From Atherix ibis (Eukaryota > Arthropoda > Insecta > Diptera > Athericidae), in contig OY282606.1 of NCBI GenBank assembly GCA_958298945.1, forward strand, positions 58,913,920-58,977,919: DNA of 64,000 nucleotides. Direction: 5' to 3'. Numbering within the stretch: position 1 is the first letter of the stretch; each line of letters begins with the position of its first letter. A program made the translations under genes and the position numbers. Below, piece after piece: positions 1 to 64,000 of the stretch. The notes under the pieces are model-generated. The model searched no databases and had not been told where the DNA came from. It saw nothing but the letters and a program-made list of their open reading frames with translations.

Positions 1-261
1 TCGTCAAAACTAATTACTCCCATTTTATTATAACGGGTCTACCAATTAGAACTTATTTTGCTATAGGATTGAAATTAGCTATTTTGACAGTTTTGTCATT
101 CAGTTAATTGACATGTTCACAATATAACATTAACCATTTATTATAATTTTTTCAATTTCGAAATTTGTATTAAAATAATTCAAATTCATTATGAAAATTG
201 TCAATCTATGAAATCTGGTTTTTTAGAAAAAAATATCTTCAAAATTATGATTCTCACTTAG

Positions 262-800
262 CAAGCATAAATTGTGGCATTTGGGCATCTGAAAATCCAT
301 GAGCAGCTATTGGACAACCATTACATCCATCACCTGTTACTGTAGGAGTCGCTTTATGGGCTTTTTTGAAAATTAGGTAACTAATTTGTTATGGCCTATT
401 TTTAATTACATGGATGTGAACGATTTGTGACTTCAATACGATGGCGCCACGTACCACACTGCCCAAAAAAACAATCGATTTATTGAAAACCAAATTCAAT
501 GGACGTCTAATTTATGAGAAGAAGGTTGTTGGCCACTAAGACCATGTGATTTAACGCCGTCGACTTCCCTTAGAGCTATGTGTATGTAAAAAAAAGCTTT
601 ATGAGAATAGTTCACACACAATTCAAGAGCTGAACGCCAATATCTACAGCGTTAACTGAGAAATAATGTCACAATTATGCAAAATATGAGCGAACATTTT
701 GTAAAAAATATCAATGCCTGTAAACATAGTCGTGGTGAATATTTGCCCGACAATATTTTTCACTCATATATGGTAAAGTCTCTACAACATATTTCAATAA
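262..800 (+). mobile_element. Decayed Tc1/mariner-superfamily transposase remnant, 3' half
   Basis: Translating the plus strand with frame changes gives pieces of a transposase C-terminal half. The string NCGIWASENP is followed by PLHPSPVTVG (262-345). Then come a block around the second catalytic Asp, with QYDGATYHTAQ (about 435-470), and a block with GCWPLRPCDLTP (about 525-560). The C-terminus reads SRGEYLPDNIFHS (about 730-770). Stops and a deletion near 375 break it. The blocks keep family order, so this is one dead copy rather than chance. It belongs to the same family as the pieces at 18410-19440 and 34610-35085. Confidence 0.7.
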
Positions 801-1745
801 AGACTGATGGATTTTTTACACAAAATGTGTGTTTCATTCAAAAATTAAAAATTTCTAATTTGTAGATTTTGCATTATCATAGACGCCACATTCTTATTAA
901 TTTATAACTTATATTTAATTAAATTGCTATTCATACCCTTAACTTAATGTTTGTAAATAACAAGACATTTTGTCATCAGTACCAAATTTCCAAATAAAAC
1001 TAGTCAAATCCTTGAATTATGGACAATACTTAGCAAATCAGTTACTTTTAGATCAAGTATGTCCCTTTACTGGTTCAGGTATTCGGATTTTTTGCTAAGC
1101 AATATCGGAAAATCTGCTAGTCTTCGCAGCATTATTACTAGCAATTATTATTATTCGCAAATGCGTTCATAACTTCTAAGCGACTGAACTTGAAGGGATG
1201 AAATTTTAAATGCTTAGTCAAGAAGAGTATACAAAAAATAGGCCCTATTCTAGCTGACCACTGTTAAGCTTTTCTAATTGATCCCAAATAAACAAAAAAA
1301 CGTAGCTTCTAATTTTTTTTCACTGCATATGGCTTTTGAAGCTATCAATTTATAACACATACGTGTACACATAGTCAGATTTTGTCATTTTTGGATAAAA
1401 TCTTAACGTCGTCGTTATTTTTATTTGAATGTGTGTTTTGAAATGACCTAGCCATTTCTTTGATTTTTACTGTTATTCTTTAAATTTAAACCATTGTTTT
1501 TTTAAAGTTCATATGCTCCATTCCACTCTATAGCTTATTTATTTATAATAAAATAACCTTTTGTTTAATTTATGTATAAAGATATATTTGGTAAACAAAT
1601 GTTAATACTGTCTGCATTCATCAGAAACAGTCATATATTTTCGCACGTGATCTTTTGATATAATTACAACTAATTGCAACAGCTGAGAATAGAGAGCTAT
1701 CCATCTACCTTCTCCAGGACAAAAATTGAAGTTCTCTTATTGTAT
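801..1745. other. AT-rich intergenic stretch, nothing recognised
   Basis: No open frame with recognisable protein, no repeat ends and no RNA gene were seen. Homopolymer runs and short AT tracts only. Confidence 0.6.
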
Positions 1746-1749
1746 TGTA

Positions 1750-2075
1750 ATTCAATTAGAGTATGTGTGAATTTCGTGATGAAACGAAACATAATTTTAC
1801 GGAATGCAGAGTTTCGTGTGGAATTATTCGTGAATTTTTAGTAGCCCAAATTCAACTGTTTTATTTATGCCTATGCAATAAAAAATTTGCTTTAATATTG
1901 AAGATGATTTTTTGCTTTTGTACAAGAATCCAATCAGAAAATTGTTTATAATGGCCTTTATCTTTCAATTCTTGCACTAATTGAATTTTGTAAGCATGTA
2001 AAAATAAATTATGCTCAGTTATGAACGACGGGAAATTAATGTTGATGCTCCCGAACAGCTTGAATATTTCCAATA
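1750..2075 (-). mobile_element. Tc1/mariner-superfamily transposase fragment
   Basis: The minus strand encodes HAYKIQLVQELKDK (about 1960-2002). This is nearly identical to a segment of the better preserved relative at 19130-19165 (KAYKIQLVQELKPN). Further on it reads IWATKNSRIIPHETLHSVK with one stop, matching the family segment between the first and second catalytic residues. No terminal repeats were identified. It is a truncated dead copy. Confidence 0.65.
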
Positions 2076-2084
2076 ATATTTGGA

Positions 2085-3246
2085 GTTTTTCAGTCTATTT
2101 TGAAAATTCATTCGGTGATACATAATATTTAAGAAAAATGTACTTATTTGACTATGTATATATATATCAATTATAATTTGAAAGTTCATTCAGCATGCTG
2201 AAAATGAACTTCGTAGGCGTGTGTGTTAGAAGGTGGTATTGGATAAGAACTCGTAGTTTTGTTCGGCTTCCCATAAAAACATTATCAAACTTTGCTACTG
2301 ATCTGTAACTATTTTAAATTCTAAATAAACCTTTTCTAATATTGCTTTTTATGTAAATTTATCCATTTTAAAATTTAATACAATTTTGAATATGCAGAGA
2401 AGATTCTATCTACTAATTTTCAGTACTTGAGATTCGAATTAATCAATCCGTACAAATTACATAATATGCTCAATTTGCCATCCGTTACTTTGCTACAGGG
2501 ACCATCGTGTTATGTTATTAGGTCTTAAAAGTATTTCAAATTTAATTGAAGTGATGCTGGGTAATATTACTAATTTAATGCGATAAGTTTTTAATATCCG
2601 GTTGGTACTATAAAAAAAATTGAGTATATTTTTTGAAATCAAGAAAACAGTTTCGATTTATACTTATATACATCATCTGAAGGTATACAATTAATTTGCG
2701 AATGTACACGTACTTGAAAATAGTCCAATAATTAAGTAAGAGTTATAAACAAAAGCATAAAATTTTAGTTTTGATGATCGTTTAATATCATACAGATATA
2801 ATTCAAAATATAAGGGAAGTATGCCAATAATTAATTATTAAATCAAAACTATTGTATTTGAATTAAGAAAAAGTTCAAAAAGTAAATTTATATTTATTTA
2901 GATTAATTTAATTTAAAAAAAGTTTACAGGAAAAATTGCAATTATTAAAGCAAATCTATAGCAAAATATACATGATCCATAAAACATACGTTTTTTGTTT
3001 TACTTTTTACATACTGAATATGAAAATGAAATAGCATGCTCCAGTTTGGAATTAAATTTTAATTTAAAAATTAACATATATTATTTATTTGATAAACTTT
3101 AATTTTTTTAAATATTGTCTTTCTATTGAGTTTGAACAATTTTTTATAAATTAAATTATAAAATATAAACAATTATTTCAATTATTATTATTTTTATGTC
3201 ATTTTTTCAAATACATACACAAAAAAAACATACAAAACTTATACAG
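2085..3246. other. AT-rich noncoding DNA upstream of the first recognised Vha100-1 exon
   Basis: No coding sequence was recognised. The next exon begins in mid-protein behind an acceptor ending at 3246, so this stretch is probably intron of the V-ATPase gene. It holds a short TA run near 2156 and many poly-A/T tracts. Confidence 0.5.
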
Positions 3247-6200
3247 CTTTGTAGCTGGGGTTATATTGCGTGAAAGACTACCGGCATTCGAGAGGATGCT
3301 ATGGCGAGCTTGTCGTGGAAATGTTTTTCTTCGACAGGCAATGATTGAAGCACCACTTGAAGATCCTTCGAACGTAAGATAGAAATACACCGTAATTTAA
3401 TCTAATTGATAATTTAAATATTTTTTTTAAATTTTGTTTTAAAGGGCGATCAAGTTTACAAATCGGTATTCATAATATTCTTTCAAGGAGACCAATTGAA
3501 AACTCGCGTAAAGAAAATTTGCGAAGGTTTCCGTGCAACCTTGTATCCTTGTCCTGAAGCGCCAGCAGATCGGCGGGAAATGGCCATGGGCGTAATGACA
3601 CGAATTGAAGACTTGAATACAGTTTTGGGTCAAACGCAAGATCATCGTCACCGTGTTCTAGTAGCAGCAGCAAAAAATCTCAAAAATTGGTTCGTAAAAG
3701 TACGAAAAATCAAAGCAATTTACCATACTTTGAATCTTTTCAATTTGGATGTTACTCAAAAATGTTTGATTGCTGAATGCTGGGTACCAGTATTGGATAT
3801 TGAAACTATACAGCTGGCTTTGCGTCGTGGAACGGTAATTTTTATTGTTCTTTTATTGTATTATACAGAGTGCGTTTTATGTTCCAGGTCGAATATTTAA
3901 TTAAATAACTTAAATGAAAGCCAATTTTATAATTTATATTTTATAGATTGATTATATGGTCTTTAGTATTATTTTTACACAAGCATGTATTATTCGTATT
4001 ACTCAGCAAGTTTATCAAAATTGCAGATTATGATTACCATCCTCAGTATTAAACTATAACGACGCTCCATTCTTCTTGATTTGACCACTCTACTCTTCTC
4101 AGTGAAGTTTTAGATATCATATACAATATAATCTAAGTAATAAAAAAAACGATAGAAATTGGGTTTGGGCTAGTACTCAAACTTACTCAAATTTGAATTG
4201 CTCTTAGAGTTGTGGCGGTTAGAGTTTAAATTAAAGGATGGTTTTTCTGCTGAAAACGAGACTTAAATTGACTCATTGACAGGATTACAATTTTCAGGAA
4301 TATATACGTAATATGGATAGTTGTTTTTGTAGATATATATTTGAAATCCACGTTTGCGATAGCACAGTACAATTACCAAAGTAAAATTCTGTACATTTAA
4401 AAGGTCACTTCATTATAAGAAGCTTTGATTCGAATTGTTTTAAATTCGTTACAGTAAGTTTGATTTGATGCGCGGATTGATTACCCATTCGTGATATTTA
4501 TTATCAGCATTAACCAACAGGAAGAGGATAAAATTTATTTTTTAAAAGCCTTTGGTTATTCTTTTAGTGTAAATTTAATATTATTTTTTTACGAGTGTGA
4601 CGTAATTTCTGTATAATTGTATGGTACTAGACCTCAAAATTTTGATAAATAGACACTTATAAATATGACACATTAATGAAATGAAATGCAACAAATGTAT
4701 AAAATTAAAACAAATTATTTTTACAAAATAATCCAATACTATTTGATAACCTAATGTGTTAATGTATTAACAGGAACGCTCAGGATCTTCAGTGCAGCCA
4801 ATTCTTAATCGAATGCAGACGTTTGAAAACCCGCCAACGTACAATCGAACGAACAAATTCACAAAAGCATTTCAAGTATTAATCGATGCTTACGGTGTTG
4901 CAAGCTATCGTGAAATGAATCCAGCTCCGTATACAATTATAACATTTCCGTTTTTGTTTGCGGTCATGTTTGGAGATCTCGGTCACGGTATGATAATGGC
5001 TCTGTTTGGATTTTGGATGGTGCTCAAAGAAAAGCCCCTAGCTGCTAAGAAAACTGATAATGAAATTTGGAATATATTCTTTGGTGGTCGATACATTATT
5101 TTCCTAATGGGTTGTTTCTCTATGTATACTGGTATAATCTATAATGATATATTTTCAAAATCACTAAATATATTTGGCACACATTGGCAAATACGATACA
5201 ATACCTCCACGGTAATGGAGAATAAAGTTCTTCAGTTGAATCCGACTACAGATTATATAGATTATCCATACCCATTTGGAATGGATCCAGTATGGCAAGT
5301 TGCACCACTAAATAAAATTATATTCCAAAATGCATACAAGATGAAAATCTCCATCATTTTTGGTGTCGTACATATGATATTTGGTGTAGTTATGAGTCTC
5401 TTTAATCACCGCTACTTTAAAAATCGCATATCGATCATTTTTGAATTTATTCCACAAATAATATTTCTCGTATCCCTATTCTTCTACATGGTTTTAATGA
5501 TGTTCATCAAATGGACAAAATATTCACCCAAATATGAAGGTTAATTCAATTCTATATAATTGCAGTACAGATATATTTATAAATAAATAATATTATTTGA
5601 TTTCAGGACGATTTTCGCCTAATTGTGCGCCATCAATTTTGATTACATTTATCAATATGGTGTTATTTAAGAGTCCGGATGTTAATCCAGATAGTGTTTG
5701 CCAACCGTACATGTTTGCTGGGCAGGCTTTCTTTCAAGTATTTTTTGTAGTAATTGCATTACTGTGTATTCCTTGGATGCTTTTTGGGAAACCTTTTCAT
5801 TTGATGCAACAGCGCAAGAAGACAAATGTACATATCATGGAATTTAAACATAATTGAAGTAAAATTTGTATATAATAATAATAAATTAATTTTTCGCTTT
5901 TAGATGCAACCAATTGTACCAGTCGAAAACGGGGATGCAGAATCGGGTCTAAATAATCCTGATGGTAGTAATATCCACAATGACGCAGGTGGCAATGCTC
6001 CAAATCCGCCTAGCTCACATGATGATGAAAATGAAATGTCAGAGATATTTATACACCAGGGTATACATACAATTGAATACGTCCTCGGGTCAGTTTCACA
6101 TACTGCTTCATATCTTCGACTCTGGGCCCTCTCATTGGCCCATGCGCGTACGTTTTTATAACATTTTTTGAATATATATCAACTTGATAATGTTTGCTTG

Positions 6201-6592
6201 AATTCTATTTTGTATTCATAAAATTTCTTTTTATTACTTACAGAATTGGCTGAAGTTTTGTGGAATATGGTTTTGCAAAACGGCCTTAAGCAGGATCGAT
6301 GGGTTGGTGGTATTATGTTGTGGGCTGTTTTTGCATTTTGGGCTGTGCTAACTGTTGGTATTCTCGTTCTAATGGAAGGTCTATCAGCATTCTTGCATAC
6401 TCTACGTTTACATTGGTAATTGAATTTTATATAAATTTTTTTATAATTGTGTTTCTGTGTATTAATTGAGTTCGATATTTTAGGGTTGAGTTTCAGAGCA
6501 AATTCTACTCTGGATTGGGCTATGCATTTCAACCGTTCTCATTCGAGACTATTCTCGAAAATGGCAGCGCCACTGCCACAACAGAAGATTAA
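3247..6592 (+). CDS. Vha100-1: V-type H+-ATPase 116-kDa subunit a, C-terminal 675 residues (7 exons)
   Basis: Subunit a is the membrane stator of the vacuolar proton pump. It forms the proton half-channels against the c-ring and ties Vo to V1. Exons with GT-AG borders and consistent phase: 3247-3373, 3445-3834, 4774-5539, 5607-5827, 5904-6147, 6244-6415 and 6484-6592 (TAA 6590-6592). Exon 1 starts [20 protein letters not shown]; exon 2 has the cytosolic-domain string [20 protein letters not shown]; exons 3-4 carry hydrophobic segments of the membrane domain. Exon 5 reads [13 protein letters not shown], which contains the arginine that family knowledge says is essential for proton transfer. 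No stop or frameshift is visible. About 170 N-terminal residues are missing and must lie upstream. The fly paralogue assignment (Vha100-1 rather than -2) rests on remembered similarity in exons 1-3. The 3835-4773 intron holds a small transposon end (3866-3985). Confidence 0.93.
3866..3985 (+). mobile_element. Terminal fragment of a small Tc1/mariner-type MITE inside a Vha100-1 intron
   Basis: After a TA dinucleotide the sequence CAGAGTGCGTTTTATGTTCC begins at 3866. It continues with AGGTCGA and about 100 bp that match the starts of the elements at 16557 and 60509, including TTATATGGTCTTTAGTATTA versus TTATATGGTCCTTAGCATTA. No opposite end was found nearby, so this is a solo end. Confidence 0.7.
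3986..4773 (+). other. Remainder of Vha100-1 intron 2
   Basis: AT-rich intron sequence ending in the acceptor TTAACAG at 4767-4773. No other feature recognised. Confidence 0.7.
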
Positions 6593-6791
6593 ACGAATTA
6601 TTATTTATTATGCTTAATTCTATTACATATTAGTAAAAATATATCTATGAATACAAGTAGTCTAAAGTTCTATTATAAAATTATTATATAAATGTTGTAA
6701 ACGTAAATATTTATCATTCTAATATATAAAAAGAAATCTTGCCAATATTTCTTTCATAGGCACAAATGTAATGTTTCGTTAAGAATCATAA

Positions 6792-6797
6792 AATAAA
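6792..6797 (+). terminator. Poly(A) signal AATAAA of Vha100-1
   Basis: First canonical AATAAA after the stop codon at 6592, about 200 bp downstream. It is a plausible cleavage signal for the V-ATPase transcript. Confidence 0.6.
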
Positions 6798-6799
6798 AG

Positions 6800-8270
6800 T
6801 TTAACATTCAATTTAAATGTCGTTCATTTATAAAAAAAAATAATAGGAGAGAACTTAATAAAAATAATAGTTGTTTTGGCCAACATTAATTATTTTTTGT
6901 TTGTTTGTGTGAAATGTCGCAAGCATTTTTGGCAGGAGACATACCTAAGCATCATAACCGTTAAGCCTTTTAGCGTCTTTGGTATACCAGTTTAGATGAT
7001 CAATTCTGTATATTTGACAAACAATATATGTAATTCTAATAACGGATAGAGCTATATTAAATAGCATGTGTGTTAGTGTGTGGGTTTATTAAGTTCATGT
7101 AATACGCGCTTTAAAGAAAAAGAAACCATAAAGCGGCAATCGGAAAGGCTTATACTACGGTATTGGCGAGATAGGATGACCATGATTTCGAAAATGAAGT
7201 AGGGGATCAACGTATGACCAATGCGTATTCTAAGCAATTTGCTTGCCCAGAATTTTTAACCAAACAAATTTGGTTATATTCTACTAGAGTATTATAATAA
7301 ATATTTCGTTGCATTGCCAACAAATGTACAATATCACCCATATATAAATGCAATTAGTAATGATCATTAAATGAGTAAAGCTATTTCTGAAAACATGTAT
7401 TGGATTCTATATAATCTGTTGCTTACATGCTCTACTACCCTACAAGAGCCGTATTTTCCACAATTCTGCGTTGGAGCTGGTGGTTTGTATAATATACCAT
7501 CATTAAATGGAGGTACTTATTATGTCCGCAAACAATATAAACCTAATTTAGGCATTGGGCAACAAAATTTTTAATACGCAAGGATATAAATTTTTGTTAA
7601 GATTTTGCCATACACATATGATTGTTCTTTAGCTTCCTGATTTGGAAAAATAAATAAAAGGATATGCTCTTGTATACGACCGAGGATGTTTATGTGAAAT
7701 TTAATTATGTGTGGCTTTAGCTTCATGCACTTTCAAAACAAATAAATTTTTATAATACAGCAAGTTTCTGAATGTATTTGGAGGATGGCATTTTACGAAA
7801 TTAAATTTTCTAATACAGACTAATTAAATAAAATACATGATAATTCGAGAGGATTACGGAATTTTTACGTTATTTAAAAAAATCATACTTTTAACTCACG
7901 ATATAGCGTAGCATTAAAAGCTGTCAATATACAAATAACAATGAACAATTTTTTTTCTATTTTTCCTCGGTGATAGCTTTTGCACCGATAAAAATATATC
8001 TGTGTGCTTCAAAGACCTTTCAGAATTTTGGGCATTTACGTAACGTTATGTAAATGCTGAAAGTATATTAAAAGAAAAATTGTAACATAAAAATTCTGTA
8101 AATACATTTCTTTTTTGTTCGTTGAAAGACCCAAGATTTGGATACCAGTTACATAGCCACAGTTTGACCAGCATAATTGTAATCCCAGTCACAACTTCCA
8201 TCGTTACTTTAATTTAAATTTTATTGTTAATCGTCTACTTTTTGGTTTTACATTAAAAAAGAGCACTAAA
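6800..8270. other. Intergenic stretch between Vha100-1 and ALG13; one unassigned 67-codon frame
   Basis: An open frame on the plus strand at 7371-7574 contains CVGAGGLYNIPSLNGGTYYV. Upstream, 7230-7370, the same frame reads NKYFVALPTNVQYHPYINAI after a stop. The composition is more protein-like than neighbouring frames, so it may be a decayed gene or transposon piece, but I do not recognise it. The rest is AT-rich with no clear feature. Confidence 0.3.
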
Positions 8271-8273
8271 ATG

Positions 8274-8279
8274 TTTATT
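8274..8279 (-). terminator. Poly(A) signal AATAAA of ALG13
   Basis: TTTATT on the plus strand reads AATAAA on the minus strand about 67 bp past the ALG13 stop codon. Confidence 0.6.
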
Positions 8280-8345
8280 TTTTCATATTAAAATACATTG
8301 TAATATGTAAAAATTAAAAAACATTCGAAATTTACAATATGGTCA

Positions 8346-8855
8346 TCATTTTCTCTGAAATCCAACTAACTCGTCTAAGCTCCCGTACAAAGGTTGCATA
8401 TTACCAGTTTTATATTTCTTGAGATTTTGAAATTCAGAAAAAAGCAGTGTCTGTTCTAAATCGTTTACTGTGCAGTAAAACAAATGTTCCTCGGCGTGCA
8501 GTTTCTGAGCGAGTTCGAATTGATGATTGTCCATTAAATCAGTATTTATAACAACTACTAAAGGCTTCAAAGCGCGCAGAACTTCCAGACAACTACCAGC
8601 ACCAGCATGGCTTATCACTAAATCAGCATTTTCAATATCATCCTGTATACTCGGCTTAAGACGATATATTTTTGTAGATATACCTTGGCTATTTAAGAAA
8701 TCAACGTTCATTTTACGACTATTTCCATATTGAATAGTTAAGTTCCTACAACCTTTGTTCGCTAATGCTAACGCCAATTCTTTTGTAGACAATTTGTCTA
8801 AGAGATTATCGAATTCAGTTGTACCGACGGTAACAAAAACATTTTCGAAAGCCAT
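8346..8855 (-). CDS. Alg13: ALG13, UDP-GlcNAc transferase catalytic subunit
   Basis: A single-exon, 169-residue protein. With membrane partner ALG14, ALG13 adds the second GlcNAc to dolichol-PP-GlcNAc on the cytosolic face of the ER, an early step of N-glycosylation. Residues 7-14 (FVTVGTTE) form the family's N-terminal glycine-rich turn. Residues 83-88 (HAGAGS) are the UDP-sugar-binding loop of GT28-type transferases. The frame is intact and the length fits the short, single-domain ALG13 of insects and yeast rather than the long vertebrate form. ATG at 8853-8855 gives MAFENVFVTVG, aligned with the family start. It is convergent with Vha100-1. A CTTAGATTA...TAATCTAAG inverted repeat lies 26 bp upstream of the start codon. 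Confidence 0.93.
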   Translation of the reverse strand: MAFENVFVTVGTTEFDNLLDKLSTKELALALANKGCRNLTIQYGNSRKMNVDFLNSQGISTKIYRLKPSIQDDIENADLVISHAGAGSCLEVLRALKPLVVVINTDLMDNHQFELAQKLHAEEHLFYCTVNDLEQTLLFSEFQNLKKYKTGNMQPLYGSLDELVGFQRK

Positions 8856-8880
8856 TATAATAAAACGGAATTTCGTTTAC

Positions 8881-8908
8881 CTTAGATTAAAGAATACTAT
8901 AATCTAAG
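8881..8908. promoter_or_regulatory. Short inverted repeat upstream of ALG13
   Basis: CTTAGATTA and TAATCTAAG face each other across 10 bp just upstream of the ALG13 start codon. The left half extends to CTTAGATTAAAGAATAC, the same 17 bp found at the left arm of the THAP-gene inverted repeat (13126). It could be a promoter element or a transposon footprint. Function is not known. Confidence 0.35.
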
Positions 8909-9166
8909 TCGTTTACAAATTCTTATTGATGTAAATGGCATTTGCAACGTTTTGACAGTTATGACATTTTACCAAAAGCAGTTGCACCATGTTTGTTATT
9001 TAGTAGAGACACATCCCAAGTAACACCAGTTAAGAAAATTAAGCTATTTAACGGCACTCTGACGGCACTATGTTCCGTCATCTAATTACGAATTTGTTAA
9101 AGATGGGTTCAGAAACTGTTCGTTCTTTGTCGCTAAAAGCCGGAACTCAAAAAATTTGTTTGCTTT

Positions 9167-9190
9167 CATGGATGGGTGCACCCATACATG
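9167..9190. repeat. 24-bp near-palindrome in the left foldback end
   Basis: CATGGATGGGTG faces CACCCATACATG. It is the counterpart of the perfect palindrome at 11893-11916 in the right end. A partial second copy follows at about 9200-9226. Confidence 0.7.
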
Positions 9191-9364
9191 TTTGCTTTCA
9201 TGGATGGGTGCACCATGTATGGGTGCCGTCAGTTTCTGACTCTTCATATAGTTAAATATTTTTAATTTTTTTTGTAATCAAATATATTTTTATAAAATTA
9301 AAAAATTAAATTAAATAAAATAGCCTCTTCTAGATATATAACCATATAAAAAACTTAAAACCTA

Positions 9365-10515
9365 TTACATTTCTAAGAACTCGATGTTATCGAACAATTC
9401 GGTGTCCGAAGTAGTTGCACAATGTTGTTATATTTTTTTGTTTTTTTTGGTTATATTGTCTTTTGTGGTATAAAAAAACCTCCTCAAAATTATATTAATA
9501 TCATGTTCCCTAACGAAGGGAAATTTATCCAACGCACAATCTATATTAAAAAATAGTTATTAGTTATGTTATCATAGATTTAAAAATAATTTAGATTATG
9601 CTTACTCTTAATTATTTTTGACACATTCAGATCCTTGAAGCCAATATTTGCCTGCCTCCCATCAAATGTAAATTTGGAGGCCAATTCTTCGGTAAACAAT
9701 ATTTTGCACGTTGCATATAAAAACTTTTTCAATTCTGTTCCCGACTGCTTCATAAAAATATCTATCTGTTGATCAATATATTACATACATTTAAATAATA
9801 AGTTGCAATATCACAAATATGATCATACCAATTCTATTTTCACGTCTTTACTTGCTTCTAAAAGCGATTCATCAAATAGTTTGAATTTATCCAAATTATG
9901 GAATGGGAGTAACAGGTCTGATGCATGATTACGAGTGATTTTGTGTGTAATTTTTAAATTATTATCTCTTAGATGAATGAACTCTTTTAATAAAAAATTT
10001 TGATCGCGTTTAATATCGTCTATGGCCTGTTTCAACTCGTCCCATTCTTTTTTTTCTACAACATATTTTAATGGACATGGTTGAGACAGGATTGGTGTAG
10101 GTTTATCAGGTGGCATTATTTTTACATGTCGTGGTTTTTGTGTTGAGGTAAATGGAACTATTCCACCTAAAATTGATTATTACAGTTAAATAATAAATTA
10201 AAATGTTTCATCCGAACTTTGAAGATATTCAGTGGAATAATGTTGTATTTGTGGAGTGCTGGAGCTTTCTTCTGTTTTAAACAAACTTTGAAGATATTCA
10301 GTGGAATAATGTTGTATTTGTGGAGTGCTGGAGCTTTCTTCTGTTTTATCCAAACTTTCAAGATATTCAATGGAATTGTCGGTTTCAATTATATTACCTT
10401 GCACCGGTATAGGCAAATCAACAAGTGTGAATTCTAGGTTTTTTTTTTTTACTGCACATACTAATTTTCTTTTTATTTCGTTCGCGACTTCCCTTTCGTA
10501 CGCTCTTTTGGACAT
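9365..10515 (-). CDS. DUF4806-like protein encoded in the foldback element, left copy
   Basis: Readable minus-strand exons: exon 1 from ATG 10515 (MSKRAYEREVANEIKRKLVC) to about 10200; exon 2 10166-9829, with WDELKQAIDDIKRDQNF, coiled-coil-like; exon 3 9765-9606, with KFLYATCKILFTEELASKFT and FDGRQANIGFKDLNV; exon 4 from 9540, with FPFVREHDINIILRRFF. Exons 2-4 have good GT-AG borders; the exon 1 donor is unclear. Exons 3-4 resemble, from memory, DUF4806, a small insect domain of unknown function. A one-base difference in the AC-rich tail gives an early stop at 9428 in this copy; the alignable stop is at 9365. Exon 1 holds an in-frame 69-bp tandem repeat (10217-10354). No signal peptide or catalytic motif was seen. 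Its role in the element is unknown. Confidence 0.6.
10217..10354 (-). repeat. 69-bp in-frame tandem duplication in the DUF4806-like gene
   Basis: Two nearly identical 69-bp units (10217-10285, 10286-10354), each coding for 23 residues around TEESSSTPQIQHYSTEYLQS. The right-hand gene copy has only one unit, so the duplication arose in this copy or was lost in the other. Confidence 0.85.
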
Positions 10516-10552
10516 TTTCCTTCTAATAATATTATTATTTATTATATATTTT

Positions 10553-10821
10553 AATTCTAATAATATAGTTTAATTAATATAATGTACTATTACGTTTCTT
10601 TATTTTACGCACGAGAAAAACTTGTCGCCGCAACATTCAATTCGCAATTGGTTATTTCACAACTAATAGAAATGAAAATTTACAATTCTAATAATATAAT
10701 TTAATTATAATATAATGTACTATTACGTTTCTTTATTTTACGCACGAGGAAAACTTGTGTCGCCGCAACATTCAATTAGCAATTGGTTATTTTGACAACT
10801 AATAGAAATGTAAATTTACAA
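10553..10821. repeat. Direct duplication of the 5' region of the DUF4806-like gene
   Basis: 10553-10683 and 10684-10821 are two diverged copies of one ~131-138-bp segment. Shared strings include TGTACTATTACGTTTCTTTA and TCGCCGCAACATTCAATT. It lies just upstream of the left gene's start codon, so it may duplicate its promoter. Confidence 0.85.
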
Positions 10822-10971
10822 TACATTCACACTAAATTCATTTCGAGTTCAGTTAGTTCCGTCATTCAAGTCCATAGACGACACTCATTCGTAATACGAC
10901 ATAATCCTGAACTAAGAGCCGTCAGACGTAACAAAAACGGAACTCATTGACGGAACTTATTGAATGAGTTC
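10822..10971. other. Centre of the foldback element
   Basis: Unique spacer between the two arms. It contains GTTCCGTCATTCAAG and GACGGAACTTATTGAATGAG, echoing the TTCCGTCAT motif of the element ends. This could be a shared bidirectional promoter or a relic of the original left terminus. Confidence 0.4.
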
Positions 10972-11069
10972 CGTGCGTAAAAAAAAGAAACGTAATAGTA
11001 CATTATATTAATTAAACTATATTATTAGAATTAAAATATATAATAAATAATAATATTATTAAAAGGAAA

Positions 11070-11600
11070 ATGTCCAAAAGAGCGTACGAAAGGGAAGTCG
11101 CGAACGAAATAAAAAGAAAATTAGTATGTGCAGTAAAAAAAAACAACATAGAATTCACACTTGCTGATTTGCGTATACCGGTGCAAGGTAATATAATTGA
11201 AACCGACAATTCCATTGAATATCTTGAAAGTTTGGATAAAACAGAAGAAAGCTCCAGCACTCCACAAATACAACATTATTCCACTGTTATTTACATTTGA
11301 TGGGAGGCAGGGAAATATTGGCTTCAAGGACCTGAATGTGTCAAAAATAATGAAGAGTAAGCATAATCTAAATTATTTTTAAATCTATGATAACATAACT
11401 AATAACTATTTTTTAATATAGATTGTGCATTGGATAAATTTCCCTTCGTTAGGGAAGATGATATAAATAAAATTTTGAGGAGGTTTTTTTATACCGCAAA
11501 AGACAATATATCCAAAAAAACCAAAAAAAAAGAACAACATTGTGCAACTACTTCGGACACCGAATTGTTCGATGACATCGAGTTCCTAGAAATTGAATAG
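11070..11600 (+). pseudogene. DUF4806-like gene, right copy, internally deleted
   Basis: Exon 1 begins at ATG 11070 (MSKRAYEREVANEIKRKLVC, identical start to the left copy). At about 11284-11290 it is fused directly to exon 3 (FTFDGRQGNIGFKDLNV), removing all of exon 2 and shifting the frame to a stop at 11300. The exon 3-4 intron is kept. Exon 4 is in better shape than on the left and runs FPFVREDDINKILRRFF to a C-terminus ending DIEFLEIE and TAG 11598-11600. The two copies are therefore complementary broken versions of one gene. Confidence 0.7.
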
Positions 11601-11731
11601 GTTTTAAGTTTTTTATATGGTTATATAGCTAGAAGAGGCTATTTTATTTAATTTTTTGTTATTAATTTTTTAATGTTATGAAAATATATTTGATTACAAA
11701 AAAAATTAAAAATATTTAACTATAATGAAGA

Positions 11732-12124
11732 CCCAAGTAACGCAAGCTACGAAAATAAAGCTATTTAACGGCACTCTGACGGAACTCTGTTCCGTCATAT
11801 AATTACGAATTTGTTCAAGATGGGTTCAGAAACGGTTCAGAAACTGTTGGTGCTTTGTCGCTACAAGCCGGAACTCGAAAATTTTTTGCTTTCATGTATG
11901 GGTGCACCCATACATGCAATTTCATGTATGAATGCACCCATACATGAAAGCAAACTAATTGTTTGAGCATCGGCTTTCACAGACAAAGAACGAACAGTTT
12001 CTGAACCGTTTCTGAACCGTTTCTGAACCCATCTTGAACAAATTGGTAATCATATGACGGAACACAGTTTCGCCAGAGTGCCGTTAAATACCATAATTTC
12101 CGTAACTGGTGTTACTTGGGATGT
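11732..12124. repeat. Self-complementary right terminus (solo foldback unit)
   Basis: ACCCAAGTAACGCAAGCTAC at the start and the reverse complement of ACATCCCAAGTAACACCAGT at the end bracket 393 bp. It can fold on itself around the palindromes at 11893-11916 and 11923-11946. It contains two (11823-11846) and three (11995-12030) head-to-tail copies of an 11-bp unit, GTTCAGAAACG in one orientation. Confidence 0.8.
11893..11916. repeat. Perfect 24-bp palindrome
   Basis: CATGTATGGGTG followed by its exact reverse complement. A second, near-perfect copy (two changes) lies at 11923-11946. Confidence 0.9.
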
Positions 12125-12496
12125 ACCAAAATTAGAAGCGGTATTTTCGAAATTAATTAAAAGTGAATAAGCCAATAGTTACTGATATGTATTAAGTTAC
12201 GGTCATATAATTAATATTAAAGAAGATTATTATAATTTGAGAATGCTTATTAATCATTAAAATTTTGTTATTAAATTTCAGATATCGTACGTAAAATGAG
12301 AACCTGTTTTACATTAGCGGCGGTTTCGATAACGGTGGCTTGGCTGAATTGACTTGCTTTATACGACTAATAAAAAATCGTAAAAGTCTAAAAATATAAA
12401 GGGAATGGAAATTTCTTTTGCATTGTCATGTCAATTGCATTATTAATTGCTTATAATGATAGAATTTATTGAATTTTAATAGATTATTTATAGTTA
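12125..12496. other. Intergenic, nothing firm
   Basis: AT-rich. A short stretch at about 12295-12360 (GCGGCGGTTTCGATAACGGTGG) is GC-richer than its surroundings and follows a splice-acceptor-like TTTCAG, but no protein is recognisable. Confidence 0.4.
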
Positions 12497-12624
12497 CTAG
12501 AGGGCATCGCCCCCTGCTCGCTTCGTTCACCAACCCCCAACCCTCCTACACATATTGAAACATCAAAAATTCATACATCATAGTAAAAGACTACAAAAAA
12601 AAACTTTTTTATATAAAAGAGGGA
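12497..12624 (-). mobile_element. Short non-autonomous Helitron (128 bp)
   Basis: Read on the minus strand it starts TCCCTCTTTTATATAAAAAA and ends with a GC-rich hairpin (GGGGGCGATGCCCTC) and CTAG followed by T. These are Helitron hallmarks: 5' TC, 3' hairpin, CTRR|T. Both ends and the inner ACATATTGAAACA and AAAAGACTACAAAA strings match the better-defined copy at 39531-40007. The base before the 5' TC is G rather than the usual A. It is an internally deleted relative. Confidence 0.8.
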
Positions 12625-13125
12625 CTTTTTAAAAAACTTCCTTTTAAAATTAATAAAATATAGTAACAAATTAACATCTAAAATGCTTACCAATGTGAAA
12701 TATAACATTGATATTTTCATAATATTCAGACAGGCAGCAATTTATGGTTTTCATGTATTAAGTATATAGCAAATGGCAATATATTTGTATATTAATTAAG
12801 CCCCGAGCACAATTCCGGCGATAACAACTAAGAATTACTATTACCGTTAACGAATCTAGCCCGAGTAAAAAACTCTGAAACAATTGCAACGAGTAAAGAT
12901 ATATCATCTGATGTTTATTATTATAAAAATGATCAGTTTATCCTTAGATTCTAAGAAAATATAATCATAAACATAAAATGATTAATTCAATTTTTAAGTT
13001 CTTTTAGCCCATATATGAATTTATCTTGCGGTTGATTTCAATTTCAACGAAGCTACCACATTACAAAACAGTAATGGTTATGACACAATTCCGACTGGAT
13101 TAAACTCCATCTAGTCGGTTTTGTC
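12625..13125. other. Intergenic, nothing recognised
   Basis: AT-rich. A short inverted pair, CCGACTGGATTAAACTCCATCTAGTCGG at 13091-13118, can form a small stem just before the left arm of the THAP-gene inverted repeat. No coding sequence. Confidence 0.4.
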
Positions 13126-13158
13126 CTTAGATTAAAGAATACCTGGATAGGCCCCTAC
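13126..13158. repeat. Left arm of a 33-bp inverted repeat around the THAP gene
   Basis: CTTAGATTAAAGAA then CTGGATAGGCC and CTAC. The reverse complement of 15286-15318 matches at 30 of 33 positions. The two arms enclose 2193 bp containing the whole THAP gene. No flanking target-site duplication was found. Confidence 0.8.
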
Positions 13159-13677
13159 CGTATATGTATACACATTTTTTTGTCCAAATTATTAGAAAGG
13201 GATATTCTTGTCAAAAATTTTTTATGTAGACATGACACCCACTGCCATCTAGTTGTCGTAATAGAAATTTATTGAATTGCAAAAGAATAATTTATATTCA
13301 TTTTAATTCACTTATTGGAAACAAAAATACAATTTAAAAAAAACAATAGGCAATTTTTATTTTTTGAGCAATCTTTTGATACGAAATGGAATTCTATTTG
13401 TAGTTTACTATTCATTTCGTAAATATGAATCAAATATAAAGCTCCTCAATTTTGTAGACTTTAGCAAAGTTTTCAAACGCGCCATTCTCCATGAAAGTAG
13501 TGACATACCGAAAATAGTGGGCTATAATTTTCATTTCTCAAGTTGTTTTTTTGCGGTTCGGAACGTGATTGTAAAAGTGTTAGTTCCATCTCTTTAGAAG
13601 TATTTACGGAAAAGTAAGTATTTATACAAATAGTTATATTATTAATAAAAGTTAATAAGAAGTTTTTATTTCAGGAA

Positions 13678-14852
13678 ATGAAGTGTTTGGTGAAAAATTG
13701 CTTCTCATACGAAAAAATGAGGACGCCGGGAATTTCTTTCTTTCGGTAAGTTGACATCTTTATTTTTACTAAACAAAATAAGAAAAACTTTTTTTGTGAT
13801 GTGCCTAAATGCCTTTTAGTGTTTATTTTATCCAAAAAGTGGTCAAAAAGTGAAAAGTTCGGCATTAAATAAATGTAAACAAATCCGATGTTGACAGTAC
13901 AATGTTTACCTGAAAATAGTTCAGTGCCGGTGCATGTAAATTGTGTGTAAGAAAATTTAAGGGAACGAATTTTTTTAATAGTGCAAAAAATACTCCAAAT
14001 TATGTTTATTCTTAATTGAAAAAGTAAATGTGACGATCGTATATTTATATGTTAACTTTACAGGTTCCCACAAAATAAATGGATATGGGAAAAGTGGATT
14101 GTGGCAGCAGCATCCGGTATTCCCAAGAATCGGGACGTCGTGTGCTCGCTCCACTTTCATAGAGCAGACATTAAAGTAGGAGCGAGCAGGAGCAGATTGC
14201 AAAGAAATGCTATTCCTTCCGTATTTGGTATATGGAATAGCCACACGGTAAGTTTTAATACTGCACAATTAATAATTGCAAAATTATAACACATTGAAAT
14301 CATTTTTGTAGGAAATCGGGCAACCGCCATCAAAGCAGGAAAAGGTTGAAAATGAAACAGTAAGTTGTACGAATATATTTCTATTGTATTTTATTTTGTT
14401 TCATTTAACATGTAATTTAAAAACAATAGTTGATATATAATTTTGCTTAAATACTTCTATTTTTTAGGTTCCTAATATTCGAATGTAAGTAAAGTATGTC
14501 CGTTTCATTCGAATGTAAGTAAAGTATGTCCGTTTAAATTCTTCCATAGTAACACTATTTCTTTGTAGAACTCGCCAACAAAGAAAGTAAGTAATTGTAT
14601 GCATATATTATAATGTTTTCTGCTATGCACATTCATAGCATTGTTTTTTATTTATTAATTAAATGTCTTCACAATTTGCATGTTTAGAATTATACTTCTT
14701 TAAAATATGGTATGGATTGTTCTTCTGATACTCCGCAAAACATTGCCGGAAAACTGAAAATAGTAAGGCTTCATTTAAAAAAGAAAGCGATGAAGATTGC
14801 CGCGCTTAAAAAATTCATAAAAAGGCGTTTTAGAAAAATTCATAAAACATAA
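13678..14852 (+). CDS. Small THAP-domain zinc-finger protein (160 aa, 5 coding exons)
   Basis: THAP domains are C2CH zinc-binding DNA-binding modules found in host regulators and in P-element-type transposases. Coding exons in phase: 13678-13745, 14064-14247, 14312-14359, 14569-14586 and 14688-14852. C3 and C8 pair with C50 and H53 (VCSLHF); P25, W34, F54 and the closing AIPSVF at 72-77 match the THAP signature, so the fold looks intact. The C-terminus has DTPQNIAGKLKIVRLHLKKK, basic with spaced leucines, like the coiled region after THAP domains in P-element relatives. A noncoding 5' exon probably ends near 13613 (GTAAGT follows). It is bounded by the inverted repeat 13126/15286. It could be a domesticated or non-autonomous transposon gene; no catalytic transposase region is present. 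The target DNA is unknown. Confidence 0.8.
14468..14540 (+). repeat. Tandem duplication around a skipped exon-like segment of the THAP gene
   Basis: TTAG acceptor, a 17-base exon-like piece and a GTAAGT donor occur at 14464-14490. ATTCGAATGTAAGTAAAGTA is then repeated 33 bp further on (second copy from 14508), doubling the donor. Including the piece shifts the frame and leads to a stop in the last exon; skipping it keeps all exons in frame. It is therefore either a pseudo-exon or a poison exon. Confidence 0.7.
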
Positions 14853-14993
14853 ACATAATATCATATTCTCTGATTTAATTCATTTTGCATTTTTGAAATT
14901 GATTTAAATTTGTGCACATAATTGTTTTCATATCATCAAATAACTTGCAATTCATATTTTTATATACTCTTCCCCACTTTATAATTATGTTTT

Positions 14994-14999
14994 AATAAA
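14994..14999 (+). terminator. Poly(A) signal AATAAA of the THAP gene
   Basis: AATAAA about 140 bp after the stop codon, followed by further A-rich sequence. Confidence 0.55.
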
Positions 15000-15285
15000 T
15001 AATATATAGTGAAATAAAAAAATAAATAATATTTTAAAATAGAATACTGTGTTTTATTGTATATTTACAAAACTAATTCCATCAAACAACAAGACCCGCA
15101 ATATTAAAAAATCTGCTTCTTTACGCATAAATGACATCACATATGAAAAATGGTTTAAAACGAACCGCTTCAATCGCATACTGAACTTTTAAATTGGCCC
15201 CGAATGATTTACGCCGTTTCTGTTGTATTGCATGTGTGTGAGTTCTACAAATGTATTGCCAACAAAATTTGGACAGAATTTTTGT

Positions 15286-15318
15286 GTAGAGGCCTATCCA
15301 GTTCTTCTTTAATCTAAG
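15286..15318. repeat. Right arm of the inverted repeat around the THAP gene
   Basis: GTAGAGGCCTATCCAG...TTCTTTAATCTAAG is the inverted partner of 13126-13158 (30/33 identical). Confidence 0.8.
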
Positions 15319-15685
15319 CACCTACAGTCTTATGGTGGAAATGCAGAACTCTCCGACAGCTTTATCGCCAAAATATGTTAGATATTGTTTTAATTTAGCA
15401 GTGTAGTGCAAGTACTGCCATTCATTTCATTATATTGTTATAAGACAGAATTGTTGCTAGACAGTTGAAATTGAATACATTATTTCAAGTTATATTAAAA
15501 AAACGAAATAAAACAACATTTAAAAATTATAAATTTTATTGCAATTTTATTTCATTGGTTATTTTGGGCAAAATTAGCTAATTTTTGACGGTATTCACCG
15601 TTCAGTTTGCAGTTTCCATCGGAATTATTTAAAAAATGTAGTTTTGTGAAAATTGTCCTTAGTTATAATAATTTTTTGATATTTC
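15319..15685. other. Intergenic, nothing recognised
   Basis: AT-rich, no coding signal or repeat seen. Confidence 0.5.
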
Positions 15686-15689
15686 AGAA

Positions 15690-15925
15690 ATGAGTATTTT
15701 GCTTGCACAAAAAAGCACTTTTTGGAAGGCGAAAAAGCGGTAAAGTACAAACCCCGCTCAGGGAGGTCTGCAATATTGAAAACTAATGAAACAATGCAGC
15801 GAGTGAGAGCTCTTGTGCGGTCAGATCAACTGTCTACATTAAAGTTAATGATTAGTGAGTTAAATTTGAATTGTTTTACCCTTCATCAGATTTGGACTCA
15901 AGATTGGGGCACAGATAATATACAG
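15690..15925 (+). mobile_element. Mariner transposase N-terminal fragment
   Basis: The plus strand reads KPRSGRSAILKTNETMQRVR, then ALVRSDQLSTLK and SELNLNCFTLHQIWTQD. This is the linker and second helix-turn-helix of mariner transposases (family pattern: RSGRPST, V..LV..DRR.T, ELN...T...I...DL). No downstream catalytic region follows, so it is a truncated remnant. Confidence 0.7.
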
Positions 15926-15929
15926 ATGT

Positions 15930-16556
15930 CCAACGTCTATAGAGAAAAGTGATGTGATGTATGCAGCGAAATTCTATGTAACCGCCACTCATGCGAAGTC
16001 GACAAAATATATTTTCAAAGTCAAATGAGAGAAATTGAAAACTACCTCTCAGCACACATATGGTATGTAGTGCAAAGCACAGATGCAATACTAGTTGCGT
16101 CATATGGGTAGAACGCATACACTTGCAATACTTTAATCTAAGGGTACGACGATTGGAAGTAATCTGGCACGAGGTGTAAAAGGCATTTTAATTTTTTTAA
16201 TCGACGGAATAAAAATCAACCCCAGATTATGAACAGAATACCGTTATAGATTTCTTAAAATCGCAACGCCAGGTTACGATATTGTGCATTGTAAGAATAA
16301 TATTGTATTATGAGTATGCATAGTCATTTGTCTTTTCTTTCACACCTACACATATATCACTAATGTGTCTATTTCGTTTAACTGAAAATAGGGTATTTCG
16401 TTAGTTTTTCATATATCTCATGCACAATTTATGCTATGATTTCTGTTTGAGTAAAAATTGAGGGATCTACACAACAATTCAATGTGTTTCAACAAGTGTA
16501 TTTCTTGATAAGAATAAGGTAATATGTTGCTTGAATTTTAGGCATATGTAAATAAA
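15930..16556. other. Intergenic, nothing recognised
   Basis: Contains another copy of the CTTAGATTAAAG string (reverse complement CTTTAATCTAAG at about 16129-16140). Otherwise no feature. Confidence 0.4.
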
Positions 16557-16720
16557 CAGGGTGCGTTTTATGTTTCAGGTCGAAGTTTTTTTTAAATAAC
16601 TTTTAAATAAAATACAATTTTATAATTTATATTTTACTAATTGATTATATGGTCCTTAGCATTATGTATAAAATATGAGGTCGTTTAAATGCCCGACTAT
16701 GGCTGTACATATGTATAATG
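16557..16720 (+). mobile_element. Terminal fragment of the same MITE family as 3866 and 60509
   Basis: CAGGGTGCGTTTTATGTTTC then AGGTCGAAGTTTTTTTT. It shares with 60509 the following AATTTTATAATTTRTATTTTA and TTATGTATRAAATATGA strings. No opposite terminal repeat was found. Confidence 0.65.
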
Positions 16721-16910
16721 TTTAGTGAACTTAAAAATTGAATTAGGTAATAAATTAAATTATGACTTTTCGGGTTGAAATTACTGTCTGCATGTCCCAT
16801 TTATGTTCGGATCATAATATATTTATAGTCGTAATATTTGCATGAAAGCAAAAGCTCGATGCGTATATAAAGCTGAAAGGTCACTCAACAGCATCCCGTG
16901 TGATTAAAAT

Positions 16911-17008
16911 CTATGACAAAACAAGCAAATGAAACTGATTGCTAGTCCTCCAGCAAAATCAATGACAAAACAAGTAAATGAACGGAAATTTTTTGCTAGT
17001 CCTCCAGC
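16911..17008 (+). repeat. Imperfect direct repeat
   Basis: ATGACAAAACAAGCAAATGA...TTGCTAGTCCTCCAGCAA occurs twice, at about 16911-16953 and 16960-17008. Neighbouring sequence to 17580 shows no recognisable gene. Confidence 0.6.
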
Positions 17009-17579
17009 AACTCTAGTTCCAACAGCCACAACGCTTCAGCAACTTAGGAACAGCAACCAACCGCCATCATAACACAAATGTAAAATTTTTTATACCAACA
17101 GAACTCAAAAGTTGTTCTCATGATTTTATCCAGATAGATAGAAAAATACCTTCCTTAACACCACATTATCAGGGACCCCATAGAATAGTTCTAAGGAATT
17201 CCAAAAATTTCAGTGCACAGATCGGCAATATTGTGAAGAATATTTCGATTGAAACCTGCTCATATTGATAATCACTACAAATTATGTTCAATCTGTTCCC
17301 TGTAAGTTTTTCGGTGCCTATAGTATATAATGGAGTATATAATGGTATACACTGTGGCGCATCAATATACTATACTCAAAAATGAAATATTAAATTGATA
17401 TAAAATTAGTTATGAGTATGTGTTAAAATAAATAATAAAAAATAAGTATAATTGAAAATAAATTGGTTTAAAATATTGTATAATAAAATAAAAATATATA
17501 TTGTAATATAGGAAACGTTTATTATATAAGACATATAATCCAATAGGAAGCATTTTTATAATTGCGAAGTTCCAGAGGA

Positions 17580-18365
17580 TTGAGAAGCTTGTTGTTTGAA
17601 GGACGGAATTATAAAATGTAAAGATTATTGTTCTTTTACGGAGTTGTTGGAGTATTGTGGAGTGATCAGATCATAGCCGGCAGCTTTGTTTTTGCGAAGC
17701 TGTTTGATGAAATTGACGACTACGGAAGGAGTGATTGCCTTTGGAAGAAGACTCATGGTTAAGATAATAAGCAGTTATTTTTCGATTTTAGTATAACGAG
17801 TTCTGTCTAGTATGTCTTCATGTGGAGTAAATGTTTTTGCAAGGAGTTCAGCAATTGTATCTCTGTTTTTTTTTGTTAGCTTTGGTCCACATTCGATCAG
17901 TTTTTCGTAAAGGGCGTTGTTTTTTTTAATAAGATAGAAGTTATTTTGTAGCTGTACATAATATTCTATTTTCTTAGTAATACAGTGTAGTTTGTAAAGA
18001 GATCTTTATTGTATTTTAAAATATCGTTACGTAGTTCCCTTTGTCACTAGTGTATTTTGTCTGTTACTAACGGGCCCTTGCATTGTCCTTTTCTGGGATT
18101 AGTCGCCGTTAATTTTAATTTGATTTTGTTTTATGGTCGTTTGATGTTAATATTTTGATGTGAAGAAGTTATGGTGTTTTGTAATATGCAAGTGAACTAC
18201 TACAAAACGCTATAACTAATTATGTACGGGGTTATTTATTTCTGTCTTCAAGCATTGTGGTAGTGCTCGTCAATATCCTCTTTGAAAAAATCCCAATCGA
18301 TTTACCCATTTATGAGTCTTGAAATATTAGCTTTAGGAATAGCTTGGGCTTAAAAAGTGACCGTT
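17580..18365 (-). mobile_element. Decayed Jockey-type retrotransposon, endonuclease-RT linker and RT part
   Basis: Nucleotide similarity to the better-preserved element at 44409-45080 is clear. GAGTTGTTGGAGTAT, CGGAAGGAGTGATTGCCTT, ATGTGGAGTAAATGTTT and TTTTTCGTAAAGGG occur in the same order, and 18265-18320 matches 45030-45090 (CGTCAATAT...CCCAA.CGATT). Stops and indels are frequent, so it is dead. The gag part of apparently the same copy lies at 19650-20480, with a Tc1/mariner relative between. Confidence 0.65.
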
Positions 18366-18409
18366 TGGTACGGTGGCATATTCGGTCTTAATTTCTCTCA
18401 AAGTGAGGA

Positions 18410-18660
18410 AGAAATTGCCGTTACTATCAATGGTAATCAGTATATATCAATAATAACAAACTTTTTGTACCTGAATTGGAAGATATTGATTTAACAAATA
18501 TGTGGTTTCAACAAAACAGCGCTACGTGCCTACAACCTATGCCCCAATCGATTTATTGCAGAAAAACTTTGGTGAGTCGATAATTTCAAGAAATGTACAA
18601 GGTGGTGGAAAATTGGAACCATCGTATCTGGTTCTATATGTGGAACAGAGTTGGCCATTT
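18410..18660 (+). mobile_element. Tc1/mariner-superfamily 3' fragment
   Basis: With frame changes the plus strand reads AVTINGNQYISIITNF, then the second-Asp block MWFQQNSATC, then a decayed IDLLQKNFGESIISRNVQGG. It belongs to the same transposase type as 18780-19440 but is the C-terminal half placed upstream of the N-terminal half, so two copies or a rearrangement are implied. Confidence 0.6.
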
Positions 18661-18779
18661 GAATAAAGTTATTTTCAAACTATAATTGCATTGATTATAT
18701 CGGAAATTTTTTTACTGTTTGGTTTTTCATGTTTTTATTTTTGAGAGATTTGTGTAAAAGTTAAAAGTGCTCAGTTAGC

Positions 18780-19445
18780 ATTGCCATTTCATCATGAAAA
18801 GACTTACACCCGAACAACGCGTACAAATTATTGAATTTTACTATCAAAAGTCGTGCTTTGTGAAAAATGTGTTTCGAGCACTTTGACTATTTTAAGGTCG
18901 TCATAATCGACCTACTGAGCAAGAAATTCAAGCGTTGATGACAAAATTTTATGCTATTGGACATCAAACCACCAACCCGTGTGCGTAGAGTGCGTAGAGA
19001 GGAAAATATTTCTGCCGTAGCGTCCAGTGTTGGTGAAGACCGCGGTTTGTCCATCCGTCGCCGGCCACAACAATTGGGATTGCGTTACTCCACTATGTAC
19101 AAGATTTTAAAAAAGGATCTCGGTCTGAAAGCGTATAAAATACAGCTTGTACAAGAACTGAAGCCGAACGACTTGCCAAAGCGTCGAATTTTCGGTGAGT
19201 GGGCCTTAGAACAACTTAGAAAAGTCCGTTTTTACCTAAAAATTGCGTTCAGTGACGAAATTCATTTCTGGATAAATGGGTGTGTGAATAAGCAAAATTT
19301 TGACATTTGGTCTGATGAACAAGCCACAGGCAAAACAAGAACTGCCATTTAACCCAGAAAATTGCACTGTTTGGTGCGGTCCGTATTTCTTTAAAGATGA
19401 CGTTGACCGCAACGTTACCACCAATGGCGTATCGCTCGAGGATTT
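18780..19445 (+). mobile_element. Tc1/mariner-superfamily transposase, N-terminal and first catalytic part, degraded
   Basis: The frame opens at 18794 with MKRLTPEQRVQIIEFYYQKS (first helix-turn-helix) and GRHNRPTEQEIQAL. After frameshifts, 18951-19352 gives SIRRRPQQLGLRYSTMYKIL (second helix-turn-helix). Then come KAYKIQLVQELKPND, IFGEWALEQL and FSDEIHFWINGCVNKQNF, with the first catalytic Asp in FSDE. It breaks after 19440 (WCGPYFFKDDVDRNVTTN in another frame). At least three frame breaks are present; it is not functional. Confidence 0.75.
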
Positions 19446-19649
19446 CTAACTTTTTTTTGCCCAAAATTCCAATAAAAATTTTATACACTTTTGCAATTTT
19501 TCTGTTTTTTCGAAATTTTAAAACCAAACACTTAAAAAATCATCCGTTTAAAATAAAATAATAAATTTTGCTCTGCCACATTTATTTTTTGCATTATTTA
19601 AAAAAAACAGATCACTCTTATTAAAAAACACTATAGTAATAAATATAGT

Positions 19650-20480
19650 TTATGTCTTTTGGAACATCGAACAATGGTTGTAAGAGCTGCGACAATAGGG
19701 GCTAATAGAGCTGTAATTTGTTGTGCAGGGTTTCTTGTTAGTGTCAAAAAAAGCGATGCTATATGTACTGAGCAGAAATAGAAGGTGGAATATATACCAG
19801 TAATTCTTCTGTATGTGTTTGTTTTTGTGAGGTTGTTGCTGGTATTGGTGCTGTTGCTGTTGTTGGTGGTGTTGCTGCTGTTTTGCGCTAGTACTGTATG
19901 TTGGAGTGATTTTTATGGTTATACAAATTTTATTTCCAGCGGGTATAACCATTTTTGCAGCCCTTTATAGGAAGTGTACTCCTCATAGTTCGCGGGGTGA
20001 CTACCTCCATAGAGTTCACATTTGCTTGAGTTGTTTTAAATTTGGTGGATAATAACTTTTTGCGCTGCAGCAAATTAACACACTTGGGTGTATGCTTGTA
20101 ATAGATCTTAGTGTGCCCCTAAGCCTGCCAACGATGACACTGGGCAATATTCGTGACGGGATCTGGCTTTTCATATATCTCTATTTTATCTTTATTTTGA
20201 GTAAAAGGCTCTAAGTCGATAATAAATAATGGGAGTGTTTTTTATCGTTTTCTTTTGTTTTTACGTTAGAAATACTCGGGACATAAAATCCGAGTATTTT
20301 CAGTTTAATTTTTATTTCACCAACGGGCGTAGTGTGGTGGAGATGACGAATTACCGGACGAAAAGGCCTATATTCTTTTCTCTGGTAATTGGGTTCGTTT
20401 TTCTCCAGATATTGGACAATGTTTCCATAAGCTCTGTCAGATTTGCATATACAGCAGTATAAACAGACTTGCTTCAATTT
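19650..20480 (-). mobile_element. Decayed Jockey-type gag (ORF1) remnant
   Basis: The minus strand reads VIRHLHHTTPVGEIKIKL (about 20360-20310), almost the same as VIRHLHHTTCVDEIRSEL in the ORF1 of the 41.7-47.3 kb element. This is the PRE/C2HC-associated region of Jockey-clade gag proteins. Further down are zinc-knuckle relics (CHRWQA.GHTKIYYKHTPKC) and a Gln/Thr-rich tail. Multiple stops. It is likely the gag half of the remnant at 17580-18365, the endonuclease region being lost. Confidence 0.65.
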
Positions 20481-20484
20481 GCTT

Positions 20485-21809
20485 GTCTATGCACGACCAA
20501 ATTCCGGAAAATTACGTACGTTTTTTATAAATTTTTTGCGATAGTTTTTCCGAAACTTTGTGTTATTGTATTAATAGTGCCCATATCTGGCGCTGACGTG
20601 ACCGATTGAGTGATCCGCCGACTGCACAAGATATGATTAGCTTCACAAATTTTCCTTTTTTTCATTTAACGTCAACCAGTAAATGAGTTTCCACAATAAT
20701 TAAATTATGGTGATGCTTATTATTTAATTATTTTAATTGTTTCTTTAAATGATTCTTTATCATAAATAGAGTTTAATTAAATAATAATGAAAACATAAAT
20801 TATAATTTTTTTATTTTTACTACTTAACTGACTATAGAAACGATGTTTTCAATTTAAAAAAAAAGCTTTAATATATATTTTATATGTAAGCTTAAGTCAA
20901 CGTGAGTGAATAAGTGCAGAAAACTATAAAAATATACAAAAGCAGCTAGACTTGGGTATTTTAAGAGTACTGTAGCTGTAGTTTTAAAGGAACATGGTAA
21001 AACTACAAGCATAAATCGTAAAAGCGGATTATATATAGCGCACAAAATGACACAGGTTCCGATTCATATCCGAAGACTTCAATTTTGTTTGATTTGGTTG
21101 AAAACAAAAGAAATCTGCTTAATGTTTACTAACAAAAATACTGCTGTAAGAAAAATTACTTGCTCGTCGTCTAATTCGGAGACCATATCTGATGCAATAT
21201 CATATTGAACCACATTTTTTATGGATGCAAGATCACATTTAGTGCACACAGGACAAGTAGAGTCAGTTAAAATTTGGATTACACATAAGTTTGACATCGA
21301 TAATGCGTGACAGTTAATCTGTATTCATATTTTTGTAGTCACTTTATTTTGCACTTCAAGCAAATGTCATTTTATTCTATACATTAAGGCAGCTAATAAT
21401 GATATATCTAGTGTTTTCTTTTAAAGAGTTGTTGGTAATTTGTAATCATGTCCTAAAAAATGATTTTGCAGGAATATTTTTCTTCTTCTTTACAGGTTTA
21501 AGAATATCAACAATAGAAAAAAATATTCTAATTAAAACCCTATTTAAACTGTTCATAATTCAGCTTTAATCTAAACTATCACTCGGAATTTTGTAACCAT
21601 ATTAGACGCAGTAACATTTATGCAGTCACTTTTGAATTTCTAAACCAACTTATGTACTGGTCCAGTCAGTCGATAAGAATTATAAAAAACAGCATTAAAT
21701 TATACCACTTTATAATACGATGATTTTTGGTTGTCAATAATAAGTGGTTTATTTTAATATAATCTTCAGCACCTGTTATTTGTAATATGTATTTTAAGTT
21801 TTGAAAAAA
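20485..21809. other. Intergenic, nothing recognised
   Basis: AT-rich without convincing coding sequence. The minus-strand frame 21079-21297 has a Cys pair (CPVCTKCD) but no recognisable family. Confidence 0.4.
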
Positions 21810-21811
21810 TA

Positions 21812-23065
21812 TCAGGTGGATAAGATTAAATCCGCGGTTTTTTAGTCAAAAAAAAACACATGTTTTTACATAGAAAGCAAAAACAAATTTATTCAAAGTA
21901 CTTGCCCTCGCTAGCTACACATTTTTCCCATTTCTCGGGCAATTTGTGTATATCGCGCCAAAAAAATTCCTTCTCTTTCGATGCAAACCCCTCATCAAAC
22001 CATTTTCGGACGTCTTCGTAAGAATCGCAGTGCTGCTCAGCGAGCGCGTGGCCCATCGACGAAAACAGGTGGTAGTCGGAAGAGGCCACGTCTGGTGAAT
22101 AAGCGGGGTGGGGTAGCACCTCCCAGTTGAGTGTCTCGAAGTAGTTTCGGACTATTTTTGACGTGTGTGATGGTGCGTTGTCGTGGAGCAAAATCGGCTT
22201 GTCATGTCTTTGTTGCTAATCCGTCGTTTTTTCACGCAGAGCATGTAGCAATTTGATCAGTTGTTGGTGGTAGCGGTGGGCATTGACAGTTTCACCAGGT
22301 TTCAACATCTCATAGTAGACGATACCCTGCTGATCCCACCAAACGCACAGAATCATCTTCCGTCCGAAGCGATTTGGTCTTGGGGAAGATGTTGATGGTT
22401 GGCCGGGATCCTAAATTCTTGCATTTAGGATTCTCGAAATATATCCACTTTTCATCGCCTGTCACAATCCGATACAGGAACGACTTTCTTTTTTGTCTGG
22501 CGAGCAAGATTTCGCATGTGTTTTGGCGTCGCTCCATCTGCATATCGTTCAATTCATGCGGCACCCATTTTCCGATCTTTTCAATCTTCCCCATGGTACG
22601 CAGACGCATGAAAATGGCTAGTTGAGTAACACCCAATTGCTCCGCGACCATTTTTTGCGATTCGGTATCGTCTTCGTCCAAAAGAGCCTGCAAATGATAG
22701 TCCTCAACTAATCCTAGGCCGATTTTCACGCTTCTTGTCCGACGAAACCAATCTCGGCACGTTGTTTCCGATTAAGCACTGTCACCATAGGCCTCTATAA
22801 GCATTCGATGCGATTCGGCAGCTGATTGAAGCAGAAAAGCATAATCATGTCTAGTTTTGTGCCAGATGCTTTTTTTCTGGCACAAAACTAGACATGATTA
22901 CCAAAGGAAAAATATTTGTTGTTGTACGAAATTGCTGACAATGTGCACTGACTAATGTTGACAGATGTCAAACTCATAAAAAAAAGTATGGCGTTCCCAT
23001 GGTAGCTTAATACGCCTACTCACGCCATCTATGACCAAACAGCGGATTTTTGCTTATACACCTGG
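21812..23065 (-). mobile_element. Mariner element, mauritiana (Mos1)-like, inactive
   Basis: 1254 bp between TA dinucleotides (21810-21811, 23066-23067). The right terminus read inward is CCAGGTGTATAAGCAAAAAT; the left is TCAGGTGGATAAGATTAAAT. This resembles, from memory, the Mos1 terminus CCAGGTGTACAAG. The transposase is in pieces on the minus strand. 22729-22310 has LLDEDDTESQKMVAEQLGVT, WVPHELND and the first catalytic Asp in TGDEKWIYFENPK. 22191-21889 has LHDNAPSHTSK, PAYSPDVASSDYHLF (third Asp) and PEKWEKCVASEGKYFE. Frameshifts fall near 22200-22310, and an inverted duplication disrupts the N-terminus (22843-22899). Confidence 0.88.
22843..22899. repeat. 23-bp perfect inverted duplication at the mariner start codon
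   Basis: Arms 22843-22865 and 22877-22899 (AATCATGTCTAGTTTTGTGC...) are perfect reverse complements around an 11-base loop. The duplicated piece is the first codons of the transposase (ATGTCTAGTTTTGTGCCAG). Confidence 0.9.
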
Positions 23066-23067
23066 TA

Positions 23068-24000
23068 CATCTTTAAATAAACCTGAATAGGAGTATTCAG
23101 CCTGTCGAGTTTTAACAATAGCCGAATTTTAAGATTTAAAACCTTTCGCCAAACTCGGAATTTATCTTCAGCGCCATCAAACTCTAGGGTGCGTATGCGA
23201 TGTCGGGAAGGAATTAGAAACTAAGCAAATACAAATAATGAATTAACAAAATACACATTTAATGATGTTTTATAATATTGTTTAAGCTAATAGGAGCTTT
23301 GATAAAAATATCGCGGACAAAATTCATAAGCTGATGATTACAAGTAATACAACAACTGGATAGGAAAAGTTGTCTAACTATTGACCATATTTGCATATAC
23401 ATAAAAGTATTAAACAAATCACTATAGTAAAGTGTGAGTAATATCTTGCTGGAAGCTTTTTGATTATTGGTTCTGTACAATATGAGACAAAAAGAACAAT
23501 TAAAAATTAATCATTTTATACATTGCTTCAATGGTATATGCTTGTCATATTATAATTTTGACATGCTTTAATTTCACGTAATAAATAAAAATCGTTTATA
23601 ATTTCAGTTATATACTCGTAAATAATTAGCACTGTCAGAGTCCAAGTTGGATAACCAAAATACAAATACAATTATGAAATTTCGAATGTACGAGTATGTC
23701 TGTAAAACTTCTAGAGGGGTTCTTCATAAGGCGACTTGAGGCCGAAATAACTTCAAACTTGAAAACGTGTCCGAAATAAATTGCGAATAATGCGCATCAT
23801 TTTAATAAGATAAATTATTAAATACTTTTAATTAAAATAGGTTAGGAAATAGCCGAAAACTTTTTTTTAATAAAATATGTATTGAATTTATTCACATATA
23901 CATTTATATAAGTAGAACAATATTTTCGAAAAAGAACTACTTGGCCTCTACACAAAAATTTTACCTACTTATATCTAAATTATTATGAAAGTGGTTTTGT
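23068..24000. other. Intergenic, nothing recognised
   Basis: AT-rich. No coding region or repeat ends seen. Confidence 0.5.
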
Positions 24001-24049
24001 ATCACCCTGAGTAACATCGCTCCTTCGGACTCAGAGCTTGTGACACATT

Positions 24050-24480
24050 TATAAGTAGAGCTTTTTTCTATGCTGTTTTCCGCATAATGATAGGACGGAA
24101 ATTTGATTAGGAAGTGGTAATTTTAGGAGGAGCAGGATTTTTGCTTTTTTGAAGCGGTAGTTTTGAGACAATGTTGAAGGTACATTGTTTTTTTGAGAGA
24201 GCTTTTAGTTGACTTATACGAATGTTTGGAGATGATTTGGGTTGTGAGACGGGTATTATGGGAGTAAAAGAAGAGGGTGTGCGTACCGGTTCTCGGTCAT
24301 AATTATTAAAAATACTTTTTCCCTTGCGGAAGATAGGTAATGCAACTTATCTTTGCAATTTACACAGTAACTGCGAGTGCACGGATGTTCTGCATATAGA
24401 CTGAGTCTGCAGTTCGTACAAACCTTGGCCGATTTGCAATTTTTTTTCGCGTTTCAGATTAGTTGACACTTTTTCTATCT
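24050..24480 (-). mobile_element. Possible retroelement gag remnant with Cys/His clusters
   Basis: The minus strand, with frame changes, reads KSAKVCTNCRLSLYAEHPC followed by TRSYCVNCKDKLHYLS, a paired Cys/His arrangement like retroelement gag zinc knuckles. The downstream text is Pro/Ser/Lys-rich. No polymerase follows. Family assignment is not possible. Confidence 0.3.
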
Positions 24481-24739
24481 CATCACATATTAGGGAAATG
24501 TAGTTTCACACTCACGTTGGAGGATGGTCTGGCGGAGTAACCTCCATTTCCATCACGTTCACCTTTGGCCTTTGATGGTAAACAATAATTGTATCACTAT
24601 TTGTTCACTAACAAATTAAATCCCTAATCTAAAAATAGCACAAATTTTTCGATTTTCTTTACTTTTTTTCACGAAAAATTATATTTATTACATTTATTAT
24701 TATTATCACTCTATCAATTTTGCAACGATCGGAATTGGA

Positions 24740-25000
24740 GTCTTCTAACTACGGTGTTTTAAATATTGTTGTACACCAGCCGCTGAAAAGTGATATTAAC
24801 AAAATGAATAATACAGTGCAACATCGACAATGGATTTGTCAATATGATGACGCACCAGTATGTATGTATACGCCGAGAATTGTAAAGAAATGGTGTTTCT
24901 TTATTTTGTTTGGATTGGCCGGCATAATCTCCTAGTCCGAACACTATTGAAAGTGTGTGGGAAATAATTACGAACCCAACAGAATTATGAAAACTATATT
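24740..25000 (+). mobile_element. Tc1-type transposase C-terminal fragment
   Basis: RQWICQYDDAPVCMYTPRIV parallels the Tc1 block around the second catalytic Asp (W.FQQDNAP.H.A..V). It is followed in shifted frames by WPA.SPSPNTIESVWEIITN, the block with the third catalytic residue (NPIE.VW). Short and frameshifted. Confidence 0.6.
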
Positions 25001-28000
25001 TAATAATATTTCTAACAATATTTAAAAAAAAACAAATTTATGCTAAAGTCCATCTCTTAAACTTTATGTTAACTTACATATTTTTTAAAACCGCCCTTAG
25101 GGTTTTCTGGACTTACAAATATTTTTGTGATACTTAAACTTTTTCACTATCTCAGATTAATTTGTTTAACCAACAGCAACTCAATATTCTTATTAAACAA
25201 AGATTTTTTGACTTGGTCATAAACTGGGTATGATGAAGGACAACTACTCATCTTATTCGAAAACGCTATGTTTCGCTAATCGATTTATTTAAAATGTAAA
25301 CTTACGAAACTGTAATTTTTATTAATTTTGAGTATACTCAAAATTTTTAGGGCAGTTTTGGATTAAAAAAAATAAAAATGTTTAATATTATATAAAAAAT
25401 AAGCGTTTCATTTCTGAGAAGTAAACATCCTTAGATTTATTGATTGACCTTAAACTGTTAAACGAGTTTCCTTTCAATAGCATAGGGCACTGTTTGAGTG
25501 TCTTTAAAGTTACAAGTACTTTACGAATTTTATTCACATATATGGCCGCAAAAAAAAATATGGTCAAAAATTGAATTGCTCATAATTTGTTCGTGTATTA
25601 AAATATACGCGGAGCGTATTTAACGGAAATGGCACTACTACAAATAGGCGGGTCTCCGATACTAATTTTAAAATGTATGTATTTTTCGCATAATTTTTGT
25701 AAATTTTGGGGAAACAAATGATAAGTCTATAGTTTTATTAAGATAATATCAATAATTAGATACTGTACACAGTTTGTTTAATAAATATTTCATTTAAGAA
25801 TTCTTCTCGGATATTTCCACTACTGCAGTTTATACCTTTTTCAACCTTGTTTTTCTTATTAATTAAAATTAATGTATTGTAGAAATGAAAGTTTTACTAT
25901 GATTAATGATTTTTTTATAAATTAATAATTAAATATTTTTTTATGTTCAGTTCAAATAATAAAAAACAATACTTTTTCTATTCAATTTTATTAATATTAA
26001 GTACATTTTCCTTAGTAATAATTTGTCCAAAACTTTGGCTATTCATAAGTATGTATGAAGTTCGTACGTATAAGTATTATTTATATAGTATTTTTACTTT
26101 AGAAAATGAATTAATCGAATATATGTTACGAAAATAGTTGAATTGTTCCAAGTAATGATAATAGTAAAGTTAAAATCATCATACGACAATTTAATATGAA
26201 ACGTTTGAGAATTATTTGAATTGAAATAATGACTGCGATAATAGTGATGATGTGATGCGTGAAGTGTGGCGAGCTCCGTTTTTGCTGATAACAGCATGAA
26301 TGAAATGGTGGATCATTGAAGGAAGACGTAAAATGGGAGGAATTCTCTAGTATACACGTATTCATACGTATTTGTATAAATACTTCATTTGACTAATGTA
26401 CATATAGTTACGTTTGAAAATAAAAGAAGTATTAGTAGAAGATATTAATGGAGTCGAATAAAAAATTCTTTCAACATTTTCCAAGTATACTGAGGAGATG
26501 AACCTTAGCGTAGTTAAGTCCCAAATCTTAATGAAGACTTTATATATAGATATATGTCCATATGTATATACCCGTATTTGATTATGTACACAATAGTGTA
26601 ATAGCGCAAATGGTTAACCATAAATTGTTTCGAATCGCATACAATGCCAATTTACACATGAAACCCATTTACTTAGTTGAATTTATGTAAAAAGAGACTT
26701 GCACAATTCCCAACAACAACAGATGAACAGACCGTTGTTATTGTACGCGTATGGAAATTCAGAATGAGATTCGCATTGAGTGGGTTCCGAAATTCGATCG
26801 AAATGATGTCTCTGTAGCTTATTGTTAGTACTGAAACTGAGTTCAATCGATTATGTCAGGGACACTAATTTGCTCCTTACAATTTATATACTTCATAATT
26901 TTTTAAAAAAGAATAATCGATTTTCGTAAAAAATAATATTTAAATAGTAGCCAATTTGTATTAATCCGAACTGTTTAGTTTTAAAAAATCGTTTGCAATT
27001 TAATTATGCCTATAACCTTACAAATATTCATAAATAACGGTCAAATTATAAAAATTAAATTATAAAAACTGTTAATATAATCAATTTGTAAAATCATTCG
27101 GCTTGGTGAATTTCTATTTATTTATTGCCATTAAATATTTTACAAATAAGCCAATATTGAGCGTGGACTACGGTTGGTGGTAAGTTTGATTCGTAGCCGT
27201 CATAAATTATTTCATTAAAAATTTATGTTATTCAATAACCGAGCACATATCGTTTGTGTAAAATATTTGTGTGGTAAATTAAATAAAGTATAAGTAATTT
27301 AATAATACCTTTAATATAGTGAGCAGTAGTATGCCTGAGTGAAAAACGGATGTGAATAATAATTTAGATGAACGCGTGCGTGTATGTATAAATACGCAAA
27401 TTTGCCATATAATTTATAATGAAAGTAGTTATGAGTTAATAAAATTTTGTGTTTATATGGTCATTTGTGAACAAAAGTAAACATATTTGCCTGTAAGAGA
27501 TGTTTAGTTGAACACTTATTTTTCTTTTTCAATTCGAAATGTGAATTGTTATTTCAATTAAATCGATGTTATTTTCTTACTCAAAATATATTTAACCATA
27601 AGCATATGTATGTACATATGTATGCACGAGATATTTCTTAGGCAATTCCATTATACTACGTGCAAGCAGGAATATAACCATTAAAATATTAGATTATTTA
27701 TTGCATATACACATTTACATATGACCAATTAGATTTTTTGAGAACTCTTTATAATTATTTTTTGTCAAAGAAAGTGTTTCCGCTTGAGTATACTTAATAT
27801 ATAAAAAAAATATATTTTAAATTATTTTAACTCTTCATCCAGTCAACAAATAAAAAATTAAGGAACCTTATAGTTTAAACCTTATAAAAACCTTTTATTT
27901 TTATAAAATTTTAAAATGTAACAAAGTTTTCAAATCTTTACCTAAATCTAGCTTATAAGTTAATATGGAATATAAAACAACAAATAATAAAAAAATGGTA

Positions 28001-29163
28001 TATTGAAAAAAAACCCGATAAATGCACTTTTTTAAATTATTTGTAGTAAAATAGGTAAGTTAATAACAGATCTGCTTAGATGTTCGTAGTTTGGGTCAAT
28101 TCAAAGGCTATGGAAGAATTAAATAAAAATATATCAACGTAAAGTTTTTCTTCTGGACTACCTAGCCGGAGTCTAATAAAAGTCCTTATTGTATGTTTGT
28201 ATATGAATTATGTTAATATTATAATTTTTGTTAATTAATAATTAATAATATTTTGATCGAATTTATAGGAAATTTACTTGATTAGTTAGTAAGTACGATT
28301 GTTTAACATGATATACCAGGAAAAATGATATGAGATAAATTGCATTTGATGATAGTTATGAGATAAACAGTGATTGATTTTTAATTTGTAATCAATTGTG
28401 CAAATTTAAACAATTAGATAAATTATATTTACGGATGAAATATTTAATTATTTATAAATTTCTATAAAATTTATAATACCTATTTTTTAAGTACTGTATA
28501 CTTTTTCTTCTAAGTTCCATCTTCCAAATTTTATGTTTTGGTTTAAGGACCAAATAAATTTATAAAATGTATTTTTTTTTTCATTATCATGCAATTAAAA
28601 AAAAAATTCGTAATAAAATTGTATTGTGCAATCGATTTTAAAAATATTTTAATGTCAAAATTTTTCAATTTTTAACATTCTAATAGAATAGTAAAGATGC
28701 AATATCCTGACTATTGATACTACATAAACTGGATAACAAATTATAGAATATTTGAAATATTTAATAGAAACTTCATTATTTATAATTGTGATAATATATT
28801 CAATTTATAATTGGTATTGTAGTATTATCGTTATTTGAGAGGAGTTAAGTGTTTAATCGACTTCTTTACTTTAGTATAACATTTATTGAATTAACGCAGC
28901 AATATCAGAAAATTAATTGAATTCATATATGTATATTGAATGGAAAATAGTTAAACCAATTCAAAGTCTTCAAATTATTTTTAATTTAATTTTTATATAT
29001 TAAAATAAATTTAACAAACCGGAAATATATTTGAATATTTTAAAATATTTTGTAACTACTGAAGACCTATTTATACGTGTATATAAAATTACAACTATTT
29101 ATAGTAAAATATTGTTTTTTTAATGATTTATATCTAAATTATGAACATGTAGTAATAATGAAC
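25001..29163. other. Long AT-rich stretch without recognised genes
   Basis: About 4.2 kb with only short chance frames. The 26.1-26.4 kb minus frames are His/Ser-rich low-complexity. No splice-linked coding blocks, TIR pairs or RNA gene were found. Confidence 0.5.
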
Positions 29164-29165
29164 TA

Positions 29166-30394
29166 ATATAATAACTTAAAAATGCGGGATTTTTGGCAAA
29201 CTTGAGTGTTTATTTTGAAAAATTGTTACAATATATTTTATTCAAAGTATTGTCCATCGGAAGCCACTACTTTTTCCCATCTTTCTGGCAACATATGGAT
29301 TCCGCACCAAAAAAACTGCTCCGGTTTTGAGGCCAAGAATGAATCGAGCCAATTTTTGATGCCGTGTTCTGAAGTGAAGCGTATTCCGGTGAGGGCGTTT
29401 TGCATGGATCTAAACAAATGGTAGTCGGACGGGGCAAGGTCTGGGCTATAAGGCGGGTGAGGCAAAACTTCCCAGCCACTGTTTTCTAAATAATTTTTAA
29501 CCGGTCTTGCAACATGAGGCCGAGCGTTGTCATGATGGAAAATTATGGCTTCGTGTCTGGTCGCATATTCCGGGCGTTTTTCGGCCAATGCTCGCTTCAA
29601 ACGGATTAATTGTGTTCGGTAGAGGTCGCCTGTGATCGTCTGGCCCAATTTCAATAGCTCATAATAAATCACACCCTTCTGATCCCACCAAATACAGAGC
29701 ATTACCTTGGCGCCATGGATATTTGGCTGGTTGGCCGGGCTTCCCATACGATTTTTTGCGCTTTGGGTTGTCGTAATGAATCCATTTTTCGTCGCCAGTA
29801 ATGATTCGATTCAAAAACGACTTCGTTTGCTGCCTTTCAACGTCTCTTGGCTTCAATTCATATGGGACCCAATTTCCTTGCTTTTGGATGAATCCTGCTG
29901 GTTTCAAACGTTTTGAAATGGCTGCTTGAGTGACTCCTATTGATTTTGCAATTTCTTCTTGAGTTCGACAACAGTCTTCGTCGAGTAATGCCTCCAAATC
30001 TTCATCTTCAAACTTTTTTGGCTGACCTGGTCGTTCTTTGTCTTCCGTGTCAAAATCACCACTTCTGAACCGCACAAACCATCTCTCGCACGTTGAAATC
30101 GATGGAACATATTCAGGATAAGCTTCGGTGAGCAATCGATGTGCTTCAGCTGCACTTTTTTTCAAATTGAAGAAGTAAATCAACACTTCCCGCAAATGGG
30201 ACTTTTTTGGTACGAAATTCGACATTTTTGAAGCAAAAAAAAACTTTGTTGTTTACACTATTTCGTTCAATGACTAATCGAGAATGAATGACAGATGTTT
30301 AACCTCCAAAATGCCATATGAGTTATTATTAACACAAACCATGTGTAAAAGTTATGCCATCTGTTGTCAATCCCGCATTTTTAAGTTATACACT
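29166..30394 (-). mobile_element. Mariner element, 1.23 kb, one frameshift and an internal deletion
   Basis: A 20-bp perfect inverted repeat (ATAACTTAAAAATGCGGGAT at 29171-29190 and the complement at 30370-30389) lies just inside TA dinucleotides at 29164-29165 and 30395-30396. The transposase starts at 30225 (MSNFVPKKSHLREVLIYFFN) with helix-turn-helix LLTEAYPEYVPSISTCERWF and first catalytic Asp in TGDEKWIHYDNPK. A frame change near 29700-29750 follows, then 29747-29238 has MLCIWWDQKGVIYYELL, FHHDNARPHVA, PPYSPDLAPSDYHLF and WEKVVASDGQYFE. About a dozen codons are missing between VERQQ and TKSFLNR. Otherwise well preserved, so a young, dead copy. Confidence 0.9.
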
Positions 30395-30396
30395 TA

Positions 30397-32025
30397 TATA
30401 TAAAATCGTTGGCTGCAATTAACTATATAACGGTAAAATAAAATTTAAAATAACTATATTTAATAAATTATATTTGAAATTTTTAATATGATGTTTATTA
30501 TTATTTTAATCAGAAAACTATTTGGCAATGACCAAATAATTGATTTCAAAATAATTTCTGGTAAGCATATTTTTACGAATTACAATATATTGTACAATAT
30601 AGCTATAAATTTATTTGGAAATATTTCAATGGACCTATTATTAGCAATTTTGTCATTGCAATATTAATGTTTATTTCAATCTTATACTAAATACGGAATA
30701 AAAATATTTTATATACAATAATACTAGAAATAATTTATCGTATTTTTAGTAATATGCTATACATTTTTTTATCTACTTTTACTTAAAAATAGGTTAAAAT
30801 TTTAATTAAGACTTACAATTTCTTTTAATGACATAAAATTAGTGTATTTATGATCGTAACTACCATATAATTTGGGCTTAATATACGTGTACGTATTAAT
30901 ATAATAAGGAAATTTTTATTTTGCAACTTTCATAAAGAGGATTTAATAAATTTTGGCCTACGACATTAATTGACACTATGATGGATAATACAATTTATTT
31001 ATATTTGTATCAAAAGAAAATATTGAGTCAAGTGGTTAGAAATTAGGGTTTGTTAATAAATTTTATTTTCAATAATACAATGACTTGAATTGATAAACTT
31101 TTATTATTGCACAATTGCTCCAAACATTTCCACACATCGCCCAATCTGTATATCCAAGTCGTATATAAACGAGTGTTAAGTAAAAATCTTGATTGACTTG
31201 TACACTTTTATTGTACTCGTCTCCCATGGATAATACGTTAAAGTATATTATTTGAGTTGGCATTCTAGGCTTACTTAAAGGTAAATAACGGAAGAGTAAA
31301 TTGCGATCAGACTTTGATGTTTAAGAAATTTTACAAATAAAATATGCATATATTTTACTTAAATTATTCCTGGTGTATGAAAATATCATAATTTTTGGTT
31401 ATGAAATATTACTTTTAGAATGTATACAAAAGTATCTATGCAGAATTGAGAATAAAAAAAAAATTACAAAATCTAATAATATTGTTCATGATTGTTTAGA
31501 TTCTCTTTTCAAATAATTTTTTCCCATATTAGTCAAAGAATCAGTCCTTTTGATATTGCATTTCCTGATATTGTTTTGAATTTAAAGATTTAAAGACGGA
31601 TCTCAATGTAGATTTTACTATCTAGTCGATTTTACTAATATATTATTATACTATATGCTATTATTTTAATTTATTTAATATTATAAATATAAGAAAATTA
31701 AATAATAATTCATATCATGTTCTTATTAGTAGAATCTGGAGTTATTCTTTCAATTTAGAAAATATATTTTTGTATAGTATATTAGAAAGTACATATGATG
31801 TGTGGCAGCACTGGGGATATCCTAGATGTGTAATACAAGTTTCAACCTCGTCCGATAACTATGCCACTCTTTAGAAAAAATTAAACACTGAAATTATCAG
31901 TAACAAGCTACCAAATTTTGTCCTAAGCTTAGTTAATGTGCGGGTTTAACTTATTAAAAAAATTCCTATCAAGATCATAAGTTTTTCGGTGGTATTTAGC
32001 ATTTTTGGAGGGCCGATAAGCAGTT
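30397..32025. other. AT-rich intergenic, nothing recognised
   Basis: No coding block or element ends identified. Confidence 0.5.
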
Positions 32026-32125
32026 GAAAACGAATGTCGCTCACTGAAAAATGATGTAAATTTGGAGCAAGTGTGTGTTCTTGTGCCGTCGGATCGTCCA
32101 TTAACATTGAAACTGACGAGTAATG
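32026..32125 (+). mobile_element. Short mariner N-terminal remnant (weak)
   Basis: SLKNDVNLEQVCVLVPSDRP then LTLKLTSNE, resembling the mariner linker (ND.NV.RVR.LV.SDRRLT...). Too short for certainty. Confidence 0.35.
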
Positions 32126-32842
32126 AAAAATGAGTCCAAACAAAAGATTCTTTGCGCCAGATCGGATATGACATATACTTGTATGTCCGACCATGATAAC
32201 GGCCAACTCCATCAGCTGATTTTTGTCCAAAAGCGATTCCAGTGGTTCCCCATCTCCCTATTCATATGATCAAACTCCGTGTTCCCCAAAATTAAAAAAC
32301 ACATGAAAGGAAATCATTTTGTTATTGTCGATAACATTCAAGTAAATGACTATAACTGAGAAGCTGAACGTGATTCAGTTGAAGCGTTCCAACACTGCCG
32401 CGAAGTGTGGAAACAACGATTAGTTTCAAATATTTTCCACACTACATAATCTTTGTTTATATGTTCATAATTTCATTTTTGTTGTTGAATTGAATTATAA
32501 TTTTTTTTCTAAACTTTAAAATGTAAAACTTAAAATATGGTAAAAAATATTTTATTTTTATCACTTTTAACATATTAAAAATATAGTAGAACAAGTTGGT
32601 ACCACTAGGTTTGCAAATTTTTTATAAATATTATAAAACAGTTAAAATCTTTACTTAATGGTATGAACTGCTCACAAAGGCATATTAAGTTATTATTTTA
32701 TATTATAAATAATTTTAAAAATAAATTGAACTGTAAGAATAAAAAGAATATAGCACGATCAATTTCGGAAACTGCTTTTGTACTTTAAAATATAGATGCA
32801 TTTACAATCTTTATTTTGTTCAATTCTACAATTTTATATACA

Positions 32843-33782
32843 CGAGATCTGCTCAAAAAGTATCGCGAATTTTGTGTTTTTTTCAAAAATTATTTATTTA
32901 TTCATGAATATCTATTTTGTCCCCTTCAAAGTAATCCCCACTAGATATTATACACTTGTGCCAACGTTTTTTCCAATCCTCGAAGCACTTCGAAAAATAA
33001 TTTTTTGTGATCTTGTTCAGCTTCTCCTTCGATGCCGTCTTTATCTCCTCAATAGTAGCATAGCGTCGTCCTTTCATGGGGCTCTTCAGTTTCGGGAATA
33101 AGAAAAAGTTACAGGGGGCAGATCTGGGGAATACGGTGAATGCGGCATTATTAGTGTGTTGTTTTTGGCCAAAAATTCGCGCACAATAGCAACGATGTGT
33201 GAGCAGGGGCATTATCATAGTGCAAAAGCCAATTTTTGTTCTTCCACAAATCCGGGCGTTTCTGATGGATTGCTTCGCGCAACTTGCGCATAACTTGCAG
33301 GTTATATTTCCTATTGATCGTTCTACCCTATGACAAGAACTCATGATGCACCACGCCCCTGCAATCGAAGAAAACTGTAAGCAAAACCTTCACATTCGAA
33401 GAAAACTGTAATCAAAACCTTCACATCTGCTCGGCCCTCTGAGAACATTTTGTACCACCGATAAACGTTGGTTCGGTACAAGATAGCTTCACCATATGCC
33501 ACAGTCAACATTAGGAATGCGTCCGCGTAATTAGTTTTGTTTTTGACACAAAATTTGATACAGATTCTTTGATCCATTTTTTGGAATGGGCAAAAATCGA
33601 AGACGAGCCAAAACACGTGCAAGCAAAGCAGCTGTAAAAAATTAACTGAACATTCAAAATAGCCGAACTTGTCGGCATAAGTGAAAGATATGAGTACCAA
33701 CATAATGCCATAAAAAATCAAAAATCGAATATACGTAAACCGCGGAAATCCAAAATTCGCGATACTTTTTGAACAGACCTCG
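32843..33782 (-). mobile_element. Internally deleted mariner (940 bp)
   Basis: Termini CGAGATCTGCTCAAAAAGTA (left) and CGAGGTCTGTTCAAAAAGTA (right, read inward), followed on the right by TA 33783-33784; the left flank is CA, probably a mutated TA. The N-terminus (33576 down) reads MDQRICIKFCVKNKTNYADA and NVYRWYKMFSEGRADV. It then jumps at about 33430 to the VKVLITVFF segment, so the central part with the first catalytic Asp is gone. The C-terminal part (33344-32898) has HHRVER-type relics, LCASCAKQSIRNARICGRT in shifted frames and WKKRWHKCIISSGDYFEGDK. A ~35-bp piece (CATTCGAAGAAAACTGTAA) is duplicated at 33364-33430. Same family as 50027-50930. Confidence 0.85.
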
Positions 33783-33784
33783 TA

Positions 33785-34605
33785 TTTTATTTTAATTTAA
33801 AAAATGTTACATTACTGAGTAACGTGTATATTATTATTAGTGTAAACGTTTATTTTAACTATGAGTAATTATTTAGAACGATACAAGGAATTTTTTACCA
33901 TATGTAGAACTGAACCAATTTTATAAACATGTCTTTCTTAGTTTATAATATAACATACATTTTTGTGGCTTATTAAAAGATTAATAAATATTGAAAGTTT
34001 GTAGTAGGAGGTTTATTAGACAGACATACGACCGCAATTATATATATAGATAGTAGTTTATCGTATTTAAATTCTTTATAAAAAGAATAGAATATAAATT
34101 CCTTATTAATTGAAATGGAGAATAAATTAAGATTATTTAAGAACCTCTATAAAATAATAAAATATTCGTACACAATATGTTTTTCGTATGCCTTATGAAC
34201 TTTTAAAAAAGATTCTTATTATTTTATTAAGAAGTGTTAAACTGAAATTCATCATTTTCTACTTTTGTAACTCAATAAGCCTTTTAAGTGTTTGTTTCCA
34301 TTTATTATGTTAGTTTTTGCTGCATATTTTTACGTTAACTTAAAAAATTACCGATTTCTTTATGGATTTGTATGGTGTCTACCAATTAAAAGTTTTAAAT
34401 AAAACGCACATTTTTGCATAGAAATTCCGTTATTCTTTATTAAAATATATTGCAGAGACATTACCATTTATGAATAAAATCTTTATTGGGCACATATAAA
34501 GATATACACCACTACACTTACAGACATCGATCCTTTCGTTTATGTTACATTTTTGCATAATTAACCTCTATTTCATGGATTATGTGAGTGATATTGGTTT
34601 TGAGG
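33785..34605. other. AT-rich intergenic, nothing recognised
   Basis: No feature identified. Confidence 0.5.
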
Positions 34606-34609
34606 TCTT

Positions 34610-35085
34610 AAATTATAATATACTCGTATATGTAATATTCTTATAAACTTCATTTTTTACACAGCTCTGCAAGAAGTTCAAAGGCGTTAAATGACATGAT
34701 CGTGGTGGCCAATTAAAATCACCTCTTCGGAAACTTAGACCATTGAATTTGGTTTTCAATAATTCGGTTATTTCTTGAGTAGTGTGGCACGTAACGCCCA
34801 TCTTATGAAACCACAAGTCGTCGACATCATATTATCAACAATAGGCCATAAAAAATTAGGTTTACATGCCTCTGTAGTGTATACTCCATTGATAGTAACT
34901 GTAGCACCAGGCTCTTTTTCAAACAAATACGGACCAATGATGCCTTCCTCCGTCCATAAAGCGAACCATACAGTGATACGTGATAAATTGAAACTGATCT
35001 TGGATTTTCACATGCCCATATGCGACAATTTTGCTTTTAACATACTGAAAATACGCTTCGTCCGAGAAGATAATTTTTCCTGACA
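34610..35085 (-). mobile_element. Tc1/mariner-superfamily transposase remnant
   Basis: The minus strand has IIFSDEAYFQY (first Asp, about 35070), then after breaks LWFHKMGVTCHTTQEITELL and RGDFNWPPRSCHLTPLNFL (34613-34816). This is the same type as the remnant at 262-800 (same block order, similar wording). Stops are frequent and no ends were found. Confidence 0.65.
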
Positions 35086-35089
35086 AATA

Positions 35090-37295
35090 AGTTTTCACAA
35101 ATCGACCATTTTTATTGTAGAATGGATTTGAATTATTTAAATACAGATTTTTATTAAAATTGACGACATTATAACAAATTGTAAATTGTAAACCATCGAC
35201 TATGATCACAAAACTAACTGTCAACATAGCAGATTTCAACCCCATTGAAAAATTTAAATTGCATAAATTTGCAAAATGGTGGACGAAACATCCCTTTGTA
35301 GATTTGAAAATATCTATATATAGTATGTACATATTTCGATTTACTGATATACGAGTAGCATACTGCCCAAAATGCTATTGTATGTTATGCCAAATCATAT
35401 TGTCGATTTCTACATGTGCTACCTTAAAACTATGCAAAATAGACAATGCATGTGTATAGTTGGTGTCCTTATTTCAGGAATAATAGTTTAAATATTTGCA
35501 ATTAAATTGACCGCAGATACTTTGTGTTTAAGCTTGATTATGAATAGATAGAAATTTATATTATGGTATATATCAAGGAAATTCCTTATATTTTGGCCAA
35601 AACAATAGTTTCGTTTTGCCAGTTTTTGAATTATCAGTTATCTTTGCTTATATTAATTATTATATAAATAATTTATTGATTTGTTTATATATAAGATTTC
35701 GAAAATATAATATAATACAAGCACTATGTTGTAAAACCATAATCATCATCCATTTGGAGAGTACAATGGTATGTGTGTTGGATTCCTTAATAAAGCTGAT
35801 AGCTAATTAATTGGTCAAATTTGATAGAGCACATTATCATTTCAATTAATTAAAAACTGAATTTTTAATCAAAATTATTTATTCTATAAGCATCAATATT
35901 TGCTTACTTTTGAGTTGAACTTATAGTGAGTTGAAAGTCACAGGAATGGCAGATTAATATGGTTTTAAAAAAGAAAACTAATAGCTGAGATCATTATGAT
36001 CAATTCTGACACATACACATAAATGTAGTGTTTATGGGGAGATATAAATCTATTCTTTAAAAATGCTCACTTCTATATTCCACAGCATGATGCGGACAAT
36101 TCACTATTTCACTACATTTAGATTAAGACTTCCCTTTTCTTTTGTAGATATATAATACAACGTTCTTAAGTTAATAATGTGAACTGTATGTAGGAATAAA
36201 TAATTGATTTAGACTTTGGTAAGCAACATTTTCTTTAGTTTACCAAAACTTATTATCAAAAATAAGTTACTCTAGTTTCGTTTTACGAGTAGATGCCAAA
36301 TATTTATAATCTAACTTATTATCAAAAATAAGTTTCGTTTTACGAGTAGATGCCAAATATTTATAATCTAAATATGTATGTATTTACATATTTAATATTT
36401 CTCATATAAAATACTAAAATTTTGAAATATTGCAGATAATTTATAGTATAATTTTAATAAATAAAGATTCATATTTTATTGCTAATTTGGCATATCGACA
36501 TATATGTTAAATAAATCTAGTTTACAGTCTGTAAATTGCAAAAAAAACGAACGGTACATACCATATGTGTATGTATGTGAAGAATATAGATCGATACTTT
36601 TTAGTATACAAATGAATAAATTTAATTTTATATTAGGTTTTAATGTACGTTTCTTGCTAATATTTTTTCCCTTCGTTTTCAAATATTTAAAGAAAATTAA
36701 AAATGATACAAGCATTGATATAAATTTATTTGTTATTAATCAAAATATATACTGTTAAATTATCTACATGTTAAAGATAATACCAAGGTGACGTCCTTTC
36801 AAGAAAATTAATTAAAAACCTAAAGTGATGTTATATGTTACGCCATAAAAGAAAGCGAATCATGTGAATTGTAAGGCTTTTTAACATATTCATTCGTGTA
36901 GTTATGCCGGATGTGCTCTTCCTGTTTTTTCATTGTTATGAAGGTATACACATAAATATGGTATGAATCAAATTCAGTTTCCGGTATATTATATGAGTAT
37001 ATGCACATACAGGATATGATCCTAATTGAACCTTTTGTTTTCATTAAGTTAAACATGCAAAATGTACAAATTTGCAATATCGAATATGTACGAAAGTAGA
37101 CTATATATGCAATGTCTAATTATTTAATTAACTAAATGATAATTTTTGTTTTATTATTAAAATAAATAGAAAATTTTAAAAAAAAAATTATAATATTCTA
37201 GAAAAAATAAGAGAAACAATTTTATTTTATTTGTATTCGTCAATGTTAAAAGTTGTTTTCTTGGATACCTATACACTGGCGGAAGCGTTTCTTTT
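35090..37295. other. AT-rich intergenic with one tandem duplication
   Basis: No coding region recognised. A short string at 36778-36803 (ATAATACCAAGGTGACGTCC) resembles the mariner remnants at 37370 and 59620 and may be a tiny relic. Confidence 0.4.
36248..36370 (+). repeat. Tandem duplication (~60 bp x 2)
   Basis: ACTTATTATCAAAAATAAGT...CGTTTTACGAGTAGATGCCA...TATTTATAATCTA occurs at 36248-36313 and again immediately at 36314-36370. The second copy lacks a TACTCTAG piece. Confidence 0.85.
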
Positions 37296-37364
37296 ACGCT
37301 TCGTATCAGTGTTCTAACGTTTTAACTGCAATCGCCTTTAAGTGACTGGTTACACTTTTTTAGA

Positions 37365-37760
37365 TGTTATCGATAATACCAAGTTGACATCCTTTTAATT
37401 GTTTTTAAGCTTAGATTAAGTATAAAGGAGAACCGGGGTATTACACAGCATTGTCTTTTTACGAAAAACCTCGTTGATGGAGATGGTCGTGTGACTGAGG
37501 CGTTGTCATGGTGAAGCATCCAAATATGCTCAATATTCAGTCTGATGTTATTCGATGTTGAACATCGACATCGATGTTGAAGGTCTTCCTGAGCGAGGTT
37601 CGACATGCTTTTGATAAGAAATGTTTTCTGTAGGCTCTTTCCAACTTTTCGTAAGTTAAACTCGTATTCACCAAGCTTTACACAAAATTTGATAACTCGT
37701 TGTCGCTCTAACTTTCGTTGTTTTATTTTTTGTAATGCACAACAAAAACGCAACGTAGTT
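37365..37760 (-). mobile_element. Mariner remnant with large internal deletion
   Basis: On the minus strand RQRVIKFCVKLGEYEFNLRK resembles a mariner N-terminus. MLHHDNAS then keeps the second catalytic Asp block, and LNLSLKTIKRMSTWYYR corresponds to the segment after the third Asp. The nucleotide string TATCGATAATACCAAGTTGA recurs in related form at 59616. Confidence 0.5.
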
Positions 37761-39530
37761 GAAACTTGTACAACACCTCTAAAAGGGACTAACGTACAAG
37801 TTATGTTGAGGGAAATATTGTATATTCAGATTTATAGTTATTGAATATGTCATAAGTTTAAAATGAAATTTTAAAGTTGTAATGTTCACATATAGCTTTA
37901 AATATATATTCACATATTTGATCAACAATATATATTATATAATTGGGGCGAAAAATAAAAAACGCAAACTAATATTTTTCGAATTTGTTAACAAATTAAA
38001 GAATCTTATTGTAAAAGCATTAGAAATCTTACTGGAAACATAAAATATATTACAAAGTAGTGCAAAAATCAACTTATTGCTTAGCATTTTAATTATCCAA
38101 TGCCAATACGTTCAGTAAATATTTAGTTTAATAAATATTAAGCTGTCATCTATTATGCAAATAACATACTTTATTTCACTACATTTTAAAGCATTTTAAT
38201 GTATTTCCATGAATTAAATAGTAAAAATAAATGCAAACCTAAATTTTTCGTATATAATAAATACGAACCTATATTTTCATAGATTTTGTATGAACTTTTC
38301 AATGATTAATTATGTAAAACTATTGAATTAATTGTTATGCATTAGATTCTTTAAAATGCATTAATAAATTTGATATCAACTTTAAAAAAATTATAAAATG
38401 ATCGTGTTAGAAATGGAATTGAAAACAAAATACTCGTAGAGCACACTTATTAAAGTTTATAATTAATAAATTTTAATGTATAATCTCCTTTACCATTAAC
38501 GCAAAAAAAACTAATAAACTGAATTAAAATACAATAACTATTCAATACATACATGCTGATTTAAAAATAAGTTATACAAGACCCTTTATGTTTAAGAAGG
38601 TAGTTCTTAAAGGTTAACTTAGAAACTGTATATAATATTTGTTGTTTTTGAAAAAAGACTATTACTTTCGAGGGAAATGAATTTGGTTTTATTTAAAATT
38701 TCCGCGTAGTAAATATACGAGTTGCAAAATAAACGTATACTCATAAATATGTAAACATTTGTATTATTATTTACACTCAATTTGAAAGATGATTGCATAT
38801 GAGATAATTGGTAGGTCAATAAAATGTAACCCAAATTTCTTATCAGTCAATTAATACGTACGACTAACTTCCTGTCCTCGCGTTTTTAATATTTGATAAT
38901 TATTTTTACTTTTTCATTATATTAAAGTTGTAAAATGAATAGATAAATGCATAAGCCATTAATGGATTTTGATTATACGAAAATTCAGTTAATCCGATTT
39001 TTTTAATTATATTAAATCAAAACGACACAATTAATTGTAGAAAAGCTAATTACAGTAGCTTTTATTGATAACATTTTAATGGCAATATATAATTTATTAT
39101 TACTGATTAGATTAATTTTTAGTAAATATAGACGTAGAAATAATGGCTTAATGCTTGACAAAAACGGATAAGACGTACTTTAAACTAAAAACTTATGTAT
39201 TAAAGACGAGTATGTGACTAATAATAAGTATGAAAATTGAATAATATTCTGTTGATAGATCTGTTATAAGAATAAGTAATTTTGTAGAGTATGTACATAT
39301 ATGAAAAATTTATCATTAAATATCATGGAATTACAATTAAAAATATACGAGTAAACAATAATTAAGTATTTGGAATGCCAATAATCTAAAGCATGAATTC
39401 TTGATTAATACAATATTATAATCATAATTAAGGGTAGTATATATCATTTTAAATTACAAAGAAATAGTAAAATTGTAAGGATTTACACCATCTCAAGTAT
39501 GCAATTATAAAATTTTTATCTTTTGCTATA

Positions 39531-40007
39531 CTAGGGGGCTTTGCCCCCTGCTCGCTTCGCTCACCAACCCCCACCCCTCCTAGGGATCTCCGGAGGGCCC
39601 CTATGTCAAATATTCTACTTTTTTTCCCGCTCCATACAATCCTAACATCAATTTTTGCTTTTTGGCTTTTTTTAAATCTTTAGTCGCATGGTACTATTCG
39701 CGAGCAGTTTTCTCTTTCCAGGTTTGTTTTCGTTATAATTTTTCATTACATTTTTAATCTCCCTTTCTCGATTTTTTGAATAAACACGCTTCCTCGCAGT
39801 ATTTTTTTGAATACGCTCTTTCATCTCCTCTTCACTCAAATTTAACTTTTTTCTACCCATGTCTATAACATCCTTACATATATAAATAACTACAAAAAAA
39901 TGACTTAAAAAAATGACTTAAAAAAACACACATATTGAAACAAAAAAATTCATACATACATCATAATAAAAGACTACAAAAGAAAACTTTTTTATATAAT
40001 AGAGGGA
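39531..40007 (-). mobile_element. Non-autonomous Helitron (477 bp) with exact empty site in the duplicate
   Basis: On the minus strand it begins TCCCTCTATTATATAAAAAA and ends GGGGGCAAAGCCCCC TAG (hairpin then CTAG). The host dinucleotide is A|T: left flank ...GCTATA, right flank TACTGCAG. The duplicate at about 48460 reads ACTATATACTGCAG with no insert and no target duplication, as Helitrons require. A 62-codon frame (39860-39672) lies inside in the element's own orientation. Confidence 0.93.
39672..39860 (-). CDS. Short basic ORF inside the Helitron
   Basis: 62 residues starting MGRKKLNLSEEEMKERIQKN, very rich in Lys/Arg/Glu, no hydrophobic core. It sits 147 bp inside the Helitron 5' end in the sense orientation, where autonomous elements carry their Rep-helicase gene. 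It may be the leftover N-terminus of that protein after internal deletion. No Rep or helicase motif is present. It ends before the 3' hairpin. Function in this short element is doubtful. Confidence 0.45.
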   Translation of the reverse strand: MGRKKLNLSEEEMKERIQKNTARKRVYSKNREREIKNVMKNYNENKPGKRKLLANSTMRLKI

Positions 40008-40489
40008 TACTGCAGTTCTGTTTTGTTTTCCATTAATTACCACAATGTGAAATGGATTTCTCAACAAAAAAAATTATAATAAACAATTTTTTATTTGTTT
40101 CCATGTATAGACTTCCCAAAAACTATATTTTACCAGGAAATTAGGATTTCCTAACTTCTTTTGCCAAAAAAAAATTGTTTGCAAAAGTTCTTTTCTTTGC
40201 TGTAAATATTTTTGGGAATAGTTTTTTAGTCAATTTTGAACAAAAAAGTTAAATAAGAAAGAGGAAGTAATCCAAGAGATACATTATTTTTCCGAAGTCA
40301 GGGGGATTGATTTCTACCCTGAAATAATAGTTGTATAAACATAAAATATATGTGTATATCATTTGATTTTATTTTTAATACGATAAACATTCTAGATTTT
40401 TTGTATTTGTATTCTAAGATACCGTTAACGTTCTTAATTATAAATTCTTAAATATATTATTTAACTAATTAATTTAACAAAAAGACTGG

Positions 40490-41035
40490 TAATGTACGAT
40501 CAGCGTAACGAAGTTCGATCAAGGTGTTCCACAATGGAAGAAATTCCGGATTAGGTCGAATTCGCTTAGTATATGAGAGAATTTACCATGAACGGCACAG
40601 GATTAGTAGATGGGACGAGGGTGGTTTCCAAATAAGAGATTATGGGTGAGAGCAGAATGTCCAATCCGAATTCTGAGCAGTTTTTGCGACCAAAATTTCG
40701 GTAAGGAGTAAATTGGCTTATTGGTAGTACGCCAATGAGTTGACAAAATAGTATTGCTTATTGTCCAGTCTATATGTTAACGAGACGGCAAAGATGTTAA
40801 GTGCCATGTTGTGAGCAAAATATCCGCATGACCCGGAACCCAGCGCAATTCTACATTTCAGCAGGTTGTGTCGAATTTGGTTGTTCAGCAGGTTGTGTCG
40901 AATTTGGTTGAGAATTAGATTATTTGATGAGCCACGAATAGCTGCAAGGGCGGCAAAACAATAACCGTAAATCACAATGTATTTGGTGTTAGAAATGTTA
41001 GTTGACATCTCTACTGCAGTCCTGACTACTCTCGA
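40490..41035 (-). mobile_element. RNase H-region fragment of a non-LTR retrotransposon (copy 1)
   Basis: Minus strand 41008-40718 reads SSNNLILNQIRHNLL and a decayed LGSGSCGYFAHNMALNIFAV, which fits the RNase H end (W.PGH.GI.GNE.AD..A). It continues in another frame with RIRIGHSALTHNLLFGNHPR, the Cys/His-like tail typical of Jockey/I-type pol C-termini. It is a different family from the 41.7-47.3 kb element, whose pol shows no RNase H. CAGGTTGTGTCGAATTTGGT is repeated two to three times at its upstream end. Confidence 0.65.
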
Positions 41036-41688
41036 TTTGGCATGGAAAATAGAACTACAAGATTAAAAAATCCGATATTTTATTTCACGATGAACACCAC
41101 TGCAGACCCTGTCGTATGTTTATTAACTGCCACATTCGTAAACAAAAGCAGGGCTCACTGAGTTCATCTAACTATTCCAGGAATAGATTCCTGCAGAAGG
41201 ATTAATCGGTGAATCTGTTTGCTCTCAACTCTGCTCCAAGTATAAAAATATGTGCCTTGAATAGACATTATCTCAACTCTGCTCCGAGTATAAAAAAGGT
41301 GTGTGTCAAGAATCTTATTGTAAAAGCATTAGAAATCCTACTGGTTAGAAACTTATTGCTTAGCATTTTAATTATCTAATGCCTATACGGTTAATAAATA
41401 TTTAGTTTAATAAATATTAAGCTGTCATCCTAAAATGCAAATAACATACTTTATTTCACTACATTTTAAAGCATTTTAATGTATTTCCATGAATTAAATA
41501 GTAAAAATAAATGCAAACCTATATTTTTCGTATATAATAAATACGAACCTATATTTTCATAGATTTTGTACGAACTTTTCAATGATTAATTATGTAAAAC
41601 TGTTGAATTAATTGTTATGCATTAGCTTCTATAAAATGCATTAATAAATTTGATATCAACTTTTAAAAAATTATAAAATGATCGTGTT

Positions 41689-41700
41689 AGAAATGGAATT
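41689..41700 (+). repeat. Target-site duplication, left (AGAAATGGAATT)
   Basis: The 12-bp AGAAATGGAATT here and at 47338-47349 flank the Jockey-type element. The empty site in copy 1 (about 38408-38420, AGAAATGGAATT) has it once. Confidence 0.9.
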
Positions 41701-41843
41701 TTTTAAATTATTTTTTTTTTAGATGCTTACAACTACAACATAGTAATAAACAAATTTTAGCAATAGTATTAATTAGCTTGTAAGGTTGTGGGGAGTAAAC
41801 ATCCAATGAAGTTCTTCCTGTTAGCGTGTGTTTCTGTTAAGCC

Positions 41844-42785
41844 TCAGTATTTTAGTAAATCACGCGACCAGTGACGCTTAAGTCTTCGATGGGTATTTCT
41901 AGGGAAGGAAATGGAGGATATTTCTTGAACAAGAGGATTATTATGATTGAGGACACGGGAACGGAACTTTTTATAGCGAGATACTGCCACATCAAAAACA
42001 AATGGGACTTTAAGATCACGATGAATAACAGTATTGCGGACATAAAAGGGGGCATCGACAATTGTACGGACTATTTTTGATTGAAAGGATTGGATTGGAC
42101 GGGAATTAGAAGACTTAGTAGATCCCCAGAGTTCTAGTCCGTATGTCCATATGGGTTTCAGTAAGGTATTGTATAACAGTACTTTGCTGTCTATAGTACG
42201 TATGGAACGTTTGTCTAGAAGTCGAAGTAGTTTTAGGTATCGTCTTTTAAGTTCTTGTCTTTTAAGTCTTGTATGTGGGTTCCATGTCAAGCGTTTGTCT
42301 AAGCTCAGTCCTAGGTACCGAGCTTCGGTGTGTTGTGGTATGGCACTGCCATTAAGGTATATGGGAGGGCATGTCTCACGACGGAGAGTGAAAGTTACCT
42401 GGATAGATTTACGTTCATTGACTTTTATTCTCCACCTAGTAAACCAGTTCTGGAGGGTTTGGATTTGGATTTGGAGAGTTTCGGAAGCATGTTGGGGATT
42501 TTCGCTAGATGCAAGGCAGGCCGTATCATCGGCGTATGTAGCAAAGAAGGTATTAGGGCAGATTGGGATATCGGATGTGTAAATGTTGTAGAGGATGGGT
42601 TCAAGTATGCTACCTTGAGTAACCCCAGCCAATATCGGAGATATATTGGAGAGTTCGTTAGATACATTTACTTGGAAGAGTCGGTTGGGAAGGAATGATC
42701 TTAGGATTAGGAAATAAGTGGAAGGAAGAAACCTCTTGAGTTTCCAGAGTAGAACCAGGTGCCAAACTCGATCAAAAGCTTGACT
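41844..42785 (-). pseudogene. Reverse transcriptase, C-terminal part of ORF2
   Basis: Continuous minus-strand frame from the mariner junction (SQAFDRVWHLVLLWKLKRFL) through LAGVTQGSILEPILYNIYTS and TYADDTACLAS to the thumb-like AEARYLGLSLDKRLTWNPH-type segment and LLYNTLLKPIWTYGLELWGS. It ends at a stop at 41844. No RNase H domain follows. The frame is open for over 300 codons, so the insertion is fairly recent. Confidence 0.85.
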
Positions 42786-42787
42786 TA

Positions 42788-44084
42788 CGAAGGTCGTTCA
42801 ATAAGTCCTTAGAAAAAGACGGAAAAAACTGTTTTAAAAAAAAAATTTTTTTTATTTTTGAACATAATCTCCTTTTAGCTCTATACATTTTTCCAACCGT
42901 TTTTCCAAAATTTTTATCCCGTCCAAAAAATAGGATTTCGGAAGTTCTGCAAAATACTCATCCGTTTGAGCAATGACGTCCTCGTTGGAAGTGAACCGTC
43001 GTCCGCCAAGCCATTTCTTCAGATTGGGGAAAAGAAAATAATCACTTGGGGCCAAATCTGGTGAATAAGCGGGATGCTGCAACAATTCCATTCTCAATTC
43101 CACAATTTTGGTCATGGAAACAGTGCAGGTGTGCACACGCGCATTGTCCTGATGCAAGAGGATTTTTTTCTCCTTCAGATGGAGGCGTTTCTCTTTGATT
43201 TCCTCGCTCAACCGTTGCAATAACGACGCGTAATACGCTCCTGTTATTGTTTTTCCGTGGCCAACCGTTGCAATTATGACGTGTAATACGCTCCTGTAAT
43301 CCCAAAAAACCGTGGCCATCACCTTGCCGGCCGATGGCACAGTTTTTGCCTTCTTCGGAGCCCGTTCACCCTTGAAAATCCACTGTGATGACTGCCTCTT
43401 CGTTTCTGGAGTGTAGTAGTGTATCCAGGTTTCGTCCACAGTGACATATCGACGAAGGAATTCGGCAGGATTGCGATGAAAGAGTGCCAACATAGCCTCA
43501 GAGTCCACTACACGATTGCGCTTATTCTCCTCTGAGAGCAAACGCGGCACCCATCTTGCCGAAATTTTTTTCACAGACAATTTTTCATGCAAAATTGAAG
43601 CGACTGTACCTTGTGATATGCCCGTGGCCTCAACTAATTCGCGCACTTTAATTCGCCAATCGTTCAAAATCAGATCGTGGATTTTGTCGATGATTTCAGG
43701 AGTAGACACCTCAACTGGGCGTCGTGAACGATGTTCATCTTTTGTGGATGAACGGCCACGTTTAAATTCATTCACCCAATTGTAAACCGTCGCAAACACA
43801 GGTGCAGATGTGCCATGAACTGTATCCAACTCGGCTTTGATTTCTTTCGGGCTTAAGCCTTTCAAATGGAGATGTTTGATGACAGCCCTAAACTCACTTT
43901 TTTCCATTGTTATGCGCAAATAAATTTCGTCAACTTTAATCAACGATAGAAATTAACCTACGTTATGGATCGAGCTGAAATTTTGACAGCTTTCCTGTCG
44001 ATAATGCTAGTTACAAAAAAAGTCTTTACGGACACTACGAGCGCAATTTCTCGGATTTTCTAAGGACTCATTGAACGACCCTCG
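42788..44084 (-). mobile_element. Full-length mariner (1297 bp) nested in the reverse transcriptase gene
   Basis: Flanked by TA at 42786-42787 and 44085-44086. Termini CGAAGGTCGTTCAATAAGTC (left) and CGAGGGTCGTTCAATGAGTC (right, read inward) match closely over about 30 bp. Removing it with one TA joins the RT frame (GVFLNI with SQAFDRVW). It is the best-preserved element of the window. Confidence 0.95.
42852..43907 (-). CDS. Mariner transposase, uninterrupted (351 aa)
   Basis: A cut-and-paste DD34D transposase. ATG at 43907 (MEKSEFRAVIKHLHLKGLSP) is preferred to upstream codons because the mariner N-terminal helix starts there. Domains: helix-turn-helix 1 about residues 1-55, linker RRPVEVSTPEI, helix-turn-helix 2 (VRELVEATGISQGTVASILH). 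Then catalytic Asp in VTVDETWIHYYTPETK, second Asp in LLHQDNARVHTCT and third in PAYSPDLAPSDYFLFPNLKK. Length is at the family norm (about 345-350). Odd: the segment after FWDYRSVLHVII looks altered (HVIIATVGHGKTITGAYYAS) and the DNA there repeats AATACGCTCCTGT, so activity is uncertain although no stop is present. Confidence 0.92.
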   Translation of the reverse strand: MEKSEFRAVIKHLHLKGLSPKEIKAELDTVHGTSAPVFATVYNWVNEFKRGRSSTKDEHRSRRPVEVSTPEIIDKIHDLILNDWRIKVRELVEATGISQGTVASILHEKLSVKKISARWVPRLLSEENKRNRVVDSEAMLALFHRNPAEFLRRYVTVDETWIHYYTPETKRQSSQWIFKGERAPKKAKTVPSAGKVMATVFWDYRSVLHVIIATVGHGKTITGAYYASLLQRLSEEIKEKRLHLKEKKILLHQDNARVHTCTVSMTKIVELRMELLQHPAYSPDLAPSDYFLFPNLKKWLGGRRFTSNEDVIAQTDEYFAELPKSYFLDGIKILEKRLEKCIELKGDYVQK

Positions 44085-44086
44085 TA

Positions 44087-45740
44087 TATTAAGAAACACA
44101 CCGGGACCATACTTTTTTCTTTCTAAAGAGGATGCAATGAAATCGACAACTCGATGACACTGCTGGGTAGTGGAGTGTTCGGCGCGGAAACCAAACTGGT
44201 GATTAGGAATTAAATTTGAAGATTCGAGTAGAGGTGAAGGAGGATTTTTTCAAAGATTTTTGAGCGTACTGGAAGAAGACTTATTGGCCTATAGGAAATG
44301 TGGCGGTTTATTGGTTTATTGGGCTTAGGGATCATTTTAATGATGGCAAATTTCCAGAGAATTGGGAAATGTGTTGTTCTAAGGATGGTGTTATATATTG
44401 TGGAAAGAAACACTATTGCTCTTTTAGGGAGTTGTTGGAGTATATTGGAGCTTGATTAAATTGGCAACTTCGGAAGGAGTGATTGCCTTAGGGTGATGAC
44501 TCATGGGTAAGGGAATGGATAGTTCCGTCTCAATTGTAGTGCAATGAGTCCTGTCTAAAATGTCCCCATGTGGAGTAAATGTTTGTGCAAGGTGTTCAGC
44601 AAAAGGGTCTGCTTTATGTTTGTCCGTTTTGGCCCAGGTCAGTTTTTCGTAAAGGGTGCTTTGTTTTTCTATAAGATAGTATTTGTGTTGTGGCAGTCCA
44701 CAAAGTGGACTGTTTTTTCGTTAGAGTTGAAGTGTAGTTTCTAAAATGTTCTGTATTGTATTTTGTGATTTCGTCATGTAGTTCTTTTTGCAGTTTGTTC
44801 AGTTTGGTTTTGTCGCTGGACATTCTTGTATGTTGCCAATGAGCTCTTGCTTTTCTATTTTTATTTTTTCTGCAATAAGACGCCTGATTGTTAATGGTTG
44901 ATTTGTCAGGTTTTGTGTAGGTTTCGAGTTTTTACTTTTTTGAGAAAAGGCTGTGGCGTTTTTTAATAAACATGTAAACTTGTGTACCGCGTCATCTAGT
45001 TCTTATTCTGTTTTTAAGTTTTGTCGTAAGTCTACATGGTCGTCAATATATTGTTTGAATAATTCCCAAGCAATTGGTCCATTAATAAGTCTCGGCGTAT
45101 TGACTTTTGGAGTGGATTGGGAATCGAGGACTAGTAGAACAGGGCTATGATCGGAGTTAAGATCTAGGAGTGAATTAACATTAATGTTGGAGGAATTCAT
45201 GGGACTAGTTATAAAGTAATCTAGAATGTCAGGAAGCTTAGATGGGGAAGTTGGCCAGTAAGTGGGAGTCGGAGGAGAGATGACTTGGTAGGGAGAGGAT
45301 GAAAGCACTTGGCTAAGAATAATCCCACGGGGATTGGAGACTCGACAGCCCCATTGTGGTTGTTTGACGTTAAAGTCACCTCCAGCAATGAAAGAATTCC
45401 CAAGAGCTTGAAAAAATGACCTAAATTCAAGGGAGTTTATAGGTTTATTAGGAGGAATATAGGTTGCGGCAATAGTTAAGGGGACAGGGGAGCAGTCAAT
45501 TGATATTGCGTTGGATTGAAGAAAATCTTTTGCAATATAGGAATGAAAATAAAAGGATAAGGAATTTCTCATGAGGATAGCAGTGATACCGTGGGCAGTA
45601 TTGTCAGGATGGTCAGTTCTGAACGTTGTGTAGTCGCGTATGTAGAAGTTGAACCTGAACGTAAAGTGTGTTTCTGTAATGAGTACTACGTCTAATCATT
45701 TGTCATGTAGTAATAAGTCAAGTTCTGGTCGTTTGGACCT
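44087..45740 (-). pseudogene. Endonuclease and N-terminal RT part of ORF2, frameshifted
   Basis: 45572-45003 encodes an APE-type endonuclease core (TIAATYIPPNKPINSLEFRS, GGDFNVKQPQWGCRV, SDHSPVLLVLDS). 44823-44614 is the endonuclease-RT linker (ELHDEITKYNTEHFRNYTST). 44413-44210 is the RT N-terminus (LWKFAIIKMIPKPNKPINRH, SYRPISLLPVRSKIFEKILL). The part nearest the mariner reads FGFRAEHSTTQQCHRVVDFI. The pieces are in different frames, so ORF2 is broken in several places. Confidence 0.8.
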
Positions 45741-47030
45741 CAGTCCAATTTCTGAACGGTGGACGATAAATCTGACACAATGGACATTAACGCATTTACA
45801 AGAGGTGTTAGTATTTTATTTAGTTGCTCTATGAGTGTGTTGGTTAATTGGGAGAACATTGAAAATATATCTTGGGATAACAATGACGGAGGAGGAATAT
45901 AGCTCTTACTGCTATATTGTTGCTGTTGCAGTTGTTGAGGTTCTCGTTGGTTTTGTTGTGGCTGTTCAGTATTTGGAATGCCTGCCGCGACCGCAGCAAA
46001 TGATAAACCTTGCTGCACTGGTTGGCTATTTATATTAGTTAGTTGGATGTACTTTTTGGTGTTTGGGGTTATTTTCTCCTGCAGCTTTTTATATGGGGAG
46101 CAACCCTTATAGTTTGCGGGATGGCTTCCGTCCGCATTTGACTGGCGTTGCCTTATTTTTACTACATTCCTTTGTGAGGTGCTCATCTGCATATTTCACA
46201 CATTTCGGATTATGCCGACAATAAGACTTGGTGTGCCCGTACTCTTGGCATCTATAGAATTGTACTTTATTTTTGCTAATGTACGATTCTTCCATCTTTA
46301 TTCTCGTATACATTAACGTTTCAATTTTAAATATGTCCTTGTTGTTGGGTGCCGGTTTCAAAGACATGAAAAATAGTGGCAAAGGAGAATGTTTTTTTTA
46401 CACTGGAATACTAGTGACGTTATGTCCTATATGTAGTATTTCTAACTCGCTTCTTATTTCGTCGACGCATGTGGTGTGATGCAGATGACGAATCACCACC
46501 TTATAGGTCTTTTCTGCCTTTGGTTGGTAAGTGTGAAACGTTTGCTTCGTTTCCTCTAACGATTGCACAATGCTTCTATACGCACCACCAGACTCGGCTT
46601 GTATTGCAAGACCTTTCGCATTTGACTTGCAAACGAATTGGTCAGTACCAATACGTTTCGAAATGGCACGACCGAGGTCAACCGAATTCGTAACATTTGT
46701 GACGAAGATGGGTGGCGGCTTATATATGTTGTCGGTATTCGCTTGTGTAAGCGAATTTGATACCGCCGCACTGCATGTATTTTCAGACAATATAGCAAAT
46801 CTATTGCCTGAACCTTTTTCTGCTGGCATGTTCATTGCCTTCTTTTGGTTCTTGGCCTTCGATGATGAACCAGGCGAGCTGATGGTGATTAAGTCTCGTT
46901 TCGATGTTTTTGGACGCCGAGGACGTCCAACCGGTTTCAAAAATTCTCTGCTGGCTGTGGAATCTGTGTCACCACTAGCAAACGACATTGTCATTGTCTG
47001 CGATAACCGTTCATCGGTTATCGTCGACAT
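45740..47030 (-). pseudogene. ORF1 (gag) of the Jockey-type element, one stop and one frameshift
   Basis: Gag proteins of this clade bind the element RNA. The N-terminus (47030) reads MSTITDERLSQTMTMSFASG. A basic region follows, then YKVVIRHLHHTTCVDEIRSE, then zinc knuckles QFYRCQEYGHTKSYCRHNPK and CVKYADEHLTKEC, and a Gln-rich tail (QPQQNQREPQQLQQQQ). A stop near 46398 and a frame change near 46190 divide it into three pieces. Confidence 0.8.
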
Positions 47031-47289
47031 TCCGTGCTTGGTCAGTGACCTCAGATTTTTTTTTTAACTTTTAATAACAATTTTTATTTAGTCACTTATA
47101 AACACGTTATTTAAACTTTTTTTGTTCCATTTTTTTTACTTAAATATTTCACTTTATATTATTATTTTTAATACTTAATATATATTTCTATTTATTTATC
47201 TACCAAAATGGATATTATTATAGTCAGAATCATAAATATAATTTCAAAAAATTTAAACTGTTAATAATGATAACTATAATTTTATTAGC

Positions 47290-47337
47290 ACTGCTTATTT
47301 TCACGTCCGTACTCATCGGTAGATCGGCTGCGACTTC
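47290..47337 (-). promoter_or_regulatory. Putative internal promoter at the retrotransposon 5' end
   Basis: The element begins (minus strand) GAAGTCGCAGCCGATCTACC, with GGACGTG at positions 30-36. Jockey-clade elements in flies use a TATA-less promoter with a downstream element of the RGACGTG type near +30. The match is by eye. Confidence 0.5.
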
Positions 47338-47349
47338 AGAAATGGAATT
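47338..47349 (+). repeat. Target-site duplication, right (AGAAATGGAATT)
   Basis: Partner of 41689-41700. Confidence 0.9.
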
Positions 47350-48899
47350 AAACACGAAATACTCGTAGAGCACACTTATTTAAGTTTATAATTAATAGAT
47401 TTTAATGTAAAATCTCCTTTACCATTAACGCAAAAAAAACTTATAAACTGAATTAAAATACAATAACTATTCAATACATACATGCTGATTTAAAAATAAG
47501 TTATACAAGACCCTTTATGTTTAAGAAGGTAGTTCTTAAAGGTTAACTTAGAAACTGTATATAATATTTGTTGTTTTTGAAAAAAGACTATTACTTTCGA
47601 GGGAAATGAATTTGGTTTTATTTAAAATTTCCGCGTAGTAAATATACGAGTTGCAAAATAAACGTATACTCATAAATATGTAAACATTTGTATTATTATT
47701 TATACTCAATTTGAAAGATGATTGCATATGAGATAATTGGTAGGTCAATAAAATGTAACCCAAATTTCTTATCAGTCAATTAATACGTACGACTAACTTC
47801 CTGTCCTCGCGTTTTTAATATTTGATAATTATTTTTACTTTTTCATTATATTAAAGTTGTAAAATGAATAGATAAATGCATAAGCCATTAATGTATTTTA
47901 ATTATACGAAACTTCAGTTAATCCGATTTTTTTAATTATATTAAATCAAAACGACACAATTAATTGTAGAAAAGCTAATTACAGTAGCTTTTATTGATAA
48001 CATTTTAATGGCAATATATAATTTATTATTACTGATTAGATTAATTTTTAGTAAATATAGACGTAGAAATAATGGCTTAATGCTTGACAAAAACGGATAA
48101 GACGTACTTTAAACTAAAAACTTATGTATTAAAGACGAGTATGTGACTAATAATAAGTATGAAAATTGAATAATATTCTGTTGATAGATCTGTTATAAGA
48201 ATAAGTAATTTTGTAGAGTATGTAAATATATGAAAAATTTATCATTAAATATCATGGAATTACAATTAAAAATATACGAGTAAACAATAATTAAGTATTT
48301 GGAATGCCAATAATCTAAGGCATGAATTCTTGATTAATACAATATTATAATCATAATTAAGGGTAGTATATATCATTTTAAATTATAGAGAAATAGTAAA
48401 ATTGTAAGGGTTAACACCATCTCAAGTATGCAATTATAAAATTTTTATCTTTTACTATATACTGCAGTTCTGTTTTGTTTTCCATTAATTACCACAATGT
48501 GAAATGGATTTCTCAACAAAAAAAATTATAATAAACAATTTTTTATTTGTTTCCATGTATAGATTTCCCAAAAACTATATTTTACCAGGAAATTAGGATT
48601 TCCTAACTTCTTTTGCCAAAAAATAAATTGTTTGCAAAAGTTCTTTTCTTTGCTGTGAATATTTTTGAGAATAGTTTTTTAGTTAATTTTGAACAAAAAA
48701 GTTAAATAAGAAAGACGAAGTAATCCAAGAGATACATTATTTTTCCGAAGTCAGGGGGATTGATTTCTACCCTGAAATAATAGTTGTATAAACATAAAAT
48801 ATATGTGTATATCATTTGATTTTATTTTTGATACGATAAACATTCTAGATTTTTTGTATTTGTATTCTAAGATACCGTTAACGTTCTTAATTATAAATT

Positions 48900-49380
48900 T
48901 TTGAATATCTTCTTTAACTAATTAATTTAAAAAAAAGACTGGTAATGTACGATAGCGAAACAAAGTTCGATCAAGGTATTCCACAATGGAAGAAATTCCG
49001 GATTAGGTGGAATTCGCTTAGTATATGAGAGAATTTACCATGAACAGCACAGGATTGGTAGATGGGACGAGGGTGGTTTCCAAATAAGAGATTATGGGTG
49101 AGAGCAGAATGTCCAATCCGAATTCTGAGCAGTTTTTGCGACCAAAATTTCGGTAAGGAGTAAATTGGCTTATTGGTAGTACGCCAATGAGTTGACAAAA
49201 TAGTATTGCTTATTGTCCAGTCTATATGTTAACGAGACGGCAAAGATGTTAAGTGCCATGTTGTGAGCAAAATATCCGCATGACCCGGAACCCAGCGCAA
49301 TTCTACATTTCAGCAGGTTGTGTCGAATTTGGTTGTTCAGCAGGTTGTGTCGAATTTGGTTGTTCAGCAGGTTGTGTGTC
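48900..49380 (-). mobile_element. RNase H-region fragment of a non-LTR retrotransposon (copy 2)
   Basis: Duplicate of 40490-40915. The frame 49198-48971 is cleaner here: RIRIGHSALTHNLLFGNHPR then CAVHGKFSHILSEFH, resembling the RIGHT.LTH...C....T..HIL.EC tail of pol proteins. It ends in three copies of the CAGCAGGTTGTGTCGAATTT unit (49312-49378). Confidence 0.65.
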
Positions 49381-49451
49381 TTAAAAAGACATTATCTCAA
49401 CTCTGCTCCGAGTATAAAAAAGGATTTGAGTATAAAAAAGGTGTGTGTCAA

Positions 49452-50026
49452 GATAGTGCCAGCAACTGTCACAATTGAACAGAAGTACAATCGAAAGAAT
49501 ATGTGCCTTGAAAAGACATCATCTTTGTACTGTCGATAATATTCAAAGGATTGTAAGGCGATTCCAGTTAAAGTCTTTCAGTATTGGTACAATACTATTA
49601 TGAAGAAAATAAAATTGATAAAAAAAATTTTATAAATGCCACATTTATATCGCTATTCTTTCAGGAAATGGATGTCTGTGAAAATACTACTTTTAATGTT
49701 ATATGTAATTTATGCATTTTTATCTTTTAAGTATAGATTTTTATGCATTTTATATTATCTTGTACTCTGAAAGACATATTTTCTGCTATTCATTCACCGT
49801 GTTTTATTTCAAGAACGGTTGCGGTGCTAAATTAAATATATTTTTCGAATTTGTTTAATATAAAGAGGGCTGCTTGCAAAATAATAAAAACATTATTTTC
49901 CCAAAAAATTATATTTATAAAAAATATCGTAGAAAAAAAAACTATTTTCTATATAAAATCATTTATTTATAAAAAATATCATAGAAAAAAAAAACTATTT
50001 TCTATATAAAATCAATGAATAATATA
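49452..50026. other. AT-rich intergenic, with a 47-bp direct repeat
   Basis: TTTATAAAAAATATCGTAGA...TATATAAAATC occurs at 49914-49960 and 49966-50013, immediately upstream of a mariner. No coding sequence. Confidence 0.7.
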
Positions 50027-50930
50027 TGAGGTCTGTTCAAAAAGTATCGCGAATTTCGCATTTCCGCCGTTAATGTATATTCGATTTTCGATTTTTTGTG
50101 GCGTTATGCTGGTACTCATGTCTCTCACTTATGCTGACAAGTTCGGCCATTTTGAATGTTCAGTTAATTTTTGACAGCTACTTTGCTTGCACGTGTTTTG
50201 GCTCGTCTTCGATTTTTGCCCATTTTCGAGCAAAAACAGCATCGCATTAGCATTTCTAAGGAGCTGTCGGACTCTGTCTGCGACGACCCAAATTTGCTCC
50301 AGAGGGTCATAATTGGTAACGAATCATGGGTTTATCGTTATGACGTGGAAACCAAAGCTCAATCATCCCAATGAAAGCTGCCGAACGGGCGAAGACCAAA
50401 AAAAGCACTCCAAGTTCGGTCGAATGTTGAAGGTTTTGCTTACAGTAGTTTGCTTTCTTCGATTGCAGGGGCATGGTATATCATGAGTTCTTGCCACAAG
50501 ATAAAACGGTCAATAAGGAATATTACCTGCAAGTTATGCCCAAGTTGCGCGAAGCAATCCGCCAGAAACGCCCGGATTTGTGGAAGAACAAAAATTGGCT
50601 TTTGCACCATGATAATGCCTCTGCTCACACATCGTTGCTTGTGTGCGAATTTTTGGCCAAAAACAACACACTAATAATGCCGCAACCACCGTATTCCCCA
50701 GATCTGAACCCCTGCGATTTTTCTTGTTCCATTTTTTGGAATGGGCAAAAATCGAAGGCGACCCAAAACACGTGCAAGCAAAGCACCTATCAAAAATTAA
50801 CTGAACATTCAAAATGTCCGAACTTGTCGGCATAAGTGAGAGACATGAGTACCAACATAACGCCACAAAAAATCGAATATACGTAACCCGCGGAAATTCA
50901 AAATTCGCGATACTTTTTGAACAGGCTTCA
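50027..50930 (+). mobile_element. Foldback-type mariner derivative with ~190-bp inverted arms
   Basis: 904 bp between TA dinucleotides (50025-50026, 50931-50932), of the same family as 32843-33782. The left arm (50027 to about 50218) is the normal 5' end including the 5' UTR. The right arm (about 50735-50930) is an inverted copy of that same 5' region (GGGCAAAAATCGAAG...CACGTGCAAGCAAAG...CAGTTAATTTTTGA on the complement) instead of the normal 3' end. Between them are transposase pieces: DDPNLLQRVIIGNESWVYRY (first Asp changed to Asn in GNES), WLLHHDNASAHTS and PPYSPDLNPCDF. The N-terminus is also deleted. Non-autonomous. Confidence 0.88.
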
Positions 50931-50932
50931 TA

Positions 50933-53900
50933 TGTTGCTTGTAAAATATAACTATTTTTTTATTTGTATGCAAATATAATATAATAAAAAAGTTATCGGT
51001 AATTGATACACAAAATCAATTAGCTTTTTGAATTTATTTGTTCTTAATAAACATTAGTTCGAGGTGTGCCAGAGAATTTTATTTTATTTACCACCTTTAG
51101 CTTTCCGTAACACTTTTATTTATATTATTTATATGAAAAGGATGAGCTGGCGAAATCGATTACAAGTACAGGTATGTATGCGATGATTGGGTGTATCCCT
51201 CTTCCGACAATCCTAGGCGACACGTGGTATTATGTCTAACTATCTACAGTATCAAAATGATCTACAGTACGTCCATTCAAGTATTTTTGTCTCTCAGTGA
51301 TGCCAATCACTAAGTTTCTGTCAAACATTGTGAATTTATTGCTCAAACTTGATTAACAAATCATGTCTAGAAACAGACAACAACAAATCCTACCTCTAAG
51401 AAGCTACACCCTAAAAAGGGATAAATCTACTTTGTACCACGTAATTGACTGCTAGTTATTCTTACGGGTATATTGCCTATTTGTAAGAATAATGAATAAC
51501 CAGATTTGATTTATTTATCTCAAAGAGTAAAATCTTTAAATCTATATCCAGAATTGATTTCTTTTATAAAACAAGTGTGCTACTTGCACAATTTCGTCAA
51601 TTGTGTTAACCTCTTCTAAATAGATAATATTTTCCTTTCTACCCCATCAAAAGAAAAAGCTAAACTTTTGTTCAACTACTTCTGTAATCATCCATAGAAA
51701 TATTCACATCAATAAACACAAAAACTAATATACACAATAAGTAAAAATTGGATCTAAAATGTATAAATATTCCACAGATATAAAATATTCGACAAAATCT
51801 CTTTTGAAGAGATAATTATTTGCACATACACATATATTTCTCTTATTAAAAAAACAATAAAAATAAAAATGAAATTATGTCGCATAGCTTATATATTAAT
51901 GTGATAAAAGATAACTCATAATTAGGCAACTACGAGCTTTGCTCAGTAAGTGCTCAGCATGGACTAATTTCACGTATTTTTATAACGGTTGCAGGTAGAA
52001 AAATTATCTGATAGTACATAGACAGAACATTTCTATATACTCTCAGAACGGACCAATTTTCTACTTTCCTTTATTATTGGTTAGAATACCAGAAAGCGAA
52101 CCGAAATGGGGAATATTTTTGGTTTAATTATGAAAATTGATATCTCGCAAGTAATAGCCATTTTCTGCTTCGCACATTCGGGCTCTTTCCAAAAAAAATT
52201 CCATAATCTTTCGGAACATTTCAGATTTTATGGCCTCGATTTCATTGCGAATGTGCCATTTGAAATTCCCCAAGTCTTCTTAACAACATAATATTGAAAA
52301 TAAAATAAAAAAAAAACAAAATAAAATAAAAATTCATTTTGCGCTACCCTCTACTACTACTTTTCCAGCTGATGGAGCTGATAGTTACCCCATCGACTCA
52401 TTTGCATTCTTAGTTACCATCTTACACTAATATTTAAAACAAATTCAAGACGCCATCTTACATTAATCACTTAATACTTCAAATTCAGATATTTATTACA
52501 AAATTAATAACTAATATCAAAGTTTATCACTATACTTCTATCGTTTAGTATTGTAAATATTATATTATATTATAAAAAGGTTATCTAAATATCGAGTGAC
52601 TAAGAAATCAAATGATACCGAATACCGTATAAATTAGTATTATAGTTTCAGATTAATTGAATTTAGAATTTAAATTTAATTTGATCAGAAAATCATACTA
52701 TCGATAAATTATTTCAATAATAAAGTTCAACAATTTATGAAGACTTCCATCCTTAACTCAAAACGGGGTAGTGAGTAGTTACGTCCACGTTGTCGATACG
52801 TTCTTTTATTATCAATTGCTAATAATGATGAGATTATATCTGATATATATATGGTACATACTACAAATAATATTAATCTTAAAAATTAGAATACTGTAAT
52901 ATAACATATTACTCGTAAGTATGGTAAGTTTCAAAAAAGTTGGTAAAATATAATTTGCTTAAAACTAATCATATTGAACACTATATGTAAAACTACATTT
53001 AAAGAAGCAAATTGAACTTTTATCTAATCAGTTGTATTCAATTTGTCAAAGATCTTAATTTAAAACCATAGTTAGCATTAAATTATGTTTTAAAAAGTTT
53101 TAGTTTTGCAAAATTTGAATTAAGCAATAGATAATATCACAAAGTTCATATCTTGTACATAATAATATATGCATTCAAGCAAATTTTACAAAAAAAATCG
53201 CACATGTTATAAGGTATAATAAATAATATTTAAAAGTACCTGCAAGTTGTAAACTATTTTTGATATTTAATTGATATTACTCTGTAACACTTAAACTTTT
53301 AATTATGAAAAATTTTATTTATGTATTAGGTATTATTTTACAAATTATTTAGCATACATAAATTTTATATAGTTCAAAATTCCAAATATCAATAATGAAA
53401 TCTTTATGAAATAGTCTTGACATTTAATCACTGAATTATTTAATAGTATTGTAAAATATTGAGCATAAATGTTTAAACACGCGTTAAGTTTATATTTCGA
53501 TGTAAAATTCAATATTTATTCATATTTTGTATTAGTTTTCTGGTATAATAGCTTATTAATTTTCATAAATTATACTGAAAAGTAATGCACATATTTCGAA
53601 TTTTTAAGTAATTATTATGACCTATGATTTAAAGAAGAAAACAGTTTTCAATTTTTATATATCTTTTATGTGATTTTAAGTAGTTCAGCAGTTATCGATT
53701 TTTAGTATATTAATAAAAATGTTGTATATTTACATGAATTGTCTGTATATTATATAACATTTATATTATATATTAAATATATACTACACATAACCATGCA
53801 CCGCCCAACAGTTGTTTGCAACCACCCATATTTTTTCGAATATTTTTGTTGTGTTAGATTGCATAGTTGTTAAATTGAAAAGGGAGCGCCAAGGTTTTTT

Positions 53901-56313
53901 TTTAATTTATTTGTTAATAAATAGCTGCCGACAGTGCAAGTCCATTACTAAACATGTGAATATTTTATCAATTATATTTGTAAAAAATAGGGCTATAAAT
54001 AAAACAAAAATTAAGAGCTTTAGCTTTTTTCTTAATAATAGGTATGATTTTCATAATTATTTGTTAATTTGAGTAAACTGTTCTGAATTGAATTATAAAT
54101 TTCTATAAAATTCAATTTAATCAGTTTTAATAACGTGTACTGCGTTTCTGCTTCATAAATTGTCCGCATTATTGTGCCAGCCAATACAATCAATGTTTTT
54201 TTCGTCGAAAACTTTCTTCACAATTCTAGCGTTATATTATACGTGTATATTCGTGCGTTGTAAACTCCATCGGCAGGGGTGCCTTGTATTATTTCTTTTG
54301 CTAATTTGATTTTCCAGCAGTTAGTGTATTTGGTTGCGATTTGTTTTCCCAGACCACAAGAAATAGCTTCACAAACTTATTGTCTTACACGATAATTATA
54401 AATAGCTTCTTAGACCATAATGGAACTGAACCTGCTATGTTTGTGTGCTAAATCCTTCGAAGTTGTTTAATGTAACAAATACCGACTGGAGAGCGGTCAT
54501 TGCGAATTCTAGCGGGCTTTTTGGTTAAATCATGTTAAAAAGGTTTTTTTCTAAGAGACAAGAAGCCTTAGGAATTATATGAAATTTTTGTTAAAAATGT
54601 TTTTTCTAAGTCGGAAAGGCTAAGAATCGCGTACAGGTCTATACCCCTATAAAAAAACCAACTTTTGCTGCAATTTGTTTTGCGATCAAGGCATATTTCG
54701 ATTCTTGCCTTAAAATGGGTTGCCTTTCTCTCTTTGTTGGGGTTATTATTATTCCCTGCCATTTGCAGTTTGCCATAACTTACTCGATATATTTAAAAAA
54801 TTATGGATCACTTTATGGCTTCTGTTTATTTTGCTTAACCGAATGAAAAACCTTGATTTTTGAAGAGTTCAATTTGGCCAATTTCTTTATTACATAATTT
54901 TTTCCCCAATTTTTATTCCTCAATTTCTTTTTATTAATTAGATTAACTGTTGTAAAATAACTAACAATACCAAACACTTCTCGCATAAATTAATTTAAAA
55001 AATATAAGTTTGAGAATTTTCTCCAATGTCGCTAAAATATTCGTAAACATTTATGTGGTCCTAAATAGTTGTTGGGCAGTTTGCACACGAGTGTACACAT
55101 ATCTTATGAGAAGATGAGAATTTGTACACAAAGTTCCTAAATTTTTTATTAATTATTACAGTACCATAAAGTTTTATATAAAATATTGGTAAATTCATGA
55201 TAGCATAAAATAATTGCACAACATAAATCAATCGCATTTTATTTTTTTTGGCAAAATCTGATAGAGCGCATACTTATTTATGCATGTATGTTCATACATA
55301 CGTCTATTTAGTTGATAATAAAACTTTCAAATTGTGCACTGGGGACAGGTATCACATTGCAATAAAAATTAGTGTCTCCACGTCTTCCGGCATTTGTATT
55401 CTTCTGTTTATACCATATGTGGGCAAATATTTACAGATTATTTTCAAGAAAAGAACATAAAAAATAAAGTGATTAAAACGTTGCTTTATCAAAATGAGCC
55501 CGGATCCGTTAAAAATAAATGTAAAAGGAAATTAAGAAAGGATAAATACACTCATAGAAGATATTTGTTATATAATATGCCTGCATAGTTTTTGCAGTTT
55601 CAATTACATCATACTCTTAAACTCATTTTTTAGCAATAATGTTTTAATAAATTTCTTTCGATCACGATTACTTATTAGTTTAATTATAGTTTATTAATAT
55701 TTTATTTTTAGGGATATAGAAAGAAAAATAAGTTATGAGATTGTATAGAGTACATTTATATACAATTTTTAATATGTTTGTAGTATCAAGAAATAATAAT
55801 GTCTGCAATATTTAAATATATTGTTAGTGCTGGGACAATTTGTAAAATGTTTTTCATCAAATTAGACTAAAATATTGTAAAATATTTTTATTTCATGAAA
55901 TAGAGATAAATATTATTAAAGTGTTTTTTTCTTACGTAAAATCATTATCAATATTTCGAGTATTTTTATAATCATTATAAAATTTAATGATTCTGATATT
56001 TGTAAATATTATCATAGAAAACGATATTTTAATTTGTCTCACTATGACCAACAAATTTTGTAAAAATATTTGACTATTACTTATATATTATTTTTTTGCT
56101 TTAACTTATGTAAAATTTACATGCAATTATAAAGCATATATTTAATATAATATATGAATTTATTCCTTGATAAAGACAAAGTGGAAAAAGTAAAATAAGT
56201 TAGGCAAATTGTTCTATCATCAAATTGAATATTTTTTTTTTTAAGAAGTTAAAAAAATATTATATAAAGTGTTTATGTTGCAGAAATATTTCAATTGATG
56301 GTACTTAATCACA
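50933..56313. other. Long AT-rich stretch without recognised genes
   Basis: 5.4 kb upstream of the aminopeptidase gene. Only short frames. 54120-54780 is less AT-rich than its surroundings, and its minus strand gives fragments such as RIEICLDRKTNCSKSWFFYR with many stops, possibly a very old retroelement, but no motif is diagnostic. No TIR pairs or RNA genes seen. Confidence 0.45.
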
Positions 56314-59300
56314 ATGCAAGTGAGAGAGAGATTAGCGATCGATTCAGGAACTACGTTTACAAATAAAAAAATGTATTCGATAAGTCGGACGACAGTGTTT
56401 TTTTTCGTTGCGTTTTTTCTGTGTAGTATTGCTGCTGCCACGTTTTTAGTTTATAAATTTGCATTATGTCCGAATTCATCAGGATCCCATGTTAATAGCA
56501 TTATTGATAAGCTTACACTCAAATCAGATAAATCACACTTGGGTAATGGAACAATTTTAGAACATTTGTCCAGTTCGTCAAGCAAGACTGATGTGCGACT
56601 TCCTCGCTCAATTGTTCCAATTGCGTACGACATTAAATTAACACCATTTTTATTCGAAGGAAATTTTACATTTTTTGGAAATGTTAAAATTCAGATAAAA
56701 ATTATAGCAGATTGTAAGAACATTACACTTCATGCAGCTGAATTAAAAATAGAAAAAAACGATATTCTTATTAGGAAATTGAATAAACATAGCAATTGGA
56801 ATCATCTAAATAACCCGAGTCAAGAGGATGTGCAAATAAACAAATTCTACACTATTGATACAAAACAGTTTCTGGTTATTGAATTAAATGAAACTCTCCG
56901 AAAGGGTGAAGAATTAGAGATCTCAATATCGTACGTTGGATTTCTATTGGATTTCTTGCAAGGTTTCTACAGAAGTTCGTACACTACAGGAAACGAAACA
57001 CGGTTAGTATCAAATGTTAATTTGTTTATCATATAAAAAATAAGAAGAAGAGAATAAGACTGATTAAATGAGGATTAGATGGCTGGCTGCCACACAATTT
57101 CAAGCAACTGACGCTAGACGAGCATTTCCATGTTTCGATGAACCAGCATTAAAAGCGAAGTTTAATTTAAGCATAGCGAGGCCAAAGCACATGCAATCGA
57201 TTTCGAATATGCCCAAAATAAATTCTACATCAAAACCTGTGTAAGTAGCAGAATATTATATTGGTATAAATTTTAAATTTGATCAAATTTATTCCAGAGA
57301 AGGTATTTCGGATTACGTTTGGGATATTTATCAAGAATCTGTGCCAATGTCAACGTATCTTGTTGCATTTGTGGTAACTGATTTTGAAAAGAAAACCAAC
57401 GGTAATTTTACGGTATGGGCACGTTCGGACGCAATTAATTCTGCAAAATATGCTCTTGAAGTCGGTCCAAAAATACTACAATTTCTTGAAAAGTTTTTTG
57501 GGATTAAGTTTCCTTTGCCAAAAATTGATATGATAGCACTTCCAGATTTTCATGCAGGCGCCATGGAAAACTGGGGATTAATAACATATAGGTGAAATGT
57601 GTACTATATAATACATCCACTCGTTATTTTATTGGATGTATAATATAAAAGAAATTTCTTTTAGAGAGACTGCAATGTTGTATGAGGATGGCGTTTCAGC
57701 TAGTGGCATTAAACAAAGAGTCGCAACCATAGTTGCTCACGAATTAGCTCATCAGTGGTTTGGAAATTTGGTAACCCCCAGTTGGTGGTCAGACATTTGG
57801 CTGAATGAAGGTTTTGCAAGTTATATGGAATATTTGGGTGTACAAGCGGTTGAACCCGACTGGCAATCGATGGATCAATTTGTGGTCAATGAATTACAGA
57901 ATGTATTTATCTTGGATGCACTCTCTTCATCTCATAAAATATCCGTCGAAGTTGGCAATCCTGATGAAATCAATGAAATTTTTGATAGAATATCGTACGG
58001 GAAAGGTGCAACCATAATTCGCATGATGAATCATTTCTTAACATTTGATGTATTTCGAGAAGGTTTACGTGGTTATCTCAGTGAAATGTAATTTGAATAA
58101 GAAATTGAGAACTTTGTGTAATAATAATATAAAATAATTTTTTTAAGGGCTTATAAATCTGCTGAACAGGATGATCTATGGAGATTTCTCACAATAGCTG
58201 CTCGTAATCATAAAGTTTTTGATAATTTAACATCAGTGAAGGAAATAATGGATACCTGGACACTTCAAATTGGCTTCCCTGTTGTGTTTGCTTCTTATAA
58301 TATCACACAAGGAGTTATAGAACTTCATCAGGAGCGGTTTACGTATGTAAGAAAGAATTCCAGTACTATGAAAACTCAAGCTGATCCAGTTTGGTGGATA
58401 CCATTAACTTTTACTTCTTCTGAGAATATCAATTTTAATGATACACGACCGATTAGTTGGATGCGAAAAACAAAAACATCACAAATAAATGATATATCTA
58501 TCAGTAGTACCGATTGGTTTATGCTTAACCTTCAACAAACAGGATATTATCGTGTTAGCTACGATGTCTCAAACTGGAAATTGATAATCAAATACCTTCA
58601 AGATATAAATAAATTTAAAAAGATTGCGCCAGCTAATAGGGCCCAATTAATAGATGACGCTATGAACCTAGCTCGTGGTGGTTATCTTAACTACAATGTA
58701 GCATTAGATGTAACATTATATTTACGACATGAAGACAATTTTGTTCCATGGAAATCAGCAATTACCGCTTTGAATTTTATAGACTCAATGCTAATTCGAA
58801 CAGGAAACTATAATTTATTAAAGGTAAATATTTAACATTGCTTGCATAAATCATAATATTTTCTAATAAATGTTCTATGTTGCTCTTATTTTTAATTGTA
58901 GTAAAGGTATGTACACATGGAAAAATATTTAAGAAAAAAATATAGCACATATTTGTCGACATAATTATATATATTTTAAAAATTTAAAAGCAATATTATA
59001 TGATTACAGAAGAAATGATACATAAATTTTTCTATACGACTCAATACTTAAATTACAATAGTTTATTAAACCATATCGACGACGTTGCTTTTATAAACTC
59101 CGATAATAGTTTTTACACAGAAACGTATGGGATAATTGTTATGATGGGAAGCAAATAAGTAATGCACATACAATACGAAAACTTAGATTTCAGTAAAAAA
59201 ACAACACTGTTCGAAAAATGAATTTTCGATTGAAGTGATCTAAATAGTAGTAATTTAAAGATTTACTATAGTGAAACTGCAAATTTGATCCATAAGTCTA

Positions 59301-62300
59301 TTTTGGCTTTTATTATTTTATTGTTAATCAGCAATTTATTATCAAGTTATGACATCGTTTAAATTATTTATCTATAAATCACATACAAATGGAGTGTTAT
59401 CTAAAACTCTTTAATTTCTCAAGAAAAAAATTCAATTTTAATATTTATGTAACGTAAGTAATATTGAATATTGATTCCACTAAATTAGAATGTTACGAGT
59501 TATTCCAGAAAAGTAATAAGAGATATATTTTTGCAACATTGTTGAAAAGCTTAATTTGGAAATCGCCTTCCTTAAATTGGAAATGCAGGAAATTCTCCAT
59601 TACAATTCTTTGGATATTATCGATAGTACCACGACGACATCTTTAAATTGGTTTTTGATCTTAGTGAACAAAAAAATATCACACGGAATTAAATTAGGTA
59701 AAAAGGGGGTTAGTAAACCACAAAAATTCATTCTTACGACAAAAACTTTTTGATATTGTCATGTCGGAGCATCTAAGTATCTGGAATGTCTGATCTGGTG
59801 TTGATTACTCTTTTTCTAAAAAATACTTTCTTTATAAAAGGTTGAAGCTTATACTGCACGTCTAGAAGAGTCTTACTTACAAATTTTGCAGTGTTGTCAA
59901 AGCGCTGTCGGTGATGGTTAAGTGATTACTTTCAAGATGAGAGCTCATTAATCAAAGGAAAGATGAATTTCTTATGTATAGAGGGATGCATATTATATTT
60001 TCTTAGAGGAAATGGAGAAGATAGTTAAAAGAGCAAAAATTTTTGTACAAAAAATTAGTACGAAATTTGAGAATGTAATGATGAGATGACGGGGCAACCA
60101 GGGTCTATAAGTAGTGACTCCATCGGTTAAGTTCGATTTGCCCCATTAGCCAGTCTAATAAAATTGTTAAAGCACTGCCTGAGCTAGCTGAAGCTTTGCT
60201 GCTGGCATCCTGGAATACCATAAAATGAATTCCTCTAGCTTAACTAAGGCCGTTATGAGATGACAAGTTTTGGTATTGCTGGATACTTATTTGGATTAAA
60301 TATCTAATTGACGGCCAATGAAAATAGTACGATAAGTAAGTCTTAGGTTTAGTTTTTGAAGCTAAACTATTTACTAAGCCTGAGGATCACTTTCAGAACT
60401 GAAAATTTTTCAAGAGAAAAAAGTAGATTGCGTAAAGCAATACGCATATGCTTGGTACACCGATGGTATATTAATTATATAAAATTAATTGCGAAAAATA
60501 CATATAAACAGGGTGCTTTTTATGTTCCAGGTCGAAGTTTTTTTTGTAATAATTTTTAAATGAAATATAATTTTATAATTTGTATTTTATTACTTGATTA
60601 TGTGATCTGTTATATTATGTATGAAATATGATGACGATCAAATGCTTGTCTTTGGCTTCAGCGCAAAGTCGAGCTTTTTGAAGCACATTTTTCATGAGCG
60701 TTGAAATCTTGGGATTGTGGGGGTTGGTCGATATCACAACTTTTTGACATTATTCGGCTGGGAAATTTTTTTCTCAAAATTTGCATCATAGCACGAGCTG
60801 TGTGTGATGTGGCACCGTCTTGTTTGAACTATATATTCTGTGTTCTAATTGATCCCTGCCACTCTCAACGACAGTCCAATGTCAACAGACATATGTTATC
60901 CAAACCAAAATGGCGGCCAAACAAAATCGACCTGGAACATAAAAATCACTCTGTACATTGAACTTGTGGTGTGATTTTCGTCTTGACAGTAACAATTTTG
61001 TTAAGGTTTATTTTGAATTGTAAATAAGAAATCAAACTTTTCAGTAGATAAAGATATAGGATTGAGTTTTTTTTAAGATGCTAGGATAGTATTTTCAACG
61101 GATTGGCATATATTTAGGCTTGATTTTATATTTTTCTAATAATATATTTTTATTCAACCTTAGTGCGTTTTTCAGTTTCATTGAAGAATTATGTTCGATT
61201 CGGATTTTTTTATACTAAGAATATGAGTAAATAATTTTTAATTGATATGTAAATCGATTTTATTTCTTCTGTCTAATTATTAATTAAATACAACCAAATA
61301 ATTATGTTTATTATACATTATTATTCTTTATTTTCCTATATTTAATTTTTCCCATAGATATCGTAAATTGAGAATTGACTGTTTTACAAAATAGTGGAAA
61401 CTAATGCAAAATATTTGATTCCACATCAACAGAATTTTACTTTAACGTTAATTTTATTAACTATTCATTAATTTCAATTACACAATTTTTGGTTCGATAT
61501 TTCGAAACATTATTTTTGTATAGTCGGAACCTGACTTCTTTTTGTATAGTCGGAACCTGATGAGGTTATATAAAATCATCAATTTTGTCGACCATTTGAC
61601 TAGATGGAAAATTTTCATTTTGTTATTTCTGCATTTGTAATAAAAAGCTTATTCGACTTTTTTTTACTATTTTTTTAAATATATTTTGAGTATTATGATA
61701 CATGTGAGTTACTTTGAGTGGTAATATCATTTATTTAGATTTTAAGGTAGGATATTCAAAAATACTTCAGTTTCTTTTTCTTTAAGAAAATGTTCCTTAA
61801 TTAAGTGACATTAAACTTCTGTGTCTAGTTCGCAGTAGTTTTGAGTTTAAAGCAGTCGGCGAATTTATTTATCGCCAAATGGCTTAAGGTGCCACGGAGC
61901 TCAATAATTTACATTTACATATGTATAAATGCTATTAAAAAAGAACCTTATAATTTAAGGAGAGTGACAATATGACAATTAAAAAATATTGCTATGCGGT
62001 AGAAAAACATGTATGGGCTTTTTCATTACTTCACATTTTCAGGAAATACTCGTATGTTGTGATATATTATGTTCGTTATAATTTTGTATTTATTGTATTT
62101 AAGTTGATACAAATCTAATTCCTTTAAATATATATATATATATTTATTTAAAGTCGTTGTAAAAGTTCTGGCTCGTTTTTAATAATATTATTTATTTCTA
62201 TAACTTTAGAAATATGTTTTAATGCTTTTGGAAAAACCTTATGCTGAGGTGGGATTTGATGACTCAAAGGATCGGCATGATATATTAAAAATATATAAAC

Positions 62301-63097
62301 GAATTGATATTTTATCAGCAGCTTGTCATTTAGGTTATATGCCATGTGTATCAGAGTGCCAAATTCAATTCTTTAGATGGACGCAAAATCCTCGCCCCGA
62401 TATTTCAAATCCGTAATTTTAAAAATTTATTATTAATATCAATATCATTACATACATAGATATTTATTATTATAGAATTTCACCAAATTTGAGAAGTCTT
62501 GTTTATTGTACAACAATAAAGTATGGATCGGAAATCGAATGGGACTTTTTATACGATCGTTTTTTGAATACAAATGTACCAAGTGAAAAGGAGATTCTAC
62601 TTTCTGCAATGGGTTGTAGTCGAGAAATATGGATATTATCGCGTTATCTAAAACGATCGTTATCAGATCAATATGGTATTAGAAAACAAGACGTTTTTCG
62701 TGTATTTATTGCTGTATCAAATAATGCAGTTGGTCAAACAATCGCCTTTAATTTCATTAGGGCTAATTTTCGGGAAATGAAAGAATAGTAAATTTTTAAT
62801 TTTTTATTGTATATAATTGATTAAATTATATTATTAATTTATTTTATTTTATTTTTCTGTAGCCTGGGATCAGTCATGGCAAATTTAAATTCATTGGTTA
62901 AATATTCAACACGGCGAATGAATACTTTATTTGAATTAGAGGAACTGCAAAAATTTGTGTCTACACATTACAAAGATTCAGGTCGATCTATACAACAAGC
63001 CATAGAAAGAGTGGAAGTTAATATAGCATGGATGGATAAAAATTATAAATCCATTATTGAATGGCTGAGTAAAACAAATCATACTCTATACTTGTAA
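56314..63097 (+). CDS. M1-family zinc aminopeptidase, type II membrane protein (997 aa, 8 exons)
   Basis: It removes N-terminal amino acids from peptides at the cell surface. Exons with consistent phase: 56314-57002, 57079-57240, 57298-57591, 57665-58087, 58148-58823, 62210-62412, 62476-62787 and 62863-63097. ATG 56314 gives a short cytoplasmic tail, then one hydrophobic anchor at about residues 26-48 ([20 protein letters not shown]). The M1 exopeptidase motif GAMENWG is at 371-377; the zinc site HELAH is 407-411 with the third ligand E430 in WLNEGFASY; the catalytic Tyr is probably Y493 (RISYGKGA). Exons 5-8 form the ERAP1-like C-terminal domain. Several N-X-S/T sites suggest glycosylation. 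Glutamyl-aminopeptidase-like is my guess at substrate class. No breaks are visible. Intron 5 (58824-62209) holds transposon remnants. Confidence 0.93.
59440..59790 (-). mobile_element. Mariner C-terminal remnant in the aminopeptidase intron
   Basis: The minus strand gives [20 protein letters not shown], matching the third-Asp block (SPDL.PCDFFLFPKLK..LKG) with the Asp retained. A decayed FQQCCKN...LEYRYSSIQFSGINI follows, matching FQKCFEQWK.R...C....G.YFEG. No termini found. Related to 37365-37760. Confidence 0.55.
60509..60953 (-). mobile_element. Small non-autonomous Tc1/mariner-type element (445 bp) with ~27-bp TIRs
   Basis: Left end CAGGGTGCTTTTTATGTTCC then AGGTCGA. The right end read inward is CAGAGTGATTTTTATGTTCC then AGGTCGA, followed by TA 60954-60955; the left flank is AA. 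On the minus strand [20 protein letters not shown] keeps the second catalytic Asp block of the transposase type seen at 262-800, so it is an internally deleted derivative. Ends of the same family occur at 3866 and 16557. Confidence 0.88.
61513..61560 (+). repeat. 22-bp direct repeat, period 26
   Basis: TTTTTGTATAGTCGGAACCT plus GA occurs at 61513-61534 and 61539-61560. Confidence 0.9.
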
Positions 63098-63183
63098 AAT
63101 TGTTATTATTAATATTATCATAATTATGCTTTGTGGTAAATATCTTATTGTGGTAATTAGATTATTATGTGAAAAGTATTTTA

Positions 63184-63189
63184 AATAAA
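63184..63189 (+). terminator. Poly(A) signal AATAAA of the aminopeptidase gene
   Basis: First AATAAA 87 bp after the stop codon. Confidence 0.6.
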
Positions 63190-63660
63190 CTATATGTATT
63201 TTGAAATTTTTTATCTTAATAAAATATGTATAAATTAATTTATGGTTACATTCATTAAATAAATCTACTTTAAAATATTTTGATATGAAACCAACAATGG
63301 AAATATGTCATTGTGAAAATTATAATTTGTTAAGTAATTTTTTTGAAAATCTAATAGTAAATTTATTATGAGATTTAATAAAAGTATGATATTGTTTGTA
63401 TGAACATGTACTTAATATAAGCATATTATTATTAAAATAAAAATTAAAATGAACTATACTGGTATTTTAAGTAAATATACGTTCGTAAACATTGTCTTCA
63501 TATGTACCTATAATAATAGAGTATTTTCTTCTTATAAATGGAAACAAGTCTTTGTGCATTCATTAAATTTATGTCCAATGTATTATGATTCATTAGCAAC
63601 TCGTCTGATAATGATAAATAAATTAGTAGCTTTTTGGTTAGGATATAGAGCAGTTGGAAT
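63190..63660. other. 3' flank of the aminopeptidase gene
   Basis: AT-rich. The plus-strand frame at 63449-63676 (starting MNYTGILSKYTFVNIVFICT) is not recognised. Confidence 0.4.
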
Positions 63661-63662
63661 GC

Positions 63663-63887
63663 TCACGCGTGCTTGATGATGGTTGATCTAAACCTATACC
63701 AATTTGACAATCTGTCCACGAAACGCGAAAGTTGCTTTTTGTAGGCATACTTGAGAATGGCTCTAAATATTATGGGAAGAGTGGCTTGAATCAGTGGAGT
63801 TGAGCCATTTCTCGACAATTTTGCTACGCTAACAGCTTTGGCACTGCAAAAGGTAGCGTAAAAACTGACTATTTGAAGGAAACCCAT
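63663..63887 (-). CDS. Hypothetical small protein with N-terminal hydrophobic segment
   Basis: 74 codons starting MGFLQIVSFYATFCSAKAVS. The first ~20 residues could be a signal peptide. The rest (STPLIQATLPIIFRAILKYA, RFVDRLSNWYRF) is not recognised. This stretch is less AT-biased than its surroundings, which supports some coding history. It could be the first exon of a minus-strand gene or a decayed one; a plus-strand frame at 63449-63676 overlaps its end. Confidence 0.35.
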   Translation of the reverse strand: MGFLQIVSFYATFCSAKAVSVAKLSRNGSTPLIQATLPIIFRAILKYAYKKQLSRFVDRLSNWYRFRSTIIKHA

Positions 63888-64000
63888 TTCGAATTAATGG
63901 TCACAATAAACGATTAATTTTTTTAATTTTTGCAACTTAAAGCTTTGGATATGCTATTAGCTTAATTTTTTGGCTATATTAGAAAGATTTTTAGAGGGTA

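Follow-up and report, generated by a model that had tools for sequence, protein, structure and literature searches.

A foldback element of Atherix ibis as a probable rearranged TRC (CACTA-type) derivative carrying what is most likely the transposon's own DUF4806-like second gene

Introduction

The closest described relatives of the element reported here are the animal TRC elements, whose ends begin with CCC and which make 2-bp duplications. One of them, SmTRC1 of Schistosoma, gives alternatively spliced short and long products that have been likened to TnpA and TnpD of Spm, and the published animal elements also lack the CACTA core of the plant elements (accessible sections of PMC1636069). Their ends are printed as CCCTAGTAGCACCG in Tribolium and CCCAGTCAAC in Aedes (same sections), and that of Hydra Spongebob/EnSpm-4N1_HM as CCCAGCCAACATTGAC (accessible sections of PMC4298943). 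The family that we found in a 64,000-nucleotide stretch of the 669.8-Mb genome of Atherix ibis (G000:C2:58913920-58977919, hereafter the window) has comparable CCC ends, CCCAAGTAACACCAG and CCCAAGTAGCACCG. It resembles the animal TRC elements, and SmTRC1 as far as the published description goes (PMC1636069, same sections), in the CCC ends, the 2-bp duplication, and the CACTA-type transposase. The second proteins of SmTRC1 are described there as not detectably conserved, whereas the second product of our family is DUF4806-like. Unlike the animal TRC elements, one of its ends is a 389-bp hairpin, and the copy in the window is a head-to-head fusion.

The En/Spm element of maize, with its products TnpA and TnpD, is similar to the arrangement predicted here in having one transcription unit that encodes a long transposase and a short spliced product, and in carrying a short motif repeatedly, on either strand, close to its ends (in part from accessible sections of PMC1636069). 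It differs in its CACTA ends, which are CCC here, and in the family of the second protein. The foldback elements (FB) of Drosophila have long inverted repeats made of arrays of short tandem repeats, with no known transposase inside. The window element is like them in its long inverted repeats without an internal transposase, but these repeats come from two gene-bearing units and not from short-tandem-repeat arrays.

DUF4806 itself has been termed a BEN subtype, with reference to a 2023 study (accessible sections of PMC11075544). In the literature searched, as far as its text was accessible and with Repbase and most subscription journals outside the search, we found no link between DUF4806 and CACTA or TRC elements, nor a second product that is DUF4806-like and nested around the transposase. 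Here, we propose that the window element is a rearranged, nonautonomous CACTA-type (TRC) derivative in which two copies have fused, and that its spliced gene is the transposon's second gene, encoding an accessory protein. We put the probability of this reading at roughly 0.83.

Results

A foldback element with two unequal gene copies

The element ends exactly at 9015 and 12120 and is flanked by AT on both sides. The interval 9011-12124, given in the initial annotation, comprises the element, the putative 2-bp duplication, and two further symmetric bases. A self-comparison of the window bore out the foldback with inverted termini: three pairs of inverted arms were recovered, 9011-9121/12014-12124 (88% identity), 9289-9673/11289-11673 (94%), and 10299-10613/10972-11286 (98%), and the symmetry of this 3.1-kb structure is far above chance. 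The matching flanks may be fortuitous, with a chance of about 1 in 8 at this base composition. No transposase frame lies between the ends, as had been noted from the start. The parts of the element are as follows.

9013-9014, no strand: putative 2-bp target duplication (AT), left copy, from flank comparison
9015-9214, minus strand: B-type end at the left, represented by the outer half of its terminal palindrome, starting CCCAAGTAACACCAG
9428-9540, minus strand: left gene, exon 4 with the stop (splice sites, coordinates derived)
9606-9765, minus strand: left gene, exon 3, DUF4806-like part (splice sites, Pfam)
9829-10166, minus strand: left gene, exon 2, coiled-coil-like part and beginning of the DUF4806-like part (splice sites)
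10167-10397, minus strand: left gene, intron 1, 231 bp (2139 bp in L041, where it holds the transposase body)
10398-10515, minus strand: left gene, exon 1, which in L041 is common to the DUF4806-like protein and the transposase
10684-10971, minus strand: promoter region of the left unit and truncated A-type end (terminal CCCAAGTAACGC lost), with GAGTKCCGTC-type repeats
10972-10977, no strand: head-to-head junction CGTGCG, present in both parental sequences or nearly so
11070-11187, plus strand: right gene, exon 1
11289-11356, plus strand: right gene, what is left of exon 3, the deleted exon 2 having stood upstream of it
11422-11600, plus strand: right gene, exon 4
11732-12120, plus strand: B-type end at the right, a full palindrome of 389 bp that contains GAGTKCCGTC-type repeats
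12121-12122, no strand: putative 2-bp target duplication (AT), right copy, from flank comparison

At the right end, the hairpin is present over its whole 389 bp (11732-12120; -146.9 kcal/mol, z of -28 against 100 shuffles), and the left end retains only the outer half of this terminal palindrome (9015-9214). An Rfam scan of the window gave no match. In its surroundings, an open frame on the minus strand (8346-8855), which stops about 160 bp short of the element on its left side, has what we take to be a resemblance to Alg13, and the frames at 29238-30225 and 42852-43943 presumably encode mariner-like transposases. The repeat at 13126-13498 is common to many of the loci fetched below.

A family of insertions with two unlike ends

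Further copies with the same ends exist, as the initial annotation supposed: searching the genome with the left 290 bp gave at least 107 alignments, all from the 40 candidates that were scored out of 273. We fetched 43 loci in all. The ends of the family read CCCAAGTAAC...GTTACTTGGG. Single units, such as L026, L027, L020, and L016, have two unlike ends: the A-end begins CCCAAGTAACGCACTCGGAACTC, and the B-end is the 389-bp hairpin finishing ...CTGGTGTTACTTGGG, which is also how the window element reads at 12120.

Identical 2-bp flanks were found in 19 of the 20 elements with both ends set (one of them L043, from a second family; three rows with one or both ends unset were left out), the exception being L017 (TT/GT). 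These flanks consist of A and T only in 18 of the 19, L019 having CT. When the flanks were joined minus one duplication, exact matches elsewhere provided empty sites for L037, L028, and L043, and near matches (2 to 7 mismatches) did so for L018, L025, L034, and L019. The 2-bp duplications and the matching empty sites thus identify real cut-and-paste insertions. The targets tend to CAC-WW-GTG, and 19 of the 40 half-sites have a C at position -5 (uncorrected p; some insertions lie in related repeats). A CACTA core at the ends was considered and rejected: the flanking CAC varies between copies and is therefore a target preference, and the ends themselves read CCCAAG. The 2-bp duplication and the homology of the transposase rule out piggyBac, hAT, Tc1/mariner, and Harbinger ends.

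Some insertions deserve separate mention. An inverted-repeat transposon (ends ...AGCTGTATTCCATTGGA...) borders L015, L019, and L023; it is a recurrent insertion host and supplied an exact empty site. At about position 762 of L032, judging from the flank, one copy of the element lies within exon 3 of another, a self-insertion. In L005 (1740-1800, the same place as that around 4241 in L012), two B-ends meet with nothing between them in the sequence GTTACTTCCCAAGTAAC; one GGG is absent, and the arrangement resembles a flawed end-to-end joint.

Origin of the head-to-head form

The two halves of the window element have different nearest relatives: L033 for the left gene (96.2%), L021 for the right gene (92.3%), and L039 for the right B-end (99.2%). 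They meet at CGTGCG (10972-10977), where the tip of the left unit's A-end is lost. These two observations indicate that two copies fused head to head. The junction was found in none of the other loci among the 43, only in L029, which is the window's own place, so the usual form of this family is not a foldback. Normal copies are single A/B units; head-to-head or repeat-array termini are not the norm here as they would be for an FB-type element.

The fused element, with its two B-type ends, may still be mobile. Alternatively, it may never have been a mobile unit, if two neighboring insertions in opposite orientation were joined by a deletion. We regard this as a serious alternative, somewhat short of even odds. 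The different nearest relatives of the halves and the absence of the junction from the other fetched loci fit it, as does the possibility that the AT/AT flanks match by chance, and in L024 (4514-4551) two opposite units, each flanked by TA, stand tail to tail 36 bp apart. Yet the element finishes on each side in an intact B-type end, the 2-bp flanks of the two ends match, and the insertion target is of the preferred kind (CAC-AT-GT), features that two independent insertions need not produce.

A spliced gene with a DUF4806-like product

The left copy of the gene, on the minus strand, has four exons and an open spliced frame of 242 aa, with splice sites CAAG/GTAATA...TTTTAG/G, TTG/GTATG...CAACAG/A, and AAGA/GTAAGC...ATATAG/A. 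In the right copy, the equivalent of about 9673-10299 is missing, and with it exon 2 and some of exon 3; this copy is thus broken. Hence, the two gene copies of the initial annotation are present in that both arms carry the spliced gene, but they are unequal. The GT-AG splice sites are conserved across gene copies. Among the 10 copies with all splice sites, the spliced frame is open in 7 (exon 1 is frameshifted in L009, L011, and L018), and exons 2-4 are open in 9. The ratio pN/pS is below 1 in 32 of 35 defined pairs, a slight signal of selection drawn from few changes.

DUF4806 (PF16064) is the sole Pfam family listed at an E value of up to 10 for the spliced protein of the left copy, matching at 13.8 bits (E of 0.076; residues 127-199, profile positions 8-81). 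Other copies score 11.6 (the L039/L040 variant), 12.9 (L041), and 14.7 bits (L023). The window family thus stays at 11.6-14.7 bits against a curated cut-off of 25, and we therefore name the protein DUF4806-like only. The identification made in the initial annotation stands in that a match is present, but the match is weak. A first splice model, in which exon 1 ran to its own stop, gave no DUF4806 and only HTH_Tnp_Tc5 at 15.9 bits (cut-off 22.2); the donor CAAG/GTAATA gave the DUF4806 match.

Profile comparison with the DUF4806 part of a spider protein, P0020, gave P of 0.00097 and a program probability of 22%, which became 0.00016 and 51% when L043 was added to P0020. BLASTP and phmmer against P0020 found no match in the DUF4806 part, and searches for homologues with the spliced protein and with the P0020 tail returned nothing at E values up to 1e-3. 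In the predicted model of P0020, the pLDDT of the DUF4806 part is mostly under 50-65. Like DUF4806 proteins, the product has a coiled-coil-like stretch ahead of its DUF4806-like region, which spans positions 8-81 of the 90 in the profile; unlike them, it lacks the canonical N-terminal part that L043 and P0020 have.

A transposase-bearing parent with a probable shared first exon

The L039/L040 subfamily (98.7% identity over 1877 bp) contains a module with which we searched the genome. Of its 158 matches, two lie in long frames, of 681 aa in L041 and 575 aa in L013. The L041 element spans 5359 bp, with ends at 1307 and 6665 and TA/TA flanks. The DUF4806-like gene has its exon-1 ATG at 1647 of this locus, and from there the frame continues for 663 codons that are homologous, over the full length, to animal CACTA-type (TRC) transposases. 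Two of the 120 homologues listed carry PF02992. The frames of L041 and L013 have no Pfam match at E values up to 10, and where relatives were rescanned PF02992 stayed below its cut-off of 28.6 (P0012, 24.3 bits; P0036, 16.8; L043, 12.9). L013 is 98.2% identical to L041 over 1610 bp, and its frame extends into exon 3 of the second gene.

In L041, exon 2 starts 2139 bp past the exon-1 donor, so that the body of the transposase would be an intron of the second gene. The gene arrangement suggests that a shared exon 1 and alternative splicing are likely to yield the two products. The 231-bp intron 1 of the window-like copies, set against these 2139 bp, reflects an internal deletion that removed the transposase. 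In L041, exons 2-4 and the B-end are also repeated in tandem.

A second pairing in L043 and in a spider protein

Searching the genome with the Pfam DUF4806 profile revealed one place above the cut-off, at 25.7 bits, in L043 (10 candidates scored); one exon of its DUF4806 gene scores 21.2 bits. L043 belongs to a family distinct from that of the window, with ends CCCAAGTAGCAC and GTGCTGCTTGGG and TA/TA flanks, and is inserted in a tandem repeat, the remaining units of which represent exact empty sites. Within its ends, a plus-strand DUF4806 gene is convergent with a TRC-type transposase and is not nested with it. This transposase is broken over three frames and is 32% identical to that of L041 (E of 5e-66). 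The spider protein P0020 is a transposase joined to PF16064 (36.9 bits). Two others of the 120 listed homologues, P0025 and P0088, are named DUF4806 proteins; a Pfam scan of both did not find the DUF4806 domain.

Subterminal repeats and a putative DNA-binding role

L041 contains 15 occurrences of the motif GTKCCG, whose longer form is GAGTKCCGTC, where 1.31 would be expected (standard deviation 1.12, maximum 5, in 200 shuffles). The opening 170 bp hold 4 of them, the final 370 bp hold 7, and the B-end's internal repeat holds 4; the 1930-bp transposase stretch has none. Four more elements, including that of the window, have 10 to 15 occurrences against 0.44 to 0.92 expected. The subterminal repeats were thus present in all five elements tested. 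In L043, a search for subterminal repeats gave no clear motif.

By analogy with plant TnpA, the DUF4806-like protein could bind the GAGTKCCGTC repeats near both ends, a proposal that we hold at about even confidence. The initial suggestion that the protein may bind DNA or assist mobilization agrees with such a TnpA-like role. It could instead be a dominant-negative repressor retained by the deletion copies and not a transposition helper, which we think less likely than not. The gene does stay open in deletion copies (7 of 10) and has exon 1 in common with the transposase, much as the truncated products of other transposons overlap transposase sequence. Still, its conservation extends to the copy with the transposase and to a second family, which suggests a role for the element itself. 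Moreover, the two roles are not exclusive, since maize TnpA does both (accessible sections of PMC1636069).

Discussion

The shared exon of L041, the pairing in L043, and the two-domain spider protein suggest that the spliced gene is most likely the transposon's own second gene and not cargo. That a host DUF4806 gene was captured by a foldback element with an unrelated transposase, the cellular-type cargo of the initial annotation, is very improbable: the window copy by itself lacks a transposase, and the annotations of several animals treat DUF4806 proteins as products of ordinary genes (accessible sections of PMC11075544 and PMC11445403), but L041 holds gene and transposase inside one pair of ends with exon 1 in common, L043 has a DUF4806 gene beside a transposase in a different family, and the only place in the genome above the Pfam cut-off (10 candidates scored) sits inside L043. 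A capture followed by fixation in an ancestral TRC element, in deep time, is possible.

We have high confidence that the window element is a TRC/CACTA derivative and that its second gene is native. The CCC ends and the 2-bp duplication, both known from the published TRC elements, argue for placing its family among them. A CACTA-type (tnp2) transposase lies within the ends of L041, although the window copy itself lacks it; the terminal inverted repeats begin with CCC; the target duplication is of 2 bp; and repeats of a short motif are subterminal. The CACTA core that plant elements have at their very ends is absent, the ends being CCCAAG.

These observations are consistent with the following mechanism. 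A parent of the L041 type would have a single promoter and a single first exon. Reading on through the exon-1 donor would yield a RAG1-like DDE transposase; when this donor is spliced past the transposase to exons 2-4, the parent would encode a small protein with a coiled coil and a DUF4806-like (BEN-type) domain. The transposase would cut at the CCC ends, leaving the 2-bp target duplication. The DUF4806-like protein would most likely bind the GAGTKCCGTC repeats clustered in both ends and, once bound, could aid synapsis, repress the promoter, or both, like TnpA in maize Spm. Internal deletions would have removed the transposase and kept the second gene, giving copies moved in trans, and two such deletion copies, nearest to different family members, would have been joined head to head where they had a short sequence in common. 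The copies, their ends and duplications, the empty sites, the homology of the transposase, and the order of the exons are observed; we infer the splicing, the DNA binding, and the transposition of the fused form itself.

The implications could extend beyond this family. The DUF4806 (BEN-subtype) proteins of arthropods, and perhaps those of the expanded gene sets of Hydra and fish, may be, or derive from, a TnpA-like accessory protein of TRC/CACTA elements, which could persist with the accessory gene alone after the transposase is lost; we see the odds of this as evenly balanced. If it is true, a widespread domain of unknown function gains a home and a testable job. The lineage expansions of DUF4806 reported in Hydra (PMC7642931) and in an ambrosia beetle (PMC13270666), as described in the accessible sections of these papers, may then be transposons. 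Animal CACTA elements would be two-protein systems comparable with plant En/Spm, with accessory proteins that are seemingly unrelated, and the predicted RAG1-like model of the transposase would set a natural two-protein relative beside RAG.
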